From Muribaculaceae bacterium (lineage in GTDB: Bacteria; Bacteroidota; Bacteroidia; Bacteroidales; Muribaculaceae): DNA of 64,000 nt. Positions 1 through 64,000 of this stretch are shown one piece after another. Both the position numbers and the translations under genes were made by a program. Every line of letters starts with the position of its first letter. Position 1 is the stretch's first letter. Below the pieces are notes generated by a model that was not told where the DNA came from, did not search any database, and saw nothing but the letters and a program-made list of their open reading frames with translations. The stretch lies in NCBI GenBank assembly GCA_017405965.1, contig JAFQZK010000035.1:118303-182302 (forward strand), in the 5' to 3' direction.

Positions 1-1
1 C

Positions 2-871
2 GCCGAGGCCGGTTACAACATGAAGCCCACCAACGTGAACAACGTCGAGACCCTCGCCAATGTGCCCATCATCCTGACCAAGGGCGCTGACTGGTTCGCC
101 TCGATCGGTACCGAGAAGAGCAAGGGTACCAAGGTGTTCGCTCTGGCTGGTAAGATCAATAACGTGGGCCTTATCGAGGTTCCCATGGGTACCACCCTGC
201 GCGAGATCATCTACGACATCGGTGGTGGCGTGAAGAACGGTAAGGAGTTCAAGGCTGTGCAGACTGGTGGCCCCTCGGGCGGCTGCTTGACGCAGAAGCA
301 CCTCGACACTCCCATCGACTATGAGCACCTCGCTGCTTCGGGCTCGATGATGGGCTCTGGCGGTATGATCGTCATGGACGAGGACGACTGTATGGTCAGC
401 GTGGCCAAGTTCTACCTCGAGTTCACCTGCGATGAGAGCTGCGGTAAGTGCACCCCGTGCCGCATCGGCAACAAGCGCATGCTGGAGATCCTCACCCGCA
501 TCACCGAGGGCAAGGGCACCATGGAAGACCTTGACCGTCTGAAAGAGCTGGGCGAGATTATCAAGGATACCGCACTGTGCGGTCTGGGTCAGACCTCTCC
601 CAATCCTGTGTTATCGACTATCAACAACTTCTGGGACGAATATGTGGAGCACGTTAAACAGCACACTTGCCGTGCTAAGCAGTGCAAGGCCCTCGTGACC
701 TACAGCATTGAAGCCTCCAAGTGTAAGGGTTGCGGTGCTTGCGCCCGCAAGTGCCCCGCCAACGCCATTATGGGCGACATTCGTAAGCCTCACATTATTA
801 ACCCCTTCGAGTGCATCCGCTGCGGTATGTGTAAGTCTAACTGCCGCTTCGACGCCATCTCGGTTTATTAA
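2..871 (+). CDS. hydB: NuoF-like (HydB) subunit of trimeric [FeFe] hydrogenase, 5' end missing
   Basis: The reading frame is open from base 2, so the gene starts upstream of the window; 289 residues of the C-terminal half are visible. The product is the NADH/flavin subunit of a multimeric [FeFe] hydrogenase. The visible part begins with the NuoF signature [10 protein letters not shown], followed by an SLBB-type region, then [10 protein letters not shown] (about residues 147-156) with a further Cys in ALCGLGQ near 194, which together bind a [4Fe-4S] cluster. The C-terminus carries a two-cluster ferredoxin domain ([11 protein letters not shown] and [11 protein letters not shown]), an extension found in HydB/HndC and absent from ordinary NuoF. 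The NADH- and FMN-binding part must lie upstream and cannot be checked. hydA follows after 14 bases, so the two are probably one operon. An HndC or HoxF-like name would be equally acceptable; the family is certain. Confidence 0.93.
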
Positions 872-885
872 ATTTCGATAGCATC

Positions 886-2655
886 ATGGAAGAAAAGAAT
901 ATGATCACTCTGACGATTGATAAACACGAGGTTACTGTTCCTGCAGGGACCATGCTGCTCGATGCCGCCAAGACCGTCGGCATCAGCATTCCCACCCTGT
1001 GCCACATCGACCTGGAGGGTACTTGTGTACAGAACATGCCTGCCTCGTGCCGCATTTGTGTTGTGGAGATCGAGGGCCGTCGCAACCTGGCTCCCGCCTG
1101 TGCAACCCGCGTGACTCCGGGTATGGTGGTTCACACCAACAGCGCCCGCGTGATCCGCGCCCGCAAGACCGTTGCCGAGCTCATGCTCAGCGACCATCCC
1201 AACGATTGCTTGACCTGCCCCAAGTGCAGTGACTGCGAGCTGCAGCGCCTGGTTATGCGCTTCAACATCCGTCAAATGCCGTACAACGGTGGTGAGCAGA
1301 GCGAGCGCAAGCAGGAGCTCACTCCCGCTATCTCGCGCAACATGGAGAAGTGCGTTTATTGCCGCCGTTGCGAGAGCGTCTGCAACAACGTGCAGTCGGT
1401 AGGCGTTTTGAGCGCTATCCGCCGTGGTTTCAACACCACCATCGCTCCCACGTTTGACAAGATGTTCACCGACACCAACTGTACCTATTGCGGTCAGTGT
1501 GTCGCTGTATGTCCCACCGGCGCCCTTACCGAGCACGATTACACCAATCAGCTCATGGACGACCTCACCAACCCCGATAAGGTGGTTATCGCTCAGCCCG
1601 CTCCCGCCGTGCGTTTCGCTCTGGGCGAGGAATTCGGCATGCCCGCTGGTACCATCGTTACCGGCAAGATGGCCACCGCATTGCGCGACCTGGGCTTTGA
1701 CTACGCATTCGACACCGACTTCGCTGCCGACCTCACCATCATGGAGGAGGGCACCGAGATCCTGCAACGCCTCAACAAGTTCCTTGCTGGCGATAAGGAT
1801 GTGAAGTTGCCGATCATGACTTCGTGCTGCCCCGCTTGGGTTAACTTCTATGAGCACGAGTTCCCCGATCTGCTCGACTATCCCTCGACCGCCAAGTCGC
1901 CCGCCCAGATGTTCGGTGCTGTCGCCAAGACCTACTGGGCCGAGAAGATGGGTATCCCCCGCGAGAAGCTCGTGGTTGTTTCAATCATGCCTTGCTTGGC
2001 CAAGAAGTATGAGGCCGGCCGTGATGAGTTCAAGGTGAATGGCAATCCCGACGTGGATTACAGCATCTCAACCCGTGAGCTTGGTCGCCTGATCAAGCGT
2101 GCCAACATCGACTTCGCTAACCTGCCCGAGAGTGACTTCGACTCGCCCCTCGGTGAATCGACAGGTGCTGGTGCCATCTTCGGTATCACGGGTGGTGTGA
2201 TGGAGGCTGCATTGCGTACCGTCTATGAGGTGCACACCGGCAAGACCCTGCCACACCTCGAGTTCAACGACGTGCGCGGCTTTGAGGGCATCAAGGAAGC
2301 TACCATCGACCTCAACGGCTTTGAGCTGAAGGTCTGCGTGGCTCACACCCTGAGCAACGCCCGCAAGGTGATGAACGCCCTGCGTGCCGGCAAGCTCAAC
2401 TACCACGTGGTTGAGGTGATGGCATGTCCCGGTGGTTGCATCGGCGGTGCCGGTCAGCCCTACCACCACGGCAACATCGAGATTCTCAAGGCACGTGCCG
2501 CTGCCGTTTATCGTGAAGACGAGGGCAAGGCATTGCGTAAGAGCCACCAGAACCCCGACATCCAGAAGCTGTACAAGGAATTCCTGGGTGAACCCTGTGG
2601 CGAGAAATCGCATCACCTGCTTCACACGCACTACTTTGATAAGAGCATTCATTAA
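886..2655 (+). CDS. hydA: NADH-dependent [FeFe] hydrogenase catalytic subunit HydA
   Basis: Catalytic subunit, 589 residues, that makes or oxidises H2 at the H-cluster in the cytoplasm. Domains in order: plant-type [2Fe-2S] ferredoxin (about 1-80), a His/Cys [4Fe-4S] site HPNDCLTCPKCSDC (about 104-117), a 2x[4Fe-4S] domain (CVYCRRCESVC near 156, CTYCGQCVAVC near 200), then the H-domain with L1 TSCCPAWV (C314, C315), L2 MPCLAKKYE (C370) and L3 CPGGCIGG (C514, C518), and a C-terminal small-subunit-like tail. The paired Cys in L1 includes the proton-transfer Cys of catalytic group A enzymes. L2 has Leu where MPCT is usual. With hydB before and hydC after it, this is the A-type trimer that couples NADH and ferredoxin to H2; bifurcation is inferred from the family, not visible. 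A second in-frame ATG at 901 is an alternative start. Confidence 0.96.
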   Translation: MEEKNMITLTIDKHEVTVPAGTMLLDAAKTVGISIPTLCHIDLEGTCVQNMPASCRICVVEIEGRRNLAPACATRVTPGMVVHTNSARVIRARKTVAELMLSDHPNDCLTCPKCSDCELQRLVMRFNIRQMPYNGGEQSERKQELTPAISRNMEKCVYCRRCESVCNNVQSVGVLSAIRRGFNTTIAPTFDKMFTDTNCTYCGQCVAVCPTGALTEHDYTNQLMDDLTNPDKVVIAQPAPAVRFALGEEFGMPAGTIVTGKMATALRDLGFDYAFDTDFAADLTIMEEGTEILQRLNKFLAGDKDVKLPIMTSCCPAWVNFYEHEFPDLLDYPSTAKSPAQMFGAVAKTYWAEKMGIPREKLVVVSIMPCLAKKYEAGRDEFKVNGNPDVDYSISTRELGRLIKRANIDFANLPESDFDSPLGESTGAGAIFGITGGVMEAALRTVYEVHTGKTLPHLEFNDVRGFEGIKEATIDLNGFELKVCVAHTLSNARKVMNALRAGKLNYHVVEVMACPGGCIGGAGQPYHHGNIEILKARAAAVYREDEGKALRKSHQNPDIQKLYKEFLGEPCGEKSHHLLHTHYFDKSIH

Positions 2656-2678
2656 TCGACTTAAACTACAATAACGAT

Positions 2679-3173
2679 ATGAAGAAGAAAGAAGAAATCA
2701 AACTGGCGTGTACCGTAGTTCAACAGGTTGAGGAAATCTGTGACAAGCACGGAAATAAGCCCGGTGAATTGATTAACGTGTTGCACGAGTGCCAGGCACT
2801 GCACGGCTATCTCCCCGAGGAGATGCAGCGCATCATTGCCCGCAAGTTGGGCGTGCCCGCATCCAAGGTTTACGGCGTGGTGACGTTCTACTCGTTCTTC
2901 ACCATGACCCCCAAGGGCAAGCACCCGATTTCGGTCTGCCTGGGTACCGCCTGCTACGTGCGTGGTTCCGAGCGCCTGCTCGAGGAAATCAAGCGCATCC
3001 TCAACATTGAGGTGGGTGAGACTACTCCCGATGGCAAGTTCTCGCTCGACTGCCTGCGTTGCGTGGGTGCCTGCGGTCTTGCTCCCGTTGTCATGATTGG
3101 TGAGCATGTTTATGGCCGTCTCGACGTCAAGGACATCCGTCAGATTCTCGAGACCACCGCAGCACAGGATTAA
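2679..3173 (+). CDS. hydC: NuoE-like (HydC) [2Fe-2S] subunit of the hydrogenase
   Basis: Thioredoxin-like [2Fe-2S] ferredoxin of 164 residues, the electron-transfer subunit that partners the NuoF-like subunit. The four cluster ligands are visible in the NuoE spacing: C87-x4-C92 (CLGTAC) and C128-x3-C132 (CVGAC). The N-terminal helical bundle typical of the family (EICDKHGNKPGELINVLHEC) is present and the length is normal. It lies 23 bases after hydA and is followed by a clear terminator, so hydB-hydA-hydC form one transcription unit. Start at ATG 2679 gives the expected N-terminus. The order flavin subunit, catalytic subunit, NuoE-like subunit is complete for an HydABC-type complex, so no further structural subunit is needed here. 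Confidence 0.94.
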   Translation: MKKKEEIKLACTVVQQVEEICDKHGNKPGELINVLHECQALHGYLPEEMQRIIARKLGVPASKVYGVVTFYSFFTMTPKGKHPISVCLGTACYVRGSERLLEEIKRILNIEVGETTPDGKFSLDCLRCVGACGLAPVVMIGEHVYGRLDVKDIRQILETTAAQD

Positions 3174-3198
3174 TCATCCGTAACACATTATTAAAGAG

Positions 3199-3233
3199 CA
3201 GGATGCCCCACTCGTTGAGGCATCCTGTTTTTT
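3199..3233 (+). terminator. Intrinsic terminator after hydC
   Basis: Nine-base perfect stem (CAGGATGCC / GGCATCCTG) with an 11-base loop, followed by a run of six T. It lies 25 bases after the hydC stop and ends the hydBAC unit. Confidence 0.9.
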
Positions 3234-3247
3234 AAGTTTAATGTGAG

Positions 3248-3366
3248 TTCGTCGGGAATAAAGTGTTGATGTTCAATGATTCTGATCTGTAGAGACGCAG
3301 AATTTTGCGTCTCTCGTCGTTATGTATTGAACATCAACACTTTATTTTCATCTTGCTCCCGTCGAA
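3248..3366. repeat. Nested inverted-repeat element between hydC and the S41 peptidase
   Basis: A perfect 21-base inverted repeat (3257-3277 and 3326-3346, beginning AATAAAGTGTTGATG) encloses a second palindrome at 3291-3314 (AGAGACGCA / TGCGTCTCT). Outside the 21-base arms a further near match continues: TTCGTCGGGA at 3248-3257 against TCCCGTCGAA at 3357-3366, 9 of 10 paired, after a small insertion. No coding sequence lies inside. The inner palindrome recurs at 63583-63610. I see no target-site duplication, so it could be a small non-autonomous element or simply a strong bidirectional hairpin. Confidence 0.75.
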
Positions 3367-3368
3367 TT

Positions 3369-5036
3369 CTATTTCTTCTTCTTGATGATGTCCAGCAGGT
3401 AGAGGATGGGAGCGTTGTCATCAAAGTTGTAACGCTTGTATTCCTCATAGCTTGGCATCAGGTCGGGCGTGAACTGTTTGGCACGCGGGTCGTCGTCGGG
3501 GAAGCAAATCTGAATCAATGAGCAGATATCTCCAGTGAGACCGGTGCGAGGCAGATAGAACGACTGATTCGCCATGAAGGTGTTGGGCGCTTGACTGCTT
3601 GTTACTCCCGCAATTGTGGCCCCCATTTTCCACAGATGGTGAGAAAAGTGGAAGGCGGCACTGAACGTCAAGGGGTCAGTGACTACATATACGTGCTCGG
3701 GACTGTAGACGGGTTGGCCGTTTTGTGCGCGCAGTTTGTCCTTGATGCTGCACATGCTGCCATCGATGAAATTTTCACGCTTTTTTTCGATACTGATTTC
3801 CTGGTAGTTTACCTCTGAAAGGTCCAGATAGTCCCCATACTCAAGTTTGTATTCATTCGTTGCATTTATCTGTTCAAGAGAGGCTTTACTCATTGTCTTG
3901 GGAGTAAGCAGATAAAACCCTTTATCCTCTTGATAACACTCTTTCAAGTATCTGTCGCCATATAATTGATAAAGCAGTGGATAAACGATATTTGTGTTGC
4001 CTCCACCATTGCCACGCAGGTCGATGATCAGGTTCTTGCTGCTGTTTTGCTTCATCAACTGCAGCATCTTCTCGAATTCTTCACTCAACGATGGTATCAT
4101 CGCAATGGCAAAATCTTCATTCTCGGGAACAGGCATGCCTGCAATACTGTAGATGCCTTGAAGCATACCTGAACAGTCGTAACCATGTTCCTTGTCGTAT
4201 TCCAGAAGATCTCTTGCGATCATGTGTGCCACATGGAAGTACATCGTGTTGTTACCTTCGTCGGCAAAGCCATATTGGAGTAAACCGAGGAAATCATAGC
4301 TGAATTGTTTGGCAGGGAAGCTGCTTGGTCTTACCGATTGGGCCTGAAATTGCAATACCTGATTGAACGGGACAACGGGCAACGTAACCTCGGCTTTCTT
4401 CCCTTTAGGGGTCTTCAGTTGATAGGTGATAGTGGCATCGCCCAGGGTGGGAATCACTTTACGCAGGGCTTTGGGTTGTATGGCGTAATGTGCCAGATTC
4501 ATCATGCGTCCTATCTCGTTCTCGGCAATGAAGTGTTTTGCCATGTCGTTGGCCAAGTCGTTGACCGCCACATTCTCGATGGCGACAAGACGGCTGCCCA
4601 CCAGATCCTTGTACTCGTCGGGCAGGGCCTTGACAATAATTCCGTCGTTGATGGCCTCAAGGATGATGAGCGTTGCCGGATCAGTATACTGAATTGGGAA
4701 GTGGCCAGGAACATAAGGTCCATCGGGCATGGCGACGGTGTGCCCGTCCTTCAACGGAGCCAGGAATTCATTGATGCGATAAGCAAACTCCCTGACGTCA
4801 GTGACCTTGTCTTTGAGAAGCGCGTTGCGGGCATCACTTGCAGCCTTGCGGAAGTAGGGTTTGCCTCCATAACCACTGTAGGGGTCTGGATGCCGCTCTT
4901 CAAGGAGTTTGACAAAATATCTGAAGTCGGCGACGATGGAGTCGGTGGGCACTTGCGCCCACGTCTTGTTGCCAGCAAGCAACAATGTTAACAGGATGAG
5001 CAACGTTGCTCTGGTTAGGAAATGATTCTTTTTCAT
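3369..5036 (-). CDS. S41 family (C-terminal processing type) secreted peptidase
   Basis: Predicted exported serine protease of 555 residues. An N-terminal signal peptide is clear (basic MKKNHF, a Leu-rich core, cleavage after TWAQ). The S41 core follows: NLIIDLRGNGGGNT near residue 333 and the segment with the catalytic Ser, DPLTFSAAFHF, near residue 458. The start is set at ATG 5036, because the upstream alternative at 5045 is a TTG that only adds three residues before the signal peptide. The gene stands alone on the minus strand between the two hydrogenase loci and has no visible functional link to them. Substrate is unknown; Bacteroidota carry many S41 peptidases of this type that act on periplasmic or outer-membrane proteins. 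A PDZ domain is not obvious. Confidence 0.85.
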   Translation of the reverse strand: MKKNHFLTRATLLILLTLLLAGNKTWAQVPTDSIVADFRYFVKLLEERHPDPYSGYGGKPYFRKAASDARNALLKDKVTDVREFAYRINEFLAPLKDGHTVAMPDGPYVPGHFPIQYTDPATLIILEAINDGIIVKALPDEYKDLVGSRLVAIENVAVNDLANDMAKHFIAENEIGRMMNLAHYAIQPKALRKVIPTLGDATITYQLKTPKGKKAEVTLPVVPFNQVLQFQAQSVRPSSFPAKQFSYDFLGLLQYGFADEGNNTMYFHVAHMIARDLLEYDKEHGYDCSGMLQGIYSIAGMPVPENEDFAIAMIPSLSEEFEKMLQLMKQNSSKNLIIDLRGNGGGNTNIVYPLLYQLYGDRYLKECYQEDKGFYLLTPKTMSKASLEQINATNEYKLEYGDYLDLSEVNYQEISIEKKRENFIDGSMCSIKDKLRAQNGQPVYSPEHVYVVTDPLTFSAAFHFSHHLWKMGATIAGVTSSQAPNTFMANQSFYLPRTGLTGDICSLIQICFPDDDPRAKQFTPDLMPSYEEYKRYNFDDNAPILYLLDIIKKKK

Positions 5037-5446
5037 GTGATACAATATTTGATGTTATTGCCTTCTTGTTTGAGTTCAGTTTAAGTTCTAAGGTGTACAC
5101 AGGTCTTCATTGCAAAATTAATCAGAATATTTCATCTATTATCGGTTGTTGAGGGGTAAATGTAGATGAATACCCGCTTTTTCCCTGAAAGTGTCAAATA
5201 ATTGGACACTTTCAGGAAGAATGATTTCTCCATTCAGTCTATCGGGAAGACTTATTGTCTCAAGGTCGCACCTGGGATACTGAACGACATCGATGCTACA
5301 CGCATTCTCATTTTTAATTTCACAAATTCAATTATTCTTAATTCCTTTATTGTGGGATTGGAAGAAAAACTGTAATTTTGTAAGTGATATTGGATAGATA
5401 TCCACATCAGTCAAAAATCCTTAAATTATTAACCGATTAATTGTCA
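5037..5446. other. 410-base spacer between the S41 peptidase and the second hydrogenase
   Basis: AT-rich divergent spacer with no credible gene. It holds a hairpin at 5185-5215 (CTGAAAGTGTC / GACACTTTCAG, 9-base loop), of unknown role, and the promoter of the second hydrogenase at 5349-5380. The hairpin sits some 160 bases upstream of that promoter, where it could be an operator or a leftover terminator. Confidence 0.6.
5349..5380 (+). promoter_or_regulatory. Probable promoter of the second [FeFe] hydrogenase
   Basis: ATTG at 5349-5352, 20 bases, then TAATTTTG at 5373-5380, matching the Bacteroidota -33/-7 consensus. The predicted transcription start is near 5387, giving a leader of about 60 bases before ATG 5447. 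The gene therefore has its own promoter, separate from hydBAC. Confidence 0.65.
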
Positions 5447-7252
5447 ATGGATTCTCAACACAACGAAGCGCCAAACAATGCGAATGGCGAAATGCAATCA
5501 GACAATGCCTCCGAGGCATACGGCCTGATTGGTAACCAACATATACAGGTCCTGTGCTGCTGTGGTTCGTCATGCTATGAATCGGGCAGCTTGAAAATCA
5601 TTGACAATTTTATCCGTGTTATCGCAGCCTATGGTTTAGGCAGCCGTGTAGATGTCGTGGCAACAGGTTGCTTTGGCTTCTGTGCAAAGGGGCCCATCGT
5701 AAGGATCATGCCCGACAACACGACCTACGTCCAGGTTCATCCCGAGGATGTGGAGGAAATCGTCAAGACACACATCATAGAAGGACGTCTGCTCGAACGC
5801 CTGCAATATGTGGACTTTACGGCCCATCAGTTGATGGATGACTCCAAGCACTGGAGTTCCTATCCCAAGCAACTCTCGATGGATGCCATGTTGCATGACT
5901 ACATCTACGAGATTGGCGGCAAGAGGTTCTTGTCGGTGATGTCCTACAAGATTGATGCCGACAAGTGCAAGGGTTGTGGCGCCTGCAAGCGTGGATGCTC
6001 CAGCCATGCCATTGTGGGTGACCTGCGCCATCCCCATGTGGTCAATCCCTATAAATGCACATGCTGCGGTCATTGCACGACCAAGTGCAAGTTCGACGCC
6101 ATCCACGGCCCCGTGGGTGCACTCAGCGAGCGCAACTATGTCGAGGATCTGCTGGTTGATGTCGCTGACCCCGACAAGATAGTCGTGGCTCAAACAGCAC
6201 CGGCGGTACGGTATGCGCTGGGCGAGGAATTCGGCATGCCCCCCGGCAGCATCGTGACAGGCAAGATGATCACGGCCCTGCGCAAGGTGGGTGTGGACTA
6301 TGTGTTTGATACCGACTTCGGTGCCGACATCACCATTATGGAGGAGGCTGCCGAAATTGTTGATCGTCTGCGCAAATTCATCGCAGGGGACAAGACGGTG
6401 CGTATTCCTATCACTACCTCGTGCTGCCCGGCATGGGTCAACTTCTTTGAGAACGACTATCCCGACCTGAGGGAGTATCCCTCGACCTGCAAGTCACCCG
6501 CTCAGATGCTGGGAGCAGTGCTCAAGACCTTCTGGGCTCAGCGCATGGGTATCCCTCGCGATAAACTGGTTGTGGTCTCGATAATGCCATGCCTGTCCAA
6601 GAAATATGAATGTGCACGCGACGAGTTCATCACCGACGGCAACCCCGATGTGGACTACTCGGTCACTACTATCGAGCTGGCCGAACTGATTAAGCGCATG
6701 AACATAGACTTCGACTCCTTGCTGGACGGCGAGTTCGATTCTCCGCTGGGTGACTCCAGTGGTGCCGGAGCCATCTTCGGTACTACAGGCGGTGTCATGG
6801 AGGCCGTGTTGCGAACGGTGTATGAGGAATTCACCGGACAGGAACTGGCCTATGTCGAGTTTGAACAGGTGCGAGGCCTGGACGGTATCCATGAGGCTGT
6901 CATCGACCTCAACGGCTTTGAATTGAAGGTGTGCGTGGTCAATACGTTGGCCAACGCCCGCATCGTTATGGACAAGCTGCGTGCAGGTGAAATGGATTAT
7001 CATGTCATCGAGGTGATGGCATGTCCCGGTGGCTGCATCGGCGGAACGGGCCAACCTTACCACCATGGTGATATCGAGGTCATCAAAGCCCGCCAGCGCG
7101 CCATCTACAGCGAGGATGTGGGCAAGCGGTTGCGCAAGAGCCATGAGAATCCTGTCATTCAGCGTCTTTATCGCGAGTTCCTCGGCGAACCTCTTCATGG
7201 CAAGGCCCACGAAATTCTCCACACCAAGTACCGCGACAAGTCCATCCTTTGA
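5447..7252 (+). CDS. [FeFe] hydrogenase of fused architecture: thioredoxin-like Fd + 2x[4Fe-4S] + H-domain
   Basis: A second [FeFe] hydrogenase, 601 residues. The N-terminus (about 30-115) is the thioredoxin-like [2Fe-2S] domain seen at the start of HydB, with all ligands present (C38-x4-C43, C75-x3-C79). Next comes a 2x[4Fe-4S] domain (C174/177/180/184 and C204/207/210/214) that resembles the C-terminus of HydB, not the ferredoxin of HydA: CKGCGACKRGCSSHAIVGD here, [19 protein letters not shown] in hydB. The H-domain follows: L1 SCCPAWV (C326, C327), L2 MPCLSKKYE (C382), L3 CPGGC (526-530). The FMN/NADH module of HydB and the N-terminal [2Fe-2S] and His-Cys clusters of HydA are missing. Active-site residues are intact, so it should be catalytic; its electron partner is unknown. 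ATG 5447 is preferred to TTG 5441. Its H-domain is clearly a close paralogue of hydA. Confidence 0.92.
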   Translation: MDSQHNEAPNNANGEMQSDNASEAYGLIGNQHIQVLCCCGSSCYESGSLKIIDNFIRVIAAYGLGSRVDVVATGCFGFCAKGPIVRIMPDNTTYVQVHPEDVEEIVKTHIIEGRLLERLQYVDFTAHQLMDDSKHWSSYPKQLSMDAMLHDYIYEIGGKRFLSVMSYKIDADKCKGCGACKRGCSSHAIVGDLRHPHVVNPYKCTCCGHCTTKCKFDAIHGPVGALSERNYVEDLLVDVADPDKIVVAQTAPAVRYALGEEFGMPPGSIVTGKMITALRKVGVDYVFDTDFGADITIMEEAAEIVDRLRKFIAGDKTVRIPITTSCCPAWVNFFENDYPDLREYPSTCKSPAQMLGAVLKTFWAQRMGIPRDKLVVVSIMPCLSKKYECARDEFITDGNPDVDYSVTTIELAELIKRMNIDFDSLLDGEFDSPLGDSSGAGAIFGTTGGVMEAVLRTVYEEFTGQELAYVEFEQVRGLDGIHEAVIDLNGFELKVCVVNTLANARIVMDKLRAGEMDYHVIEVMACPGGCIGGTGQPYHHGDIEVIKARQRAIYSEDVGKRLRKSHENPVIQRLYREFLGEPLHGKAHEILHTKYRDKSIL

Positions 7253-7297
7253 CCCCGCGGTTAAACAAGTAAGAAGTGTGCTTGATTTATAATGCGA

Positions 7298-7330
7298 GGC
7301 GCCAGCTCTTTTGCCGGCGCCCCGTCGTGT
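7298..7330 (+). terminator. Possible terminator after the second hydrogenase
   Basis: GGCGCC at 7298-7303 and 7316-7321 pair around a 12-base loop; a short T-rich stretch (GTTTTGT) follows. It is weaker than the hydC terminator. Confidence 0.45.
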
Positions 7331-7370
7331 TTTGTCAAGTTTTGTCCTTTCCCGTCCGTCGTGTCTCGTA

Positions 7371-7391
7371 TTGCGAGCCTCTGGCTCGCAA
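7371..7391. repeat. Compact hairpin downstream of hydF
   Basis: Perfect 9-base stem TTGCGAGCC / GGCTCGCAA with a 3-base loop TCT. It lies 7 bases past the hydF stop on the minus strand, without a T run. The tight three-base loop is shared by spacer hairpins near 24.7 and 56.6 kb. Confidence 0.65.
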
Positions 7392-7398
7392 CCTCTGC

Positions 7399-8601
7399 TC
7401 AAGGCATGGACACCTTGCTCAGGATTCCTTTTAGATGGGCGATGGTGATGCCGTAGTTGGTCATCGGTGTGCCTTGCCGGCGGCACTGATCCACGCGTGA
7501 GAGCATGAACTTGCGGTTAAACATGCAGCCGCCGCAATGAATCACGAGGTCATAACTTGTTACATCTTCAGGGAAATCTTTCCCGGCCACAATGTCTACG
7601 GTCAGCCCTTGTCCCACGCGCTGTCGCAGCATGCGGGGAATCTTTTCGCGGCCGATGTCCTCGGCCAGCGGGGCATGAGTGCAGGCTTCGGCAATGAGCA
7701 CGCGCGATTGCTCGGTCATGCGGTCAATGGCCATAGCGCTCCTGACAAAGAAGCGGATGTCGCCCTTATGGGCTGCCATCAGCACCGAGAACGAGGTGAG
7801 CAGGCTTCCCTCAGGCTTTTTCTTTTCGACGATGTCAAACACCTGTGAGTCGGTGATGATCAATCGGGGCAGTTCTTTTAACGCTGCAAGGGTGCTGTCA
7901 ATGTCATCGGTAGTGCAACAGATGGCGATGCACCGTTTGTCCATCAGGTCGCGTAGGGTCTGTACCTGAGGCAGGATAAGGCGGCCTTTGGGGGCTTGCG
8001 GATCTTGCGGCATGACCAGCAGCACTGTGTCGCCGGGACGAGCAAGGTCGCCTGTGAGCGACTGTTTCTCGTTTTCGGGCATGAGTCCTGCCAGTGTCTT
8101 CCTCAGCAGGTCCAGTCCGGTGCCGTTGATGGCACTCACGGGAATGACATCGCAGCCCAGTCGCTTGGCCATGTCCTCAAGTAGGGTAGAGGGCACCTCT
8201 TCCAGCAGGTCCACCTTGTTCAATACAGCGACAAAGGGCACGTTGGCTTGCTTGAGCAACGTGGCCCATGTTACCTCGTCGTTGAGTGAACTGCCGTCGG
8301 TAACAAGGATAGCGAGATCAGTCTGCTTGATGACCTCACGGGTGCGCTCGGTGCGCAGGTCGCCCACCTTGCCGCAGTCGTCAAAGCCCGCCGTGTCGAT
8401 GAGCACACAAGGGCCTAACGGCAGTATCTCCATCGATTTCATCACCGGATCGGTCGTCGTGCCGGGCACATCGCTCACCAGGGCGGTCTGTTGTCCAGTG
8501 AGCGCGTTGATAAGCGACGACTTGCCCGCATTGCGTCGTCCGAACAGCGCAATGTGCAGCCTTTCACTCTGTGGAGTCCTGTTAAAATTGTTATCTACCA
8601 T
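7399..8601 (-). CDS. hydF: [FeFe] hydrogenase H-cluster maturation GTPase HydF
   Basis: HydF is the scaffold GTPase that assembles the 2Fe precursor and delivers it to apo-HydA. The 400 residues show a TrmE/Era-type GTPase domain (P loop GRRNAGKSS near 21-29, DVPGTTTDP, DTAGFDD, NKVDLL), a middle dimerisation domain, and a C-terminal cluster-binding domain. The cluster ligands are visible as C307-x-H309 and H355-C356-x2-C359, the family CxH...HCxxC pattern. Length is as expected. It lies downstream of hydG on the same strand and they are probably co-transcribed. The presence of HydF and HydG next to two hydrogenase genes suggests these maturases serve both enzymes. Start ATG 8601 is well placed. 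Confidence 0.95.
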   Translation of the reverse strand: MVDNNFNRTPQSERLHIALFGRRNAGKSSLINALTGQQTALVSDVPGTTTDPVMKSMEILPLGPCVLIDTAGFDDCGKVGDLRTERTREVIKQTDLAILVTDGSSLNDEVTWATLLKQANVPFVAVLNKVDLLEEVPSTLLEDMAKRLGCDVIPVSAINGTGLDLLRKTLAGLMPENEKQSLTGDLARPGDTVLLVMPQDPQAPKGRLILPQVQTLRDLMDKRCIAICCTTDDIDSTLAALKELPRLIITDSQVFDIVEKKKPEGSLLTSFSVLMAAHKGDIRFFVRSAMAIDRMTEQSRVLIAEACTHAPLAEDIGREKIPRMLRQRVGQGLTVDIVAGKDFPEDVTSYDLVIHCGGCMFNRKFMLSRVDQCRRQGTPMTNYGITIAHLKGILSKVSMP

Positions 8602-8621
8602 AAATGACAGATTTTTAAACG

Positions 8622-8692
8622 GAAAACAATAAATACAATAATTACAATTGATTGAATATCATCGATTTGTATTTATTGTACTTATTGTTTTC
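8622..8692. repeat. Long inverted repeat in the hydG-hydF spacer
   Basis: 20-base arms at 8622-8641 and 8673-8692 (GAAAACAATAAATAC type) pair with one mismatch around a 31-base centre. It fills most of the 102-base spacer between hydG and hydF, upstream of the hydF start. An RNA hairpin here could separate expression of the two maturases or stabilise one part of the message; role unknown. Confidence 0.7.
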
Positions 8693-8703
8693 TTTTTGTT
8701 CGT

Positions 8704-10119
8704 TTAGAAGTAGAAGTCGCGCTTGCCGGCAGCGATTTCGCCGATGTGCTGGGCAGCGATTTCGCGCACGCGTGCGTTCTTGATTTTGGCCAGTTCCTGT
8801 TCGATGAGGATGTTGCCCTTGGCTACGGTGTCCTCGCTGGCAAAGTCCATGAGGTATTCCTTGAGCGTCATCAGTGCATTGGGCGTGCAAATGTCGCCGA
8901 TCTTTCCGGCTTTGCACAGTTCCATGAAGCGGTCACCGGTGCGGCCCGAGCGGTAGCAGGCGGTGCAGAAGCTGGGCAGGTAACCGATCGACAACAACCA
9001 GTTGATGACCTCGTCGAGGGTGCGCGTGTCGCTCACGTCGAACTGGGCTGTCTCGTCGTGGCGCTCGACGGTGGTGTAGCCGCCCACGCTGGTGCGACTG
9101 CCGCCGCTGATCTGTGAAACGCCCAGGTCAAGTACCTTGGCGCGTACGCTCTGGCTCTCGCGGGTCGAAATGATCATGCCGGTATAGGGCACCGCCAGGC
9201 GGATGACTGCGATGATGCGGCAGAAGATGTCGTCGGGCAGCACGTCGGGGAACTCATCAAGGCTGATGTCCTCGGCGGGGCAGATGCGTGGCACGCTGAT
9301 GGTGTGCGGACCAACGCCGAATTTGGCCTCAAGGTGCTCGGCATGCATCAGCAGGCCCACGAAGTCGTAGCGGTAGGTCGTCAGACCGTAGAGCACGCCG
9401 ATGCCCACATCGTCACAGCCGCCCATCTGGGCGCGGTCCATAGCCTCGGTGTGGTAGCAGTAGTTGCTCTTGGGACCTGTGGGATGCAACGCCTCGTAGT
9501 TCTTGCGGTTATAGGTCTCCTGGAACAGGATATAGGTGCCGATGCCGGCGGCCTTGAGTTTCTCGTAGGCCTCGACCTCGGTAGCGGCGATGTTCACGTT
9601 CAGGCGGCGGATTTCACCGTTGCCCACCTTAGTATTGTAGATGGTGTGGATCGACTCCAGAATGTACTCCAGCGGATTCATCACGGGGTGCTCACCGGCC
9701 TCCAGGGCGATGCGCTTGTGGCCCATCTTGACCAGCGCCTCGACTTCGGCACGGATTTCGTCCTGAGACAGTTTCTTGCGCGGGATGGTTTTATTCTTGG
9801 CATGGTAGGGACAATAGACGCACCCGTTGATGCAATAGTTCGACAGGTAAAGCGGTGCGAACATCACGATGCGGTTGCCATAGAAACGGCGTTTCACGTC
9901 CTTGGCCAGTTGCTCGTAGCGCTCGATCAGGTCGGGCTGGTCGCAGTCGAGCAGCACCGCTGCCTCGCGGTGTGTCAGGCCTTTACACAAGGCTGCCTTG
10001 TTGATGATTTCCTCAATCAGAGCACGATTGCTCTTGTTCTTCTCAGCGTATGATAGTGTTTCCAGTATCTCACTGTCGTCGATGAATTCATCGGCATGGT
10101 TTGATTTGACGTTATACAT
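8704..10119 (-). CDS. hydG: [FeFe] hydrogenase maturase HydG (radical SAM tyrosine lyase)
   Basis: HydG splits tyrosine to give the CO and cyanide ligands of the H-cluster. In 471 residues it shows the radical SAM motif C96-x3-C100-x2-C103 (CINGCVYC) and the HydG-specific C-terminal site C385-x2-C388-x22-C411, which binds the auxiliary cluster carrying the dangler iron. That second motif separates HydG from ThiH. It is the first gene of a hydG-hydF unit on the minus strand. The third maturase, HydE, is not in the window and must be elsewhere if the hydrogenases are active. A CAAAGATA (TATCTTTG on the minus strand) at 10156-10163 is a likely -7 element for this unit. Confidence 0.96.
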   Translation of the reverse strand: MYNVKSNHADEFIDDSEILETLSYAEKNKSNRALIEEIINKAALCKGLTHREAAVLLDCDQPDLIERYEQLAKDVKRRFYGNRIVMFAPLYLSNYCINGCVYCPYHAKNKTIPRKKLSQDEIRAEVEALVKMGHKRIALEAGEHPVMNPLEYILESIHTIYNTKVGNGEIRRLNVNIAATEVEAYEKLKAAGIGTYILFQETYNRKNYEALHPTGPKSNYCYHTEAMDRAQMGGCDDVGIGVLYGLTTYRYDFVGLLMHAEHLEAKFGVGPHTISVPRICPAEDISLDEFPDVLPDDIFCRIIAVIRLAVPYTGMIISTRESQSVRAKVLDLGVSQISGGSRTSVGGYTTVERHDETAQFDVSDTRTLDEVINWLLSIGYLPSFCTACYRSGRTGDRFMELCKAGKIGDICTPNALMTLKEYLMDFASEDTVAKGNILIEQELAKIKNARVREIAAQHIGEIAAGKRDFYF

Positions 10120-10225
10120 GATATTACTGTTATTAGTTGATTATCTTACAAACTGCAAAGATAACAAAAAGAAAACACTTCTTGTCCTCGTGGTGCTAAA
10201 AAAAGATAATAAAATTAAAACTTGC

Positions 10226-10255
10226 TTGCGGTGCTATCAATTTGCACTATCTTTG
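10226..10255 (+). promoter_or_regulatory. Probable lptD promoter
   Basis: TTG at 10226-10228, 19 bases, TATCTTTG at 10248-10255. Predicted start of transcription near 10262, 12 bases before ATG 10274, which supports that start over longer forms of the frame. Confidence 0.65.
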
Positions 10256-10273
10256 CCGTTTAATAGGCGAATA

Positions 10274-12994
10274 ATGACGAGGAGTCTGCATACGATCTTT
10301 AGTCTGGTGGCAGTGCTGATACTGCTGCCCATATTGTCGCATGGTCAAGTGGTGACAGGAAACACACTCAACTTGAACCAGGCGGTGGATTCCATTGTCA
10401 GGGCCGAGGTGGACTCGGTGAAGCTGCAGAATCCGGCATTAGATCGCGACAGCTCGAGCCGCTTTGTGCGGGAGCGTGTCGACCTGGATCATGTCGTCGA
10501 GTTCAATGCCAAGGACAGTATCATCTTGTTCGGTCGCAACCATGCGGTGATGTATGGCGGCAGCAAAATCCTCTATGGAGACATCGACATGAGCGCTTCC
10601 CAGATCAGCATGGACATGGACAGCAGCCAGGTGCAGGCGGTGGGCGTGCTCGACAGCATCGGCGATCTCACCGGTAATCCCGTGTTCAAGGACCAGAGCG
10701 GCGAGTATGAGTCGCGGGTGATGAAATACAACTTCAAGACTAAGCGCGGTTACATCACCGACATTGTCACCGAGCAGGGCGAGGGCTACCTCACCGGCGG
10801 TGTCACCAAGAAGACCGAGGATGACTACTATTATATCAAGGACGGTCGCTACACCACTTGTGATGACCACGAGCATCCTCACTTCTATTTCCAGTTGACC
10901 AAGGCCAAGGTGAAGCCCAAGCATAATGTGGTCACCGGCCCGGCCTATATGGTGCTCGAAGACTTGCCGTTGCCCATTGCGGTGCCTTTTGGCTATTTCC
11001 CCTTCAGCGAGAAATACCAGAGCGGCATCCTGATGCCCACCTTCGGTGAGGACTATAACCGTGGCTTCTATCTGCGCAACGGCGGTTATTACCTGGCATT
11101 GGGCCAGCATGCCGACCTGGCTATCACGGGCGAAATCTACACACGCGGTTCGTGGGGCTTGTCGGCCCAGTCCTCTTATTCCTGGCGCTACAAGCATTCA
11201 GGCTCGTTCAGTGTCAACTACCTGACAACGGTGACGGGCGAGAAGGGTGACCCCGACTACAACAAGATGCACAACTTCCAGGTATTGTGGAACCACAGCC
11301 AGAGTCAGAAGGCCAACCCTTACTTGACCTTCTCGGCCAGCGTCAACTTTGCCACCACAGGCTATGCCCGCAACAGCCTGAATACCTACTACACCAACGC
11401 CTTTACCGAGAACACCAAGAGCAGTAGCGTGAATCTGACCTACAAGATTCCCAACAGCAAGTGGACCATCTCGACAACAGCCAACGTGTCGCAACGCACC
11501 GCCGACTCGACCATCACTGTCTCGTTCCCCAACCTGACCGTGACCATGAGCCAGACCGCCCCCTTCAAGCGCAAGCGCGCTGTGGGTGACGAGCGCTGGT
11601 ATGAGAAAATCAAGGTCAGCTATTCAGGAAAGTTCCAGAACTCGTTGACCGCCAAGCAGGACGAGTTCCTGCACAAGAACCTGGTCAAGGACTGGCGCAA
11701 CGGCATCAGCCACTCGGTGCCTATTCAGGCAACCTTCAATGTGATGAAATACTTCAACATCACGCCCAACATCAGCTTGAACGACCGCATGTACACCAGT
11801 AAGATACGGCAGCAATGGGATCCTAATGCCAGTGCGATCGTCAGGGATACCACCTACAGTTTCTACAACATCTTCGATTTCAGTTTCGGCGTCTCGATGA
11901 GCACCAAGGTCTATGGCTTCTTCAAGCCGATGAAGTTCCTGGGCAAATTGAGTGAGAAATTGCAGATGGTGCGCCATGTGATGACGCCCACCGTCTCGTT
12001 CTCAGCCTCGCCCGATTTCTCTGACCCCTTCTGGGGATACTACGGCAACCTGGACTATGTCGATTCCAGGGGAGTCCACCACAACAACAGGTACAGCTAT
12101 TTCCAGCATGGCCTGTACGGTAGTGCGCCCAACGGCAAGTCGGGAACCATCACGTTCAATATCGCCAACAATCTGGAGGCCAAGATCAAGAGTGACAATG
12201 ACAGCACGGGTTTCAAGAAGATCTCGCTTATCGAGAACCTAACCCTGAGCCAGTCGTGTAACCTGGCTGCCGACTCGCTCAAGTGGAGCAACCTCAACAC
12301 GAGCATCCTGCTCCGTTTGGTCAAGGGCTTCAACCTCAACCTGAACGCTACTTGGGATGTCTATAAATATGCCGTCAATGAGGCCGGAACTCCTGTCCGC
12401 ATCAACAAGCTGCGTTTGTTCAACGGCGGTGGCTGGGGACGACTTTCCAGCACCGGCACGTCGTTCTCCTACACGTTCAACAACGACACCTTCAAGCGCA
12501 AGCGTGACAAGAGCAAGACTCAGGATAACAAGTCCACCCAGAATCAGTACAACAGAAGTGAGGATCAGCAGGAAGAGGACAATCGAGAGGGCGGTACCAC
12601 AACCGACCTGGAACTCATCGACGGCTATGCCAAGTGGGATTGCCCGTGGAGTTTGACGCTCAATTATTCGCTTTCCTACGGCTATGGCACCTTCAACTAC
12701 GACAAATTGGAGTACAATGGCCGCTGGACCCAGAACCTGAGCATGAACGCCAACATCCGTCCCACCAAGAACTGGTCCTTCACGGCTTCGGCAAGCTACA
12801 ATTTCGACACACACAAGATTGCCTACATGAACTGCTCCATCTCGCGTCAGATGCACTGTTTCGAGATGAGTGCCAGCTTCGTTCCCGTTGGCCCCTACAA
12901 GAGTTATAACTTCCACATCGCTGTCAAGTCGTCCATCCTGCAGGATGTGAAGTATGACAAACACTCCAGTATCAACAATGGCGTCACCTGGTAA
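10274..12994 (+). CDS. lptD: Putative LPS-assembly outer-membrane protein LptD (OstA-like)
   Basis: Outer-membrane beta-barrel of 906 residues that inserts lipopolysaccharide in the outer leaflet. A signal peptide (MTRSLHTIFSLVAV..., cleavage near LSHGQ) is followed by an OstA-like N-terminal part with repeated beta-strand pattern (about 60-220: the segments VMYGGSKILYGDIDMSAS and YTTCDDHEHPHFYFQLTKAK are typical), then a long barrel rich in alternating aromatic residues. A charged, low-complexity stretch (KSKTQDNKSTQNQYN) near residues 750-775 is probably a surface loop. The frame is open much further upstream, but that part overlaps hydG antisense and lacks a signal peptide, so ATG 10274 is used. 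It overlaps the next gene by 17 bases. Three lipid A genes lie at 43.5-47 kb. Confidence 0.88.
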   Translation: MTRSLHTIFSLVAVLILLPILSHGQVVTGNTLNLNQAVDSIVRAEVDSVKLQNPALDRDSSSRFVRERVDLDHVVEFNAKDSIILFGRNHAVMYGGSKILYGDIDMSASQISMDMDSSQVQAVGVLDSIGDLTGNPVFKDQSGEYESRVMKYNFKTKRGYITDIVTEQGEGYLTGGVTKKTEDDYYYIKDGRYTTCDDHEHPHFYFQLTKAKVKPKHNVVTGPAYMVLEDLPLPIAVPFGYFPFSEKYQSGILMPTFGEDYNRGFYLRNGGYYLALGQHADLAITGEIYTRGSWGLSAQSSYSWRYKHSGSFSVNYLTTVTGEKGDPDYNKMHNFQVLWNHSQSQKANPYLTFSASVNFATTGYARNSLNTYYTNAFTENTKSSSVNLTYKIPNSKWTISTTANVSQRTADSTITVSFPNLTVTMSQTAPFKRKRAVGDERWYEKIKVSYSGKFQNSLTAKQDEFLHKNLVKDWRNGISHSVPIQATFNVMKYFNITPNISLNDRMYTSKIRQQWDPNASAIVRDTTYSFYNIFDFSFGVSMSTKVYGFFKPMKFLGKLSEKLQMVRHVMTPTVSFSASPDFSDPFWGYYGNLDYVDSRGVHHNNRYSYFQHGLYGSAPNGKSGTITFNIANNLEAKIKSDNDSTGFKKISLIENLTLSQSCNLAADSLKWSNLNTSILLRLVKGFNLNLNATWDVYKYAVNEAGTPVRINKLRLFNGGGWGRLSSTGTSFSYTFNNDTFKRKRDKSKTQDNKSTQNQYNRSEDQQEEDNREGGTTTDLELIDGYAKWDCPWSLTLNYSLSYGYGTFNYDKLEYNGRWTQNLSMNANIRPTKNWSFTASASYNFDTHKIAYMNCSISRQMHCFEMSASFVPVGPYKSYNFHIAVKSSILQDVKYDKHSSINNGVTW

Positions 12995-13592
12995 ATTCCT
13001 TGCCTTACTGATGGCGCTCTTTTCTGCCTTGGCGCTGTCGGGCCAAGACTTGCAGGAGGGCGATCTGCTTTTCTGCTGTACCGACACGGCCAATGCCATC
13101 ACAGCGGTGACCAGTGGGGTAGAGGGCTTGCCCATCGACCATGTGGCTGTGTTTCACCGCATCGGCGGCGAGAATGGCATCCCCTATGTGATAGAGGCCG
13201 TCAAACCAGCTGTGCAACTCACGCCCCTGGATACCTTCCTGAGCCAGAATCCTCATGTGATTATTGGCCGCGTGAATGTGGACTTCGATATCCGGCAATC
13301 CGTCAGGCGGTGTCTTGCGATGGTGGACAAGCCCTACGATGACCTCTATTTGCCCAGCGACAGTGCCATTTATTGCAGCGAGTTGGTGCAGTTGAACTAC
13401 AGGTCTGTTTCTGACTGTCCCATTTTTGAGCCTATACCCATGTCGTTCCATGACAGTACTGGGCGAGTGACCGATTACTGGCGGGATTTCTACGGGCAAC
13501 GTGGTATGATTGTGCCTGAAGGCGCCCCTGGCACAAACCCTGGTGAACTCTCCCGCCGCCCCCAGATAATCATTATCGGCCGTTATCGGTGA
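12978..13592 (+). CDS. YiiX/YebB-like NlpC/P60-type cysteine hydrolase, exported
   Basis: Small exported hydrolase of 204 residues in the permuted papain-like (YiiX) group. The signal peptide starts at ATG 12978 (MASPGKFLALLMALF, cleavage near LSGQ), so this start is preferred over the in-frame ATG at 12954. After it comes the family opening LQEGDLLF, the probable catalytic His55 in IDHVAVF, and the probable catalytic Cys133 in YCSELVQL, in permuted order compared with classic NlpC/P60. Substrate is not known; members of the family act on peptidoglycan peptides or lipid amides. The gene overlaps lptD by 17 bases and is likely translated from the same message, hinting at an envelope role. Confidence 0.8.
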   Translation: MASPGKFLALLMALFSALALSGQDLQEGDLLFCCTDTANAITAVTSGVEGLPIDHVAVFHRIGGENGIPYVIEAVKPAVQLTPLDTFLSQNPHVIIGRVNVDFDIRQSVRRCLAMVDKPYDDLYLPSDSAIYCSELVQLNYRSVSDCPIFEPIPMSFHDSTGRVTDYWRDFYGQRGMIVPEGAPGTNPGELSRRPQIIIIGRYR

Positions 13593-13634
13593 GATTTTTA
13601 TGCTCATGATAAGTGCTTAATCGGATTTTTGCAG

Positions 13635-13642
13635 TACCTTTG
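13635..13642 (+). promoter_or_regulatory. Possible -7 element of the LysE-type gene
   Basis: TACCTTTG fits the Bacteroidota -7 box, 29 bases before the proposed TTG start. I see no good -33 box. Confidence 0.4.
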
Positions 13643-13670
13643 TAGGTTGTAAACAGAGTAACCTCCAGTT

Positions 13671-14327
13671 TTGGGTACAATTATATCCATAATAATCGGG
13701 TGTGTGTCGATAGGTATCTTCCTGTCGGCGCCAATGGGACCTATCGGTATCCTATGTGTGCAACGCACGCTGAACAGTGGCCGCAATTCCGGTTTCTTTA
13801 CCGGCGTGGGCGCTGCTGTCAGTGACTTGTTCTATTGCTTGCTGGTAGGACTTGGCATCTCACTGGTCACCGATTTCATTGCCGACCACGTCAACATCCT
13901 GCAGATTGTGGGCAGCATCATCCTGATCGTCTATGCCTTGTACATGATTGTCCACAACCCTGTGAGCCAAATCAAGGAAAACATCGACCAGCGCGACGAC
14001 CGGGTGAGGGACATTGTCACGGGCTTCCTGTTCACGCTGAGCAACCCCCTGATCATGTTCCTGATCATACCGCTGTTCGCCCGATTCAGTTTCCCCTTGC
14101 CGGAATACAAGTTTTACCACATCATCATCGGCTATGCCTCGATCGTGCTGGGAGCCCTCTTGTGGTGGTCGGTCATCACCTTCTTTGTGGACAAGGTGCG
14201 TACTCACTTCAACATCCGATCCATGTGGCTCATCAACCGCATCATCGGTATCATCGTCCTGGTGCTTTCCATCTACGGTCTGGCCACAGGCATCTACGCC
14301 TACCTGGGAGAACTCAACATCATCTGA
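13671..14327 (+). CDS. LysE family translocator (amino-acid exporter type)
   Basis: Inner-membrane protein of 218 residues with about six hydrophobic segments, of the LysE/RhtB family, which exports amino acids or related small molecules. The N-terminal SAPMGPIGILCVQRTLNSG is the family hallmark (PxGP followed by a helix and GRxxG-like turn). The start is a TTG at 13671: the frame is closed by a stop at 13659-13661 and there is no ATG before the conserved first helix, so a non-ATG start is required unless the N-terminus is shorter than normal. Length fits the family. Substrate is not predictable. A strong hairpin terminator follows. Confidence 0.82.
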   Translation: MGTIISIIIGCVSIGIFLSAPMGPIGILCVQRTLNSGRNSGFFTGVGAAVSDLFYCLLVGLGISLVTDFIADHVNILQIVGSIILIVYALYMIVHNPVSQIKENIDQRDDRVRDIVTGFLFTLSNPLIMFLIIPLFARFSFPLPEYKFYHIIIGYASIVLGALLWWSVITFFVDKVRTHFNIRSMWLINRIIGIIVLVLSIYGLATGIYAYLGELNII

Positions 14328-14351
14328 CCAATAATAACTATATAATAAATA

Positions 14352-14390
14352 AGGAGGACAACTCGAAATGAGTTGCCCTCCTGTTATTTT
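14352..14390. terminator. Bidirectional terminator between lysE-type gene and buk
   Basis: Thirteen-base stem (AGGAGGACAACTC / GAGTTGCCCTCCT, one mismatch) with a 5-base loop, followed by TTATTTT on the plus side. It sits between two convergent genes. Confidence 0.8.
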
Positions 14391-14415
14391 GTGCTAGACT
14401 TGTTGTCGGGTAGGC

Positions 14416-15471
14416 TTAGTATTTCAAGACCTTGATTTCGCCGCTGAGAGCACCAAAGGCGTTCTCGGCCAGAGCCGACATCTCGTCCTCACCGGGATAA
14501 ACGTGAACGGGAGCCATCCAGTCGATGCGCTTCTTGAGCTCCTCAACCATATAGTTCCAGTAAGCGATACCGCCGGTGATGATGATGGCATCGATCTTGC
14601 CGCACAGCACAGCACCCTTCTCGGCGATGGCCTTGGCAATATGATAGATCATGGCGTTGATCACGAGCTTGGCGTGCTCGTCACCGTTGTTCATCATCTT
14701 CTCGGCCTCGATCATGTCGGTCGTGCCCAGGTGTGAGAAAACGCCACCCTTACCGGAGATCATCTTCAGAATCTCGTCTTTGGTGTATTCACCGCTGAAG
14801 CACAGGTTGACCAGCGCTTTAGCGGGCAGGCTGCCGGCACGCTCGGGTGAGAACGGACCTTCACCATCCAGGGCGTTGTTCACGTCAACGGCGCGGCCAT
14901 GGTCGTGGGCTGCTACCGAGATACCGCCACCCAGGTGGGCAACGATAAGGTTCAGGTCCTCGTAACGCTTGCCGTTCTCCCTGGCAAAGCGACGTGCGAT
15001 GGCGCGCTGGTTCAAGGCGTGCCAAATGCTCTCGCGCTTGAACATGGCCAAACCGCACACGCGGGCATAGTCGTTCAGCTCGTCGGTCACAACGGGGTCG
15101 GCGATATAGCAGGGGCATCCTAGGCCCTTGGCAATCTCGCGGGCGATGACGCAACCCAGGTCACAGGCGTGCTGATGCTCGCTGGCATAGGTAGCCTGAA
15201 TCATATTATCGTCGACGGCATACACACCACCAGGAAGCGGTTTCGTCAAACTGCCGCGAGCGACTACGGCATCAAACTCAACGGGAATTCCGGCTTTCTC
15301 AAGCTCGTTGAGAATCATTTGGCGACGGAAGTCGAACTGGTCGGTAATCTTGGCAAACGGAGCCAGCTCCTCGGCGGCATGACGGATGACTTTAATCAGG
15401 CGGGGTTCGCCGTCCTCAACGACTGCCATCTTGGTGGAAGTGGAACCCGGATTGATGACTAATACTTTCAT
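14416..15471 (-). CDS. buk: Butyrate kinase
   Basis: Acetokinase-family kinase of 351 residues that converts butyryl phosphate and ADP to butyrate and ATP. The start MKVLVINPGSTSTKMAV carries the phosphate-binding NPGSTSTK motif, and RGSLTKPLPGGVYAV, HLGGGISVAAHDHG and IITGGIAYW are typical of Buk as opposed to acetate kinase, which is longer. It lies 56 bases downstream of ptb on the same strand and ends at the bidirectional terminator. Together they form the phosphate butyryltransferase-butyrate kinase route, giving one ATP by substrate-level phosphorylation. Enzymes of this family also take isobutyrate, isovalerate and related acids, so branched-chain acid production is an alternative role. 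Confidence 0.94.
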   Translation of the reverse strand: MKVLVINPGSTSTKMAVVEDGEPRLIKVIRHAAEELAPFAKITDQFDFRRQMILNELEKAGIPVEFDAVVARGSLTKPLPGGVYAVDDNMIQATYASEHQHACDLGCVIAREIAKGLGCPCYIADPVVTDELNDYARVCGLAMFKRESIWHALNQRAIARRFARENGKRYEDLNLIVAHLGGGISVAAHDHGRAVDVNNALDGEGPFSPERAGSLPAKALVNLCFSGEYTKDEILKMISGKGGVFSHLGTTDMIEAEKMMNNGDEHAKLVINAMIYHIAKAIAEKGAVLCGKIDAIIITGGIAYWNYMVEELKKRIDWMAPVHVYPGEDEMSALAENAFGALSGEIKVLKY

Positions 15472-15527
15472 TGTTTATAATGTTTAATAGACAGAGTTTA
15501 ATGATATGTGTAATTGGTAATTGATTT

Positions 15528-16439
15528 TTACTCGGCGGCCATCGTGGCTACAGCCAGGCTGTAGAACTTGGACTGGGCGCTGTCGGCACGCGAGGGAACC
15601 ACGGCGGGGCACTTGGCACCCAGCAGCAGACCGGCGGTGCTGGCACCGGCAAACAGCGTGATGGCTTTGTAGAATACGTTACCGGCCTCGATGTCTGGCA
15701 TGATGAGCACGTCGCTGTCGCCCATCAGGGGAGAGGTCAGGCCCTTAGCCTCCATGGCGTGCATGCTGCAAGCGCACTTGGCATCCAGCGGACCGTCAAC
15801 AATGCACTTGCCCAGTTCGCCGTTCTTGGCCATCTCGATGATCACGGGGTAGTCTTCGGTAAAGGGGAAATGCTTGCCGTTCACCTTCTCGGTGCAGTGG
15901 ATAAGGGCAACCTTAGGCTCCTCGATGCCGAAGTTGCGGGCCACGTTGGACATATACTTCACCATCTCCACGCGTTGTGCCTGGTTGGGGTAGGGAATCA
16001 CAGCGGCATCGGTGAAAATGAGGAATTTGTGGTAGCTGGGAATCGAAGCTACGGCGGCATGGGTCAGCACGTTGCCCTTGGGCAGAATGCCGGTTTCCTT
16101 GTTCAGGACGGCGCGCAGCAGGTTGTCGGTATTGATCAGACCTTTCATCAGCACGTCGGCCTTGTCCTCGCGCACCAGGGCTACGGCCTTGGCAGCGGCG
16201 TCATCGGCATCGCTGGCATCGACAAAACTCATGTTTGCGGCAAAGGGCTTCAAGGCCTCGTTGGCTTTGAGCTTCTCTTCACAACCCACAAAGATGGCTT
16301 CGATAAATCCGGCTTCAAGTGCTTGGGCACAAGCGGCGGGAGTCTTCTCGTCGGCAGCCCAAACTACAGCAACGCGTTTCTTCACATTGTTCTCTTTGAG
16401 ATGAGCAAGTAACTCATCAAAATTCTTAATGGTATTCAT
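15528..16439 (-). CDS. ptb: Phosphate butyryltransferase
   Basis: Phosphotransacylase-family enzyme of 303 residues that exchanges CoA of butyryl-CoA for phosphate. Visible family segments include VLMKGLINTDNLLRAVL, LTHAAVASIP, FTDAAVIPYPN and DVLIMPDIEAGNVFYKA. Length fits Ptb and not the longer Pta. It is the first gene of the ptb-buk pair; the promoter is at 16478-16509. The crotonyl-CoA-forming enzymes that would complete a butyrate pathway are not in the window, so whether butyryl-CoA or a branched acyl-CoA from amino-acid breakdown is the true substrate is open. Confidence 0.93.
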   Translation of the reverse strand: MNTIKNFDELLAHLKENNVKKRVAVVWAADEKTPAACAQALEAGFIEAIFVGCEEKLKANEALKPFAANMSFVDASDADDAAAKAVALVREDKADVLMKGLINTDNLLRAVLNKETGILPKGNVLTHAAVASIPSYHKFLIFTDAAVIPYPNQAQRVEMVKYMSNVARNFGIEEPKVALIHCTEKVNGKHFPFTEDYPVIIEMAKNGELGKCIVDGPLDAKCACSMHAMEAKGLTSPLMGDSDVLIMPDIEAGNVFYKAITLFAGASTAGLLLGAKCPAVVPSRADSAQSKFYSLAVATMAAE

Positions 16440-16477
16440 TAATAAAAAGTATAAAGAAGTTAATGGTTTTCGATGCC

Positions 16478-16509
16478 CAAAATTACTACAATTTTAGAAT
16501 ATACCACAA
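16478..16509 (-). promoter_or_regulatory. Probable ptb-buk promoter
   Basis: Read on the minus strand: TTG (16509-16507), 21 bases, TAATTTTG (16485-16478). Predicted leader of about 33 bases to the ptb ATG at 16439. Confidence 0.6.
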
Positions 16510-16538
16510 TTTTTTTTCAACAACTTGAAAAAAATGCC

Positions 16539-16546
16539 TACATTTG
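16539..16546 (+). promoter_or_regulatory. Probable -7 element of tatA
   Basis: TACATTTG, 35 bases before ATG 16581. It lies downstream of the upper part of the open frame, which argues that translation starts at 16581 and not further upstream. Confidence 0.5.
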
Positions 16547-16580
16547 CATTCAGTATCAAAACTTTAATGATTATAGAAAG

Positions 16581-16826
16581 ATGACACAGAACGTTTTACT
16601 GATGTTCTTCAACCTGGGAACAGGTGAGATTATCGCTATCGTGCTCATTATTCTGCTGCTCTTCGGCGGCAGGAAGATTCCTGAACTCATGCGTGGCCTG
16701 GGCAAGGGCGTGAAAAGCTTCAAGCAGGGCATGAACGAGGTCGAGGAAGAGATCAAGAAGCCCTTTGACGAACTTGACAAGGATAAGGACAAGCCCGGTT
16801 CTAGCCCCGACAACCCAATCCGGTAG
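16581..16826 (+). CDS. tatA: Sec-independent translocase pore protein TatA/E
   Basis: Small membrane protein of 81 residues, pore-forming part of the twin-arginine export system, which moves folded proteins across the inner membrane. It has one N-terminal hydrophobic helix ([18 protein letters not shown]), the family hinge [19 protein letters not shown] and an acidic, Lys/Asp-rich C-terminal tail. The start at ATG 16581 follows a -7 box and gives normal TatA length; a longer form to 16473 would add an unconserved 36 residues. tatC follows 100 bases later. The spacer holds an 8-base inverted repeat (CGCCAAGT 16845-16852 / ACTTGGCG 16882-16889). No separate TatB is seen, as is usual when TatA does both jobs. 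Confidence 0.92.
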
Positions 16827-16926
16827 TTTTGCACCGTTTTGCGTCGCCAAGTCGTTGAGTTTTATTCTTGTAATCAAAAAAACTTGGCGCCTTAGCGTTT
16901 TAGCGTGAGGATTGCACGATAGGCAG

Positions 16927-17754
16927 ATGGGCGAGGACAAGTTGCAGGAAATGTCGTTTTGGGATCACATCGACGCGTTGCGCTCGGTGGTGATTCGTAT
17001 GGTCGTCATCCTTGTGGTGATGACTATCGGCCTGTTTTGTGTGATGCCCACGCTGTTCGACAAGTTTATCTTGGCACCGTGTCACGGCGATTTCGTGCTG
17101 TACCGCTTGTTCGAGAATATGACCTCGTCGGTGCCCTGGCTACCCCAGTTCACGACCCAGGGCTTTGAAGTTGAGCTGATCAACATCAAGCTGGCATCCC
17201 AGTTTTTCATCCACATGTCCACCTCGTTCTGGCTGGCCCTGGTGCTTACGTTTCCAGTCATGCTCTATCTGGTGTGGACGTTCATCGCACCGGCTCTTTA
17301 CCCGGGCGAGAAGCGGGGTGTCAAGACGGCCTTTCTGATAGGCTGCCTGATGTTTTTCCTGGGTGTGGCAGTGGGCTATTACATCGTGTTCCCTGTCACG
17401 CTGCGTTTCCTGGCCGATTACCATGTGAGCCAGATGGTGCCCAATCAGATTTCGCTCGATAGCTATATGGACACTTTCCTGATGCTCATCTTTGTGATGG
17501 GTATCATCTTCGAGTTGCCCCTCGTGGCCTGGCTGCTGGGCAACCTGGGTGTGCTGCACCGCGGTTTCTTCAGGACTTACCGTCGCCACGCCATTGTCGC
17601 GTTGCTGGTGCTGTCTGCAATCATTACCCCGACGGGCGACCCGTTCACCCTGATGGTCGTCTTCATGCCGATTTATCTGCTATATGAGGTGAGCGCCTAT
17701 CTCGTCCCCAAGACATCTCCTGTTGCCGACGACGTGTCGGCCGATGACGATTAA
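16927..17754 (+). CDS. tatC: Sec-independent translocase receptor TatC
   Basis: Polytopic membrane protein of 275 residues with six predicted transmembrane segments, the receptor for twin-arginine signal peptides. The N-terminal cytoplasmic motif is MSFWDHIDALR, which corresponds to the conserved HLxELR; the usual Glu is Ala here, next to an Asp. Further family segments are PALYPGEKR (loop 2) and the late region SAIITPTGDPFT, with the conserved P[TS]xDP pattern. The start is ATG 16927; the longer frame begins with TTG at 16912. With tatA it makes a minimal Tat system. A strong terminator follows. Confidence 0.94.
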   Translation: MGEDKLQEMSFWDHIDALRSVVIRMVVILVVMTIGLFCVMPTLFDKFILAPCHGDFVLYRLFENMTSSVPWLPQFTTQGFEVELINIKLASQFFIHMSTSFWLALVLTFPVMLYLVWTFIAPALYPGEKRGVKTAFLIGCLMFFLGVAVGYYIVFPVTLRFLADYHVSQMVPNQISLDSYMDTFLMLIFVMGIIFELPLVAWLLGNLGVLHRGFFRTYRRHAIVALLVLSAIITPTGDPFTLMVVFMPIYLLYEVSAYLVPKTSPVADDVSADDD

Positions 17755-17773
17755 AACCGATAAATGATAAAAG

Positions 17774-17812
17774 AACAAGGGCAGGTCATGTGCGACCTGC
17801 CCTTGTTTTTTA
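17774..17812. terminator. Terminator between tatC and the dockerin protein
   Basis: Perfect 14-base stem AACAAGGGCAGGTC / GACCTGCCCTTGTT with a 6-base loop, then a T run. It lies between convergent genes and can serve both. Confidence 0.88.
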
Positions 17813-17836
17813 GGCTTCGTGTCTTGTTGACGGACT

Positions 17837-19411
17837 TTAATTGCTGGTCATTACCATGTTGATGAGCAGGGTGACATCGCTGATGTTGACGTTCTGGTCG
17901 TCGTTGATGTCGGCATTGGCAGTATTGATGTCGCCATGGCCGCTGAGGACGTAGTTGATGAGTGCAGTCACATCGCTGATGTTGACAATACCGTCATTGT
18001 TGACATCGCCGCGCAGCACCTGAGCCTTCTCCTTCTGATAGGAGAAAGTGACTTCGGGCATGAACGGCACAAATTCGGTGACCATGCTGCCGTAATCCAT
18101 CGAGGTGTAGATGGAAACGCTTTTGCTCGTGGGGGTGCCCCAGAAGAACGTCTGCCTGTAGTGGGTGGTTCCGGCTTCAATCACGAGGCACTCGACAAGC
18201 AGGTTGCCGCCATTGTATCTGAAGGGTTCATCGAAGGTGAATGCAAACTCGGTGCCGTCATAGACGGGGGTCAAGGTAGCCACGGCGGTAAGGTCTGTGA
18301 CGATTCTGCGTGACCTGAATATGCTGTCTTCCACTTCCTTGAGCGACAGCTGAATGACGCCGCCCTCCATTTTCACCTTGTCCTTGACATGGAATTGCAG
18401 GGCCACGATGTCACTACCTGCCATGTCGGTGAGCAGATTGGCATTGTAAATCATCTGGCCACGGGTATCCACGATGTCGATGTCGGCGCCATAGATGGGC
18501 ACGAAGCTGGCATAGTCAGTCTCGTCGCCGACAAGCAGATCCTCGGCTGCCGCAATGGCCGTGCCGTGGAGCGTGGCTTCGACAATGCCCGCCTCACCGC
18601 AGTCGATGCTGAGCGTGGCGGTATAGGTGCCCTCGGCTTGAGGAGCAAAGATCACGGGAACCTCCATCGATGCTCCGGCGGGGAGAACGGTGTCGGCAAT
18701 GTTGACGATGAAGGGTGCATCGACACTGAACGTGGGTGCAAACTCCATCTGGCCATTGTTGATGAGCGTGATCGACTGGCTGTCGGTGCGCTCGGCACGT
18801 ATGGTGTTGAATGTCAGCTCATCGGGCATGACCTTGGCGCTATAGTCGGCCATGGTGCCGTAGTTGAAGGTCGTCTTGGGTAAGAATCTTTCGACCTCGT
18901 TGCGTGTCATGGCCGTGTAGATTTGGGGTCTGCTGCCCATGAAGGTGACGTAGCAGTAGTCGGTGGCTTCGGTCACCAGGGTCTCGATCACAAAGTTGCC
19001 ACCATGGTAATAAAAGGGCGTATCAAAAACAATCTCGATTTCGGTTGCGCCGTTTATCATCGAGATGGTTGCCACGTGGGTCAATCCCTCGACATAGGAG
19101 CCGGCACCGCTGAACTCGTTTTGGCTGGTTTCTCCAATCGATACCTCTATCTCGCCGCCTTCTACCGAGATTGGATTATAGGTGTAAAACGTCACCGAAT
19201 TGATGACTTCGCCATACATGGCGGTAATGTCTTGGGCGGGGTAAATCACTTGAGTGCGGGTGCCCACCTCATCAAGGTAGGCATTGTTGATGGGAGCGGT
19301 GGTGCTCGACTCTCCATCATCGTATAAGGTCAACGTGTTGTTGGCCTGTACCGTTGTGAATATCGACAGCATCATGAATGCAGTCAATAAGAGTCTGGTT
19401 CTTTTGTTCAT
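17837..19411 (-). CDS. Secreted protein with Ig-like domain and C-terminal dockerin type I repeats
   Basis: Exported protein of 524 residues; function not recognised. A signal peptide (MNKRTRLLLTAFMML, cleavage near VQA) leads to two related beta-rich modules (about 25-180 and 285-450) that share the pattern of a dateable motif such as FYYHGGNFVIETLV and FRYNGGNLLVECLV. Between them is an ASH/Ig-like domain (about 205-280, SITLINNGQMEF, VPVIFAPQAEGTYTATL). The last 60 residues are a dockerin type I pair, DVNNDGIVNISDVTALINY and DINDDQNVNISDVTLLINM, with the calcium-loop Asp/Asn pattern. Its own promoter is at 19555-19585. No cohesin protein is in the window. The paired modules look like lectin or adhesion modules, which is inference only. 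Confidence 0.8.
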   Translation of the reverse strand: MNKRTRLLLTAFMMLSIFTTVQANNTLTLYDDGESSTTAPINNAYLDEVGTRTQVIYPAQDITAMYGEVINSVTFYTYNPISVEGGEIEVSIGETSQNEFSGAGSYVEGLTHVATISMINGATEIEIVFDTPFYYHGGNFVIETLVTEATDYCYVTFMGSRPQIYTAMTRNEVERFLPKTTFNYGTMADYSAKVMPDELTFNTIRAERTDSQSITLINNGQMEFAPTFSVDAPFIVNIADTVLPAGASMEVPVIFAPQAEGTYTATLSIDCGEAGIVEATLHGTAIAAAEDLLVGDETDYASFVPIYGADIDIVDTRGQMIYNANLLTDMAGSDIVALQFHVKDKVKMEGGVIQLSLKEVEDSIFRSRRIVTDLTAVATLTPVYDGTEFAFTFDEPFRYNGGNLLVECLVIEAGTTHYRQTFFWGTPTSKSVSIYTSMDYGSMVTEFVPFMPEVTFSYQKEKAQVLRGDVNNDGIVNISDVTALINYVLSGHGDINTANADINDDQNVNISDVTLLINMVMTSN

Positions 19412-19554
19412 ATTTTAAGATAATAGTTTATTATTAAATGGTTGGTTTAATGGCTATAATTAATCGTAGTTCAACACACTGGACCGATTGGGTTTTCATT
19501 GATGCGGCTGGGGTGCAGAATGTATGAATATTGATTTTATGCACAAAGTGTGGA

Positions 19555-19585
19555 CAAAATTACAACAATTATTTGGAATGACCAA
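19555..19585 (-). promoter_or_regulatory. Probable promoter of the dockerin protein gene
   Basis: On the minus strand: TTG (19585-19583), 20 bases, TAATTTTG (19562-19555). The predicted leader is about 140 bases, unusually long for this window. Confidence 0.6.
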
Positions 19586-19687
19586 GTTTTTGTGAATGAT
19601 TCAGTTCATCCCCTCCAGTCATCATGTCCGTTATGTCCGATCCATCAGCCGTGCACGTGAAATCAATCTTCAGGCGCGTGGCGTCGA

Positions 19688-21946
19688 TCAACGGGAGAAG
19701 GAGTAGGGCAGGTCTCCCTTGCCGGTGCCGCGGCTGTAGTTGGGCTTGTCGCTCATGACATAATGGATGCGGCACCCCTTCATCAGTTGGTCGTGGTCCA
19801 GGTAATTGCGGGTATAGGGCTTGCTGTCGATGGTCATCGATTGGATGTAGCAGCCCTTGCCCTCGCGGGTGATGGTCACCTGCTTGCCGTTCTCGAGATT
19901 CAAGGTCATCTTGTCGAGATAGGGCGCCCCGATGACATACTGGTTGCTGCCGGGACACACGGGGTAAAATCCCAAGGCCGAGAACACATACCACGCCGAG
20001 GTCTGCCCGTTGTCCTCATCGCCGCAATAGCCGTCGGGCGTGGCACTGTACAGGCGGTCCATCACCTGGCGCACCCAGTATTGCGCCTTCCACGGCTGGC
20101 CGCCGTAGTTGTAGAGGTAAATCATGTGCTGGATGGGCTGGTTGCCGTGGGCATAGTTACCCATGTTCATGATCTGCATCTCGCGTATCTCGTGGATGGT
20201 ATAGCCGTAATAGCTGTCGTCAAAAACAGGAGGCACAGCAAATACCGAGTCCAGCATCTGGCAGAAAGTCTGCTTTCCGCCCATCAGGTCAATCAGGCCC
20301 TGCGGGTCGTGGAACACGCTCCAGGTATAGTGCCAGCTGTTGCCCTCGGTAAAGGCGTCCCCCCATTTCAACGGGCTGAAGGGCGACTGGAATGACCCGT
20401 CCTTGAGCCTGCCTCGCATCAGTTTCGTCTCGGCATCAAACACGTTGCGGTAGTTCATCGCCCGCTCGGCATAGACTCTGATTTCACTCTCGGGTTTGCC
20501 CAAAGCCTTGCCCAAGCGGTAGATGCACCAGTCGTCGTAGGAATACTCCAGTGTCCTTGCCACACTCTCGTTAATACCCACGTCATAGGGGATATAGCCC
20601 AGTTCGTTGTAATACTCGTGGCCCAAACGTCCTGTGGATTTCACCTTGGGGTGCACAGCAGTGGTGCCATGCACGACGGCCTCCCACAGCTTGTCGATGT
20701 CATAGCCCCGCAGGCCCTTCAGGTAGGCGTCGGCGACAATCGATGCGCTGTTGTTGCCCACCATGCAGTCGCGGTGCCCCGGGCTTGCCCATTCGGGCAA
20801 AAAACCGCTCTCGAGATAGGTGTTGACCAGTCCCTCCTGCATCCAGGCGCCCATCGAGGGGTACATCAGATTGACAAACGGCATCAGTGCACGGAAGGTG
20901 TCCCAAAAGCCTGTGTCGGTGAACAGTCGGCCTGGCAACACTTGACCGTTGTGGGGACTGTAGTGGACTGGCTTGCCATTGGCATCAATCTCAAAGAAAC
21001 TGCGGGGAAACAGCACCGAGCGGTAGAGGCACGAGTAGAACGTGCGCAGGTGGTCAACGTTATCGTCCTCGACCTGAATGCGACCCAGCACTTCGTTCCA
21101 GCGCTGACGTCCTTTTTCTTTGACGGTTTCCAGGTCATCACTGCCCAATTCCCGCAAGTTGACCAGGGGTTGGTCAAGACTGATGAACGATGAGGCGACA
21201 CGTGCATTGACTTGCTCGCCTCGTTGAGTGTTGAACGTCACGATGGCTCCGGCATGGTTGCACCCGATGCCCTTTTCACCATTGAGCAGGATACTGTCTT
21301 CGACGACGCTGAACGATGAGAAAGGCTTGTCAAACTGAATGATAAAGAAGTTTTTGAAGCCCTCGGGCACACCACCGCTATTCCGGGTCGAGTACCCATA
21401 TACCGCATGCTGCTCAGGGTCAATCCTGACAACGGAGCCCTTGTCAAAAGCATCTATCACGACGTTGGCCTGGTCGGTCTCAGGGAAGGTGAAACGAAGG
21501 ATAGCGGCACGCTCAGTGGGCGCCACCTCGGCAATTACGTCATAGTCGGCAAGATAGACCTTATAGTAATAGGGCGTTGCCACTTCGGCCTTGTGCGAGA
21601 ACCAGCTGGCGCGGTCGTTCTCATCCCACACGGGGTCACCCACGGTGGGCATCAGCGAGAACTGGCCGTAGTCGTTGATCCAGGGGCTGGGCTGGTGCGT
21701 CTGTTTGAAACCGCGTATCTTGTTAGCCGTGTAGGTGTATTGCCATCCATCGCCGTTTTTTCCTGTTTGCGGCACCCAGCAGTTCATGCCCCACGGCATG
21801 GCGATGGCAGGATAGGTATTGCCTGTCGATAGCTGGAAGCTGGACTGTGACCCAACCAGCGTATTGACATAATCCACAGGCTGCAGTTCTCCGCCAGCTG
21901 CCGTGATTCCTAAAGCTATAGCAATAATGAGCAGTATATGTCTCAT
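19688..21946 (-). CDS. GH92 family alpha-1,2-mannosidase, exported
   Basis: Exo-acting, calcium-dependent mannosidase of 752 residues that removes mannose from glycans such as yeast mannan or N-glycans. The signal peptide starts at ATG 21946 (MRHILLIIAIALG); the frame extends 26 residues further without one. The N-terminal beta domain opens with VDYVNTLVGSQS, and the catalytic barrel carries TEGNSWHYTW with the acid E534 and GDEDNGQTSAW with D643 and D645. H585-E586 (TIHEIREM) matches the His-Glu pair that I recall as the alpha-1,2 specificity mark in BT3990 (E533, H584, E585, D642, D644). Residue spacing agrees closely with that enzyme. No SusC/SusD pair is beside it. The second GH92 at 24.9 kb lacks the His-Glu pair. 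Confidence 0.92.
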   Translation of the reverse strand: MRHILLIIAIALGITAAGGELQPVDYVNTLVGSQSSFQLSTGNTYPAIAMPWGMNCWVPQTGKNGDGWQYTYTANKIRGFKQTHQPSPWINDYGQFSLMPTVGDPVWDENDRASWFSHKAEVATPYYYKVYLADYDVIAEVAPTERAAILRFTFPETDQANVVIDAFDKGSVVRIDPEQHAVYGYSTRNSGGVPEGFKNFFIIQFDKPFSSFSVVEDSILLNGEKGIGCNHAGAIVTFNTQRGEQVNARVASSFISLDQPLVNLRELGSDDLETVKEKGRQRWNEVLGRIQVEDDNVDHLRTFYSCLYRSVLFPRSFFEIDANGKPVHYSPHNGQVLPGRLFTDTGFWDTFRALMPFVNLMYPSMGAWMQEGLVNTYLESGFLPEWASPGHRDCMVGNNSASIVADAYLKGLRGYDIDKLWEAVVHGTTAVHPKVKSTGRLGHEYYNELGYIPYDVGINESVARTLEYSYDDWCIYRLGKALGKPESEIRVYAERAMNYRNVFDAETKLMRGRLKDGSFQSPFSPLKWGDAFTEGNSWHYTWSVFHDPQGLIDLMGGKQTFCQMLDSVFAVPPVFDDSYYGYTIHEIREMQIMNMGNYAHGNQPIQHMIYLYNYGGQPWKAQYWVRQVMDRLYSATPDGYCGDEDNGQTSAWYVFSALGFYPVCPGSNQYVIGAPYLDKMTLNLENGKQVTITREGKGCYIQSMTIDSKPYTRNYLDHDQLMKGCRIHYVMSDKPNYSRGTGKGDLPYSFSR

Positions 21947-22510
21947 AGTCAGTGTTTTATATTCATTGTTCGCTTGTTGTCCTACAAATGTTAGCCAAAG
22001 ATAACACAAATCTCGATAAATCATTGGATAAATACCAGAAAATCACATCCATCGGTCCATTTGGACGAATAGACGAGTAGTCTGAATGCAGCACCCCCCA
22101 AAAAAGTAAAATGGATTTTACCTTATCCCCGACCGAAGATGATTGCCGATTCCTCATGATAATCTGTAATATCCACCTACCGGAAAAAGGCTTTTGTCAA
22201 GTTATTATACTTTCCCCCATCGAGCCTGTCTTCAAGCAGGTAAAGGATTTCTTGATAGATTGGAGGATTTTTAATACAAAAACAAGACTACTAAAAATGG
22301 TCAATTTCTGCAACTGATAATAAAAAATTATTACAATAGTTTGTTTATTTTTGAAAACTATGTATTTTTGCGAACAAATTACAAAAAAACCTTATTCAAG
22401 TATGGTATTTTCCTGCAATAATATCTTTCTTGGATGTTTTTGTGATTTAACCCAAGTGTTCTTTTATAGTATTAATTCATATTTCTATTAACTTTAACTT
22501 TTAAAAACTT
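21947..22510. other. 564-base spacer between GH92 gene and dockerin protein gene
   Basis: Divergent AT-rich spacer. It holds a possible minus-strand -7 box (CAAAGATA, 21996-22003) for the GH92 gene and the plus-strand promoter at 22340-22370. A 68-codon frame at 22111-22317 has no recognisable motif and no promoter, and I do not call it. The rest shows no feature that I can identify. Confidence 0.5.
22340..22370 (+). promoter_or_regulatory. Probable promoter of the 669-residue secreted protein
   Basis: TTTG at 22340-22343, 19 bases, TATTTTTG at 22363-22370. It predicts a leader of about 134 bases before ATG 22511, very A/T-rich. Confidence 0.7.
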
Positions 22511-24520
22511 ATGAAGAAATTATTGTTTTTACTCTTAGGTTTGGCTGTTGCTTTTGGCGCTAATGCTGGCGTTAACAAGCAAGTTTCAACGGCCCAAACG
22601 AAGTCGGCAATCACCTTCAAGACACAACGTGTTGCTCAGCCTGTGCCTGCGCAACCGGCATTCTATGCTCCTGTTACCGAGCAACCCGCAGGTGAACTGA
22701 AGGTTTATCAGCGCTCGGGTAAAGCGTTGTGGCGTACTTCCAGTGGCTTATCTACCGGCAGCCAGAGCGGTCCCATCAACATCGTCTTTGGCGACAACAA
22801 CAAGGTGTACTTCGAGGACCTGTTGTATGGTTTCTATGGCGGTTATTGGACTCCTCCTCATTCATGGATTGAAGGCACCTTGAGCGAAGATGGCACAACG
22901 ATTACCGTGCCTCTGGGACAGTCGATTTACTACGATTCCTACTGGGATGCCGATATCATCCTGTGCTGGGGCACCTCGGCTGTAAGCGGTACTAGCGTTG
23001 GCTTCACCTGTGACGAGAGTGTTACCGAGGTTGTCTATGCAGTTGACGGCAACAAAATCACTATGCTTAACACCCAAGCCACTCCTGATGCAGATTATCC
23101 TACATATGAGGGAACCGGTCTGAGTTGCTGGTGGAATGATGACCAGACTTGGGGCTATGCGATCGAGTGGAACACCGTATTTGAAATGCTTAATGAGGCT
23201 ACTATCCCCGAGAACGTTAGGGTAATCCCCGATGTACACTACGCTCAAGTAGCTTGGGAGGACAATGATGACAGCGAATGGAACGTGCGCTACAGGCTCG
23301 CTGATCCCAACAACAAGCTTTGGGACTTCGAAGATGAGCAGGCCGACGACAACGCACTGCCTGGCGGATGGACAAGCATTGATGCCGATGGTGACGGTTA
23401 CGAGTGGTATCACCTGAACACCGATGGCGAGTGGAACTGCCACAGCGGTTCCGGTCACTTGACCTCGGCTAGCTACCAAAGCACTGCCCTCAACCCCGAC
23501 AACTGGCTCGTTTCACCGCAAATTAAGCTGTTCGGTCAACTGTCACTCTGGATCAATGCCCAGGATCCTGAATGGCCCGATGAGGTGTTTGCTATTTATG
23601 TATCAACCGGTGATCCTACCGATCCAACTAGCTTCGTGCTGATTTCAGATGAAGAAGTAGTTGCTACTGGCGAACCCACCGAGTACACCTTTGACTTGAG
23701 CCAATTTGATGGTCAGATGGGTTATGTAGCTGTACGTCACTTCAACTGCACCGACAACTTCCGCTTGAATGTCGATGATGTTGCTGTGGGCTATCCTTGG
23801 ATCTACGCTAATGGTGTTGAGAACAACAGCTACGTTATGGGTGATCTGGAGGCTGGTACGACCTACGAGGTACAGGTACAGGCTGTTAGCGATATCAACT
23901 CCGACTGGACCGAGAGCGTTGAGTTCACCACGCTTACCCCAGCCGTAACTCCCGATGTTTACATGCTGGGTGGCAATATGGACAATTGGGTTCCCAACGA
24001 TGGTGTGAAGTTTAACTATGACGAGGAGACTGGTCTCTACACCTTGAACTTCACCTTCGATGGCCGTTACGACGGTTACAACTACTTCGGTTTCACCAAA
24101 GAACTCGCCGAGAACAACGACGACGGTGGCTGGAATTACATCGCTCCCTTCCGCTTCGGTGCTGTTTCCGAGGGTGACTTCGAGGTGAACGACGGTACGC
24201 TCAACATTGATATCGCCCTTATTCCCTTCCTCGAGGGCGGTCAGTCCTTCAAGATTCCTGCTGGTGAGTATAACATGACCGTCAACCTCGACAACATGAC
24301 GCTCAAGGTCGAGAAGGTTGAAGTTCCTCCCGTAGGCATGAAGGGTGACGTGAACAACGACAATGTGGTGAACATCACCGATGTTACTATCTTGATCAGC
24401 GCTATCATGAGCGAGAACTTCGATAGCATCAACTTCTACAACTCGGATATGAACGATGACAATGGCATCTCAATCACCGACGTTACGATGCTGATCAACT
24501 ACGTGATGACGCTGCAGTAA
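22511..24520 (+). CDS. Secreted multidomain protein: cleaved-adhesin-like, FN3, SusF-like module, dockerin
   Basis: Exported protein of 669 residues. The order is: signal peptide (MKKLLFLLLGLAVAFGANA), an N-terminal beta region (about 75-235), a cleaved-adhesin or choice-of-anchor J type domain (about 275-440: LWDFEDEQ, GWTSIDADGDGYEW, NPDNWLVSPQI, FRLNVDDVAV), an FN3-like part (GDLEAGTTYEVQVQAVSD, about 450-480), a SusE/SusF-like beta module (VYMLGGNMDNWVPNDG, about 487-610), and a C-terminal dockerin pair (DVNNDNVVNITDVTILISA, DMNDDNGISITDVTMLINY). The cleaved-adhesin type occurs in gingipain and haemagglutinin tails and binds host or glycan ligands. The SusF-like module recurs in the 1106-residue protein at 56.8 kb. 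A precise function cannot be given; adhesion or glycan binding at the cell surface is the likeliest. Confidence 0.82.
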   Translation: MKKLLFLLLGLAVAFGANAGVNKQVSTAQTKSAITFKTQRVAQPVPAQPAFYAPVTEQPAGELKVYQRSGKALWRTSSGLSTGSQSGPINIVFGDNNKVYFEDLLYGFYGGYWTPPHSWIEGTLSEDGTTITVPLGQSIYYDSYWDADIILCWGTSAVSGTSVGFTCDESVTEVVYAVDGNKITMLNTQATPDADYPTYEGTGLSCWWNDDQTWGYAIEWNTVFEMLNEATIPENVRVIPDVHYAQVAWEDNDDSEWNVRYRLADPNNKLWDFEDEQADDNALPGGWTSIDADGDGYEWYHLNTDGEWNCHSGSGHLTSASYQSTALNPDNWLVSPQIKLFGQLSLWINAQDPEWPDEVFAIYVSTGDPTDPTSFVLISDEEVVATGEPTEYTFDLSQFDGQMGYVAVRHFNCTDNFRLNVDDVAVGYPWIYANGVENNSYVMGDLEAGTTYEVQVQAVSDINSDWTESVEFTTLTPAVTPDVYMLGGNMDNWVPNDGVKFNYDEETGLYTLNFTFDGRYDGYNYFGFTKELAENNDDGGWNYIAPFRFGAVSEGDFEVNDGTLNIDIALIPFLEGGQSFKIPAGEYNMTVNLDNMTLKVEKVEVPPVGMKGDVNNDNVVNITDVTILISAIMSENFDSINFYNSDMNDDNGISITDVTMLINYVMTLQ

Positions 24521-24560
24521 TCATTCTATCATCAGTGACAATAGTTCACTGTAACTAAAA

Positions 24561-24596
24561 AAGGGGGAGTTTCTCATTGAAACTCCCTCTTCTTTT
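24561..24596 (+). terminator. Terminator after the 669-residue secreted protein
   Basis: Thirteen-base stem AAGGGGGAGTTTC / GAAACTCCCTCTT (one G-T pair), 5-base loop, T run. Confidence 0.85.
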
Positions 24597-24662
24597 TGTC
24601 GCTTGGCTTCTGTTTTCCGCATTGGGACACTCTGTGATCTTCAGTGCAAGTGGAGCGCCTAA

Positions 24663-24786
24663 GCAGGTCAAAGACCTGCACAAGGCCAGAGGCCTTGAAT
24701 GGGTATAACCCCAGGGCGCACAGACCGAAGGATCTGTGTGGCCTGGGGTGCAGGTATGCTACGTCACTTGGGCCCTGAATGGGGCC
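24663..24786. repeat. Cluster of four hairpins with short loops
   Basis: In order: GCAGGTC aaa GACCTGC (24663-24679), CAAGGCC aga GGCCTTG (24681-24697), a longer two-part hairpin with outer stem ACCCCAGG / CCTGGGGT and inner stem CACAGA / TCTGTG (24708-24749), and GGCCC / GGGCC (24771-24786). The first two are perfect with three-base loops and stand one base apart. None is followed by a T run, so they are not simple terminators. They look like REP-type spacer repeats. Confidence 0.75.
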
Positions 24787-24862
24787 ACAAACCGCGACAT
24801 TACCATAATTAGGCGGGATGTGTCAAAATTCAATGACATCCCCACTGTTGCTTCGCTCGTGA

Positions 24863-27070
24863 TTAGGGACGGGCCTTCTTGCTCGTGCCCCATTTCGAGG
24901 GCTTGGGACCCATGACCAGTTGCAACGTGCCGCCGGCGATGATGTCACGGTAATCAATCCAGCTCTTGTTGTAACGTTTGCCGTTCAAGGTGACGCTCTG
25001 GACGTAGATATTCTCGTCGCTGTTGTTCACTGCCTTGACGGTAAAGGTTTTGCCGTCACCCACGTTGAGGGTGGCCTCGCTGAACAACGGCGAGCCGATG
25101 ATGTACTTGCCACCGGCAGGCTCCTCCTGATACAGGCCGATAGACGACAGGACATACCATGCCGACATCTGGCCCACGTCCTCGTTGCCGCTCAGGCCGT
25201 CAAGACCGTTGCGGTACAACTCACGCAACACGCGACGGATGAGCTTTGCTGCCTTCCAGGGTTGCCCCACGTAGTTATACATGTAGATGATGTGGTGGCT
25301 GGGCTCGTTGCCGTGGGCATACTGGCCGATGAGGCCACTCACGTCGGGCGATGCCTCCTCGCCCAGGTCACCCTCGACAGTGAACAGGAAGTCGAGTTTG
25401 GCGATGAATGCCTTCTCGCTGCCGAACAAGTCCACCAGTCCGTGTACATCATGTGGCACGAGCCAGGTATATTGCCAGGCATTGCCCTCGCAGTAGTCAT
25501 CGTTGCGGTGCTTGGTCGACAGCGGGTCAAACTCGGCTGCGGGACGGAAATGACCTTGTGAATCCTTGCCGCGCATGAACTTCAGGTTCTTGTCAAAGTA
25601 ATGGCGATAGGACTTGCTGCGGTCATTGAAATAGTTGTAGTTCTCTCGGTCGCCGGCAACTTTGGCTACCTGGGCGATGCACCAGTCGGCAAGGGCATAT
25701 TCCAGTCCGCGTGCCACGGTCTCTTTCTCGGGTTCCAGGTCATAGGGGATGTAGCCATACTGCTTGAGCAGTCCCATGGAGCGCTCTTCGAGCATCGCGC
25801 TGGTAACCATCGCCTTGAGGGCTTTGTCCTTGTCTACATCAAAGCCTTTCAGCACCAGGTCGGCCAGCACGGGCACGCCGGGGTTGCCCACCATGCAATC
25901 GGTCTCGTTACCCATCAGGTGCCACACGGGCAGCTTGCCCTGTTGCTCGGCGATGTGTAGGAAAGTCTGAGCCATGTCAGCTTGTTTCTCGCGGTGGATA
26001 AGCGTCTGCAAGGGGTGGGCGGCACGATAGGTGTCCCACAAGGATAGGGTGGTGTAGTTGGTGAAGTCGCCATTGTGCACTTCACCGTCTGCACCCCGAT
26101 ACTCGCCGTTCACGTCACTGAAGACCGACGGCGCCACCATCGTGTGATACAGCGCTGTGTAGAACACCGCGCGGTCATCCTCGTTGTCGGTGTTGATGGC
26201 GATTTTCCCCAGTTCGTCTTCCCATGCAAGCCATGCGTCGCTGGCCACCTTACTGAACAGCCAGTCGGGATTCTCGGCTTCCAGGTTCGCGATGGCGTTG
26301 TCGATGCTCACGGCCGATAAGCCCACCTTGACGAGGAAAGGCGTAGAAGGAACATTGGACGCTGAGATGATTCCTGTGGTATCACCATTCAGTTTTTCTA
26401 ATGTCACATCTTGCTGGAAATCCATGACAAAGAAGACCTTCTGGTCTCTAGCCCAGCCCTGTGAGAAGCGATATCCTGCAATCCTGCGAGGGGAGCGTTG
26501 TTCCATCATCATTTGTTTGGGAGAGTCCCAGCCGATGCCTTGCCCCAGATCAAGCCGCAACAGGATGGTATCCTGATTGGCAGCGAACTCATAGCGGTGC
26601 ATGCCTGTGCGCTTGGTTGCGGTGAGCTTTACATTCACATAGGGCTTGCCGTTGTCACGCAGCGTGACGGAATAATAGCCGGGTTTTACCGTTTCGTCGT
26701 CGTGGCTGAAGATGACCTCACGCTTGTCGCGACTGGTAACAGGCAGCAAGGCGATGTCGCCCAGGTCGCCGATACCCGTGCCGCTCAGGTGCTGATGCCC
26801 GAACCCGATGAGCACCGAGTCGCTGTCGTGGTAGCCCGAACACCAGTCCCAACCGCGCGTGTGCTCGGTCGGGCCCAGCTGCACATAACCAAACGGCACA
26901 TTGGCGCCCAGGAACACATGGCCGTGCCCACCGGTGCCGATTCTCGGATTCACCCATTTGCTGTCTATTACAGGACGCTTCACTGGCCTCGACATGCCAC
27001 ATTGCGCACTTGCAGTGATGGAAAGACAGCCCATGATGGCCATCAAAACGATAAGATCCTTCAGTTTCAT
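24863..27070 (-). CDS. GH92 family alpha-mannosidase, exported (specificity differs from the first)
   Basis: Exo-mannosidase of 735 residues with a signal peptide (MKLKDLIVLMAIMGCLSITASA). The N-terminal domain opens with WVNPRIGTGGHGHVFLGANV and has FGHQHLSGTG; the barrel holds CEGNAWQYTW with the catalytic acid Glu, HGNEPSHHIIYMYNY, and GNEDVGQMSAW. The last motif keeps the base Asp but has Asn at the place of the first Asp of the GDED motif in the neighbouring GH92. In the specificity loop it has PDVSGLIGQ in place of the His-Glu pair, so alpha-1,3 or another linkage is more likely than alpha-1,2. It is divergent from the S9 peptidase gene. A likely -7 box (TATATTTG on the minus strand) is at 27097-27104, about 20 bases before the start. 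Confidence 0.92.
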   Translation of the reverse strand: MKLKDLIVLMAIMGCLSITASAQCGMSRPVKRPVIDSKWVNPRIGTGGHGHVFLGANVPFGYVQLGPTEHTRGWDWCSGYHDSDSVLIGFGHQHLSGTGIGDLGDIALLPVTSRDKREVIFSHDDETVKPGYYSVTLRDNGKPYVNVKLTATKRTGMHRYEFAANQDTILLRLDLGQGIGWDSPKQMMMEQRSPRRIAGYRFSQGWARDQKVFFVMDFQQDVTLEKLNGDTTGIISASNVPSTPFLVKVGLSAVSIDNAIANLEAENPDWLFSKVASDAWLAWEDELGKIAINTDNEDDRAVFYTALYHTMVAPSVFSDVNGEYRGADGEVHNGDFTNYTTLSLWDTYRAAHPLQTLIHREKQADMAQTFLHIAEQQGKLPVWHLMGNETDCMVGNPGVPVLADLVLKGFDVDKDKALKAMVTSAMLEERSMGLLKQYGYIPYDLEPEKETVARGLEYALADWCIAQVAKVAGDRENYNYFNDRSKSYRHYFDKNLKFMRGKDSQGHFRPAAEFDPLSTKHRNDDYCEGNAWQYTWLVPHDVHGLVDLFGSEKAFIAKLDFLFTVEGDLGEEASPDVSGLIGQYAHGNEPSHHIIYMYNYVGQPWKAAKLIRRVLRELYRNGLDGLSGNEDVGQMSAWYVLSSIGLYQEEPAGGKYIIGSPLFSEATLNVGDGKTFTVKAVNNSDENIYVQSVTLNGKRYNKSWIDYRDIIAGGTLQLVMGPKPSKWGTSKKARP

Positions 27071-27158
27071 TGATGTCTGTTATTGGTTAGTGGTTGCAAA
27101 TATAATGATTAATTGCTAAAAAACACACATTGTTTGTCGCTTGTTGACAATAAATGAC

Positions 27159-27166
27159 TAAATTTG
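27159..27166 (+). promoter_or_regulatory. Probable -7 element of the S9 peptidase gene
   Basis: TAAATTTG, with a TTTG at 27133-27136 upstream at a 22-base distance. The predicted leader is about 55 bases. Confidence 0.5.
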
Positions 27167-27226
27167 CGACTTGAAACAACGGGAAACCAAATTTAACGCA
27201 ATAATACATCATTAACAGTAATCATT

Positions 27227-29437
27227 ATGAAATTAGCCAAGTTAACAGTAATGTCGGTTGCGGTATTGGCATTCTTGAGCTCATCGACCTGCTCCAAGCA
27301 GGAGGCTGCAGCTCCTGGACAGGCTCCCGCCACCGAGAAAACTTCCGCTACAATGGAAAAGAAAGAGTTCACTCCTGAATTCCTCAATCAGTTGGGTCGC
27401 GTGGGCGGTCCGCAGGTTTCACCCGACGGCAAGAAGATTCTCTATGGCGTGACCTATTATGACATCGCCACCAACAAGGGCAACTGCGACCTGTGGGTGA
27501 TGGATGTTGACGGACAGAATGCCCGCCAAATCACCAACACGCCCAACAGCGAGAGCAACTATGTGTGGATCGACGGAGGCAAGAAGATTGCGTTCATCTA
27601 CAAGGATGAAGGTGAGGGCAAGACGCCCCAGCTGTGGACCATGAACGCCGACGGCGGTGGCCGCAACTGCGTCAGCGATGTCGAAGACGGCATCGAGGGC
27701 TTCGTCTTCTCGCCCGACGAGAAGCGCGTGGTCATGATCTCGCAAGTGAAATATGGCCAGACGGCTCAAGACATGTATCCCGACCTGGATAATACCACAG
27801 GCAAGGTCTATGACGACATGATGTACAAGCACTGGGACGAGTGGGTGACCACCATTCCTCATCCCTTTGTGGCCGACTTCGACGGCAGCAAGGCCGGCAA
27901 CGTGAAGGACGTGCTCGAGGGTGAGCCCTACGAGTCGCCGATGAAGCCTTGGGGTGGCATCGAGTCCCTGGCTTGGACTCCTGACAGCAAGAGCCTGGTG
28001 TACGTGTGCCGCAAGAAGACGGGCAAGGATTATGCCTTCTCGACCAACAGCGATCTCTACAAGTATAACCTGGAGACCGGCAAGGCCGAGAACCTCACCC
28101 AGGGCATGATGGGTTATGACACCTATCCCATCATCAACAGCAAGGGTGAGATGGCATGGCTCTCGATGGAGCACGACGGCTACGAGGCCGACAAGAACCG
28201 CATCTTCTTCATGGATGCTGCCGGCAACAAGAAAGACCTGACCGAGAATTGGGACTACAGCGTGGATGATATCGCCTGGTCGCCCGACGAGAAGGCCATC
28301 TATTTCATCTGCCCGTTCCAGGGCACGCAGCCCATCTTCCGCATGGATGTCGCTACCCAGAAGGTTGACACCATCGCCATGGGCGTGTGTGACTTCAACA
28401 GCATGTCCTTCGTTGACGACAATACCGTTATCGCATGCCGCCAGAGCTATCAGACTCCCAACGAGATCTGCAGCATCCAGATGGGTAAGGAGCCCGTTCA
28501 GCTCACCCATGTCAACGACGAGGCGCTCGCCCAGGTTGATCCCATCGGCATCGAGAAGCGCATGGTGCCCACCACCGACGGCAAGCTGATGACCACTTGG
28601 GTTTGCTACCCGCCTAACTTCGACCCCAACAAGAAGTATCCCGCCATCCTCTTCTGCGAGGGTGGACCTCAGTCGCCCGTGAGCCAGTTCTGGAGCTATC
28701 GCTGGAACATGCGCATCATGGCCAGCAACGGCTACATCGTGATTCTGCCTAACCGCCGCGGCCTGCCGGGCTTCGGTACCGAGTGGAATGCACAGATCAG
28801 TGGCGATTACGGTGGCCAGAACATGCGTGACTACCTCAGCGCTGTGGATTACATGAAGAAGGAGCCTTACATCGACGGTGACCACATCGGTGCTGTCGGC
28901 GCCAGCTATGGTGGCTACTCGGTTTACTTCCTGGCCGGTAACCACAACAAGCGCTTTGCCTGCTTCCTGGCTCATGCCGGTATCTTCAACCTCGAGGCCC
29001 AGTACCTTGAGACCGAGGAGATGTGGTTCGTGCAGTGGGATCTGGGCGGCCCGTACTGGGACAAGAACAACGCTATCGCTCAGCGTTCCTATAGCCAGGC
29101 CAACCCCAAGAACTATGTGCAGAACTGGGATACCCCCATCATGTGCACTGCCGGTGAATTGGATTACCGCATCGTCTTCACCCAGGCTTGCCAGGCCTTC
29201 AACGCAGCCAAGATCAAGGGTCTGCCCGCACGTCTGCTGCTCTTCCCCGACGAGAACCACTGGATCCTCAAGCCGCAGAACAGCATCCTGTGGCAGCGCG
29301 AGTTCTTCAAGTGGCTTGACACGTGGCTGAAACCCGACAGCGAGGCTGCCAAGGCTTACAAGGCCCAGCAGGACAGCATTGCCGCCGCTAAGGCTGCTGT
29401 GAATCCTGCACCCGTTGCCGAGGAGAAAAAGAACTGA
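27227..29437 (+). CDS. S9 family prolyl oligopeptidase-type peptidase (DPP5-like)
   Basis: Exported serine peptidase of 736 residues. The N-terminus is a signal peptide with a Cys at the end of the hydrophobic core (FLSSSTC), a possible but non-standard lipobox. A beta-propeller follows (about 55-470; repeats such as SPDGKKILYG, SPDEKRVVMIS, TPDSKSLVYVC, SPDEKAIYFIC), then an alpha/beta-hydrolase domain with catalytic S560 (GASYGGY), D646 (GELDYRI) and H678 (DENHW). The order and spacing are those of S9C enzymes such as dipeptidyl peptidase 5, which trims dipeptides in the periplasm of Bacteroidales. The C-terminal tail is Ala/Lys-rich. A terminator follows. Exact peptide preference cannot be read from the sequence. 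Confidence 0.9.
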   Translation: MKLAKLTVMSVAVLAFLSSSTCSKQEAAAPGQAPATEKTSATMEKKEFTPEFLNQLGRVGGPQVSPDGKKILYGVTYYDIATNKGNCDLWVMDVDGQNARQITNTPNSESNYVWIDGGKKIAFIYKDEGEGKTPQLWTMNADGGGRNCVSDVEDGIEGFVFSPDEKRVVMISQVKYGQTAQDMYPDLDNTTGKVYDDMMYKHWDEWVTTIPHPFVADFDGSKAGNVKDVLEGEPYESPMKPWGGIESLAWTPDSKSLVYVCRKKTGKDYAFSTNSDLYKYNLETGKAENLTQGMMGYDTYPIINSKGEMAWLSMEHDGYEADKNRIFFMDAAGNKKDLTENWDYSVDDIAWSPDEKAIYFICPFQGTQPIFRMDVATQKVDTIAMGVCDFNSMSFVDDNTVIACRQSYQTPNEICSIQMGKEPVQLTHVNDEALAQVDPIGIEKRMVPTTDGKLMTTWVCYPPNFDPNKKYPAILFCEGGPQSPVSQFWSYRWNMRIMASNGYIVILPNRRGLPGFGTEWNAQISGDYGGQNMRDYLSAVDYMKKEPYIDGDHIGAVGASYGGYSVYFLAGNHNKRFACFLAHAGIFNLEAQYLETEEMWFVQWDLGGPYWDKNNAIAQRSYSQANPKNYVQNWDTPIMCTAGELDYRIVFTQACQAFNAAKIKGLPARLLLFPDENHWILKPQNSILWQREFFKWLDTWLKPDSEAAKAYKAQQDSIAAAKAAVNPAPVAEEKKN

Positions 29438-29459
29438 TTAATTCCATGTCAATGATGAA

Positions 29460-29497
29460 GTGAGGGTGGTCCGTCATGGACTATCCTCGCTTTTTTC
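29460..29497 (+). terminator. Terminator after the S9 peptidase gene
   Basis: Stem GTGAGGGTGGTCC / GGACTATCCTCGC, paired with G-T wobbles, 5-base loop, then TTTTTT. The -7 box of the next gene starts only 12 bases downstream. Confidence 0.8.
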
Positions 29498-29508
29498 ATT
29501 TTTTTTAG

Positions 29509-29516
29509 TAACTTTG
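29509..29516 (+). promoter_or_regulatory. -7 element just before the DUF2284 gene
   Basis: TAACTTTG ends four bases before ATG 29521. If used, transcription starts at or very near the first codon, or translation really starts at ATG 29551. Confidence 0.55.
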
Positions 29517-29520
29517 CGAC

Positions 29521-30072
29521 ATGAAGTATTCTGTTACCCAAAAAGAGACGATGATAGGCGCTGCCGAGTTTATAGCCCGGTACCGCGATGTGGAGCGCTT
29601 CTTGGAATATTGCTTGCAGTGTCCCGGCTATGGCAAGTCATGGGGCTGTCCGCCCTTTGACTTCGACCCATGCACCGTGAGCGACGGTTTTAAGACTGTG
29701 AAATTGATGGGCACGATAATAGAGTTTGACGAGGCAACGCGCGCCTCCTGCAAGAGCGCCGAGCAGTCGGCCGCTATGGGGCGTGAGGCAATGGAGGAAG
29801 TGTGGAAAACCTGGTTGCCGCAACTCTATGAGATGGAACGGGAAACGCCGGGCAGTCGCTGTTTCACCTTCCGTTGTGTTTTGTGCCCTGAGGGTTGCAC
29901 TCGCCCTGAGGGGAAACCGTGTCGCCATCCCGAACTCCTGCGTCACTCGCTGGAGTCGGTGGGCTTTGACATCGTGGCCATGACGCGTGACCTGCTGGGT
30001 ATCGAACTTGAATGGAGCACCGACGGCTCTCTGCCCAAGCACCTCACCCTGGTCACTGCCCTCTTCAGCTAA
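29521..30072 (+). CDS. DUF2284 domain protein, predicted metal-binding
   Basis: Cytoplasmic protein of 183 residues of the DUF2284 type, with a Cys-rich pattern that suggests an iron-sulfur or zinc site: CLQCPGYGKSWGCPPFDFDPC (three conserved Cys around PGYGKSWGCPP, about 37-58) and CVLCPEGCTRPEGKPCRHP (about 118-137). The combination CxxC...GxSWxCPP...CxLCxxC is the family mark. No reaction is established for this family as far as I know. The start at 29521 would make a nearly leaderless message; ATG 29551 keeps all conserved Cys and gives 173 residues. It stands alone, convergent with the next gene. Confidence 0.82.
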   Translation: MKYSVTQKETMIGAAEFIARYRDVERFLEYCLQCPGYGKSWGCPPFDFDPCTVSDGFKTVKLMGTIIEFDEATRASCKSAEQSAAMGREAMEEVWKTWLPQLYEMERETPGSRCFTFRCVLCPEGCTRPEGKPCRHPELLRHSLESVGFDIVAMTRDLLGIELEWSTDGSLPKHLTLVTALFS

Positions 30073-30113
30073 ACGAAGCCCCCTCTGTAACCTTTAACCT
30101 TTAACCTTAAATC

Positions 30114-30497
30114 TCACCACTTGTGGAAGACAAAGAACACGGCCATCACCAGGCAGATGAATCCTGCCAAGTGGTTCCAGCGCAGTGTTTCGCCCTGGAA
30201 GAATACCGTGACAAACACCGTGAACACCGTCAGTGAGATCACTTCCTGAATCACCTTGAGCTGCATGAGCGAGAATGGCCCACCGTTGCCTTCAAAGCCG
30301 ATGCGGTTGGCGGGTACTTGGCATGAATACTCAGGTAGGGCAAGCAGCCACGACAACAAGATGATGACATAGAGCGGAGTGTTGTCGGTGAAGACCTTGA
30401 TTTGTTGCAGCTTCAAATGCCCGTACCAGGCAAACGTCATAAAGATGTTGGACACAATGAGCAGTCCGATAGTGTAGAATTGTTGTAGGTGAGCCAT
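30114..30497 (-). CDS. DMT family (DUF486) small membrane protein
   Basis: Membrane protein of 127 residues with four hydrophobic helices, of the DUF486/DMT type. Recognisable parts are SNIFMTFAWYGHLK, ALPEYSCQVPANRIG and FSLMQLKVIQEVISL, all typical for this family, whose function is not established. ATG 30497 is chosen: the longer frame begins at 30533, but a -7 box (TAATTTTG on the minus strand, 30538-30531) covers that start, so transcription must begin downstream of it. Divergent from the AraC gene. Confidence 0.85.
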   Translation of the reverse strand: MAHLQQFYTIGLLIVSNIFMTFAWYGHLKLQQIKVFTDNTPLYVIILLSWLLALPEYSCQVPANRIGFEGNGGPFSLMQLKVIQEVISLTVFTVFVTVFFQGETLRWNHLAGFICLVMAVFFVFHKW

Positions 30498-30654
30498 ATC
30501 TTTTTCGTATTCAGTTTTCAGTTTTCGCTGCAAAATTACTCATTTAATTGTTACTGAGGCCATATCAGAGCACATATATTTCTCATGGGATATCTTGTCA
30601 TAGAGCAGAAAAATGGTCTAATTCTCCATAAATTCAATTTTTTTATAAGAAAAG

Positions 30655-30686
30655 TTTGAATAAATTGTCCAAAATGGCTATATTTG
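30655..30686 (+). promoter_or_regulatory. Promoter of the AraC-type regulator
   Basis: TTTG at 30655-30658, 20 bases, TATATTTG at 30679-30686: a full match to the Bacteroidota consensus. Start of transcription near 30693, 18 bases before ATG 30711. Confidence 0.75.
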
Positions 30687-30710
30687 CAGTGCCTAAATAC
30701 CCCTAGCCTT

Positions 30711-31610
30711 ATGAAAGAGAACACAATTCAAACTATGGATCTGTCTATGATGGACAGCAACGGACGGGCGCTGGTAATGAACGACACCCTGCTGGTTAAC
30801 GATAATCTTGCCGTACCTTTTAAGATGTCGGACTATTTGATGGAACGTTACTCCAAGCGCTTTCCTTTGAAAATAACGACGACTTGCATGGTGATTGTCT
30901 ATAAGGGATCTGTGACGTTCACTGTGAACTTCCGTGATTATGTTGCTGCCGAGAATACCTGTATCATCATCACCGAGGGCACCATTGTCGAGAAGGTTGT
31001 CTATGTCGATGATGCGCGGGTCATGATTCTGTCTTATTCTCAGAATGGACTGTTGTCGCCGTTTTCAAAGAATCAGCGCAACCTGAACCGGCTCTATGCC
31101 TTGCAGGTGATGCTCGTTCATCTGCAACCGTCTCACTTAGAGATGATGAAAACCGTTTATGAGATGTTGAGGACCATCCTGAGCGATCCGTCCTTTGCCG
31201 CCAACCGTGAAGCGACGGCCAATAATTGCTTGAACCTGATTGCAAACATCGTGATGCAGAATTCCGAGAGTCAGCAAGAGTTGGGAGCTAAGACCACGCG
31301 CCGTGACGAGATTGTGGCGCGTTTCCTGCAATGTGTCGCCGAGAATTACCGTGTGCATCGTGAACTTTCGTTCTATGCCGCTCAGTTGGGCCTCTCGCTC
31401 AAGTACATGTCCCATGTTGTCCATGAGCAGACAGGGCGTCACCCCTCACAGTGGATCAAGGAATATGTCATCCTGGATGCCAAGACGATGTTGCGCAGCA
31501 GCCGCTACACCGTTCAACAGGTGGCCGAGGAACTGAATTTCCCCAACCAGTCTTTCTTCGGCAAATACTTCAAGGAAGCCGTCGGTGTGTCTCCTAAGAA
31601 ATGGAATTAG
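30711..31610 (+). CDS. AraC family transcriptional regulator
   Basis: Regulator of 299 residues. The N-terminal half is a cupin-like effector domain (about 35-135) without a motif that shows its ligand. The C-terminal 100 residues hold the double helix-turn-helix of AraC proteins: LSFYAAQLGLSLKYMSHV as the first and VQQVAEELNFPNQSFFGKYF as the second, ending in VGVSPKKWN. ATG 30711 follows a strong promoter; the upstream TTG at 30684 lies inside the -7 box and is rejected. It stands alone between divergent and convergent genes, so its targets cannot be inferred from context. Confidence 0.92.
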   Translation: MKENTIQTMDLSMMDSNGRALVMNDTLLVNDNLAVPFKMSDYLMERYSKRFPLKITTTCMVIVYKGSVTFTVNFRDYVAAENTCIIITEGTIVEKVVYVDDARVMILSYSQNGLLSPFSKNQRNLNRLYALQVMLVHLQPSHLEMMKTVYEMLRTILSDPSFAANREATANNCLNLIANIVMQNSESQQELGAKTTRRDEIVARFLQCVAENYRVHRELSFYAAQLGLSLKYMSHVVHEQTGRHPSQWIKEYVILDAKTMLRSSRYTVQQVAEELNFPNQSFFGKYFKEAVGVSPKKWN

Positions 31611-31637
31611 CCGACCTGGACTTTTTGCGCGATAATA

Positions 31638-33689
31638 TCAATAGATGATTGCCCCCTGTGCCGAGAGGTCGTGAACCGTGATGTGCAGGGAGTCGCACTC
31701 GTGTAGCAACGGCCCGATGTCGTGGGCTGCTCCCGAGATAATCAAGCGGTCGAATCGGTATAGCTCCTGCAATTTGGCGACATTCCCGTGGAATCGCTTG
31801 GTGACGATGAGATCATCAAGCTCGAGCCGGCTCGTGGGGTTCATGCTTTTCCATCGGCCGCTGCCCACGGCCATGATGCGGCGCCCCAGCACGAAGGCGT
31901 AAGGAGGCTTGAACAGGGCGCCATCGAGCCTCAAGGTGTCTCCGTTGTTCACAAAGTGCAACTTGTCAATGCTGTGGCGCGCCAGGAAACCGGCATGATA
32001 TCGTACGAAAGCTGCCGAGTCGGGTTCCTCGTCATCGGGAATCCACACCGTTGCCGTCCCGTGGTCATAATACAGGATGGGGGTGGAGGTGAAAGCGTTG
32101 AAAATGACTGCACCGCGTCGTGGCGTGCGGGCATCGACCCACAGGGAATGGCCCAGCAGCACGATCAGGGCAATCCCGGCACACAGCAGGTAACGGTATT
32201 CACGACGGTAGAGCCACAGCAAGACCAGGACCATCAACACGAACCAGAGCACCACTCCAGTCGTGCTCACCCAAACGCCGCTCACGTGTGACAACGGCAG
32301 GCTGTTGACGGCTGTCGTTGCCCAATGGATATAGCGGTAGATGGCGTCCAGCATCCAGTCGAGCACGTGCCACTCCATCCCTGCAGCCGTCACCAGCAGG
32401 AAGAGACCGCCCAATACCATGAAAAAGGGCAGCACTGGCAAGATGAGCAGATTGGCCAGCACCGACATGAACGAGATTGTATGGAAATAATGAGCGCTCA
32501 ATGCCACGGTAGCCAGCATGGCCACAAGCGAGGTAATGACGGTTGCGGTGAAGTAGTTGATGATTCTGTAACGGCTCTCGAGCGCCTGAGGCACACGGGC
32601 AAACATCAGCACGGCACCCACGGTGATGAAACTCAGTTGGAAGCCCACACTGTAGATGGCCGACGGATTGAACACCAGGATGACCAGAGCGGCCATGGCC
32701 AGTGCGTTCAGTGAGACCGAACGCCGATGGAAAATGAGTGAGGCGAATACGAACCCGATCATTATCGTGGCTCGCAACACGCTGGGCGACAAACCGGTAA
32801 AGACCGCAAACAGGGCAATGGCAGCAAGCGTGATGACCAAGCGCAGTTTCTTCAGCCTCAGGTAATCCAGAGGGAACAGCATCCACCAGATGATGAGTGC
32901 GATAAAGCCCACATGCAGGCCGCTCAAGGCCAGGACATGAGCCACACCTGCCGAAGAGAACTCTTGCCGGGTGCCCTTGTCGATCATGTCGCTGTTGCCC
33001 AGGATCAATGCCACGACAAATCGCTGGGTGGCAGGTGATAACCGTGAATTGAATACCTTGAGTTGCAGGTCTCGCCTGATATTGGCCAAGCGGGTGAGCA
33101 GGGTGGGGTGATGGCCTGCTTTCACAATCTGCCCATCGGCCAGGTGCTGCTGATAGCGGATACCCTCGCTGTCAAGCAGATAGCCGGCATAATCCATCTC
33201 GTCGGGATTACCGGCGTTGCCCACCTCGTGAAGCTCGGCCGGCCACACCACGAGGTCACCCGCCCGCATGGTGTAGTCACAGCCACGGGTCGAGACCAGT
33301 ACCTTGCAGCGTGGCAGGTCCAGATCAAGCACGTCGATGATGAGCCGCATCGAGAAATCGGTGTAATCCAGGTTTGAAACTCGTCCCGTGAGACTCCTGC
33401 CCATGCGCTGGCTGTCGGCAAGACGAGGCGGACAGTGAATGTCGGCTGCCAGCCATCCCAATGAAAAACCGCAAATTGCCAATGGCAGGATGAACCAGGA
33501 CCGCCAGCGCAGACTGCCCTGGGGCGTGCGGGAAAGTGCCGAGAGTCTCCAATAGCCGACAGCTGCAGCCAGAATCAACAGCAGAGGGGCCCACCAGCAG
33601 TGCCACAGCTTGTGCACGGCAATGCCCAGGATGAATGGCACAAGGATACGCACCACTGGAATCCTGGAGAGAGCCGATGGAGAGGGCAT
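31638..33689 (-). CDS. comEC: ComEC/Rec2-type DNA uptake channel protein
   Basis: Large inner-membrane protein of 683 residues with about ten to twelve hydrophobic segments. It has the N-terminal DUF4131 region (about 15-190, with an OB-like part around TGRVSNLDYTDFSM), then the Competence domain (about 220-490), including ALILGNSDMID and the family mark SSAGVAHVLALSGLHVGF. The C-terminal 190 residues are soluble but lack the HxHxDH metal site of a metallo-beta-lactamase nuclease domain. In competent bacteria ComEC passes single-stranded DNA over the membrane. It is downstream of aroE by 18 bases on the same strand, probably the same transcript. No other competence gene is in the window. Confidence 0.88.
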   Translation of the reverse strand: MPSPSALSRIPVVRILVPFILGIAVHKLWHCWWAPLLLILAAAVGYWRLSALSRTPQGSLRWRSWFILPLAICGFSLGWLAADIHCPPRLADSQRMGRSLTGRVSNLDYTDFSMRLIIDVLDLDLPRCKVLVSTRGCDYTMRAGDLVVWPAELHEVGNAGNPDEMDYAGYLLDSEGIRYQQHLADGQIVKAGHHPTLLTRLANIRRDLQLKVFNSRLSPATQRFVVALILGNSDMIDKGTRQEFSSAGVAHVLALSGLHVGFIALIIWWMLFPLDYLRLKKLRLVITLAAIALFAVFTGLSPSVLRATIMIGFVFASLIFHRRSVSLNALAMAALVILVFNPSAIYSVGFQLSFITVGAVLMFARVPQALESRYRIINYFTATVITSLVAMLATVALSAHYFHTISFMSVLANLLILPVLPFFMVLGGLFLLVTAAGMEWHVLDWMLDAIYRYIHWATTAVNSLPLSHVSGVWVSTTGVVLWFVLMVLVLLWLYRREYRYLLCAGIALIVLLGHSLWVDARTPRRGAVIFNAFTSTPILYYDHGTATVWIPDDEEPDSAAFVRYHAGFLARHSIDKLHFVNNGDTLRLDGALFKPPYAFVLGRRIMAVGSGRWKSMNPTSRLELDDLIVTKRFHGNVAKLQELYRFDRLIISGAAHDIGPLLHECDSLHITVHDLSAQGAIIY

Positions 33690-33707
33690 GGAAAATGTGA
33701 TTGTGGG

Positions 33708-34490
33708 TTAGAGATTGTCCTCTTCGGTCCAAATCCTGTAGGAGTCAAATGCTTGCAACAGCAGCATCTCGATGCCGTTCTTGGTTTGTGCACCGTATTT
33801 AGCGGAGTTCTTCATGAACAGCGTCTCCTCGGGGTTGTAGATCAAGTCATAGCACAGATGATCCTTGCTCAAGAAACGGTAGGGGAAATCGGGGCATTGG
33901 TTGTCGTCAGGGTATTTGCCCAGCGGTGTGGCATTGACGACAAGCTGGTAGTTGTTGACCATGGCACGCGTGATTTCCTCATAGACCACCGTGTGTTCGG
34001 TCTTGCGGCGTGATACCAGCTGCACCTCGACACCTCGACGCTGCAATGCCGTTCTCACGGCCTTGGCGGCACCACCCGTTCCTAGTACCATCGCATGGGT
34101 GCGCTCGGGGGTCAGAATGCTGTCCAGCGTATTGTCAAAACCCACGACGTCGCTGTTGTATCCGCGCAGCTCGAGCAGGCTGCCGGTCTTCTTGTCGCGT
34201 ATCAGACGGATGACGTTGACAGCGCCCACCTCTTGAGCGTCGCCGTCGAGCGAGTCAAGATAGGGAATGACCGCTTCTTTATAAGGTGCTGTCACATTCA
34301 GGCCGTTCAGGTTGGGATACTCGGCGATGATTTCCATCAGCAGGCCCAGGTCTTCGATTTCAAAGTTGATATATTGGGCATCGATGTCCTCGGCGCTGAA
34401 CTTCTGGTTGAAGTAGTCCTGCGAGAACGAGTGGACCAGCGGATAGCCGATCAGGCCATACAAGTATTTACAATCGAGTGGAGATTTCAT
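33708..34490 (-). CDS. aroE: Shikimate dehydrogenase
   Basis: NADP-dependent enzyme of 260 residues that reduces 3-dehydroshikimate to shikimate in aromatic amino-acid synthesis. The substrate site shows YPLVHSFSQDYFNQKF (Gln in place of the usual Pro after HSxS) and GLNVTAPYK with the catalytic Lys71; the nucleotide site is GTGGAAKAVRTAL. ATG 34490 is used, because a -7 box (TATTTTTG on the minus strand, 34519-34512) lies between it and the longer start at 34526. comEC follows after 18 bases. The two have no known functional link. Confidence 0.93.
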   Translation of the reverse strand: MKSPLDCKYLYGLIGYPLVHSFSQDYFNQKFSAEDIDAQYINFEIEDLGLLMEIIAEYPNLNGLNVTAPYKEAVIPYLDSLDGDAQEVGAVNVIRLIRDKKTGSLLELRGYNSDVVGFDNTLDSILTPERTHAMVLGTGGAAKAVRTALQRRGVEVQLVSRRKTEHTVVYEEITRAMVNNYQLVVNATPLGKYPDDNQCPDFPYRFLSKDHLCYDLIYNPEETLFMKNSAKYGAQTKNGIEMLLLQAFDSYRIWTEEDNL

Positions 34491-34667
34491 AAGCGTTTTG
34501 TTTATTGGTTGCAAAAATAGTGACAAAACTTGTAATTATTACCGAAAATGTAGTTTTTTTATCGGAAAAGAGTGTTTTTTTGCCGTTTTGTCCCTTCATC
34601 CACCCTCTGTACACATAAAAATCAGTTAAATTCACTAAAAATACGTCCTGTTTATAGAACAAATTTG

Positions 34668-34675
34668 TAATTTTG
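34668..34675 (+). promoter_or_regulatory. -7 element of the mlaD-type gene
   Basis: TAATTTTG, 32 bases before ATG 34708. The -33 box is not clear. Confidence 0.5.
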
Positions 34676-34707
34676 CCGTTTGAACTGATAAAACAACAAT
34701 ATCAAAC

Positions 34708-35610
34708 ATGAAGTTTTTCAATAAGAATGTCAAGATAGCGTTGACTGTGCTCTTGGGACTTGTTTTGCTCTATTGGGGCATTAACTACCTGAAAGGTATC
34801 AACCTGTTGAAACCTGCTAACTATTTCTACACCGAGGTCGAGAATGTGGATGGCTTGCTCGAAGCGGCCCCCATCACTGTTAACGGCTTTCAGGTAGGAC
34901 AGGTGAGAGAAATCAAGTATGATTACGAGAAGAACAAGCTCACGGTCATGCTGGCTATGGCGCCCGACATGAAAGTGCCCGAGGGCAGTACCATCAATAT
35001 GGTATCGGGGCTCATGGGCGGCGCTTCGATGGTGCTCAACTTGGGTTCAGGACCTGCCATGAAGGCGGGTAGCTATATTCCCACGACCGATGTGCCCGGC
35101 ATCATGGACAAGATGACCGATCATGTCCTGCCGCAGGTGACCGGCATGCTGCCCAAGGTGGATTCCATCATCAGCAATGTCAACGGCCTGACCGGCGATC
35201 CTGCGCTGGCTGCCGCCTTAACCAGGGTGGATGCCATCACCCGTCAGTTGCAGCTCAGTGCTTTGCAGCTTACCCAGCTCATGAACAACCTGAACCGCAG
35301 TGTGCCTGGCGTGATGAATAATGTGAACGGCATCACCAATAATCTGACTGGCGCATCCGGCAACCTGACCGACTTCTCGGCCTCGCTCAAGCAGATGCCG
35401 CTTGACTCGACCATCAACTCGTTGAACGCTACGCTGGCCAATCTGCAGGCCCTGAGCGAGCAGCTGAATGACAAAAACTCGAGTCTGGGCAAGATCTTGA
35501 ACGACCGCGAACTCTATGACAACGCCAATCATGCCATCGCCAGTCTTGACTCTTTGCTCATCGACATCAAGGCCAATCCTAAGAGGTATATTAACGTGAA
35601 AGTGTTCTGA
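34708..35610 (+). CDS. MlaD/MCE family lipid-transport protein
   Basis: Membrane-anchored periplasmic protein of 300 residues. It has one N-terminal transmembrane helix (ALTVLLGLVLLYWGI), an MCE domain (about 38-115: YFYTEVENVDGLLEAAPIT, VNGFQVGQVREI, VPEGSTINMVSGLMGG), and a long helical C-terminal half with Asn/Leu-rich heptads. MCE proteins carry phospholipids between inner and outer membrane as hexameric rings fed by an MlaFE-type ABC transporter; the ATPase and permease are not beside this gene here. The C-terminus ends in NPKRYINVKVF, a common ending in Bacteroidota MCE proteins. A strong terminator follows. Confidence 0.9.
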   Translation: MKFFNKNVKIALTVLLGLVLLYWGINYLKGINLLKPANYFYTEVENVDGLLEAAPITVNGFQVGQVREIKYDYEKNKLTVMLAMAPDMKVPEGSTINMVSGLMGGASMVLNLGSGPAMKAGSYIPTTDVPGIMDKMTDHVLPQVTGMLPKVDSIISNVNGLTGDPALAAALTRVDAITRQLQLSALQLTQLMNNLNRSVPGVMNNVNGITNNLTGASGNLTDFSASLKQMPLDSTINSLNATLANLQALSEQLNDKNSSLGKILNDRELYDNANHAIASLDSLLIDIKANPKRYINVKVF

Positions 35611-36032
35611 CAAATGATAACCTGTTCACATCCAGTGATGCACTGTCCCGGACAGGTCGAAACAGACAAAAAAATCAGTCGCAAAACTCTATTTGGACTC
35701 AATCCAAATAGAGTTTTTTTTGAAAATTACTGTTTTCAGTTTTTTGTTTTTTGAAACCGTGTAATAACAGCGATTTGCACATCTGCATAAATAGTTGGAA
35801 ATTTATTACAATAATGTTATAACACTGATTTACAGATACTTGTGACTTGTCAAAGGCCCCAAAAAACAAAAAAATGTGAAATGAGTTGTAACTCTTTGTT
35901 TTTCAACATTGTTATGCTCAAAATGAGATTTGCAAATTTTTTGAGCACTTTTTTTATAGAAAATATTGGCCGAAATTTGTACTGCTAAAAGCACTAGAAA
36001 AAACTAACCGTTACTAAGAAATTTTTGTAAAA
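35611..36032. other. 422-base AT-rich spacer upstream of dnaA
   Basis: It holds the mlaD terminator and then about 300 bases of AT-rich sequence up to dnaA. Such a position suits a replication origin, but I find no clear DnaA boxes: the best candidate, ATTTGCACA near 35772-35782, matches only 6 of 9 bases. I treat it as the dnaA leader/promoter region, origin not shown. Confidence 0.4.
35683..35722 (+). terminator. Terminator after the mlaD-type gene
   Basis: Perfect 15-base stem AAAACTCTATTTGGA / TCCAAATAGAGTTTT, 5-base loop, eight T in a row. Confidence 0.92.
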
Positions 36033-37439
36033 ATGTTTAACGTTGCACAACAGTGGAACCGCTGCCTTGACGCCATCAAGGCTAACCTCCCGGCCGAACA
36101 ATTCAATGTTTGGTTCGCTCCCATTGTTGCCGTTGACTATGACCAGAAAAACAATCGTGTAACGCTCAAGGTGCCCTCGCAGTTCTTTGTAGAACAGATC
36201 GAGGAACGCTATATCAACATCCTTTCTTCGGCCTTGAAGATGGCTTTCGGCGATGACGTCAAGCTCCTCTATAAATATAATGTGGTGGGCGGTGATGATG
36301 CCAGTGCTGTCGAGCAGACCGAGGACAACTCGAGCAACAAGCTCAAGCAGGAGCTCAAAATACGCAAGCCGCGTGTCGCAACCAACCCATTCGTCCAGGA
36401 TGATGCCCTCGACGAGATCGACCCGCAGCTCAATCCGCGCTACACCTTCGAGAACTACTGCAGCAGCATGAGCAATAAGCTCGCTGTGAGCATCGGTCAG
36501 GCTATTGCCGAGCACCCCGAAGTGAAGACCTACAACCCCATGTTTGTCTTCGGTTCGACTGGCGTCGGCAAGACCCACTTGCTGCAGGCCATTGGCATCA
36601 AGCTCAAGGAGAACTATCCCCGCATGAGGGTGCTCTATGTCTCCTCCCGAGTGTTTGAGAGCCAGTACACGACTGCCGTGATTCAGAAAAAAGTCAACGA
36701 CTTCATCAACTTTTACCTGAGTATCGACGTTCTCTTGCTCGATGACATCCAGTTCTTGGCGGGCAAGGAGAAGACGCAGAATACCTTCTTCCACATCTTC
36801 AGCCACCTGCATCTGCACCAGCGGCAGCTTGTGATGTCCTGTGACTGCCGTCCGAGCGAGCTCGACGGTATGGAACCCAGGCTCCTCTCGCGCTTCAAGT
36901 GGGGCATGACGGTTGAGCTGGAGAAACCAGATTTTGAGTTGCGTCGCAAGTTCCTCGCCATGAAGGCGGCTCAGGATGGTCTTAAGATTGCCGACGATGT
37001 GCTCGATTTCATCGCCACCAATGTCTCGGACAGCGTGCGTGAGCTCGAGGGTGTTATGGTCGCTCTGCTGGCCCATGCCACCATGCTGGGACAGGACATC
37101 ACTATCGATCTGGCGCGCAGTGTCATCGGCAATACCGTCAAGGTGACGCCCAAGCAATTGACCTTCGAGTCTATTGCCGAGACCGTGGCCGACTACTACA
37201 ACCTGCCCACCGACGTGCTCTACGGCAAGTCACGCAAGCGCGAAATCAGCGACGCCCGTCAGTTGGTGATGTACCTGGCCAAGAAAGAAGCCCAGATGTC
37301 ATCGACCAGCATCGGTGCCAAGCTCGACCGCACCCATGCCACTGTGCTGCATGCCTGCATCCAGATTGAGCAGCGCATGTCGATCGAGAAGGATTTTTCG
37401 CGCGAGGTTCAGGCTATCACTGCAAGTCTGACGCAATAA
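36033..37439 (+). CDS. dnaA: Chromosomal replication initiator DnaA
   Basis: DnaA, 468 residues, binds the origin and opens it for replication. Domain I (about 1-90) begins with MFNVAQQWNRCLDAIKANL. A short linker follows. The AAA+ domain has Walker A GSTGVGKTHL near 175 and Walker B LLLDDIQFL near 235. The DNA-binding domain IV includes SRKREISDARQLVMYLAK and SSTSIGAKLDRTHATVLHA, the DnaA signature. All parts are intact. The 3' end meets a convergent exonuclease gene with a shared hairpin. gyrA lies 0.8 kb further on; dnaN and recF are not beside it, as is usual in Bacteroidota. Confidence 0.97.
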   Translation: MFNVAQQWNRCLDAIKANLPAEQFNVWFAPIVAVDYDQKNNRVTLKVPSQFFVEQIEERYINILSSALKMAFGDDVKLLYKYNVVGGDDASAVEQTEDNSSNKLKQELKIRKPRVATNPFVQDDALDEIDPQLNPRYTFENYCSSMSNKLAVSIGQAIAEHPEVKTYNPMFVFGSTGVGKTHLLQAIGIKLKENYPRMRVLYVSSRVFESQYTTAVIQKKVNDFINFYLSIDVLLLDDIQFLAGKEKTQNTFFHIFSHLHLHQRQLVMSCDCRPSELDGMEPRLLSRFKWGMTVELEKPDFELRRKFLAMKAAQDGLKIADDVLDFIATNVSDSVRELEGVMVALLAHATMLGQDITIDLARSVIGNTVKVTPKQLTFESIAETVADYYNLPTDVLYGKSRKREISDARQLVMYLAKKEAQMSSTSIGAKLDRTHATVLHACIQIEQRMSIEKDFSREVQAITASLTQ

Positions 37440-37460
37440 ATCTAGTGTAAGGTATAATGT

Positions 37461-37498
37461 GAGGGTGAACCGATCCCAGGCTGGTTCATCCTCTATTT
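37461..37498. terminator. Hairpin between dnaA and the exonuclease gene
   Basis: Stem GAGGGTGAACC / GGTTCATCCTC (one G-T pair), 11-base loop, then a short T-rich stretch. It sits between convergent genes. Confidence 0.75.
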
Positions 37499-37517
37499 TG
37501 TGTCTTTACAAGAATGG

Positions 37518-38024
37518 TTACAGCAGCTGCAGAGCGATGTGGGCGCATGCCTCGGCGTCGGCCAGGGCGTGGTGGTGACGGCGCAGATCGTAGCCGCAGT
37601 AGGCGGCCACGGTGTCGAGCTTGTGGTTGGGCAGCTGCTTGAGCTGGCGTTTGGCCGCCCGGCAGGTGCAATAAAACTCATAGTCGGGGTAGTCCATCTG
37701 GTAACAGCGAAAGACGGCTTTCAGGCAACTCTCGTCGAAACTCTTGTTGTGGGCAACCAACGGCAGGCCCTCGATGAGCGGTTCGATCTGTGCCCACACC
37801 TCAGGAAAAATGGGGGCATTGTCGGTGTCGCTGTGCCCCAGGCCATGGACTTGCTGGCACCAGTAGCTGTAGTAGTTGGGCTCAGGTTGGATGAGCGAGT
37901 AGAACGTGTCGGTGACTTGACCGTTGCGCACGACTACCACGCCTACGGCACACACGCTGGTGCGCTCTGCGTTGGCGGTCTCAAAGTCGATAGCGGCAAA
38001 GTTCTGCATGGGATGGTCATTCAT
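37518..38024 (-). CDS. DEDDh 3'-5' exonuclease (DnaQ/PolC epsilon-like)
   Basis: Single-domain exonuclease of 168 residues. The acid residues of the DEDDh family are visible: D and E in FAAIDFETAN, D in HNKSFDESCL, H and D in HHHALADAEACA. The segment YYSYWCQQVHGLG resembles the family WxxxVHGI part. It could act in proofreading or general DNA/RNA trimming; the partner is not known. A -7 box (TATTTTTG on the minus strand, 38042-38035) would place transcription start very close to ATG 38024, so ATG 38009 (MQNFAAIDFETAN) is an equally good start. Convergent with dnaA. Confidence 0.87.
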   Translation of the reverse strand: MNDHPMQNFAAIDFETANAERTSVCAVGVVVVRNGQVTDTFYSLIQPEPNYYSYWCQQVHGLGHSDTDNAPIFPEVWAQIEPLIEGLPLVAHNKSFDESCLKAVFRCYQMDYPDYEFYCTCRAAKRQLKQLPNHKLDTVAAYCGYDLRRHHHALADAEACAHIALQLL

Positions 38025-38137
38025 TATTTATGGGCAAAAATACTACAATAATGGTACAAATTGGGCTGCTCACAGAAAAAATCTCCCCGTTTTAAACATT
38101 TTATCTTCAATTCAGTCAAAAAGTGGCGCAAAACGGA

Positions 38138-38167
38138 TTGCCGTATAAGAAATAATGAGTATTTTTG
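38138..38167 (+). promoter_or_regulatory. Probable gyrA promoter
   Basis: TTG at 38138-38140, 19 bases, TATTTTTG at 38160-38167. The predicted leader is about 90 bases and is GC-rich, containing the palindrome GCACGCGTGC, so it may fold. Confidence 0.65.
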
Positions 38168-38264
38168 TAGGTTAAACCTAATGTCGTGGCACGCGTGCTA
38201 GCCTGGGACTGATGTGAGTCTGCAGTGCGGTGCCCGAAACAGATTTAAAAAGTAAAAAATACAA

Positions 38265-40826
38265 ATGGACAACGATCGAATTCTAGAGATCAACATTGAG
38301 AACGAAATGAAGACCAGTTACATCGATTATTCGATGTCGGTCATTGTTTCGCGCGCGCTACCCGATGTGCGTGACGGCTTCAAGCCGGTGCACCGCAGGG
38401 TACTCTACGGCATGGACAAGTTGCGCAACTACTCCAATGCCCCCTACAAGAAGTCGGCTCGTATCGTGGGTGATGTGCTTGGTAAGTACCACCCCCACGG
38501 CGATAGTTCGGTTTACCTTGCCATGGTTCGTCTGGCCCAGGATTGGGCAATGCGTTATCCGCTGGTAGATGGACAGGGTAACTTCGGTTCGGTGGACGGT
38601 GACAGCCCCGCTGCTATGCGTTACACCGAGGTGCGTCTCGACAAGATGGGCGAGAGCATGATGGAAGACATGGACAAGGACACCGTTGACTTCGTGCCCA
38701 ACTTCGACAACACACTCGATGAGCCTTCAGTTTTGCCTACCCGCATCCCCAACCTGCTGGTGAACGGTGCCACGGGTATTGCCGTGGGTATGGCGACCAA
38801 CATGGCTCCCCACAACCTGGGCGAGTGCATCGATGGATGCCTGGCCCTGCTCGAGGACCCCGAGATGGAGGTGAGCGACCTGATGAATTACATCAAGGCT
38901 CCCGACTTCCCCACGGGTGGCATCATCTACGGCTATCAGGGCGTGAAAGACGCCTTCGAGACGGGCCGCGGACGCATTGTCGTTCGTGCCAAGGCCGAGA
39001 TCGAGACCGAGCACAACCACGAGCGCATTGTGGTCAATGAGATTCCCTACAACGTCAACAAGAAAGACCTCATTGAGAACATCGCCCGCCTGGTCGAGGA
39101 GAAGAGAATCGAAGGCATTGCCGACATCAACGACGAGAGCGACCGCCACGGTATGCGCATCGTCATCGATGTGAAGAAGGATTTCAACCCCAACGTGCTG
39201 CTCAACAAGCTGTACAAGATGACAGAGCTGCAGTCGTCGTTCAGTGTGAACAACGTGTGTCTGGTTAACGGCAGGCCCATGCTGCTCAACCTCAAGGAAC
39301 TGCTGCATTACTTCCTGGAGCATCGCCACGAGGTGGTGATCCGCCGCACCGAGTTTGACCTCAAGAAGGCCAAAGAGCGTGCCCACATCCTGGAAGGACT
39401 CATCATCGCCAGCGACAACATCGACGAGGTGATCGCCATTATCAAGAGCAGCGATTCGACCGACCATGCCATCCAGCGCTTGTGCGAGCGCTTCAGCCTC
39501 TCGGAGGTTCAGGCTCGTGCTATCGTCGAGATGCGACTGCGTCAGCTCACCGGACTGGAGCAGGAGAAGCTCCACAACGAGTTGGCCGAGGTTCGCAAGA
39601 CCATCGAGCATCTGCAGGCCGTCCTCGACGATCCCGCCGAGTGCCGCAAGGTCATCGAGCAGGAGCTCATCGAGGTCAAGGAAAAATTTGGCGACGAGCG
39701 CCGCACCCAAATCGTTTATTCCAGTGAGGAGATGAATGCTGAGGACTTCTACAGCGACGATCCCATGATCATCACCATTTCCCACTTCGGTTATATCAAG
39801 CGCACCCCGCTCAAGGAGTACCGTGCTCAGGCACGCGGCGGTGTGGGTGCCAAGGGCAGTGACACGCGCGATGAAGACTTCATCGAGTATGTTTACGAAG
39901 CCACCAACCATAATTACATGCTGTTCTTCACTGCCACGGGACGCTGCTTCTGGCTGCGTGTGTTCGAGATTCCCGAGGGCACCAAGAACAGCAAGGGACG
40001 TGCCATCCAGAACCTGTTGAACCTGGATGCCGAGAACCGCATCATGGCCTTCGTCCGTGCGACGGCGCTCACCGATCCCGATTACAACCAGTCACATTAT
40101 ATTGTATTTGCCACCAAGAACGGTATCGTTAAACGCACGAGCCTGAGTGCTTACTCACGTCCGCGTGCCAACGGTGTGCGTGCCCTCAACATCGCCGAGG
40201 ATGATCAGCTCGTAGGCGCTATCCTCACCGAGGGCAACAGCGAGGTGATCCTGGCCAACAGCAAGGGTTACGCCATCCGCTTCCCCGAAACCAAGGTTCG
40301 TGCTATGGGCCGCACCGCTACCGGTGTCAAGGGTATGACCTTGAGCGAGGGCGATGAGGTCATCGGCATGATCTGCATGCGTGCCGGCACCCGTGACGAC
40401 GTGCTCGTCGTTTCGGAGCAGGGCATGGGCAAGCGCAGTGCACTTGAGGACTATCGCGTGACCAACCGTGGCGGTAAGGGTGTTAAAACTATTAACATTA
40501 CCCCCAAGACTGGCAAGCTTATTGCAATTAAGAATGTGAACGACGATAACGACCTTGTCATCATCAACAAGAGCGGCATCGCCATTAGGCTACGAGTTAG
40601 CTCACTGCGCATCGTGGGACGCGCAACACAGGGTGTAAGGCTCATCAACCTTGAGAAGAAAAACGACGAGATAGCAAGCGTTTGCAAGGTGGATACCGAG
40701 CCCGAGGTCACCGACGAGGAGAGCGTTCGCGACGCCTTCCAGGAGAATATCTCCGAAGTCCCCGAGAACTCCGAGAACACTGAGGGTTCCGAGAACCTCG
40801 AGACCCCACAAAACGAGAACGAATAA
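38265..40826 (+). CDS. gyrA: DNA gyrase subunit A
   Basis: GyrA, 853 residues, the breakage-reunion subunit of DNA gyrase. The N-terminal domain starts at [22 protein letters not shown]; the catalytic Tyr is near 120 (AMRYTEVRL). The quinolone-contact region reads [17 protein letters not shown], with Ser kept at the position of E. coli Ser83 and Leu at the position of Asp87. The C-terminal beta-pinwheel shows six blades; its first contains [13 protein letters not shown], the place of the GyrA box. The end is an acidic tail ([12 protein letters not shown] and Glu/Asn-rich repeats). A TPR gene follows 31 bases later without a terminator, so co-transcription is likely. gyrB is not in the window. 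Confidence 0.96.
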
Positions 40827-40857
40827 ACATTATAAACAGCTTTAATTGTTAAGAAAA

Positions 40858-42000
40858 ATGAAAAAGATGATTCTTTTCGCCGCAGCTGCCATCATGGCCT
40901 TCGGCGCATCGGCTCAAATGAGCCTTGTGAAGGACCTCTCTAAGAAGGTTGGATCGGGTAAAACTCAAGAACTCATGGAGTTGATTGAGCAGATTCAACC
41001 CGCCCTTACCAACCCCGAGAGCGCTAACGACGTACTCACGTGGTACACTGCTGGTAAAGCAGCCTTTACTGCCTTTGACAACATGTTTGGTGCCCAGAAA
41101 ATGGGGCAGCCTGTTGACGAGAATGTGATGAATCAGTTGCTGAGCGCTGGTTATTCTTACTTCTTCAAGGCTCTGCCTTTGGACACAATCGTTGAGATGG
41201 ACAAGAAAACCGGTATGCCCAAGCTGAACAGCGACGGAACCAAGAAGGTGAAGACTAAATACAGCAAGGATATCGTCGGTATGCTCACCGCTCACATGGG
41301 TGACATTGCCAATGCCGGTAACGTTTATCTGTCGAACAGCGATTGGGCTAATGCTGCCGAGGCCTTCAATACCTTTGCCGACATCGCTTCGTCGGACTTC
41401 GCCGTGAAGAACGGTGTCGCTGCTGCCGACAGCACGTTGAGCCAGGTGCGCTTCTTCCAGGGCTATTCCGAGTATCAGATTCAGAAGTTTGCCGAGGCCT
41501 ATGACAGCTTCTCCAAGGCCCGCAAGTTGGGTTACACCGAGAACAACATCGTTGACTTCCAGACCTCAGCACTGGCCAACATGGTTCAGAGTATGCTTGA
41601 CAAGAATGAGTATGACAAGGCTAACGATTTCATCGACAATGCTTTGAAGGGTGATCCCATGAACGGTACCCTGCATGATATCAAGGGCTTCACCACCGAG
41701 CTGATGAGCGGTATCGACGCTGCCCTGCCTTTCTACATCAAGGCTACCGAGGTTGATCCCACCTATCCCAACGCATTCTTTGATGTTGGCCGTTGCCTCT
41801 ATCTGCAGGCTCAGAAGATTATCGATGATAATCCCACTGCCACCAACAAGGACCTGGTTCCCAAGATCAAACCCATCTACGACAGGGCCATTCCTTTCTT
41901 GAAGAAGGCTATTGATCTCAACCCCAATCCCGATGACACCAAGGCCCAGAAAGTGCTTGATGACATCCTCTACAAGTTTGAGGTCTTGGGCGTGAATTAA
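40858..42000 (+). CDS. Exported TPR-repeat protein (first of two paralogues)
   Basis: Exported protein of 380 residues; the role is not known. The signal peptide is clear (MKKMILFAAAAIMAFGASAQ). The rest is almost all helical with TPR-like repeats, most visible at YQIQKFAEAYDSFSKARKLG, DKANDFIDNALKGDPMNG and AIPFLKKAIDLNPNPDDTK. The start is ATG 40858; the TTG at 40846 would add four residues before the signal peptide. The next gene is a paralogue: both share the segment LDTI...DKK...KTKYSKDIV and the same helix order. It probably belongs to the gyrA message and ends at a hairpin terminator. A scaffold or outer-membrane assembly role is possible but unproven. Confidence 0.82.
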   Translation: MKKMILFAAAAIMAFGASAQMSLVKDLSKKVGSGKTQELMELIEQIQPALTNPESANDVLTWYTAGKAAFTAFDNMFGAQKMGQPVDENVMNQLLSAGYSYFFKALPLDTIVEMDKKTGMPKLNSDGTKKVKTKYSKDIVGMLTAHMGDIANAGNVYLSNSDWANAAEAFNTFADIASSDFAVKNGVAAADSTLSQVRFFQGYSEYQIQKFAEAYDSFSKARKLGYTENNIVDFQTSALANMVQSMLDKNEYDKANDFIDNALKGDPMNGTLHDIKGFTTELMSGIDAALPFYIKATEVDPTYPNAFFDVGRCLYLQAQKIIDDNPTATNKDLVPKIKPIYDRAIPFLKKAIDLNPNPDDTKAQKVLDDILYKFEVLGVN

Positions 42001-42030
42001 TAAGGTAAAGAATTAATTATCAGACAATAG

Positions 42031-42066
42031 AAACGGGTGTTGGAGCGAGTCTTCAACACCCGTTTT
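42031..42066 (+). terminator. Terminator after the first TPR gene
   Basis: Twelve-base stem AAACGGGTGTTG / CAACACCCGTTT, 11-base loop, short T run. It is followed at once by the promoter of the second TPR gene. Confidence 0.82.
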
Positions 42067-42098
42067 GATGATATGGGCATCGCTATTCGTCAGTATTG

Positions 42099-42129
42099 TT
42101 GCACAGGATTGGAAAAAACTGTACTTTTG
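42099..42129 (+). promoter_or_regulatory. Promoter of the second TPR gene
   Basis: TTG at 42099-42101, 20 bases, TACTTTTG at 42122-42129. Predicted leader about 22 bases to GTG 42158. Confidence 0.68.
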
Positions 42130-42157
42130 CAGCCGATTTCAAAGGTAAAAGACGATT

Positions 42158-43399
42158 GTGAAAAAGATAGCTATCATATTGATCACGGTTGTGGCTGTGG
42201 CTTTTCATGTCACGGCCCAGCATCAGCTGTTGGCCCAAGCCAAGAAGGATATCAGTGGCTTGACGATGACAGTCGACAGTTATAACAAGGCTTTCAATAA
42301 GTTCAAACCCGCCTTGACCAACGACGAGACGCGCAACCGTGCCGAGACTTGGGCGCTGGCCAACCGCATCAAGATTGAACTTTACGACAAATACATGGAT
42401 AACCGTCGCGTGGGCAAGAACATTGATGTGAAAGCGATGGGACATTCGCTCATCGATGCCTATGAGTACAGCATCAATGCACTCCACCTCGACACGATTC
42501 ACGTCCTGGACAAGAAAGGTCAGCCTGTGATTGACAAGAAGACCAAGCGACCTAAAGTGAGGACTAAATACAGCAAGGACGTGGTCAATCGCCTTGTCGA
42601 GCATCACGACAATTATCGCATCGCCGGTAGTGAGATGTATAATGTCAAGGACTGGGACGGTGCCTACAAGGCTTGGGACTATTACTGCCAGATGGCTGCG
42701 AGAACCGATGACCCCCGTTGGGTCAAGGCCGACACTGTCGTGGCCGAGGTGCGTTACTACCAAGGCATTGCAGCATGGCAAATGACCGATACCATCGATG
42801 CGGTGCGCCTGTTCAGCATCGCCCGTCATTCGGGCTATAACCACAAGGAGGTCTATGACTACGCGCTGGTGTGTCTGAGTGACCTGGGAAATGAAGAGGA
42901 AGTGGTGAAATTGGCTTGGGAAGCTTTTCTCAAGTTCGGCACCAGTGACCCGCAATACATCCGCATCTTGATCAACAGCTACTTGAGTCGCGAGGATTTC
43001 TCGGGTGCCAATGACCTGCTTGACGATGCGTTGGATGCCAATCCCAACGACGATGAGTTGCTCAACCTCAAGGGACTGGTGATCGAGAGCAAGGAGAGCA
43101 TCTACGAGGCTTTTCCTTATTACCAGCGTTGCATCGAGTTGAATGACAGTAACGCCAGCGGATTGTTCAACGTGGGGCGTTATTTCTACAACAAGGCAAT
43201 GGAGACCCGCCAAAACAGCCGCTTGTATGGCAAGAAACTGGCCGATCTGGTCAACCCCATCTATCGTGAGGCTTTGCCTTATCTGGAAAAATCCTATGCC
43301 ATCAATCCCAACAATCAGGAACTGGTAAACGCCTTGCGCGACATCTACTACAAGTTGGGCGAGGCCGACAAGCTCCAGTCCATCGAATCCGCCCAGTAA
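42158..43399 (+). CDS. Exported TPR-repeat protein (second paralogue)
   Basis: Exported helical protein of 413 residues, starting with GTG at 42158; the signal peptide KKIAIILITVVAVAFHVTAQ follows directly, and no ATG is available before it. TPR-like repeats are visible at YYQGIAAWQMTDTIDAVRLF, DFSGANDLLDDALDANPNDD and ALPYLEKSYAINPNNQELV. It matches the gene before it in length, repeat order and in VRTKYSKDVVNRLVEHHDN versus VKTKYSKDIVGMLTAHMGD, so a tandem duplication is the simplest origin. It has its own promoter, unlike the first copy. Function unknown. Confidence 0.82.
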   Translation: MKKIAIILITVVAVAFHVTAQHQLLAQAKKDISGLTMTVDSYNKAFNKFKPALTNDETRNRAETWALANRIKIELYDKYMDNRRVGKNIDVKAMGHSLIDAYEYSINALHLDTIHVLDKKGQPVIDKKTKRPKVRTKYSKDVVNRLVEHHDNYRIAGSEMYNVKDWDGAYKAWDYYCQMAARTDDPRWVKADTVVAEVRYYQGIAAWQMTDTIDAVRLFSIARHSGYNHKEVYDYALVCLSDLGNEEEVVKLAWEAFLKFGTSDPQYIRILINSYLSREDFSGANDLLDDALDANPNDDELLNLKGLVIESKESIYEAFPYYQRCIELNDSNASGLFNVGRYFYNKAMETRQNSRLYGKKLADLVNPIYREALPYLEKSYAINPNNQELVNALRDIYYKLGEADKLQSIESAQ

Positions 43400-43427
43400 T
43401 CAACAACAATTCATAACTGTAGAACAA

Positions 43428-43467
43428 GCATCCGCATTCCTTCCCTGTGGAAAAGGAGTGCGGATGC
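43428..43467 (+). terminator. Hairpin after the second TPR gene
   Basis: Fifteen-base stem GCATCCGCATTCCTT / AAGGAGTGCGGATGC (one mismatch), 10-base loop. There is no T run, so it may be a processing or stability hairpin. Confidence 0.6.
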
Positions 43468-43508
43468 TCTATATAAACTCTTATAGGAGTGCGGATGGAG
43501 TGCGTATG
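43455..43508. repeat. Three copies of the 12-mer GGAGTGCGGATG
   Basis: Copies at 43455-43466, 43486-43497 and 43497-43508; the last reads GGAGTGCGTATG. The first copy is also the right arm of the hairpin at 43428-43467. Confidence 0.6.
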
Positions 43509-43540
43509 CCTCTTTAACCTTTAACCATTAACCTTTAACC

Positions 43541-43568
43541 TTCAATTTCTTGCAAGCAAGAAATTGAA
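43541..43568. repeat. Perfect hairpin just downstream of lpxA
   Basis: Twelve-base perfect stem TTCAATTTCTTG / CAAGAAATTGAA with loop CAAG, two bases past the lpxA stop on the minus strand. A TTTAACC/TTAACC microrepeat (43513-43542) abuts it. Confidence 0.65.
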
Positions 43569-43570
43569 TA

Positions 43571-44344
43571 TCACGGCTTGCGGACGATGCCGCGCTTGCT
43601 GGCGCGCACAAACTCGATGATGACATCTCGCTCGGGGGAGGCGGGCAGTTTCTCGGCCTCGGCAAGCGATTGGGTCACGTTCAGGCCCGAGTCGTAGATG
43701 GTACGGTAAACGTCGGCAATGGCGTCGATTTGTTCGCTGGTGTAGCCACGACGATGCAGGCCCACCTTGTTCACGCCCTCATAGGCGATGGGGTAGCGAG
43801 CTGCCATGCAATAGGGCGGGATGTCCTTGTTGACCAGGGCACCGCCCTGAATCATCACGTGGCAGCCAATCTGGGTGAACTGATGCACCAGAGCGCCGCC
43901 GCCGATGATGGCCCAGTCACCGGCAACTACCTCGCCGGCAAGCTGTGCCGAGTTGGACATGATGACATGATTGCCCACCACGCAGTCGTGTGCCACATGG
44001 CAATAGGCCATGATCAGGCAGTTGTCGCCAACAACGGTCTTGCCCTTAGAGGCAGTGCCGCGGTGGATGGTGACGAACTCGCGGATAACGGTATTGCTGC
44101 CTATGATGGCCAGGGTGTCTTCGCCCTGGAATTTAAGGTCTTGCGGAATGTCGCCCACAACAGCGTTGGCATGGATGTGGCAGTTCTTGCCGATGCGCGC
44201 ACCACTGCGCACAACGGCTCCGCTGTCGATAACGGTGCCGTCACCGATCTCAACATTGGCATCGATGGTCACAAAGGGACCGATTTTTACATTTTCCCCA
44301 ATTTTAGCGTCAGGGTGGACGACGGCAAACTGATGGATATCCAT
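43571..44344 (-). CDS. lpxA: UDP-GlcNAc acyltransferase LpxA
   Basis: First enzyme of lipid A synthesis, 257 residues: it moves a hydroxyacyl chain from ACP to the 3-OH of UDP-GlcNAc. The N-terminal left-handed beta helix is made of hexapeptide repeats (IGENVKIGPFVTIDANVEIG, VIDSGAVVRSGARIG). The catalytic His is in CHVAHDCVVGNHVIM. The C-terminal helical part starts near GVNKVGLHRRGYTSEQI, as in other LpxA. It is the last gene of lpxD-lpxC/fabZ-lpxA on the minus strand, 101 bases after lpxC/fabZ. A hairpin follows the stop. Confidence 0.95.
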   Translation of the reverse strand: MDIHQFAVVHPDAKIGENVKIGPFVTIDANVEIGDGTVIDSGAVVRSGARIGKNCHIHANAVVGDIPQDLKFQGEDTLAIIGSNTVIREFVTIHRGTASKGKTVVGDNCLIMAYCHVAHDCVVGNHVIMSNSAQLAGEVVAGDWAIIGGGALVHQFTQIGCHVMIQGGALVNKDIPPYCMAARYPIAYEGVNKVGLHRRGYTSEQIDAIADVYRTIYDSGLNVTQSLAEAEKLPASPERDVIIEFVRASKRGIVRKP

Positions 44345-44445
44345 ATTATTCTTATAGTTTTTGGTTTTCGGTTGTAAGCATTATTTCTTCGCCACTTCAT
44401 TTTAACAGGCGATAGTAAACGCATTTACAACTTGCAACTCTTTGA

Positions 44446-45840
44446 TTAATCGGGATTCTTGACGATTTGTGCCATGAATTCGGCTTCGGTGACGATTTTC
44501 TCGCCCACAAAGGCATAGCCTTTCATGATGGCGGTGCCGCGACGGATGGGTGTCATCAGCGACAAGTGGAAAATCAGCGTGTCGCCGGGGACTACCTTGC
44601 TGCGGAACTTCACATTGTCAATTTTCAGGAAGTAGGTCGAGTAGTTCTCCGGATCATCGACGCTGCTCAGCACGAGAATGCCGCCCACTTGAGCCATGGC
44701 CTCGACTTGAAGCACGCCGGGCATGATGGGCTCATGCGGGAAGTGTCCCTGGAAATAGGGCTCGTTGGCAGTGACGTTCTTGATGCCGACCACATGCTTC
44801 TTGCCCTTCTCGATGATCTTGTCGACAAGCAGCATCGGGTAGCGATGAGGCAGCATCTTGCGTATCTGATTGATGTCGTAGAGCGGTTCCTTGTTCGGGT
44901 CATATTCGGGTGCCTGAACATTCTGGTAGCGCAGCTCCTGACGTATCTTCTTGGACAACTGGGTGTTGATAGTGTGACCAGGACGTGTGGCCACGATACG
45001 GCCCTTTAAGGGACGGCCGATGAGCGCCAGGTCGCCCAGCACGTCGAGCAATTTGTGGCGGGCCGGTTCGTTCTTGAAGGCCAGCGGCTTATTGTTGAGG
45101 TAGCCCAATTCATTGGCATTCTTATGGGGCACCTTCATCACGTCGGCCATGTGGTCCAGGTCTTCCTGTTTCATGGGCGAGTCATAGATGACGATGGCAT
45201 TGTCCAAGTCGCCGCCCTTGATGAGGCCCAGCTGGATGAGCGGCTGCACCTCGCGAACGAACACGAACGTGCGGCTGCCGGCAATCTGGTCCTTGAACTG
45301 GCGGATGTCGGTCAATGAGGCGAACTGGTTGCCCAGTACGGGAGAATCATACTCAACCATGCAGTCGATCGAGAAATCGTCATCAGGCAGTACGATGAGT
45401 GAAGAACCGGTCTCCTTGTCAACGACTTTGATGCGCTGCTTCACGACATAGTATTCTTTTTCGGCTTCCTGCTCGACGATGCCGGCTTTCTCAATCTCCT
45501 TGCACCAAATGATGGCACTGCCGTCGAGGATGGGCACCTCGCCGCAGTTCACCTCAATCAGGCAGTTGTCGATGCCGGCGGCATACAGGGCTGCCATGGC
45601 GTGCTCGATGGTGCTGACGCGGGCCTCTTTGTTGCTCTTGCTGGCAATGACGGTGCCGCGTGTGGTCTCTATAACGTGCTCGGCAAGTGCTTGGATGGTC
45701 GGTTGACCCTCCATGTCGATGCGTTTGAACACATAGCCGGTGTTCACATCGGCAGGTTTGAAGGTGGCAGTTGACATCTGCCCCGTGTGCAGACCCTTGC
45801 CGGTAACGGTGAAGGCGTTCTTCAGTGTCTTCTGTTTCAT
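44446..45840 (-). CDS. lpxC: Bifunctional LpxC deacetylase / FabZ dehydratase
   Basis: Fusion protein of 464 residues, usual in Bacteroidota. The first 300 residues are LpxC, the zinc enzyme that removes acetate from UDP-3-acyl-GlcNAc, the committed step of lipid A synthesis: the start MKQKTLKNAFTVTGKGLHTG, the zinc His in STIEHAMAAL, and HKLLDVLGDLALIG with the second metal His and Asp. The last 150 residues are FabZ, the 3-hydroxyacyl-ACP dehydratase: LPHRYPMLLVDKI, GHFPHEPIMPGVLQVEAMAQ with the catalytic His and Glu. The fusion joins two enzymes that compete for the same hydroxyacyl-ACP pool. It lies between lpxD and lpxA. Confidence 0.96.
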   Translation of the reverse strand: MKQKTLKNAFTVTGKGLHTGQMSTATFKPADVNTGYVFKRIDMEGQPTIQALAEHVIETTRGTVIASKSNKEARVSTIEHAMAALYAAGIDNCLIEVNCGEVPILDGSAIIWCKEIEKAGIVEQEAEKEYYVVKQRIKVVDKETGSSLIVLPDDDFSIDCMVEYDSPVLGNQFASLTDIRQFKDQIAGSRTFVFVREVQPLIQLGLIKGGDLDNAIVIYDSPMKQEDLDHMADVMKVPHKNANELGYLNNKPLAFKNEPARHKLLDVLGDLALIGRPLKGRIVATRPGHTINTQLSKKIRQELRYQNVQAPEYDPNKEPLYDINQIRKMLPHRYPMLLVDKIIEKGKKHVVGIKNVTANEPYFQGHFPHEPIMPGVLQVEAMAQVGGILVLSSVDDPENYSTYFLKIDNVKFRSKVVPGDTLIFHLSLMTPIRRGTAIMKGYAFVGEKIVTEAEFMAQIVKNPD

Positions 45841-45934
45841 TTCTTCTAGAGCATTTAGCTTTTAGCATTTAGCAATTAGCAGTCAACTTGTTGGCGGTTG
45901 CCCGCTAATAACTAACGGCTAAAAACTGATAGCT

Positions 45935-46957
45935 TTAATTGTTGATTTTCTTTTTCAGATCCTTGATGTCGCTGTACATGTCGCCAAGGCGCTTCAGGTA
46001 AACGACTTGACGGGCAAACTCCATCGCGGGTTGCACGGGAGCACCCAGCCACTTGCCGTTGCTGCCGATGCTGTTGTCAACACCGGTCTGTGCGCCGATG
46101 CCGTTCTTGTCACCCACGGTGATATGGCCGGCAAAGCCCACTTGGCCACCTACCATGTTGTATTTTCCGATCTTGGTCGATCCGGCGACACCCACTTGGG
46201 CTGCCATGACAGTGCATTCGCCCACTTCGACATTGTGAGCAATCTGGATGAGGTTGTCGAGTTTGGCACCCTTCTTGACCACCGTGGCGCCCATCGTGGC
46301 ACGGTCGATGGTGGTGTTGGCACCGATTTCCACATCATCCTCCAGGATGACGATGCCCACCTGAGAGATTTTCTCATAGGTGCCGTCTTCTTTAGGTGCG
46401 AAGCCGAAACCGTCGCCGCCGATGATGGCGCCGCCTTGCACGATGCAGCGGTTACCGATGCGGCAACCATGGTAAATCTTCACACCGGGATACAGAATGA
46501 CATTGTCGCCCAGGGTCACGCCGTCGCCGACATACACCTGGGGGTAAATCTTGACGTTCTTGCCGATGGTCACGCCGTCGCCGATGTAGGCGAATGCGCC
46601 GACATACACGTCATCGGGCAGGGTAGTGCCTTGGCCCACATGTATCGGATCCTCAATGCCGCGCTTCTCGGGACGCTGGCTGTTGACGAAGTTCAACAGG
46701 TCGGCAAGTGTCTTGTAGGGGTCCTCAACGCGGATGAGCGTCGCTTTCACTTCCTGCTCAGGCACAAAATCCTTGCTGACAAGAATGGCCGAAGCCTGTG
46801 TGGTGTAAACGAAGTGCGTGTATTTGGGGTTGGCCAGGAAAGTTAGGCAACCAGCCGTGGCCTCTTCAATCTTAGCATAATTGTTAATCACGGTCGAAGC
46901 ATCGCCATCAACCGTGCCGTTAACCATTGCTGCAAGTTGTTGTGCAGTAATCTCCAT
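45935..46957 (-). CDS. lpxD: UDP-3-O-acylglucosamine N-acyltransferase LpxD
   Basis: Third enzyme of lipid A synthesis, 340 residues. The N-terminal UDP-binding domain begins [19 protein letters not shown]; the beta helix has hexapeptide repeats ([20 protein letters not shown]); the catalytic His is in [13 protein letters not shown]; the C-terminus is a helix ending in [12 protein letters not shown] 46957 is chosen: the frame goes 25 codons further up but with no homology, and the -7 box at 47002-47009 lies inside it. It is the first gene of the lpx unit. A spacer of 94 bases with TTAGC-type microrepeats separates it from lpxC/fabZ. Confidence 0.95.
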
Positions 46958-47001
46958 GATGTAGTTATATATTGACTTAAACTCTTTTCTGAAATCGGGC
47001 G

Positions 47002-47033
47002 CAAAGATAGTGCAAGCCGAACACAAAAGCAAA
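47002..47033 (-). promoter_or_regulatory. Promoter of the lpxD-lpxC/fabZ-lpxA unit
   Basis: On the minus strand: TTTG (47033-47030), 20 bases, TATCTTTG (47009-47002). Transcription start near 46996, about 39 bases before ATG 46957. Confidence 0.72.
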
Positions 47034-47118
47034 AATTATCCTGATTTTGTTGAGACTCAGCTTATCTTGGTCCCATGGCAGGGGCCGAAAAAACAGAATC
47101 ACAACCTCATATAGGGTT

Positions 47119-47583
47119 TTATTTGCTGCTGCGCTTGAGCAAATCGCTGATTTTGGCCTCAATGACCTCGGGGGCTTGCACGCCCATGAGTGTCTGGTAT
47201 TCACCCTTGGGGGTGACAAACATCAACAGGGGGATGGCCTGGATATTGAACATCTTAGCCATGTCGGGCTCCTGATCGATGTCGATGCGCTTGAAGATGA
47301 CCTCGTTCTTGTGATTCTTCTCAATTTCGTCAAGAATGGGACTCAACTGTTTGCAGGGACCGCACCATTCGGCATAGAAATCGATGACCATGGGTTTGGA
47401 GCCCATGATGGTGGTCTGCTTGATCCACTCTGTCTGACCTTCGTCATCGGGACTGGCCACTGGCATTTCGCTGCGTGTGGCCTCTTCATTGCCACCCGCG
47501 GTATTGTTGTCTTGGTTTTCAGCCTTGTTGTTGCAAGCGGCAAGCATGAGCAGTGCCGTCAAGCAGAAGATAATCTTTCTCAT
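47119..47583 (-). CDS. Thioredoxin-fold lipoprotein
   Basis: Exported thioredoxin-like protein of 154 residues. A lipoprotein signal ends in LMLAAC (Cys17 is the lipid site), followed by an Asn/Glu-rich linker (18-50) and a thioredoxin domain with the redox pair WCGPC at 73-77, the segment FYAEWCGPCKQLSPIL and the cis-Pro loop QAIPLLMFV. It should keep or make thiol groups on periplasmic proteins; the electron donor is not in the window. It is a separate unit, upstream of the lpx promoter and downstream of the Sua5 gene. Confidence 0.92.
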   Translation of the reverse strand: MRKIIFCLTALLMLAACNNKAENQDNNTAGGNEEATRSEMPVASPDDEGQTEWIKQTTIMGSKPMVIDFYAEWCGPCKQLSPILDEIEKNHKNEVIFKRIDIDQEPDMAKMFNIQAIPLLMFVTPKGEYQTLMGVQAPEVIEAKISDLLKRSSK

Positions 47584-47620
47584 TTTGTTGTATGCTTATT
47601 GCTTATTAAAATTGTTGGTT

Positions 47621-48226
47621 CTAAATTACCAGTTCACCTTTGCCTTGACGGGTGATTTCGGGGTCGCCGTTGCTGCAATCCACAATAGTCGAGGGGATGA
47701 GGTGGCCGCGGCCGGCATCAATGACGATGTCGACCTGAGATTCGAATGCTTCGGCCATCAGGCCGGGTTCACAGCGGTAATCCTCGTCGTCACCGGGCAC
47801 CGAAGTGGTCAAGATGGGTCCTCCCAGGGTGCGCACGATAGACAAGGCAATCTCGTTGTCGGGAATACGGATGCCCACGGTGCGACGGCCCTTGAAGGCC
47901 TTCGGCAGTTTGGACAGGGCAGGGAAGATGAATGTGAAAGGACCGGGCAGATTGGCCTTCATCATCCTGAACTGCGTGTTGTCGAACTTGGCGTACTGCG
48001 CCACTTGCGAAATGTCGTCACAGATGATGGACAGGTTGGTCTTAGCCGACTTCATTTCCTTGATGGAGCAGATGCGCTCGATGGCCTGGTTGTTGAGGGC
48101 GTCACAACCCAGCGCGTAAACCGTGTCGGTCGGGTAAATGATGAGGCCGCCGTCCTTCAGCGTCTCGACCACCTGGTCGATGTGGCGCTGGTTGATGTTT
48201 CGTTCTAGAATCTCGAGTATTTCCAT
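47621..48226 (-). CDS. Sua5/YciO/YrdC family threonylcarbamoyl-AMP synthase-like protein
   Basis: YrdC-fold protein of 201 residues. Family members make threonylcarbamoyl-AMP for the t6A modification of tRNAs. The N-terminal GGLIIYPTDTVYALGCD is the family hallmark; KTNLSIICDD and GPFTFIFPAL follow, as does RRTVGIRIPDNEIA. The length fits the short YciO/YrdC type, without the C-terminal Sua5 domain. Because both YciO and TsaC share these features, I do not give a symbol. It lies 16 bases after the B3/B4 gene on the same strand. Confidence 0.88.
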   Translation of the reverse strand: MEILEILERNINQRHIDQVVETLKDGGLIIYPTDTVYALGCDALNNQAIERICSIKEMKSAKTNLSIICDDISQVAQYAKFDNTQFRMMKANLPGPFTFIFPALSKLPKAFKGRRTVGIRIPDNEIALSIVRTLGGPILTTSVPGDDEDYRCEPGLMAEAFESQVDIVIDAGRGHLIPSTIVDCSNGDPEITRQGKGELVI

Positions 48227-48242
48227 TTTATGTTAGTTTGTT

Positions 48243-48920
48243 TTATTTGCCGTTCGGCGTGTGGATTGCCGTTTCCACATCGGTGGCGTTGGCATATTTC
48301 TTCAATAATTCGGCCATCCAGAGCACTGATTCCTCAAGTGGCATCTCGGGAGCAAAGGCGTTGATGTTGATCTGCGCCCTGACGGTCTGCTCGGTGAATT
48401 TGGTGCGCTCTTCGTCACTCGTGGGGGTGGCGATAGGGCCCATGGCGTCACGATATACGGGCATTCCCTCGATGTTGAGCAACCCGCGCCCGATGCCGTT
48501 ATACACATCGTCGGCAGTGCCTACACTCATCGTGAGCGTGTCGCCCTCGATGCGGTCGCCGTCAAGTCCGCTGATGGCATATCCGCTCTTGATGGACACC
48601 AGATTCACGACGTCGATCAGGGTGGTCAAGCGGTAGATGCCCAGGCCACGGATGATGCGACGGCACAAGGCCTCGCTCGACACGCGATAACGACTGGGGT
48701 CTTTGCCCAGGGCACGGTATAGATGACGTGTGGCGGCGATGGCCGGGCGCTGGTTGATTTCCAGCAGCTCGTAGTGTTGCTTGATATACCCGGCGGCCGC
48801 TTCAATCTCGGCCCACAGTTCATCGCTCGTCGGCGCGTTCACGACGGTCGCGCTGATGAGCCCGATGCGGGTCTCGGGGCATGCCTCCAGTATCCTTGGG
48901 TCAATGTTGATGTTGATCAT
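48243..48920 (-). CDS. B3/B4 tRNA-binding domain protein
   Basis: Protein of 225 residues with the B3/B4 domain known from the beta subunit of phenylalanyl-tRNA synthetase, here as a stand-alone protein. Recognisable parts are RPAIAATRHLYRALGKDPSRYR, SSEALCRRIIRG and VDVVNLVSIKSGYAISGLDGD. Stand-alone B3/B4 proteins are thought to edit or bind tRNA or free amino acids; the exact role is not known. ATG 48920 is used; the frame reaches TTG 48947, but a -7 box (TAATTTTG on the minus strand, 48952-48945) covers that start. It is the first gene before the Sua5-type gene, also tRNA-related. Confidence 0.85.
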   Translation of the reverse strand: MININIDPRILEACPETRIGLISATVVNAPTSDELWAEIEAAAGYIKQHYELLEINQRPAIAATRHLYRALGKDPSRYRVSSEALCRRIIRGLGIYRLTTLIDVVNLVSIKSGYAISGLDGDRIEGDTLTMSVGTADDVYNGIGRGLLNIEGMPVYRDAMGPIATPTSDEERTKFTEQTVRAQININAFAPEMPLEESVLWMAELLKKYANATDVETAIHTPNGK

Positions 48921-49059
48921 TGCTGTCTTTTGCCGAATTTGCTGCAAAATTACACATAAACCGCCCCGCCACCAAACAATTCGCTCCCGTTTTTAATATG
49001 GTGTTTGAAATCTTTTTCTTATTTTTGCACATTATTTCAACATTTCATCAATAAAGACA

Positions 49060-49857
49060 ATGCCAAACAATAGCAGAGAGAAGAAGCTGGAAGCATTTGG
49101 GCGACTGCTCGACATCCTGGACGAGTTGCGTGTGAAGTGCCCGTGGGACCGCAAGCAGACCAATGAGAGCCTGCGTCCCAATACCATTGAGGAAACCATG
49201 GAACTCGCCGACGCAATCATGGCTGATGACAACGATACCATCCGCAAGGAACTGGGTGACGTGCTGCTGCACATCGTGTTTTATGCCAAAATCGGTGACG
49301 AGAAAGGCAAGTTTGACATCGCCGACGTCTGCGATGCCTTGTGCGATAAGTTGGTTTACCGCCATCCGCACGTCTTCGGTGAGGAGAAGGCCGAGTCTGC
49401 CGCACAGGTGCTGCAGAACTGGGAGGTCCTCAAGATGAGCGAGAAGGGTGGTAACAAGATGGTACTCAGTGGTGTGCCTCGCAGTCTGCCGTCGCTCATC
49501 AAGGCCGAGCGCGTTCAGGAGAAGGCCGCTAACGTGGGCTTCGACTGGCAGCAGCGTGAGGATGTTTGGGACAAGGTGCGAGAGGAGTTCAACGAGGTTG
49601 AGGCTGAGCTGAAGAAGGGTAGTGTCGAGGACCGGGAAAAGGAATTCGGTGACCTGTTCTTCTCGTTGATCAATGCGGCCCGCCTTTACGAGGTGCGGCC
49701 CGATAATGCACTGGAGCGCACAAACCGCAAGTTCATCGCCCGCTTCAACTACATTGAGCAGCGGGCCAACGAGCAGGGCCGCCACGTCAACGAGCTGACC
49801 CTTGCCGAGATGGACGAACTCTGGAATGAGGCCAAAGCCCAACATCTTGGGGAATAA
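49060..49857 (+). CDS. mazG: Nucleoside triphosphate pyrophosphohydrolase MazG
   Basis: All-alpha NTP pyrophosphatase of 265 residues, which hydrolyses nucleoside triphosphates to monophosphates and clears abnormal nucleotides. It has two MazG domains: the first with CPWDRKQTNESLRPNTIEET and the metal-site Glu/Asp residues in EETMELADAI and KELGDVLLHIVFY, the second with VREEFNEVEAEL and EKEFGDLFFSLINAARL. Length fits the full two-domain form of E. coli. A -7 box (TATTTTTG, 49020-49027) lies 33 bases before the ATG. It is divergent from the B3/B4 gene and about 100 bases before topB. Confidence 0.94.
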   Translation: MPNNSREKKLEAFGRLLDILDELRVKCPWDRKQTNESLRPNTIEETMELADAIMADDNDTIRKELGDVLLHIVFYAKIGDEKGKFDIADVCDALCDKLVYRHPHVFGEEKAESAAQVLQNWEVLKMSEKGGNKMVLSGVPRSLPSLIKAERVQEKAANVGFDWQQREDVWDKVREEFNEVEAELKKGSVEDREKEFGDLFFSLINAARLYEVRPDNALERTNRKFIARFNYIEQRANEQGRHVNELTLAEMDELWNEAKAQHLGE

Positions 49858-49955
49858 TACTTAAAGAATCACTTTATATTCAATTGAACAACAAGTTAAA
49901 TACCAGATAATAAAATATATTATCCATCAACTGTTCACTATTAACTGTTAACTCA

Positions 49956-52037
49956 ATGAAAGTCTGCGTTACCGAGAAACCGAGTGTGGCACGTGACATT
50001 GCCCGATTGCTGGGTGCCAACGACAGGCACGACGGCTACTTTGAGGGCAATGGCTATCAAGTGACGTGGACTTTCGGTCACCTGTGCGAACTCAAGGAAC
50101 CTAACGACTACACCGACCAGTGGAAATGGTGGAGCCTGGGACAGCTCCCCATGATACCGCAACGTTTTGGTATTAAGCTGAAAAACGATAAAGGTATCGA
50201 GCAACAGTTTAATGTTATAAAGAACCTGATCGCGCAGGCCGACGAGGTGATCAACTGCGGTGATGCCGGCCAGGAGGGAGAGTTGATTCAGCGCTGGGTT
50301 TATCAGAAAGCCGGCTGCGACAAACCTGTGAAACGACTGTGGATCTCGTCGTTGACCGACGAGAGCATCCGCAAGGGGTTTGACCAGCTCAAGGACGCCA
50401 AGGAGTTTGATAACCTGTACTATGCGGGCCTGTCTCGCGCCATCGGTGACTGGGTGCTGGGAATGAACGCCACGCGCCTCTATACATTGAAGTATTCGCG
50501 CTCGCGCGATGTGCTTTCGGTGGGGCGGGTGCAGACCCCCACGCTGGCCATGATTGTTGCCCGCCAGCGCGAAATCGATAATTTCGTGCCCGAGAATTAT
50601 TGGGAACTCAAGACCAAATACCGTGGCGTCACGTTCAACAGCACGCGAGGCCGCTTCAAGACCGAGGGCGAAGCCAATGATATCGTAGAGATTATCAAGC
50701 AGTTGCCTCTTGAGGTGACGTCGGTGGAGACGAAAAAGGGACGTGAGGCGCCGCCACGCCTCTTCGACTTGACGAGTCTGCAGGTGGAGTGCAACAAGAA
50801 ATTCGGCATGTCGGCCGATGACGCGCTCAAGACCATTCAATCCCTCTATGAGAAAAAGGCGACAACCTATCCCCGTGTAGATACGACCTACCTGAGCGAC
50901 GACATCTATCCCCAGGTGCCCGGCATCATGCAAGCAATGGTGCCTTATGCCAACCTGACGGCTCCCGTGCTGGCATTGAACAAGTTGCCCAAGAGCAAGA
51001 AGGTGTTCGATAACAGCAAGGTGACTGACCACCATGCGATCATCCCGACCAATGTCAATCCGGCTACGGTGGCGATGACGCCCGAGGAGAAACGTATCTA
51101 TCACCTTATCGCCATCCGTTTTATCGCCGCGTTTTATCCTGATTGTGAGTTCAATACGACGACTGTCATGGCCCAGGTAGGCGACTATGGCTTCAAGGCG
51201 ACAGGTAAAGAGATTCTCAAGGCCGGCTGGCGTGAACTGTATAACAAGCCGAGTGACAAAGAGGCCGACGAGGGTAACGAAAAGTCTGAAGATGAGGACA
51301 ATGGCGTGATGCCGCATTTCGAGAAAGGGGAGACAGGCCCCCATGAGCCATCGGTGCTCAAGCGTACCACTCAGCCCCCTAAACCTTACACCGAGGGCAC
51401 CTTGTTGCGTGCGATGGAGACCGCTGGCAAGACGGTTGATGACGAGGAGCTGCGTGATGCCATGAAGGAGAACGGTATCGGCCGTCCGTCAACGCGAGCC
51501 GCCATCATCGAGACGTTGTTCAAGCGGCGCTATATCCGCAAGGAGCGCAAGAGCATTTCACCCACCATGGCGGGCATTCAACTCATTGACACAATCCATG
51601 AACCATTACTTAAGAGTGCAACACTCACTGGCTTGTGGGAGAAGAAATTGCGTGAGATAGAACGAGGGGAATACAGTGCAGCTCAGTTCATCGATGAGCT
51701 CAAGCAGATGATAGGCGAAATCGTGCTCAACGTGCTGCGCGACAACAGCAGCGGCAGCATTGCCGTTGAGCAGGGAAAGCCTTCAAAACCCAAATCTCCC
51801 GCTGCAGCCGCAGGGGAGGGCAAGCCCAAGAAACCGCGGGCTCCCCGTTTGAAAAGCATCGAGGAGATTCCGTGCCCAGTGTGCGGCAAGGGGCATCTGA
51901 TGAAAGGCAATACGGGCTATGGGTGCAGCGAGTTTAAGAACGGTTGCCACACAGTGCTCCCGTTCACCGAGTATCCACCCGACCTGACACCGGCCCGGCT
52001 TTCGTCGATGGTGAAAAAGAACTTCAAAACCAAGTAG
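49956..52037 (+). CDS. topB: DNA topoisomerase III
   Basis: Type IA topoisomerase of 693 residues, which passes single strands and resolves recombination or replication intermediates, often with RecQ. The TOPRIM domain begins MKVCVTEKPSVARDIARLLG, with GDAGQEGELIQRW as its acid motif. The catalytic Tyr305 lies in TTYPRVDTTYL. GRPSTRAAIIETLFKRRYI is typical of domain I/III. The C-terminus has a Lys/Pro-rich linker and a zinc ribbon CPVCGKGHLMKGNTGYGC. recQ is 2.6 kb downstream, which suits the known partnership, although a tRNA and recJ lie in between. The small ORF after it may be co-transcribed. Confidence 0.96.
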   Translation: MKVCVTEKPSVARDIARLLGANDRHDGYFEGNGYQVTWTFGHLCELKEPNDYTDQWKWWSLGQLPMIPQRFGIKLKNDKGIEQQFNVIKNLIAQADEVINCGDAGQEGELIQRWVYQKAGCDKPVKRLWISSLTDESIRKGFDQLKDAKEFDNLYYAGLSRAIGDWVLGMNATRLYTLKYSRSRDVLSVGRVQTPTLAMIVARQREIDNFVPENYWELKTKYRGVTFNSTRGRFKTEGEANDIVEIIKQLPLEVTSVETKKGREAPPRLFDLTSLQVECNKKFGMSADDALKTIQSLYEKKATTYPRVDTTYLSDDIYPQVPGIMQAMVPYANLTAPVLALNKLPKSKKVFDNSKVTDHHAIIPTNVNPATVAMTPEEKRIYHLIAIRFIAAFYPDCEFNTTTVMAQVGDYGFKATGKEILKAGWRELYNKPSDKEADEGNEKSEDEDNGVMPHFEKGETGPHEPSVLKRTTQPPKPYTEGTLLRAMETAGKTVDDEELRDAMKENGIGRPSTRAAIIETLFKRRYIRKERKSISPTMAGIQLIDTIHEPLLKSATLTGLWEKKLREIERGEYSAAQFIDELKQMIGEIVLNVLRDNSSGSIAVEQGKPSKPKSPAAAAGEGKPKKPRAPRLKSIEEIPCPVCGKGHLMKGNTGYGCSEFKNGCHTVLPFTEYPPDLTPARLSSMVKKNFKTK

Positions 52038-52043
52038 AGCTTT

Positions 52044-52271
52044 ATGACATGTAGTATAACATATAATATAGTGCAATGGATCCTGGTCGGGTTGATCGTG
52101 GCTATAGCTGTGTTTGCCGCGGCTCGTTCAATAGTGAGAGCCATGAATGACCGTAAAACGACGCTAACTGCCTGTGCTGGATGCAAATTACAGGACGTGT
52201 GCCGGAAGCCGGAGAAAAATTCTGCGAAAAAATGTGCCGATAAAGTTGCACAGGTCAAAAAACAGCAGTAA
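52044..52271 (+). CDS. Small Cys-rich single-pass membrane protein
   Basis: Small protein of 75 residues, not assigned to a family with certainty. It has one strongly hydrophobic helix (IVQWILVGLIVAIAVFAAA, about 9-27), a basic stretch, then a Cys-containing tail with CAGCKLQDVC and a further Cys in KKCADK. This plan, helix plus short C-x2-C-x5-C tail, recalls FeoB-associated Cys-rich membrane proteins, but no feo gene is here. The ATG is six bases after the topB stop, which suggests translation from the same message, and tRNA-Cys starts 23 bases after its stop. Coding status rests on the clean membrane helix and tight spacing. Confidence 0.62.
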   Translation: MTCSITYNIVQWILVGLIVAIAVFAAARSIVRAMNDRKTTLTACAGCKLQDVCRKPEKNSAKKCADKVAQVKKQQ

Positions 52272-52294
52272 ATTTGCAGCGCAAAATCACGAAA

Positions 52295-52369
52295 GGTCGC
52301 TTGGATGAGTGGTTTAGTCACCGGTCTGCAAAACCGGGTACAGCGGTTCGAATCCGCTAGTGACCTCCA
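52295..52369 (+). tRNA. tRNA-Cys (anticodon GCA), CCA encoded
   Basis: The cloverleaf folds fully: acceptor GGTCGCT / AGTGACC (one G-T pair) with discriminator T, the identity base of tRNA-Cys; anticodon stem CCGGT / ACCGG around CTGCAAA with anticodon GCA; T stem AGCGG / CCGCT with loop TTCGAAT. CCA is encoded at 52367-52369. A hairpin terminator follows. Confidence 0.97.
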
Positions 52370-52379
52370 GAAAAATGCT

Positions 52380-52411
52380 GCCAACTGGTTGATAATGACC
52401 AGTTGGCGGTT
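52380..52411 (+). terminator. Terminator after tRNA-Cys
   Basis: Perfect 10-base stem GCCAACTGGT / ACCAGTTGGC with an 8-base loop, then GGTTTTA. Confidence 0.85.
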
Positions 52412-52691
52412 TTATTTTGTGGCCAAATCCACTTGCTGCGTTGCTTCTGTCGAGGATATTGTATAATGTATAATGATACTTGATAAGGGATGAATGATGC
52501 AATTTTGTGTTGTTCTGATGCTTAATAACCCCATTTTCGCAGTTATCTATTTGTTAATGAGTGTTTTACTTGCAGGATGGTTAAGTGGTGCTTGAAATTG
52601 TGATAAAAATGAGTGCCGCCGATATGACGTGATAAAGTTGTTAAAATTCCATAAAATTTGTATGACTGTGGGAAAAATATGGTTTAATTTC

Positions 52692-52722
52692 TTTGAATAA
52701 TGTGTCAATTGCAGTAATTTTG
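52692..52722 (+). promoter_or_regulatory. Promoter of recJ-recQ
   Basis: TTTG at 52692-52695, 19 bases, TAATTTTG at 52715-52722. Start of transcription near 52729, so the leader is about 160 bases, long for this window. Confidence 0.72.
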
Positions 52723-52735
52723 TGGCAATTAATAC

Positions 52736-52808
52736 GGGACCGAAGTGACTGGTGGCAACCCAACAGAGGAGGCTTCTTAAAAACCGGTTCTTCAACTGAT
52801 TGAGTCCC
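52736..52808 (+). promoter_or_regulatory. Possible structured leader of recJ
   Basis: GGGAC at 52736-52740 can pair with GTCCC at 52804-52808, enclosing GAAG (52742-52745) / CTTC (52773-52776) and a small hairpin GGT-GGCA-ACC (52751-52760). It fits no riboswitch family that I know. The helices are short, so this is a weak call. Confidence 0.3.
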
Positions 52809-52889
52809 AGCTAAATATATATCTTCTCCACTTGCTCATTGCTCCGCGGTAATGAGCCCCTGTTCTTGTATATTAAAAAAACTAACATA

Positions 52890-54647
52890 ATGATAAGTAA
52901 ATGGAATTACTTACCTCTAACATCCGACGAACGCATTGCCGAGGAGCAGCTGGCGGCCCAGTTCCCCAACTGCCCCGCCATCGCTCGGCTGTTGGTGCTC
53001 AGGGGCTTGAAGACCGCGGACGAAGTTCACGACTTCCTGTACCCGTCACTCCAGCAGCTGCACGATCCGTTCTTGATGAAGAACATGGACAAGGCAGTGG
53101 CCAGGCTCAATCAGGCGTTAGGGGCCAAAGAGAAGATCATGGTGTACGGAGACTACGACGTGGATGGTACCACGGCAGTAGCGCTCGTCTATAAGTATCT
53201 TCAGAACATTTACTCCGATCTGGTGTACTATATCCCGACACGCGACGACGACGGGTATGGTATTTCGCTGCAAAGCATCGACTACGCTGAATCAATCGGA
53301 GTGAGTCTCGTTATTGTACTCGACTGCGGTATCAAGGCAGTTGACGAAATCGCCTATGCCAAGGAGAAAGGCATAGACTTCATTGTGTGTGACCATCATG
53401 TCCCTGACGACATCCTGCCCGACGCGGCGGCGATTCTCAATCCCAAGCAGGTCGATGACAACTACCCCTACAAGGGACTGTCGGGCTGCGGTGTGGGTTT
53501 CAAGTTCATGCAAGCGTTCTCCAAGAGCAACGGCCTGGGATCGATGTACAATCTCGATGCCATGCTCGACTTGGTGGCCGTGAGCATTGCGGCCGACATC
53601 GTGCCCCTCACCGGTGAGAACAGGGTGATGATGTTCTACGGCTTGCGGCGCTTGAACAACAACCCCAATGTGGGCTTGCGCAGCATCATCCGCACCTGTG
53701 GACTCAATCGTCACGAACTCACCATCAATGACATCATCTTCAAGATAGGTCCCCGCATCAATGCGTCGGGACGCATGGAGTCGGGCCAAGAGTCGGTCGA
53801 GTTGCTGGTATCGCGCAATATGCAGAGCGCCATGGAGATTTCCAAGCGCATCGACCAGTACAACAGCAACCGCAAGGAGTTGGACAGCCAGGTGACCATC
53901 GAGGCCAACGAGATCATTGACCGTCATGCTCAGGTGCTTGACGGCAAGAAACCCATCGTCATCTATGACCGCAACTGGCACAAGGGCGTGATCGGCATTG
54001 TGGCTGCACGCTTGGCCGAGTTGTATTTCAGGCCGTCAGTCGTGTTGACCTATTATGCCGACGGCATTGCCACCGGCTCGTCACGTTCGGTGCGCGGCTT
54101 TGATGTCTATACCGCCATCAAGTCCTGCCGTGACCTGCTGGAGACTTTCGGCGGTCACACCAATGCTGTGGGACTCTCCATCAAGGAAGAGAACATTCCC
54201 GAATTCCGCCGTCGTCTCACCGCCTATGTCGAGGAACACATTCACGACGAACAGGTGACTCCGGCAATGGATATCGACTGCGAAATCAAGTTCACCGACA
54301 TCAACGGTGCCTTCTTGCGCTACCTGCGCATGCTCAATCCCTATGGCCCGGGTAACAGCAAGCCGCTGTTCGTGACGCGCAAGGTGTATGATGCAGGCAC
54401 GAGCAAGGTGGTGGGCAAGAAAATGGAGCACATCAAGCTCGATCTCAAGGACGAGGACGGCAATACGATGAACAATGCCATCGCCTTTGGCATGGCGGGC
54501 TTTAATGACGCACTCAAGGCAGGCAAGCCTGTGGACATCTGCTACACGATCGAGGAGACTCGTCATCGCACCAGTTCCACAGTGCAACTCATGGTGAAGG
54601 CAATAAAACTGCACGACGATGCCGAACCAGGTCAGGCCGATTCTTGA
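52890..54647 (+). CDS. recJ: Single-stranded-DNA-specific exonuclease RecJ
   Basis: 5'-3' single-strand exonuclease of 585 residues, active in recombination and repair. DHH-family motifs are present: VYGDYDVDGTTAVALV, VCDHHVPDDILPDA, VSIAADIVPLTGENR and the DHHA1-type GFDVYTAIKSCRDLLETFGG with HTNAVGLSI. An OB-fold region follows (about 460-580, MDIDCEIKFTDINGAFL). The start is ATG 52890; the longer frame from 52839 lacks homology. recQ starts inside the last 29 bases, so the two are translationally coupled, in line with the joint work of RecJ and RecQ. Confidence 0.95.
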   Translation: MISKWNYLPLTSDERIAEEQLAAQFPNCPAIARLLVLRGLKTADEVHDFLYPSLQQLHDPFLMKNMDKAVARLNQALGAKEKIMVYGDYDVDGTTAVALVYKYLQNIYSDLVYYIPTRDDDGYGISLQSIDYAESIGVSLVIVLDCGIKAVDEIAYAKEKGIDFIVCDHHVPDDILPDAAAILNPKQVDDNYPYKGLSGCGVGFKFMQAFSKSNGLGSMYNLDAMLDLVAVSIAADIVPLTGENRVMMFYGLRRLNNNPNVGLRSIIRTCGLNRHELTINDIIFKIGPRINASGRMESGQESVELLVSRNMQSAMEISKRIDQYNSNRKELDSQVTIEANEIIDRHAQVLDGKKPIVIYDRNWHKGVIGIVAARLAELYFRPSVVLTYYADGIATGSSRSVRGFDVYTAIKSCRDLLETFGGHTNAVGLSIKEENIPEFRRRLTAYVEEHIHDEQVTPAMDIDCEIKFTDINGAFLRYLRMLNPYGPGNSKPLFVTRKVYDAGTSKVVGKKMEHIKLDLKDEDGNTMNNAIAFGMAGFNDALKAGKPVDICYTIEETRHRTSSTVQLMVKAIKLHDDAEPGQADS

Positions 54648-56529
54648 TGTCCTCAAGAAGTACTGGGGCTATGATGCCTTCAGGCCACTGCAGCAGGATA
54701 TCATCGAGTCGGTTCTTGACGGACGCGACACGCTGGGCTTAATGCCCACGGGTGGAGGCAAATCCATCACTTTTCAGGTTCCCACAATGGCCATCGATGG
54801 CATGGCCCTTGTCGTTACACCCATCATCTCGCTGATGAAGGATCAGGTGGACAGGTTGCGCGCCCTGCGCATCAAGGCCACCTATCTTTATGCCGGGCTT
54901 ACCCGTGCCGAGGTGAACCGCACCTACGAGAAATGCCTCTACGGCAACTGCAAGTTCTTGTATGTCTCTCCCGAACGCCTTCAGTCTCAATCTTTTCTCG
55001 AACACCTGCGCCAGATGCCTGTCAAACTCATCGTCGTCGATGAGGCGCATTGCATCTCGCAGTGGGGTTATGACTTCAGACCGTCATTCTTGAGGATTGC
55101 CCAGATACGCAAGTTCTTTCCCGATGCACCGGTGCTGGCGCTGACAGCGACGGCGACTCCTGTCGTTGTCGAGGACATCCAGCGCTGTCTCGAATTCAAG
55201 CAGCCCAATGTGCTCTCGATGAGTTTTGCGCGCAGCAACCTCTCTTATGTCGTGCGCCAGACCGAGGAAAAACTCACCGAACTCATCCATATCCTGCGCT
55301 CGGTGCCCGGCACCGCCATCGTGTATGTGCGGTCGCGCAAGCGCACCAAGCAAATCAGTGATGAACTCAACCGTGCCGGCATTCATGCCGATTATTACCA
55401 TGCGGGCCTGTATGTCGAAGACAAGGAGGATAAGCAGAACAAGTGGACCAGCGACGAGTGTCGCGTGATGGTGGCAACCAATGCCTTCGGTATGGGCATC
55501 GACAAGCCTGACGTCAGACTCGTGGTCCATGTCGATATCCCCAATTCACTCGAGGAGTACTATCAGGAAGCGGGCAGGGCAGGGCGCGACGGTGGCCGTT
55601 CCTATGCCGTATTGCTGGTTAAACACACCGACCAGCGCACCCTGCGGCGCCACATCACCGAGGCGTTTCCCGAGAAGGACTTCATCCGTCGTGTCTATGA
55701 GTTGGTGGGCAATTTCCTTGACGTGAGTGTGGGTGACGGCTTCCAGCGGATGTATGACTTCAATTTCAACCTCTTCTGCCGCACCTATGACTTGCCTGTC
55801 TTGCCGACGCACAACGCTTTGAAGATCCTCACTCAAGCCGGATATATTGAATTTGTCGAGGAAATCGAGACCCAGTCCCGCGTGATGATACTGGCCCGAA
55901 AGGAGCAGCTCTATGACTTGAACACGGTGACTCCAGGGGCCGACCAGGTGCTGCAGTCTATCCTCAGGCTCTACACGGGCTTGTTTGCCGACTATGTGTT
56001 CATCAACGAGGACGTCATCGCTTTCCGCACCGGCCTGAACCAAGAGACAATCTACAATTCCTTGCTCGAACTCTCTCGCATGCACGTGCTCCATTATGTG
56101 CCGCGCAAGCGTACACCTTATATAATTTACACGACCTCACGCGAGGAACCCAAGTATGTTCTTATTCCGCGCGCTGTCTATGAAGAGCTGAGGCAGCGAA
56201 TGAGCGAACGCGTCGAGGCCACCATCAACTATGCCTATAGTGACACAGGCTGCCGCGAGCGCATGTTGTTGGGCTACTTCGGTGAGCACTCAGCCGATGA
56301 CTGCGGTCATTGCGACCTGTGCATTGACCGCCGCAAGCGCGGTGACCACGTCCCCGATGATGTCCAGCAGGGCATCCTGTATATGGCCGGCTTGCGGCCC
56401 CGCCGTCTGGAGGAGTTTCTCAACACCCTCTCGTTCCCCCGTGATGAGGTGATATCGATGCTCTCGTTCCTGGTCGATGAGGGCTTTATCGAGCACCTCG
56501 ACGATGACACCTACCAAACACGCAAATAA
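54619..56529 (+). CDS. recQ: ATP-dependent DNA helicase RecQ
   Basis: 3'-5' helicase of 636 residues. Motif I is LMPTGGGKSITFQVP (about residue 40), motif II DEAHCISQWGYDFRPS (about 140), and motif VI is in QEAGRAGRDGG. The RQC domain follows with the zinc site C-x17-C-x2-C-type GCRERMLLGYFGE...CGHCDLC and a winged-helix segment. The C-terminus, about 50 residues (GLRPRRLEEFLNTLSFPRDE), does not look like a full HRDC domain. It overlaps recJ by 29 bases. A hairpin-rich spacer follows. RecQ and topoisomerase III, encoded 4.7 kb upstream, cooperate in other bacteria. Confidence 0.95.
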   Translation: MPNQVRPILDVLKKYWGYDAFRPLQQDIIESVLDGRDTLGLMPTGGGKSITFQVPTMAIDGMALVVTPIISLMKDQVDRLRALRIKATYLYAGLTRAEVNRTYEKCLYGNCKFLYVSPERLQSQSFLEHLRQMPVKLIVVDEAHCISQWGYDFRPSFLRIAQIRKFFPDAPVLALTATATPVVVEDIQRCLEFKQPNVLSMSFARSNLSYVVRQTEEKLTELIHILRSVPGTAIVYVRSRKRTKQISDELNRAGIHADYYHAGLYVEDKEDKQNKWTSDECRVMVATNAFGMGIDKPDVRLVVHVDIPNSLEEYYQEAGRAGRDGGRSYAVLLVKHTDQRTLRRHITEAFPEKDFIRRVYELVGNFLDVSVGDGFQRMYDFNFNLFCRTYDLPVLPTHNALKILTQAGYIEFVEEIETQSRVMILARKEQLYDLNTVTPGADQVLQSILRLYTGLFADYVFINEDVIAFRTGLNQETIYNSLLELSRMHVLHYVPRKRTPYIIYTTSREEPKYVLIPRAVYEELRQRMSERVEATINYAYSDTGCRERMLLGYFGEHSADDCGHCDLCIDRRKRGDHVPDDVQQGILYMAGLRPRRLEEFLNTLSFPRDEVISMLSFLVDEGFIEHLDDDTYQTRK

Positions 56530-56552
56530 CGTGCTTTTTTGACGAAAACAAA

Positions 56553-56603
56553 GTGCTGATATTCAGCACCTCCCCTTAGTTAGGAGAGGTGGCGCGGAGC
56601 GCC
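56553..56603. repeat. Three adjacent compact hairpins
   Basis: GTGCTGA tat TCAGCAC (56553-56569), CCTCCCCT / AGGAGAGG with a 5-base loop and one mismatch (56569-56589), and GGCGC gga GCGCC (56591-56603). They follow each other almost without gap after recQ. The first resembles the start of the nested element at 3.26 kb (AAGTGTTGATGTTCA). Confidence 0.65.
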
Positions 56604-56756
56604 GGAGGAGTATGTTGCACCATTATAACCTGTGTATCTCGTAGCAGCAGCGCCCCCGCCCTAACGGACACCCCATCTTGACCAAGAGGGGGAATAGCTA
56701 ACGCATTGATTGACTGATAGTATTCCAATCGAACTCCTAAATAAGTATCGACAATC

Positions 56757-56799
56757 GAAAAAACAAGGAGCGGCCCCTTGACGGAGTCGCTCCTATTGT
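56757..56799 (-). terminator. Terminator of the 1106-residue protein gene
   Basis: On the minus strand: stem AACAATAGGAGCG / CGCTCCTTGTT (one bulged base) followed by a run of T, 22 bases past the stop. Confidence 0.85.
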
Positions 56800-56820
56800 T
56801 GTTGATGTCGTAATGTCTAA

Positions 56821-59800
56821 TTACTTGATCACCTTAACGGCGCTGTGGCTACCGTCGGTGTAAGTGGTGACAACGATGGTCAGACCGTTGGCCTCCTTCA
56901 TCTCCTGGCCCATGATGTTGTAGTAGCGAACGCCAGCGACAACCTTGTTGGTGTCGTTGATGAGCTCATCAACATTACCACCCTTCTTGGTCAGGCGGTA
57001 AACGCTCATGTGGCCACCGGGATAGTACTGATAGATGGTCACGCCAGCTTCGTCAACCTCGGCATTGAGCCAGTTGCACTGGAAGCCGTTGGCATTGGCG
57101 GTAACGCTCGAGGGAACAGTTACGATGGGTGCCTCGGCACCTGCCTCAGCTACAGCAAAGCCGTCCTGATAGTTGGGCTCCTGCGGATAAACGAACAGCT
57201 CCTTACCGTCCCAAACGAACGGGAATGCACCGTTGCAAGCACCCTTGCCGGGCAAAGTCAGAGCGGTGGCTACGAAGCTGTCACCGTCAACAGCCAGCTT
57301 AGCGGGAGCAGCGTTGCGGGTTACATACAGGAGAGCATCCTCACCGGCCAGATCCTTATAGTAGTTGATCACGGTCGAGGTGGTGGGAGTCACTCCGTCA
57401 CAAGGAGCAGCAAAGCAGTCGTCGGTGCTTACTTCGCCATCAACGATGGAGAACATGGAAACACCGTTGGTAGTTGCACCGGTCAGGAAGAGCATACCGT
57501 TCTCCATGAGGTTACCCTGAGCGAAGCCCAGGAAGTCGCAGCGACCCTCAATACCGCACTCGGTGGGAACAGCGTATTCCTTCATCTCGTTGGTCTCAGG
57601 ATTGATGACCTTGATGGTGGCCTCCTCCCATGCACCGGGGAAGGCTGCGTTGCTGATCACCAGGTTACCGGCCTCGTCGCGAGCGATACCGCAGTTGGCG
57701 CCGCCGGGATAGGTGGTGTTGGTCAAGCCGTTCTTGCCGATAACCAGAACGGTCTGGTCGGCCTTGTTGTTCACATAGAACTTGCTGTTCATACCGAAGC
57801 CCTGACGAACGTCGTTGGTGGGCATGAACGAGAGGTCAGTAACCTCCCAAACCTTCTCGATCACGTAGCCGTTCTCGCCAGCGGGCTTAGCGGGGATAGT
57901 GATCTCGAGCGTAGCGGGCTCGCTGACTTGCTTGCCCTCGCCCTGTGCAGTTGCAGTTACAACGATGGTAACTTCCTCGTCGCCGAACGGATAGGTGTAA
58001 GGATTCTCAACTTCCTCACCGTTGATGTACAGGTGAACCTCGCCTTCACCGGTTGCGGTGATGACAACGCCCTCGTCAGTCACCTCGTAGGTGATGGTGG
58101 GAGCAACGGTTACCTCAGGCTCCGACTCGTTCTTGGTCAGACGGTAAACGGTCATGTGGCCGCCGGGATAGTACTGATAGATGGTAACACCAAGGGCGTC
58201 AACCTCGGCATTGAGCCAGTTCGAGGTGAAGCCATTGCCGTTAGCAGCAACAGTCGATTCAACTTCCACAATGGGCTCCTCGGCATTAGCCTCGGCGATA
58301 GCGAAACCATTCTGGTAGTTGGGCAGGGTGGGATATACAACGAATTCCTTCTCGTCCCAAACGAATGCAAACGCACCGTTGCAAGCGCCCTTGTTGGGCA
58401 GGGTGAATGCGGTGGCTTCCATCTCGTTAAGCATGATCTTGGCAGGAGCAGCGTTGCGGGTTACATACAGCAGAGCATCCTCATCGTTCAGATCCTTGAA
58501 GTAGTTGATCACGGTCGAGGTGCTGGGAGTAAGTCCGTCGCAAGGAGCTACATAGCAATCGTCGGTGCTAACTTCGCCACCGGCGATGGTCATGATGGAA
58601 ATGCCGCTGTTGGTGGCACCGGTCAGGTAGAGAACACCGTCCTCCATGAGGTTGCCCTGAGCGAAGCCCAGGAAGTCACAACGTCCATCGATACCGCACT
58701 CGGCGGGAACAGCATATTCCTTCATCTCGTTGGTCTCGGGGTTGATGACCTTGATGGTGGCCTCTTCCCAAGTGCCGGGGAAGGCAGCGTTGCTGATCAC
58801 CAGGTTACCGGCCTCGTCGCGGGTGATACCGCAGTTGGCGCCGCCGGGATAGGTGGTGTTGGTCAAGCCATTCTTGCCGATAACCAGCACGGTCTGGTCA
58901 GCCTTGTTGTTCACATAGAACTTGCTCTTCATACCGAAGCCCTGACGAACGTCGTTGGTGGGCATGAAGGTAACGTCGTCAACCGACCAAACTTTCTCAA
59001 ACTTATAGGGAGAAACTTCGCCGCCTGTGATGACCATTTTCTTTTCATCAAGGTTGATGGTGATTTCATAGTTGCCGGCGAGAACTCTGAAGCTCTCGGT
59101 ATTATAGCTATAGATGGGCAACTCTTGGCCCATAAGTTCCGGAGTGATAGTTAAACCATCTGATCCTGAGCCAAAGCGGTAATCATGGATGCCGTCCCAA
59201 TCACCGCTGTTTTCGGAGAGTTTGGTTGTGAACGAGAAGTAGCTGTAGCCGACGCCATTCTCGTCCATGCTCTCACCAATGGTAGTGATGCTGGCCGTAA
59301 AGATGTTTTGATCTTCAGTTTCCATCTTGACACCTACGCTGGGATCCCATGCGTTGCCGTTAACTTCGCCCAAAATGAACAAATCTCCGGTGCGGGGGTC
59401 AACAGGCGGGTCAATTGATCCCTTCTTCAACAACGCGCAGTCTACAGTGGCGGTTACTGAATCAAAGGTGATGGTGATGTCATAGGCGGCACTCTCAGGA
59501 ATGGGAACAACGAAGTTTTCATTGGGCCAAGCCTCGTCCCAGCTATGGTTGGCTGCAACCTTGAAGGCCAGTTCTGTGCCCTCAGCCAGTTCGCAATCAT
59601 ATTTCTGGAGTTTGAAAGTGCCATCGGGCTGTTTCATCATGTCGTTATCGGTGTTAGCGGGATCCCACTCTGAACCAAATACCGAAGCGGGCGCGCCTGC
59701 AACAGTGTAAGAAGTGATGGGAATCTCGTCAACTTTACCGCTGATCATGAATTTCGAGATTGCGGGGATGAAGGTAATGGTGTATACTTCACCAGAACCT

Positions 59801-60141
59801 GTGAACTTGTAAGCACCATGGTCGCCGCCCGACTTCTGGGTGGTAACCCATTCGCCGGCAGTAATGGTCTCATCACCGCCTGTGGGACCGATGCGCATCG
59901 TGTTGTTGAACGTGGTCCAGTCGTTAGCTTCGGCAAGACCATCGGCCATCACAAACCAGATAGCACCATTGATGGTGCCCTGGAAGGTGAATTCGCCGTT
60001 TCCATTGTTGTCGGTAAGCTCAACACCGTCGGCGGGATTCCATCCATTGCCGAAGGGAGGATTACCGACCAGATAGTATGCAGCCTGTGATGTAAAGGCT
60101 AGCATGACCATCATTGTCAAAAGAGTAAAGACTTTTTTCAT
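56821..60141 (-). CDS. Large secreted protein with SusF-like modules, duplicated domain and T9SS-like tail
   Basis: Exported protein of 1106 residues. Signal peptide MKKVFTLLTMMVMLAFTSQAA. Then two or three SusE/SusF-like beta modules (about 20-370: YLVGNPPFGNGWNPADGVE, LFILGEVNGNAWDPSVGVK). A domain of about 295 residues occurs twice, near 378-674 and 760-1051; both copies contain MPTNDVRQGFGM, YVNNKADQTVLVIGKNGLTN and YQYYPGGHMTVYRLTK or a near-identical form. An Ig-like linker (about 680-755) separates them. The tail, GVRYYNIMGQEMKEANGLTI and VVTTYTDGSHSAVKVIK, resembles T9SS type A sorting signals and recurs in the gene at the window end. The duplicated domain is not one I recognise; its repeat pattern suggests a beta propeller. 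Surface glycan or adhesin role is inference. Confidence 0.82.
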   Translation of the reverse strand: MKKVFTLLTMMVMLAFTSQAAYYLVGNPPFGNGWNPADGVELTDNNGNGEFTFQGTINGAIWFVMADGLAEANDWTTFNNTMRIGPTGGDETITAGEWVTTQKSGGDHGAYKFTGSGEVYTITFIPAISKFMISGKVDEIPITSYTVAGAPASVFGSEWDPANTDNDMMKQPDGTFKLQKYDCELAEGTELAFKVAANHSWDEAWPNENFVVPIPESAAYDITITFDSVTATVDCALLKKGSIDPPVDPRTGDLFILGEVNGNAWDPSVGVKMETEDQNIFTASITTIGESMDENGVGYSYFSFTTKLSENSGDWDGIHDYRFGSGSDGLTITPELMGQELPIYSYNTESFRVLAGNYEITINLDEKKMVITGGEVSPYKFEKVWSVDDVTFMPTNDVRQGFGMKSKFYVNNKADQTVLVIGKNGLTNTTYPGGANCGITRDEAGNLVISNAAFPGTWEEATIKVINPETNEMKEYAVPAECGIDGRCDFLGFAQGNLMEDGVLYLTGATNSGISIMTIAGGEVSTDDCYVAPCDGLTPSTSTVINYFKDLNDEDALLYVTRNAAPAKIMLNEMEATAFTLPNKGACNGAFAFVWDEKEFVVYPTLPNYQNGFAIAEANAEEPIVEVESTVAANGNGFTSNWLNAEVDALGVTIYQYYPGGHMTVYRLTKNESEPEVTVAPTITYEVTDEGVVITATGEGEVHLYINGEEVENPYTYPFGDEEVTIVVTATAQGEGKQVSEPATLEITIPAKPAGENGYVIEKVWEVTDLSFMPTNDVRQGFGMNSKFYVNNKADQTVLVIGKNGLTNTTYPGGANCGIARDEAGNLVISNAAFPGAWEEATIKVINPETNEMKEYAVPTECGIEGRCDFLGFAQGNLMENGMLFLTGATTNGVSMFSIVDGEVSTDDCFAAPCDGVTPTTSTVINYYKDLAGEDALLYVTRNAAPAKLAVDGDSFVATALTLPGKGACNGAFPFVWDGKELFVYPQEPNYQDGFAVAEAGAEAPIVTVPSSVTANANGFQCNWLNAEVDEAGVTIYQYYPGGHMSVYRLTKKGGNVDELINDTNKVVAGVRYYNIMGQEMKEANGLTIVVTTYTDGSHSAVKVIK

Positions 60142-60249
60142 AGAAATGAATTAATTTGTTAAACAATACTAAATGAAAATATAAATCTTAATTTATCAAA
60201 TTCAAACCCATTATCAGTCAACACCGTTAAGATGTGGCAATAGTTATTG

Positions 60250-60280
60250 CAAAGGTAGAAAAGTTATTTTTATTTTACAA
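60250..60280 (-). promoter_or_regulatory. Promoter of the 1106-residue protein gene
   Basis: On the minus strand: TTG (60280-60278), 20 bases, TACCTTTG (60257-60250). The predicted leader is about 100 bases. Confidence 0.65.
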
Positions 60281-60446
60281 GCGAACAATGAAATTATTTC
60301 ACATGTTTACTTTTTTCGTTCACTTTTTTGTCACACGAATTGAACAAAAAAGCCAATATCAGCTCTGTAATGGTCGAGAAAGGATTTCATCGGGCAATTT
60401 TTTTTAAAATTATTCACAGAATCGGCCAATGTCGGGAAAATAGTTG

Positions 60447-60454
60447 TAATTTTG
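60447..60454 (+). promoter_or_regulatory. -7 element of korA
   Basis: TAATTTTG, 57 bases before ATG 60512; the -33 box is unclear. Confidence 0.5.
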
Positions 60455-60511
60455 CAGCGTTTTTAAAAAGGCGTAATTCAAACAAGAACTGTTTCATTAT
60501 TTTCAGTAAAA

Positions 60512-62362
60512 ATGGCAGAAAAAGCAAAAGTCCAGTTCCGTCAGAGCATCGTTGTGCGCTTTTCGGGCGACAGCGGCGATGGTATGCAGTTGGCTGGCAA
60601 CATTTTCTCTAACGTGAGTGCGGGACTTGGTGACCGCATTTCCACTTTCCCCGATTATCCCGCCGAGGTGCGAGCTCCGCAAGGTTCGCTGGGCGGTGTT
60701 TCTGGTTTCCAGGTCCACATCGGCCATGGTGTTCACACCCCTGGCGACGAGTGCGACGTGCTGGTGGCCATGAATCCGGCTGCCCTTAAGGTGAACGCCC
60801 AGTTCCTGCGCAAGGGCGGTGCCGCAATCGTCGACATCGACACATTCACCCAGGCCGGTCTCGACAAGGCGCTCTACACGACCAACGAGCCCTACGAGGA
60901 GCTGAACCTCAAGGCTCAGGTCATCGAGGCTCCTATCACCACCATGGTCAAGGAGGCGCTCAAGGACACTGGTATGGATTTGAAAGCTCAGCTCAAGTGC
61001 CGCAACATGTTTGCGTTGGGTCTTGTGTGCTGGCTTTTCAATCGCCCCATGGAGGCTCCGTTGAAGTTCCTCAAAGCCAAGTTTGCCGAGAAGCCTGAAG
61101 TATATGCCGCCAACGAACTTGTCATCAAGGGCGGTTACAACTACGGTCACAATATTCATGCTACGGTTTCGACCTATCGTATCCAGAGCGATGAGGTACG
61201 ACCTGGTACCTATACCGACGTCAGTGGTAACAAGGCGACCGCTTGGGGCCTGATCAAGGCTTCGGAGATGAGCGGACGTCCCTTGTTCCTCGGATCCTAT
61301 CCCATTACTCCTGCTACCGATATCCTGCATGAGCTGGCTAAGCGCCGCGACTTGGGCGTGAAAGCCATTCAGATGGAGGATGAGATCGGCGGTATCTGCT
61401 CAGCCATCGGTGCGGCTTTTGCGGGTCATCTGGCTGTGACAACGACTTCAGGTCCCGGTTTGGCTCTGAAGAGCGAAGCCCTGGGTCTTGCCGTCATGGC
61501 CGAGTTGCCCCTCGTGCTCGTGGACGTGCAGCGTGGCGGTCCCTCGACGGGCCTTCCCACCAAGACCGAGCAGACCGACTTGCAGCAGGCACTTTACGGC
61601 CGCAGCGGTGAGAGCCCGCTGGTCGTTCTTGCTGCAGCGTCACCCACCGACTGCTTCAAGATGGCCTTCCAGGCAGCCCGTATCGCCATCGAGCACATGA
61701 CGCCTGTCATCCTGCTCACCGATGCCTTCATCGCCAACGGCTCGTCGGCATGGCGCATCCCCGAGGAGGGCGAGTATCCCGTCATCAAGCCCAACTATGT
61801 CCCCGAGGCATTGAAACCCACCTGGACCCCGTTCATGCGTAATGCTCTGGGCATCCGCTACTGGGCCATTCCCGGTACGCCTGGACTCGAGCACGTTGTC
61901 GGCGGTCTGGAGAAGGACTACAACCTGGGCGTGCTCAGCAACGATCCCATCAACCATGCCCACATGGTTGAGACCCGTCGCATGAAGATTGCCAACGTGG
62001 CCAATTACATTCCCGAACTCAAACTCAAGGGTGACGCCGGTGCCGATACCATCATCCTGGGTTGGGGTAGTACTTACGGTCACATCCTGGATGCCGTCAA
62101 TCGCCTGAACGAGGACGGATTCAGGATTGCAATGACTCACATTCGTTACATCAATCCGTTGCCCAAGAACACGGCCGAGCTGTTGAGCCGCTTCAAGACG
62201 GTCATCGTGGCCGAGCTGAACACCGGTCAACTGGCCAGCTACCTGCAGAGTAAGATTCCTAACCTGAACATTTGCCATATCAACAAGGTGCAGGGACAGC
62301 CGTTCCTGGTTCAGGAGATTGTTGACGGAGTTAAAAACATCATGATGGAGGAGGAAATCTAA
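60512..62362 (+). CDS. korA: 2-oxoacid:ferredoxin oxidoreductase alpha subunit (KorA, gamma-alpha fusion)
   Basis: Large subunit, 616 residues, of an oxygen-sensitive enzyme that converts 2-oxoglutarate (or another 2-oxoacid) and CoA to acyl-CoA, CO2 and reduced ferredoxin. The first 190 residues are the gamma domain (VVRFSGDSGDGMQLAGNIFS, FPDYPAEVRAPQGSLGGVSG). The alpha part follows (about 220-600) with PITPATDILHELAKR, TTTSGPGLALKSEALGLA and RGGPSTGLPTKTEQTDL. These match the KorA type found widely in Bacteroidota. korB starts on the last base of the stop codon, so the pair is coupled. The substrate, 2-oxoglutarate, is by family; branched-chain oxoacids cannot be excluded. Confidence 0.94.
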   Translation: MAEKAKVQFRQSIVVRFSGDSGDGMQLAGNIFSNVSAGLGDRISTFPDYPAEVRAPQGSLGGVSGFQVHIGHGVHTPGDECDVLVAMNPAALKVNAQFLRKGGAAIVDIDTFTQAGLDKALYTTNEPYEELNLKAQVIEAPITTMVKEALKDTGMDLKAQLKCRNMFALGLVCWLFNRPMEAPLKFLKAKFAEKPEVYAANELVIKGGYNYGHNIHATVSTYRIQSDEVRPGTYTDVSGNKATAWGLIKASEMSGRPLFLGSYPITPATDILHELAKRRDLGVKAIQMEDEIGGICSAIGAAFAGHLAVTTTSGPGLALKSEALGLAVMAELPLVLVDVQRGGPSTGLPTKTEQTDLQQALYGRSGESPLVVLAAASPTDCFKMAFQAARIAIEHMTPVILLTDAFIANGSSAWRIPEEGEYPVIKPNYVPEALKPTWTPFMRNALGIRYWAIPGTPGLEHVVGGLEKDYNLGVLSNDPINHAHMVETRRMKIANVANYIPELKLKGDAGADTIILGWGSTYGHILDAVNRLNEDGFRIAMTHIRYINPLPKNTAELLSRFKTVIVAELNTGQLASYLQSKIPNLNICHINKVQGQPFLVQEIVDGVKNIMMEEEI

Positions 62363-63393
62363 TGGAACAGAACAATAACAATCAGCCCATGGCTCACAAG
62401 CCCCTCGATTTCAAGAACAACCAGCCCGTGCGTTGGTGCCCCGGTTGTGGCGACCATGCAGTGCTCAACGTCTTGCTTAAGGCGATGGCACAGTTGAATA
62501 TCCCTCCCGAGAAAACCGCTGTGATTTCGGGTATCGGATGCAGCTCCCGTCTGCCTTATTATACCCGCACCTATGCTTTCCACACCATTCATGGTCGTGG
62601 TGGTGCAGTGGCAACCGGTTTCAAGACCGCCAACCCCGATATGACCGTTTGGCAGGTCTCGGGCGACGGTGACTGCCTCGCTATCGGCGGTAACCACTTC
62701 ATCCACGAGGTGCGCCGTAACATCGACGTCAACCTGCTGTTGTTGAACAACCGCATCTATGGTTTGACCAAGGGACAGTTCTCGCCCACGAGTGCTCGCG
62801 GCTTCAAGTCCAAGTCGTCGCCCTATGGTACCACCGAGGACCCCTTCATTCCTGCTGAGTTGACCTTTGGCGCTCGCGGCACCTTCTTTGCACGCAGTCT
62901 TGACGTAGCACTGGATATCAGCCAGGAAGTGATGATGGCTGCCGCCCAGCACAAGGGCTGTTCGGTAGTCGAGATCCTGCAGAACTGCATGATCTTCAAC
63001 AACGGCATCCACAACTATATCACCGACCGTGAGAATCGCCCCGACCGCACTATCCACCTCGTTCATGGCGAGAAGATGATTTTCGGCAAGGACATGAATC
63101 GCGGACTCGTGCAGGATGGATTCGGCCTCAAGGCTGTGACCATCGGCGAGGACGGATACACCATCGACGACATCCTCGTGCATGATGCCCACTGCAAGAG
63201 CTTCTTCCTGCACCAGATGCTGGCGATGATGGATGGAACTGACTTGCCCGTTGCACTTGGCGTCATCCGTGCCGTCGAGGAACCCACCTATGAAACGGCT
63301 GTGGCCGAACAGGTCGAGCAGGCCAAGGCCATGCACGGTTTCACCTGTCTTGAGGACGTGATCATGGCAGGCGACACCTGGCAGGTGGATTAA
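62362..63393 (+). CDS. korB: 2-oxoacid:ferredoxin oxidoreductase beta subunit (KorB)
   Basis: Beta subunit, 343 residues, that binds thiamine diphosphate and the [4Fe-4S] cluster. WCPGCGDHAVLNVL and GIGCSSRLPYY carry cluster Cys, and the TPP motif runs from GDGDCLAIGGNHFIHEVRRN to NNRIYGLTKGQ (GDG...NN pattern). The C-terminal part has the family segment HDAHCKSFFLHQMLA. ATG 62362 overlaps the korA stop by one base (TAATG). With korA it completes a two-subunit enzyme; no separate ferredoxin subunit is present. A hairpin terminator follows at 63424. Confidence 0.95.
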   Translation: MEQNNNNQPMAHKPLDFKNNQPVRWCPGCGDHAVLNVLLKAMAQLNIPPEKTAVISGIGCSSRLPYYTRTYAFHTIHGRGGAVATGFKTANPDMTVWQVSGDGDCLAIGGNHFIHEVRRNIDVNLLLLNNRIYGLTKGQFSPTSARGFKSKSSPYGTTEDPFIPAELTFGARGTFFARSLDVALDISQEVMMAAAQHKGCSVVEILQNCMIFNNGIHNYITDRENRPDRTIHLVHGEKMIFGKDMNRGLVQDGFGLKAVTIGEDGYTIDDILVHDAHCKSFFLHQMLAMMDGTDLPVALGVIRAVEEPTYETAVAEQVEQAKAMHGFTCLEDVIMAGDTWQVD

Positions 63394-63423
63394 ACGATCG
63401 GCGATTAACACTACACAACAAAC

Positions 63424-63460
63424 CAGGCGGACTCATCGACGAGCCCGCCTGATTTGTTTT
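63424..63460 (+). terminator. Terminator after korB
   Basis: Stem CAGGCGG-A-CTC / GAG-C-CCGCCTG with one internal mismatch, 6-base loop, then a T-rich stretch. Confidence 0.8.
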
Positions 63461-63582
63461 AATCCATACTCTGTAATTCTATGAAAATAAGATGTGAAAT
63501 CGGTTTCTTCTAACCGCTACTATCTTTGATGTTTTACTGATGGTAGTAATTCTTTCAGTCAACAGTATGGTAGGGCACAAAA

Positions 63583-63610
63583 AAAGAGACGCAAAATTTT
63601 GCGTCTCTTT
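63583..63610. repeat. Perfect 28-base palindrome, shared with 3291-3314
   Basis: AAAGAGACGCAAAA / TTTTGCGTCTCTTT, fully self-complementary, between korB and the convergent last gene. The same core (AGAGACGCA...TGCGTCTCT) is inside the nested element at 3.3 kb. It may end transcription in both directions. Confidence 0.8.
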
Positions 63611-63651
63611 AATCTTTATTGCAATCAGCTAAAAGCTAATAGCTAGTTGAA

Positions 63652-64000
63652 TTACTTCACAACCTTAACAGCGCTGGTTGTGCCGTCGGTGTAGGTGGTA
63701 ACCACGATGGTCAGACCCTCGGCCTGCTGCATCTCCTGGCCAGCCATGTTGAAGTAGCGAACGCCGGCAACGGTCTTGCCACTCATCAGCTCCTCGAGAG
63801 CGGTAGCTACGGTGAACTCATAAGCTACATCCATGCTCACGTTCTCACCGATGAAGGCATAAGCCTCGATGCGAACCTTCTCACCGTTGTTCTCGAACCA
63901 GATCTCACCCTCGGTGCCCTCGTACAGGGTCCAGTCGGTCCTCAGAACCCACTCCTCGGCAACGGGATCCCAAATCAGGACGCGGTACATGATCTCGCTA
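63652..64000 (-). CDS. C-terminal part of a secreted protein with T9SS-like tail (5' end outside window)
   Basis: The frame is open to the window end on the minus strand, so this is the 3' end of a longer gene; about 115 residues are visible. Function not recognised. The visible part has a beta-rich stretch (WDPVAEEWVLRTDWTLYEG, IAYAFIG-like pattern with ENNGEKVRIEAYAFIGENV) and ends in GVRYFNMAGQEMQQAEGLTI followed by VVTTYTDGTTSAVKVVK. This tail is almost the same as that of the 1106-residue protein, so the two are likely exported by the same route. The Met at 63990 is internal and is not proposed as start. The palindrome at 63583 lies 42 bases after the stop. Confidence 0.78.
   Translation of the reverse strand, partial: SEIMYRVLIWDPVAEEWVLRTDWTLYEGTEGEIWFENNGEKVRIEAYAFIGENVSMDVAYEFTVATALEELMSGKTVAGVRYFNMAGQEMQQAEGLTIVVTTYTDGTTSAVKVVK

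Follow-up and report, generated by a model that had tools for sequence, protein, structure and literature searches.

Group A3 bifurcating [FeFe] hydrogenases (HydABC, or BfuABC) carry two [4Fe-4S] clusters, B3 and B4, in the C-terminal domain of HydB. Among the candidate ferredoxin sites of HydABC, this domain is the leading one (PMC9499530), and a second structure paper, in the passages that we draw on, names B3 and B4 as prime candidates by their likeness to NdhI, with ferredoxin binding not resolved there (PMC8880783). How HydABC stops ferredoxin-driven H2 production without NADH is an open point in the field, for which the parts of the structure papers considered here offer proposals, not demonstrations (PMC9499530; PMC8880783). 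In one such proposal, the distance of the HydB C-terminal domain from the H-cluster would prevent H2 from being made from ferredoxin without NADH, in a mechanism that its authors term highly speculative (PMC9499530).

Here we describe a single-chain [FeFe] hydrogenase, referred to as the chimaera or fusion, encoded in a 64,000-nucleotide stretch of Muribaculaceae DNA (the window, meaning the whole stretch that was analysed). Like HydABC, it consists of parts that all derive from HydB or HydA, and its gene usually lies in the same cluster; it differs from HydABC in being one chain without the FMN/NADH module, the hinge cysteines or the N-terminal clusters of HydA. It shares with HydB the N-terminal TrxL domain and the C-terminal 2x[4Fe-4S] domain, and differs from HydB in that the central flavin/NADH part is removed and an H-domain is added.

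Other described hydrogenases resemble the chimaera in part. Ferredoxin hydrogenases of the M2 type (Megasphaera, Desulfovibrio type) also place two [4Fe-4S] clusters before the H-domain and probably catalyse the same reaction, but the chimaera differs from them in its descent, in its HydB-type cluster domain, in a join 7 residues longer than that of HydA, and in its extra TrxL domain. Published modular schemes comprise classes M1–M5 together with other variants, of which some contain TRX and NuoF modules (PMC4284687; PMC11376134). TRX modules are therefore already known among [FeFe] hydrogenases; as far as the legends of these papers go, none of the TRX/NuoF classes of Meyer and Calusinska is presented as a HydA H-domain carrying HydB ends (PMC4284687; PMC11376134). 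The Nyctotherus-type hydrogenase is likewise a single-chain H-domain fusion, but its partners are two complex-I-like modules, and it is described in the passages considered as reoxidising NADH (PMC2216082), whereas the chimaera has no NADH module. NADH-dependent HydAB is another non-bifurcating relative built from the same kit (PMC7311640) and, going by the relevant passages, the mirror image of the chimaera, since it works with NADH and without B3/B4 (PMC7311640; PMC9499530). We found no named class combining TrxL, 2x[4Fe-4S] and H-domain from HydB and HydA in the literature searched, outside which lie the definitions of Meyer 2007 and Calusinska 2010.

Domain anatomy of the chimaeric hydrogenase

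The features of the locus are listed in Table 1; an alternative in-frame start of the chimaera gene, TTG at 5441, is possible.

Table 1. Features of the hydrogenase locus, in window coordinates.
Feature	Position	Strand	Details
hydB, 3' part	1..871	+	gene begins before the window, at about G000:C31:117266
hydA of the bifurcating trimer, H-domain paralogue	886..2655	+	Pfam, NCBIfam, H-domain tree
hydC	2679..3173	+	Pfam, NCBIfam
S41 peptidase gene	3369-5045	-	between hydC and the fusion gene
Bacteroidetes-type promoter	5349..5380	+	ATTG, 20 nt, TAATTTTG
chimaeric [FeFe] hydrogenase gene	5447..7252	+	601 aa plus stop; ATG 5447, stop 7250-7252
TrxL [2Fe-2S] domain, HydB N-terminal type	5510..5806	+	residues 22-120; C38, C43, C75, C79
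HydB linker to the FYRKQ point, then deletion join	5807..5920	+	residues 121-158; flavin/NADH part and hinge cysteines missing
2x[4Fe-4S] domain, HydB C-terminal type	5921..6112	+	residues 159-222; C174, C177, C180, C184; C204, C207, C210, C214
7-residue surplus at the HydB/HydA join	6089..6109	+	residues 215-221; constant in 56/56 copies
complete H-domain, HydA type	6113..7249	+	residues 223-601; C326, C327, C382, C526, C530
hydF maturase	7399..8601	-	Pfam, NCBIfam
hydG maturase	8704..10119	-	NCBIfam

Pfam resolves the predicted protein into TrxL [2Fe-2S], 4Fe-4S, Fe_hyd_lg_C and Fe_hyd_SSU, in that order. The 2Fe-2S_thioredx match (residues 29–108) scores 23.3 bits, slightly below the Pfam cut-off of 24.8; it is followed by Fer4 at 167–189, Fe_hyd_lg_C at 244–533 (2e-91) and Fe_hyd_SSU at 544–598. 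The protein passes the model for group A [FeFe] hydrogenases (TIGR02512; 462.6 bits against a curated cut-off of 405.95) and falls below that for the NADH-dependent HydA of A3 trimers (NF040763; 576 bits against a cut-off of 765), for which the window's HydA scores 880. We observed no match at E 0.001 to Fer2_4 or NADH-G, which represent the N-terminal [2Fe-2S] and NuoG-like clusters of HydA and are both present in the window's HydA. Likewise, SLBB and NADH_4Fe-4S, which represent the FMN/NADH-binding module, have no Pfam match in the chimaera, and its alignment to HydB skips the module.

Comparison with the HydB and HydA of the same genome indicates where each part comes from. Residues 15–143 align with HydB 24–154, that is, TrxL and the linker as far as FYRKQ at the start of the flavin part; residues 159–219 align without gaps with HydB 572–632 (of 635); and from about residue 222 the protein corresponds to HydA from about residue 210, with 69% identity to HydA over residues 201–600. 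TrxL shares 57% identity with HydB over 91 aa and 28% with HydC over 83 aa; the 2x[4Fe-4S] domain shares 54% with HydB over 57 aa and 31% with HydA over 48 aa. These alignments and the Pfam matches bear out the description in an earlier note on this DNA, made from the sequence alone, of a HydB TrxL end and a HydB-type 2x[4Fe-4S] domain joined to a complete H-domain. The TrxL cysteines named there, at 38, 43, 75 and 79, are also the right ones: 75 and 79 are found in 56/56 copies, and 38 and 43 in all 55 copies that cover them.

The joins are equally regular. The distance from the last cluster cysteine to the APAVR motif is 36 residues in 56/56 fusions, compared with 29 in HydA (43/43 in the genus, 20/20 in the order and 19/21 elsewhere, the remaining two having 28 and 27), suggesting that the fusions retain the turns of both HydB and HydA in tandem. 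In HydB, H563, C569 and C574 are invariant in 70/70 sequences and, by their position and a published Zn site of three Cys and one His in the passages considered (PMC9499530), are likely to be the hinge ligands. In the fusions, no column between residues 79 and 174 has cysteine in half or more of the copies, and the alignment of copies has no invariant histidine within the region 143–173. By these comparisons, the predicted protein has lost the HydB hinge cysteines as well as the FMN/NADH module and the HydA N-terminal clusters; the omission of the last two had been proposed in the earlier note, and Pfam and the alignment agree with it. C348 was considered as a new fusion-specific ligand and dropped, because 21/21 non-Bacteroidales HydA rows also have cysteine there.

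Phylogeny of the parts

All trees were quick, with SH-aLRT support only, and used 25 of the 56 fusions, 28 genus HydA and 28 genus HydB sequences. Partial frames (HydA below 560 aa, HydB below 590, fusions below 520 or 560) were excluded from the trees and column counts. In the H-domain tree (82 rows, 25 of them fusions), the fusions and genus HydA group together at 100, separate from the 20 HydA that represent other Bacteroidales families, consistent with the earlier remark that this domain is a close relative of the neighbouring hydA. The fusions form one clade (99), and two genus HydA rows lie beside them at 87 (not starred). Residues 1–235, on which the earlier note had staked its reading, group with HydB domains. 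In the TrxL tree (95 rows, with a long-branch warning), the fusions again form one clade (99), within the genus HydB and two near relatives (99). In the 2x[4Fe-4S] tree, a weak tree of 85 columns, they group with genus HydB at 95, and an AU test did not reject grouping of this domain with 20 HydB of other Bacteroidales (p 0.371).

The pieces all point to the hydB-hydA of one genus and so fit a local duplication with two deletions, and the trees show what the local deletion-fusion of a duplicated hydBA, put forward in the earlier note, predicts. Judged from the alignments and trees, deletions in a hydBA copy in the genus lineage evidently removed the central part of hydB and the third of hydA at its 5' end, leaving the order HydB 1–154, HydB C-terminal tail, HydA from about residue 210.

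The sole M2-like row of the H-domain tree is a short [FeFe] hydrogenase of 458 codons from Romboutsia lituseburensis (L143:614-1744, minus strand), which, of the proteins of the window, matches the fusion best, at 43% identity.

Distribution and genomic setting

Among the matches listed, we found the full-length chimaera in 30 of 40 genomes of the window's genus, HydA and HydB matches without the fusion in five, and neither in five; a HydA match accompanied the chimaera in 29 of the 30 fusion-bearing genomes. In a separate draw, with types pooled, 46/61 genus genomes had an H-domain match of some kind. When the hydB-hydA-hydC locus of the five fusion-less genomes was read, we found no fusion frame in it, one of the contigs ending about 3.2 kb past hydC. 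Five of 40 genus genomes therefore keep hydB, hydA and hydC without the fusion, suggesting that the chimaera is dispensable.

A scan of species genomes with two peptide patterns, covering 80 of 125 relatives and liable to miss divergent fusions, found the fusion in at least 55 of 79 loci among the matches listed. The titles of the listed loci name uncultured Bacteroidales, given as Prevotellaceae, Muribaculaceae, Porphyromonadaceae or Bacteroidales alone, and among the matches listed 7/55 fusion-locus titles name a source (roe deer, red deer, sheep, yak or goat). Each of the 24 listed non-genus loci has a HydB frame (six were read). Beyond the genus, the family survey (297 genomes) gave no match beginning near the N-terminus, and the earliest non-genus match of the order survey (393 genomes) starts at residue 145, in both cases among the matches listed. 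We also used an N-terminal profile at a cut-off of E 1e-28, at which more divergent fusions would score below the threshold. It matched 2/345 genomes of the phylum, one being that of the window, through both fusion and HydB, and the other giving a HydB-type match. In the phylum of Tepidibacter mesophilus it matched 5/398 genomes, with six matches that cover residues 5–126 only; the four that were read are HydB-like, that of G685 is a HydB frame, and L180 was left out of the reading. In the samples searched (family, order and two phyla), the architecture was thus not seen outside one genus.

Alignment of the copies revealed two clades of fusion, I and II. Clade II fusions are 62–67% identical to that of the window, compared with 77–89% for HydA, HydB and HydC of the same loci; for one pair, the window and the clade II copy L100, the TrxL sequences are 49% identical, those of the FeS domain 64% and those of the H-domain 71%. 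HydF differs between the clades as much as the fusion does (58–62% identity), and HydG is 78–81% identical. The motif before the H-cluster cysteine (window residue 525) reads MACPGG in clade I and MSCPGG in clade II.

An upstream hydC on the same strand was found in 45/56 loci, at 70–621 bp in 37 and at more than 2 kb in eight, including the window; the other 11 have no detected upstream hydC, some of them being contig edges. An S41 peptidase match between hydC and the fusion occurs in the window and L065 only, of the 56 loci compared. At window positions 14416-16439, on the minus strand, two adjacent frames resemble, by eye, butyrate/acetate kinase and phosphate acyltransferase, and look like a putative fermentation end route near the hydrogenases.

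A promoter scan with the E. coli consensus gave 3 sites against 3.5 expected and was replaced by a scan with the Bacteroidetes consensus, which we take to have the form given in Table 1. With one mismatch allowed in the first box and two loci with less than 300 nt upstream excluded, this motif stands upstream of the fusion in 41/54 loci, compared with 4% of mononucleotide shuffles. It is present in 31/32 clade I loci and 10/22 clade II loci, and its distance to the start is mostly uniform in clade I and not in clade II. The earlier claim that the gene has its own promoter consequently holds for clade I, to which the window belongs.

Conservation and selection

In the H-cluster region the five cysteines are invariant in 56/56 copies, as are the eight [4Fe-4S] ligand cysteines, the latter giving the cluster count of M2 enzymes, two [4Fe-4S] plus the H-domain. 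Also invariant in 56/56 copies are the residues equivalent to CpI E279, E282, R286, S319, M353, K358 and M497, in a numbering and a proton-path assignment that we take to be correct. Whole-gene dN/dS is 0.03–0.09 for 10 of 12 pairs, with synonymous sites saturated in the remaining two and dS above 1.5 in three more; the chimaera is under purifying selection. The fusion is not a chance product, because it is found in 55 of 79 listed scan loci and because dN/dS is this low in 10 of the 12 pairs. In 11/11 pairs for which both were computed, the fusion is more diverged at synonymous sites than hydA.

Sensory [FeFe] hydrogenases (groups C and D) are described, in the passages considered, as having lost the proton-path cysteine and as carrying a C-terminal FeS or PAS domain (PMC11376134; PMC6984386). 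The chimaera shows neither of these features, and its residues and phylogeny argue for the earlier prediction of an active enzyme, not an H2 sensor.

Proposed function and alternatives

We consider it probable, though far from certain, that the product of the hydBA deletion-fusion now acts as a soluble, ferredoxin-only, H2-evolving hydrogenase, a short circuit of the bifurcating enzyme. Reduced ferredoxin would dock on the HydB-type 2x[4Fe-4S] domain (B3/B4 of the bifurcating enzyme), which in the predicted chain stands right before the H-cluster, and electrons would pass from ferredoxin through the [4Fe-4S] pair to the H-cluster without FMN, NADH or a moving hinge, resulting in uncoupled H2 release. 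The TrxL [2Fe-2S] domain would probably be a docking or side-entry module. The window's genome (96% complete) has PFOR and two H-domains over the Pfam cut-off, those of HydA and the chimaera, and nothing over the cut-off for rnfC. Across the genus, rnfC was found in 0/61 genomes at E 1e-20 (31 of them at least 90% complete; many incomplete), and the control, Bacteroides ihuae, has a match; besides the hydrogenases, the search for ferredoxin-oxidising enzymes covered Rnf. Where PFOR is present and Rnf was not detected, the chimaera may vent ferredoxin electrons that HydABC cannot take because it needs ferredoxin and NADH together. Between the donors proposed earlier, ferredoxin and the HydC/HydB subunits, we favour ferredoxin. 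The identity of the domains can be read directly from the comparisons above; ferredoxin binding, electron distance and turnover are inferred. Against the ferredoxin-only reading, the 7-residue surplus could displace the [4Fe-4S] domain relative to the H-cluster, the B3/B4 ferredoxin site of HydABC is itself a candidate one, the TrxL cysteines, for which a simple ferredoxin hydrogenase would have no need, are kept, and the chimaera appears dispensable (absent from 5/40 genus genomes with the trimer genes, among the matches listed).

The retained TrxL domain might instead dock like the N-terminal domain of HydB, against HydC, making the chimaera an extra subunit of HydABC whose H-domain is fed by the complex as a further, differently regulated outlet. 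The chimaera retains TrxL with all four of its cysteines, the gene lies 70–621 bp past hydC in 37/56 loci, a HydA match occurs in 29/30 fusion-bearing genomes (among the matches listed), and the HydB N-terminal domain is reported, in the passages considered, to stabilise the C-terminal domain of HydC (PMC8880783). Nevertheless, the chimaera is without the HydA N-terminal clusters, which are the link to HydB; it diverges more between clades (62–67%) than HydA, HydB and HydC do (77–89%); and its TrxL part is the most divergent of all (49%, one pair). We therefore regard an extra subunit as unlikely. [FeFe] hydrogenases are reversible, and the chimaera could mainly take up H2, reducing ferredoxin at high H2 pressure. 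This would be a long shot, given that PFOR is already able to supply reduced ferredoxin and that no Rnf was found to use it.

Second [FeFe] proteins near bifurcating clusters are often sensory, according to the part of the source considered (PMC3561251), which would make the chimaera a sensor of H2 or redox state for the hyd locus. This role is very hard to reconcile with the proton-path cysteine and ligands kept in 56/56 copies, the grouping of the H-domain with A3-type HydA, and the absence of a PAS or kinase domain in Pfam at E 0.001. An ordinary M2 ferredoxin hydrogenase with an acquired TrxL, unrelated to the local hydBA, would have the observed cluster count (two [4Fe-4S] plus the H-cluster). 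Moreover, the FeS domain is short, its grouping with 20 HydB of the order was not rejected (AU p 0.371), and the H-domain tree had just one M2-like row. In that tree, however, the H-domain groups with genus HydA at 100, the FeS domain is 54% identical to HydB, and the constant 7-residue surplus is as expected from a HydB end joined to HydA; an M2 origin is largely contradicted and scarcely credible.

Returning to the ferredoxin-only hydrogenase, we suggest, with slightly more doubt than belief, that removal of the flavin gate and the hinge has wired the ferredoxin-docking bridge straight to the H-cluster, creating a one-donor valve beside its parent, perhaps on the same complex via TrxL. In the chimaera this domain sits on an H-domain of the same type as in the bifurcating enzyme, and the gate is missing, which would provide a natural test of how the two-donor enzyme works. 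If it makes H2 from ferredoxin alone, B3/B4 would be supported as the ferredoxin site and the gate would be located; if it makes none, the B3/B4 model would be in trouble. If the ferredoxin-only reading is true, this Bacteroidales genus would have a second route of H2 release.

Other fused frames

In L065, the closest relative of the window (fusion protein 98% identical), hydB and hydA are merged into a single open frame of 1226 codons (L065:1621-5298), with about 11 bases near the end of hydB missing relative to the window. This merged frame is either real or an assembly error; as it stands, it shows that hydB and hydA can fuse readily. At another locus (L108:5550-7730), hydA and hydC lie in one open frame of 727 codons.
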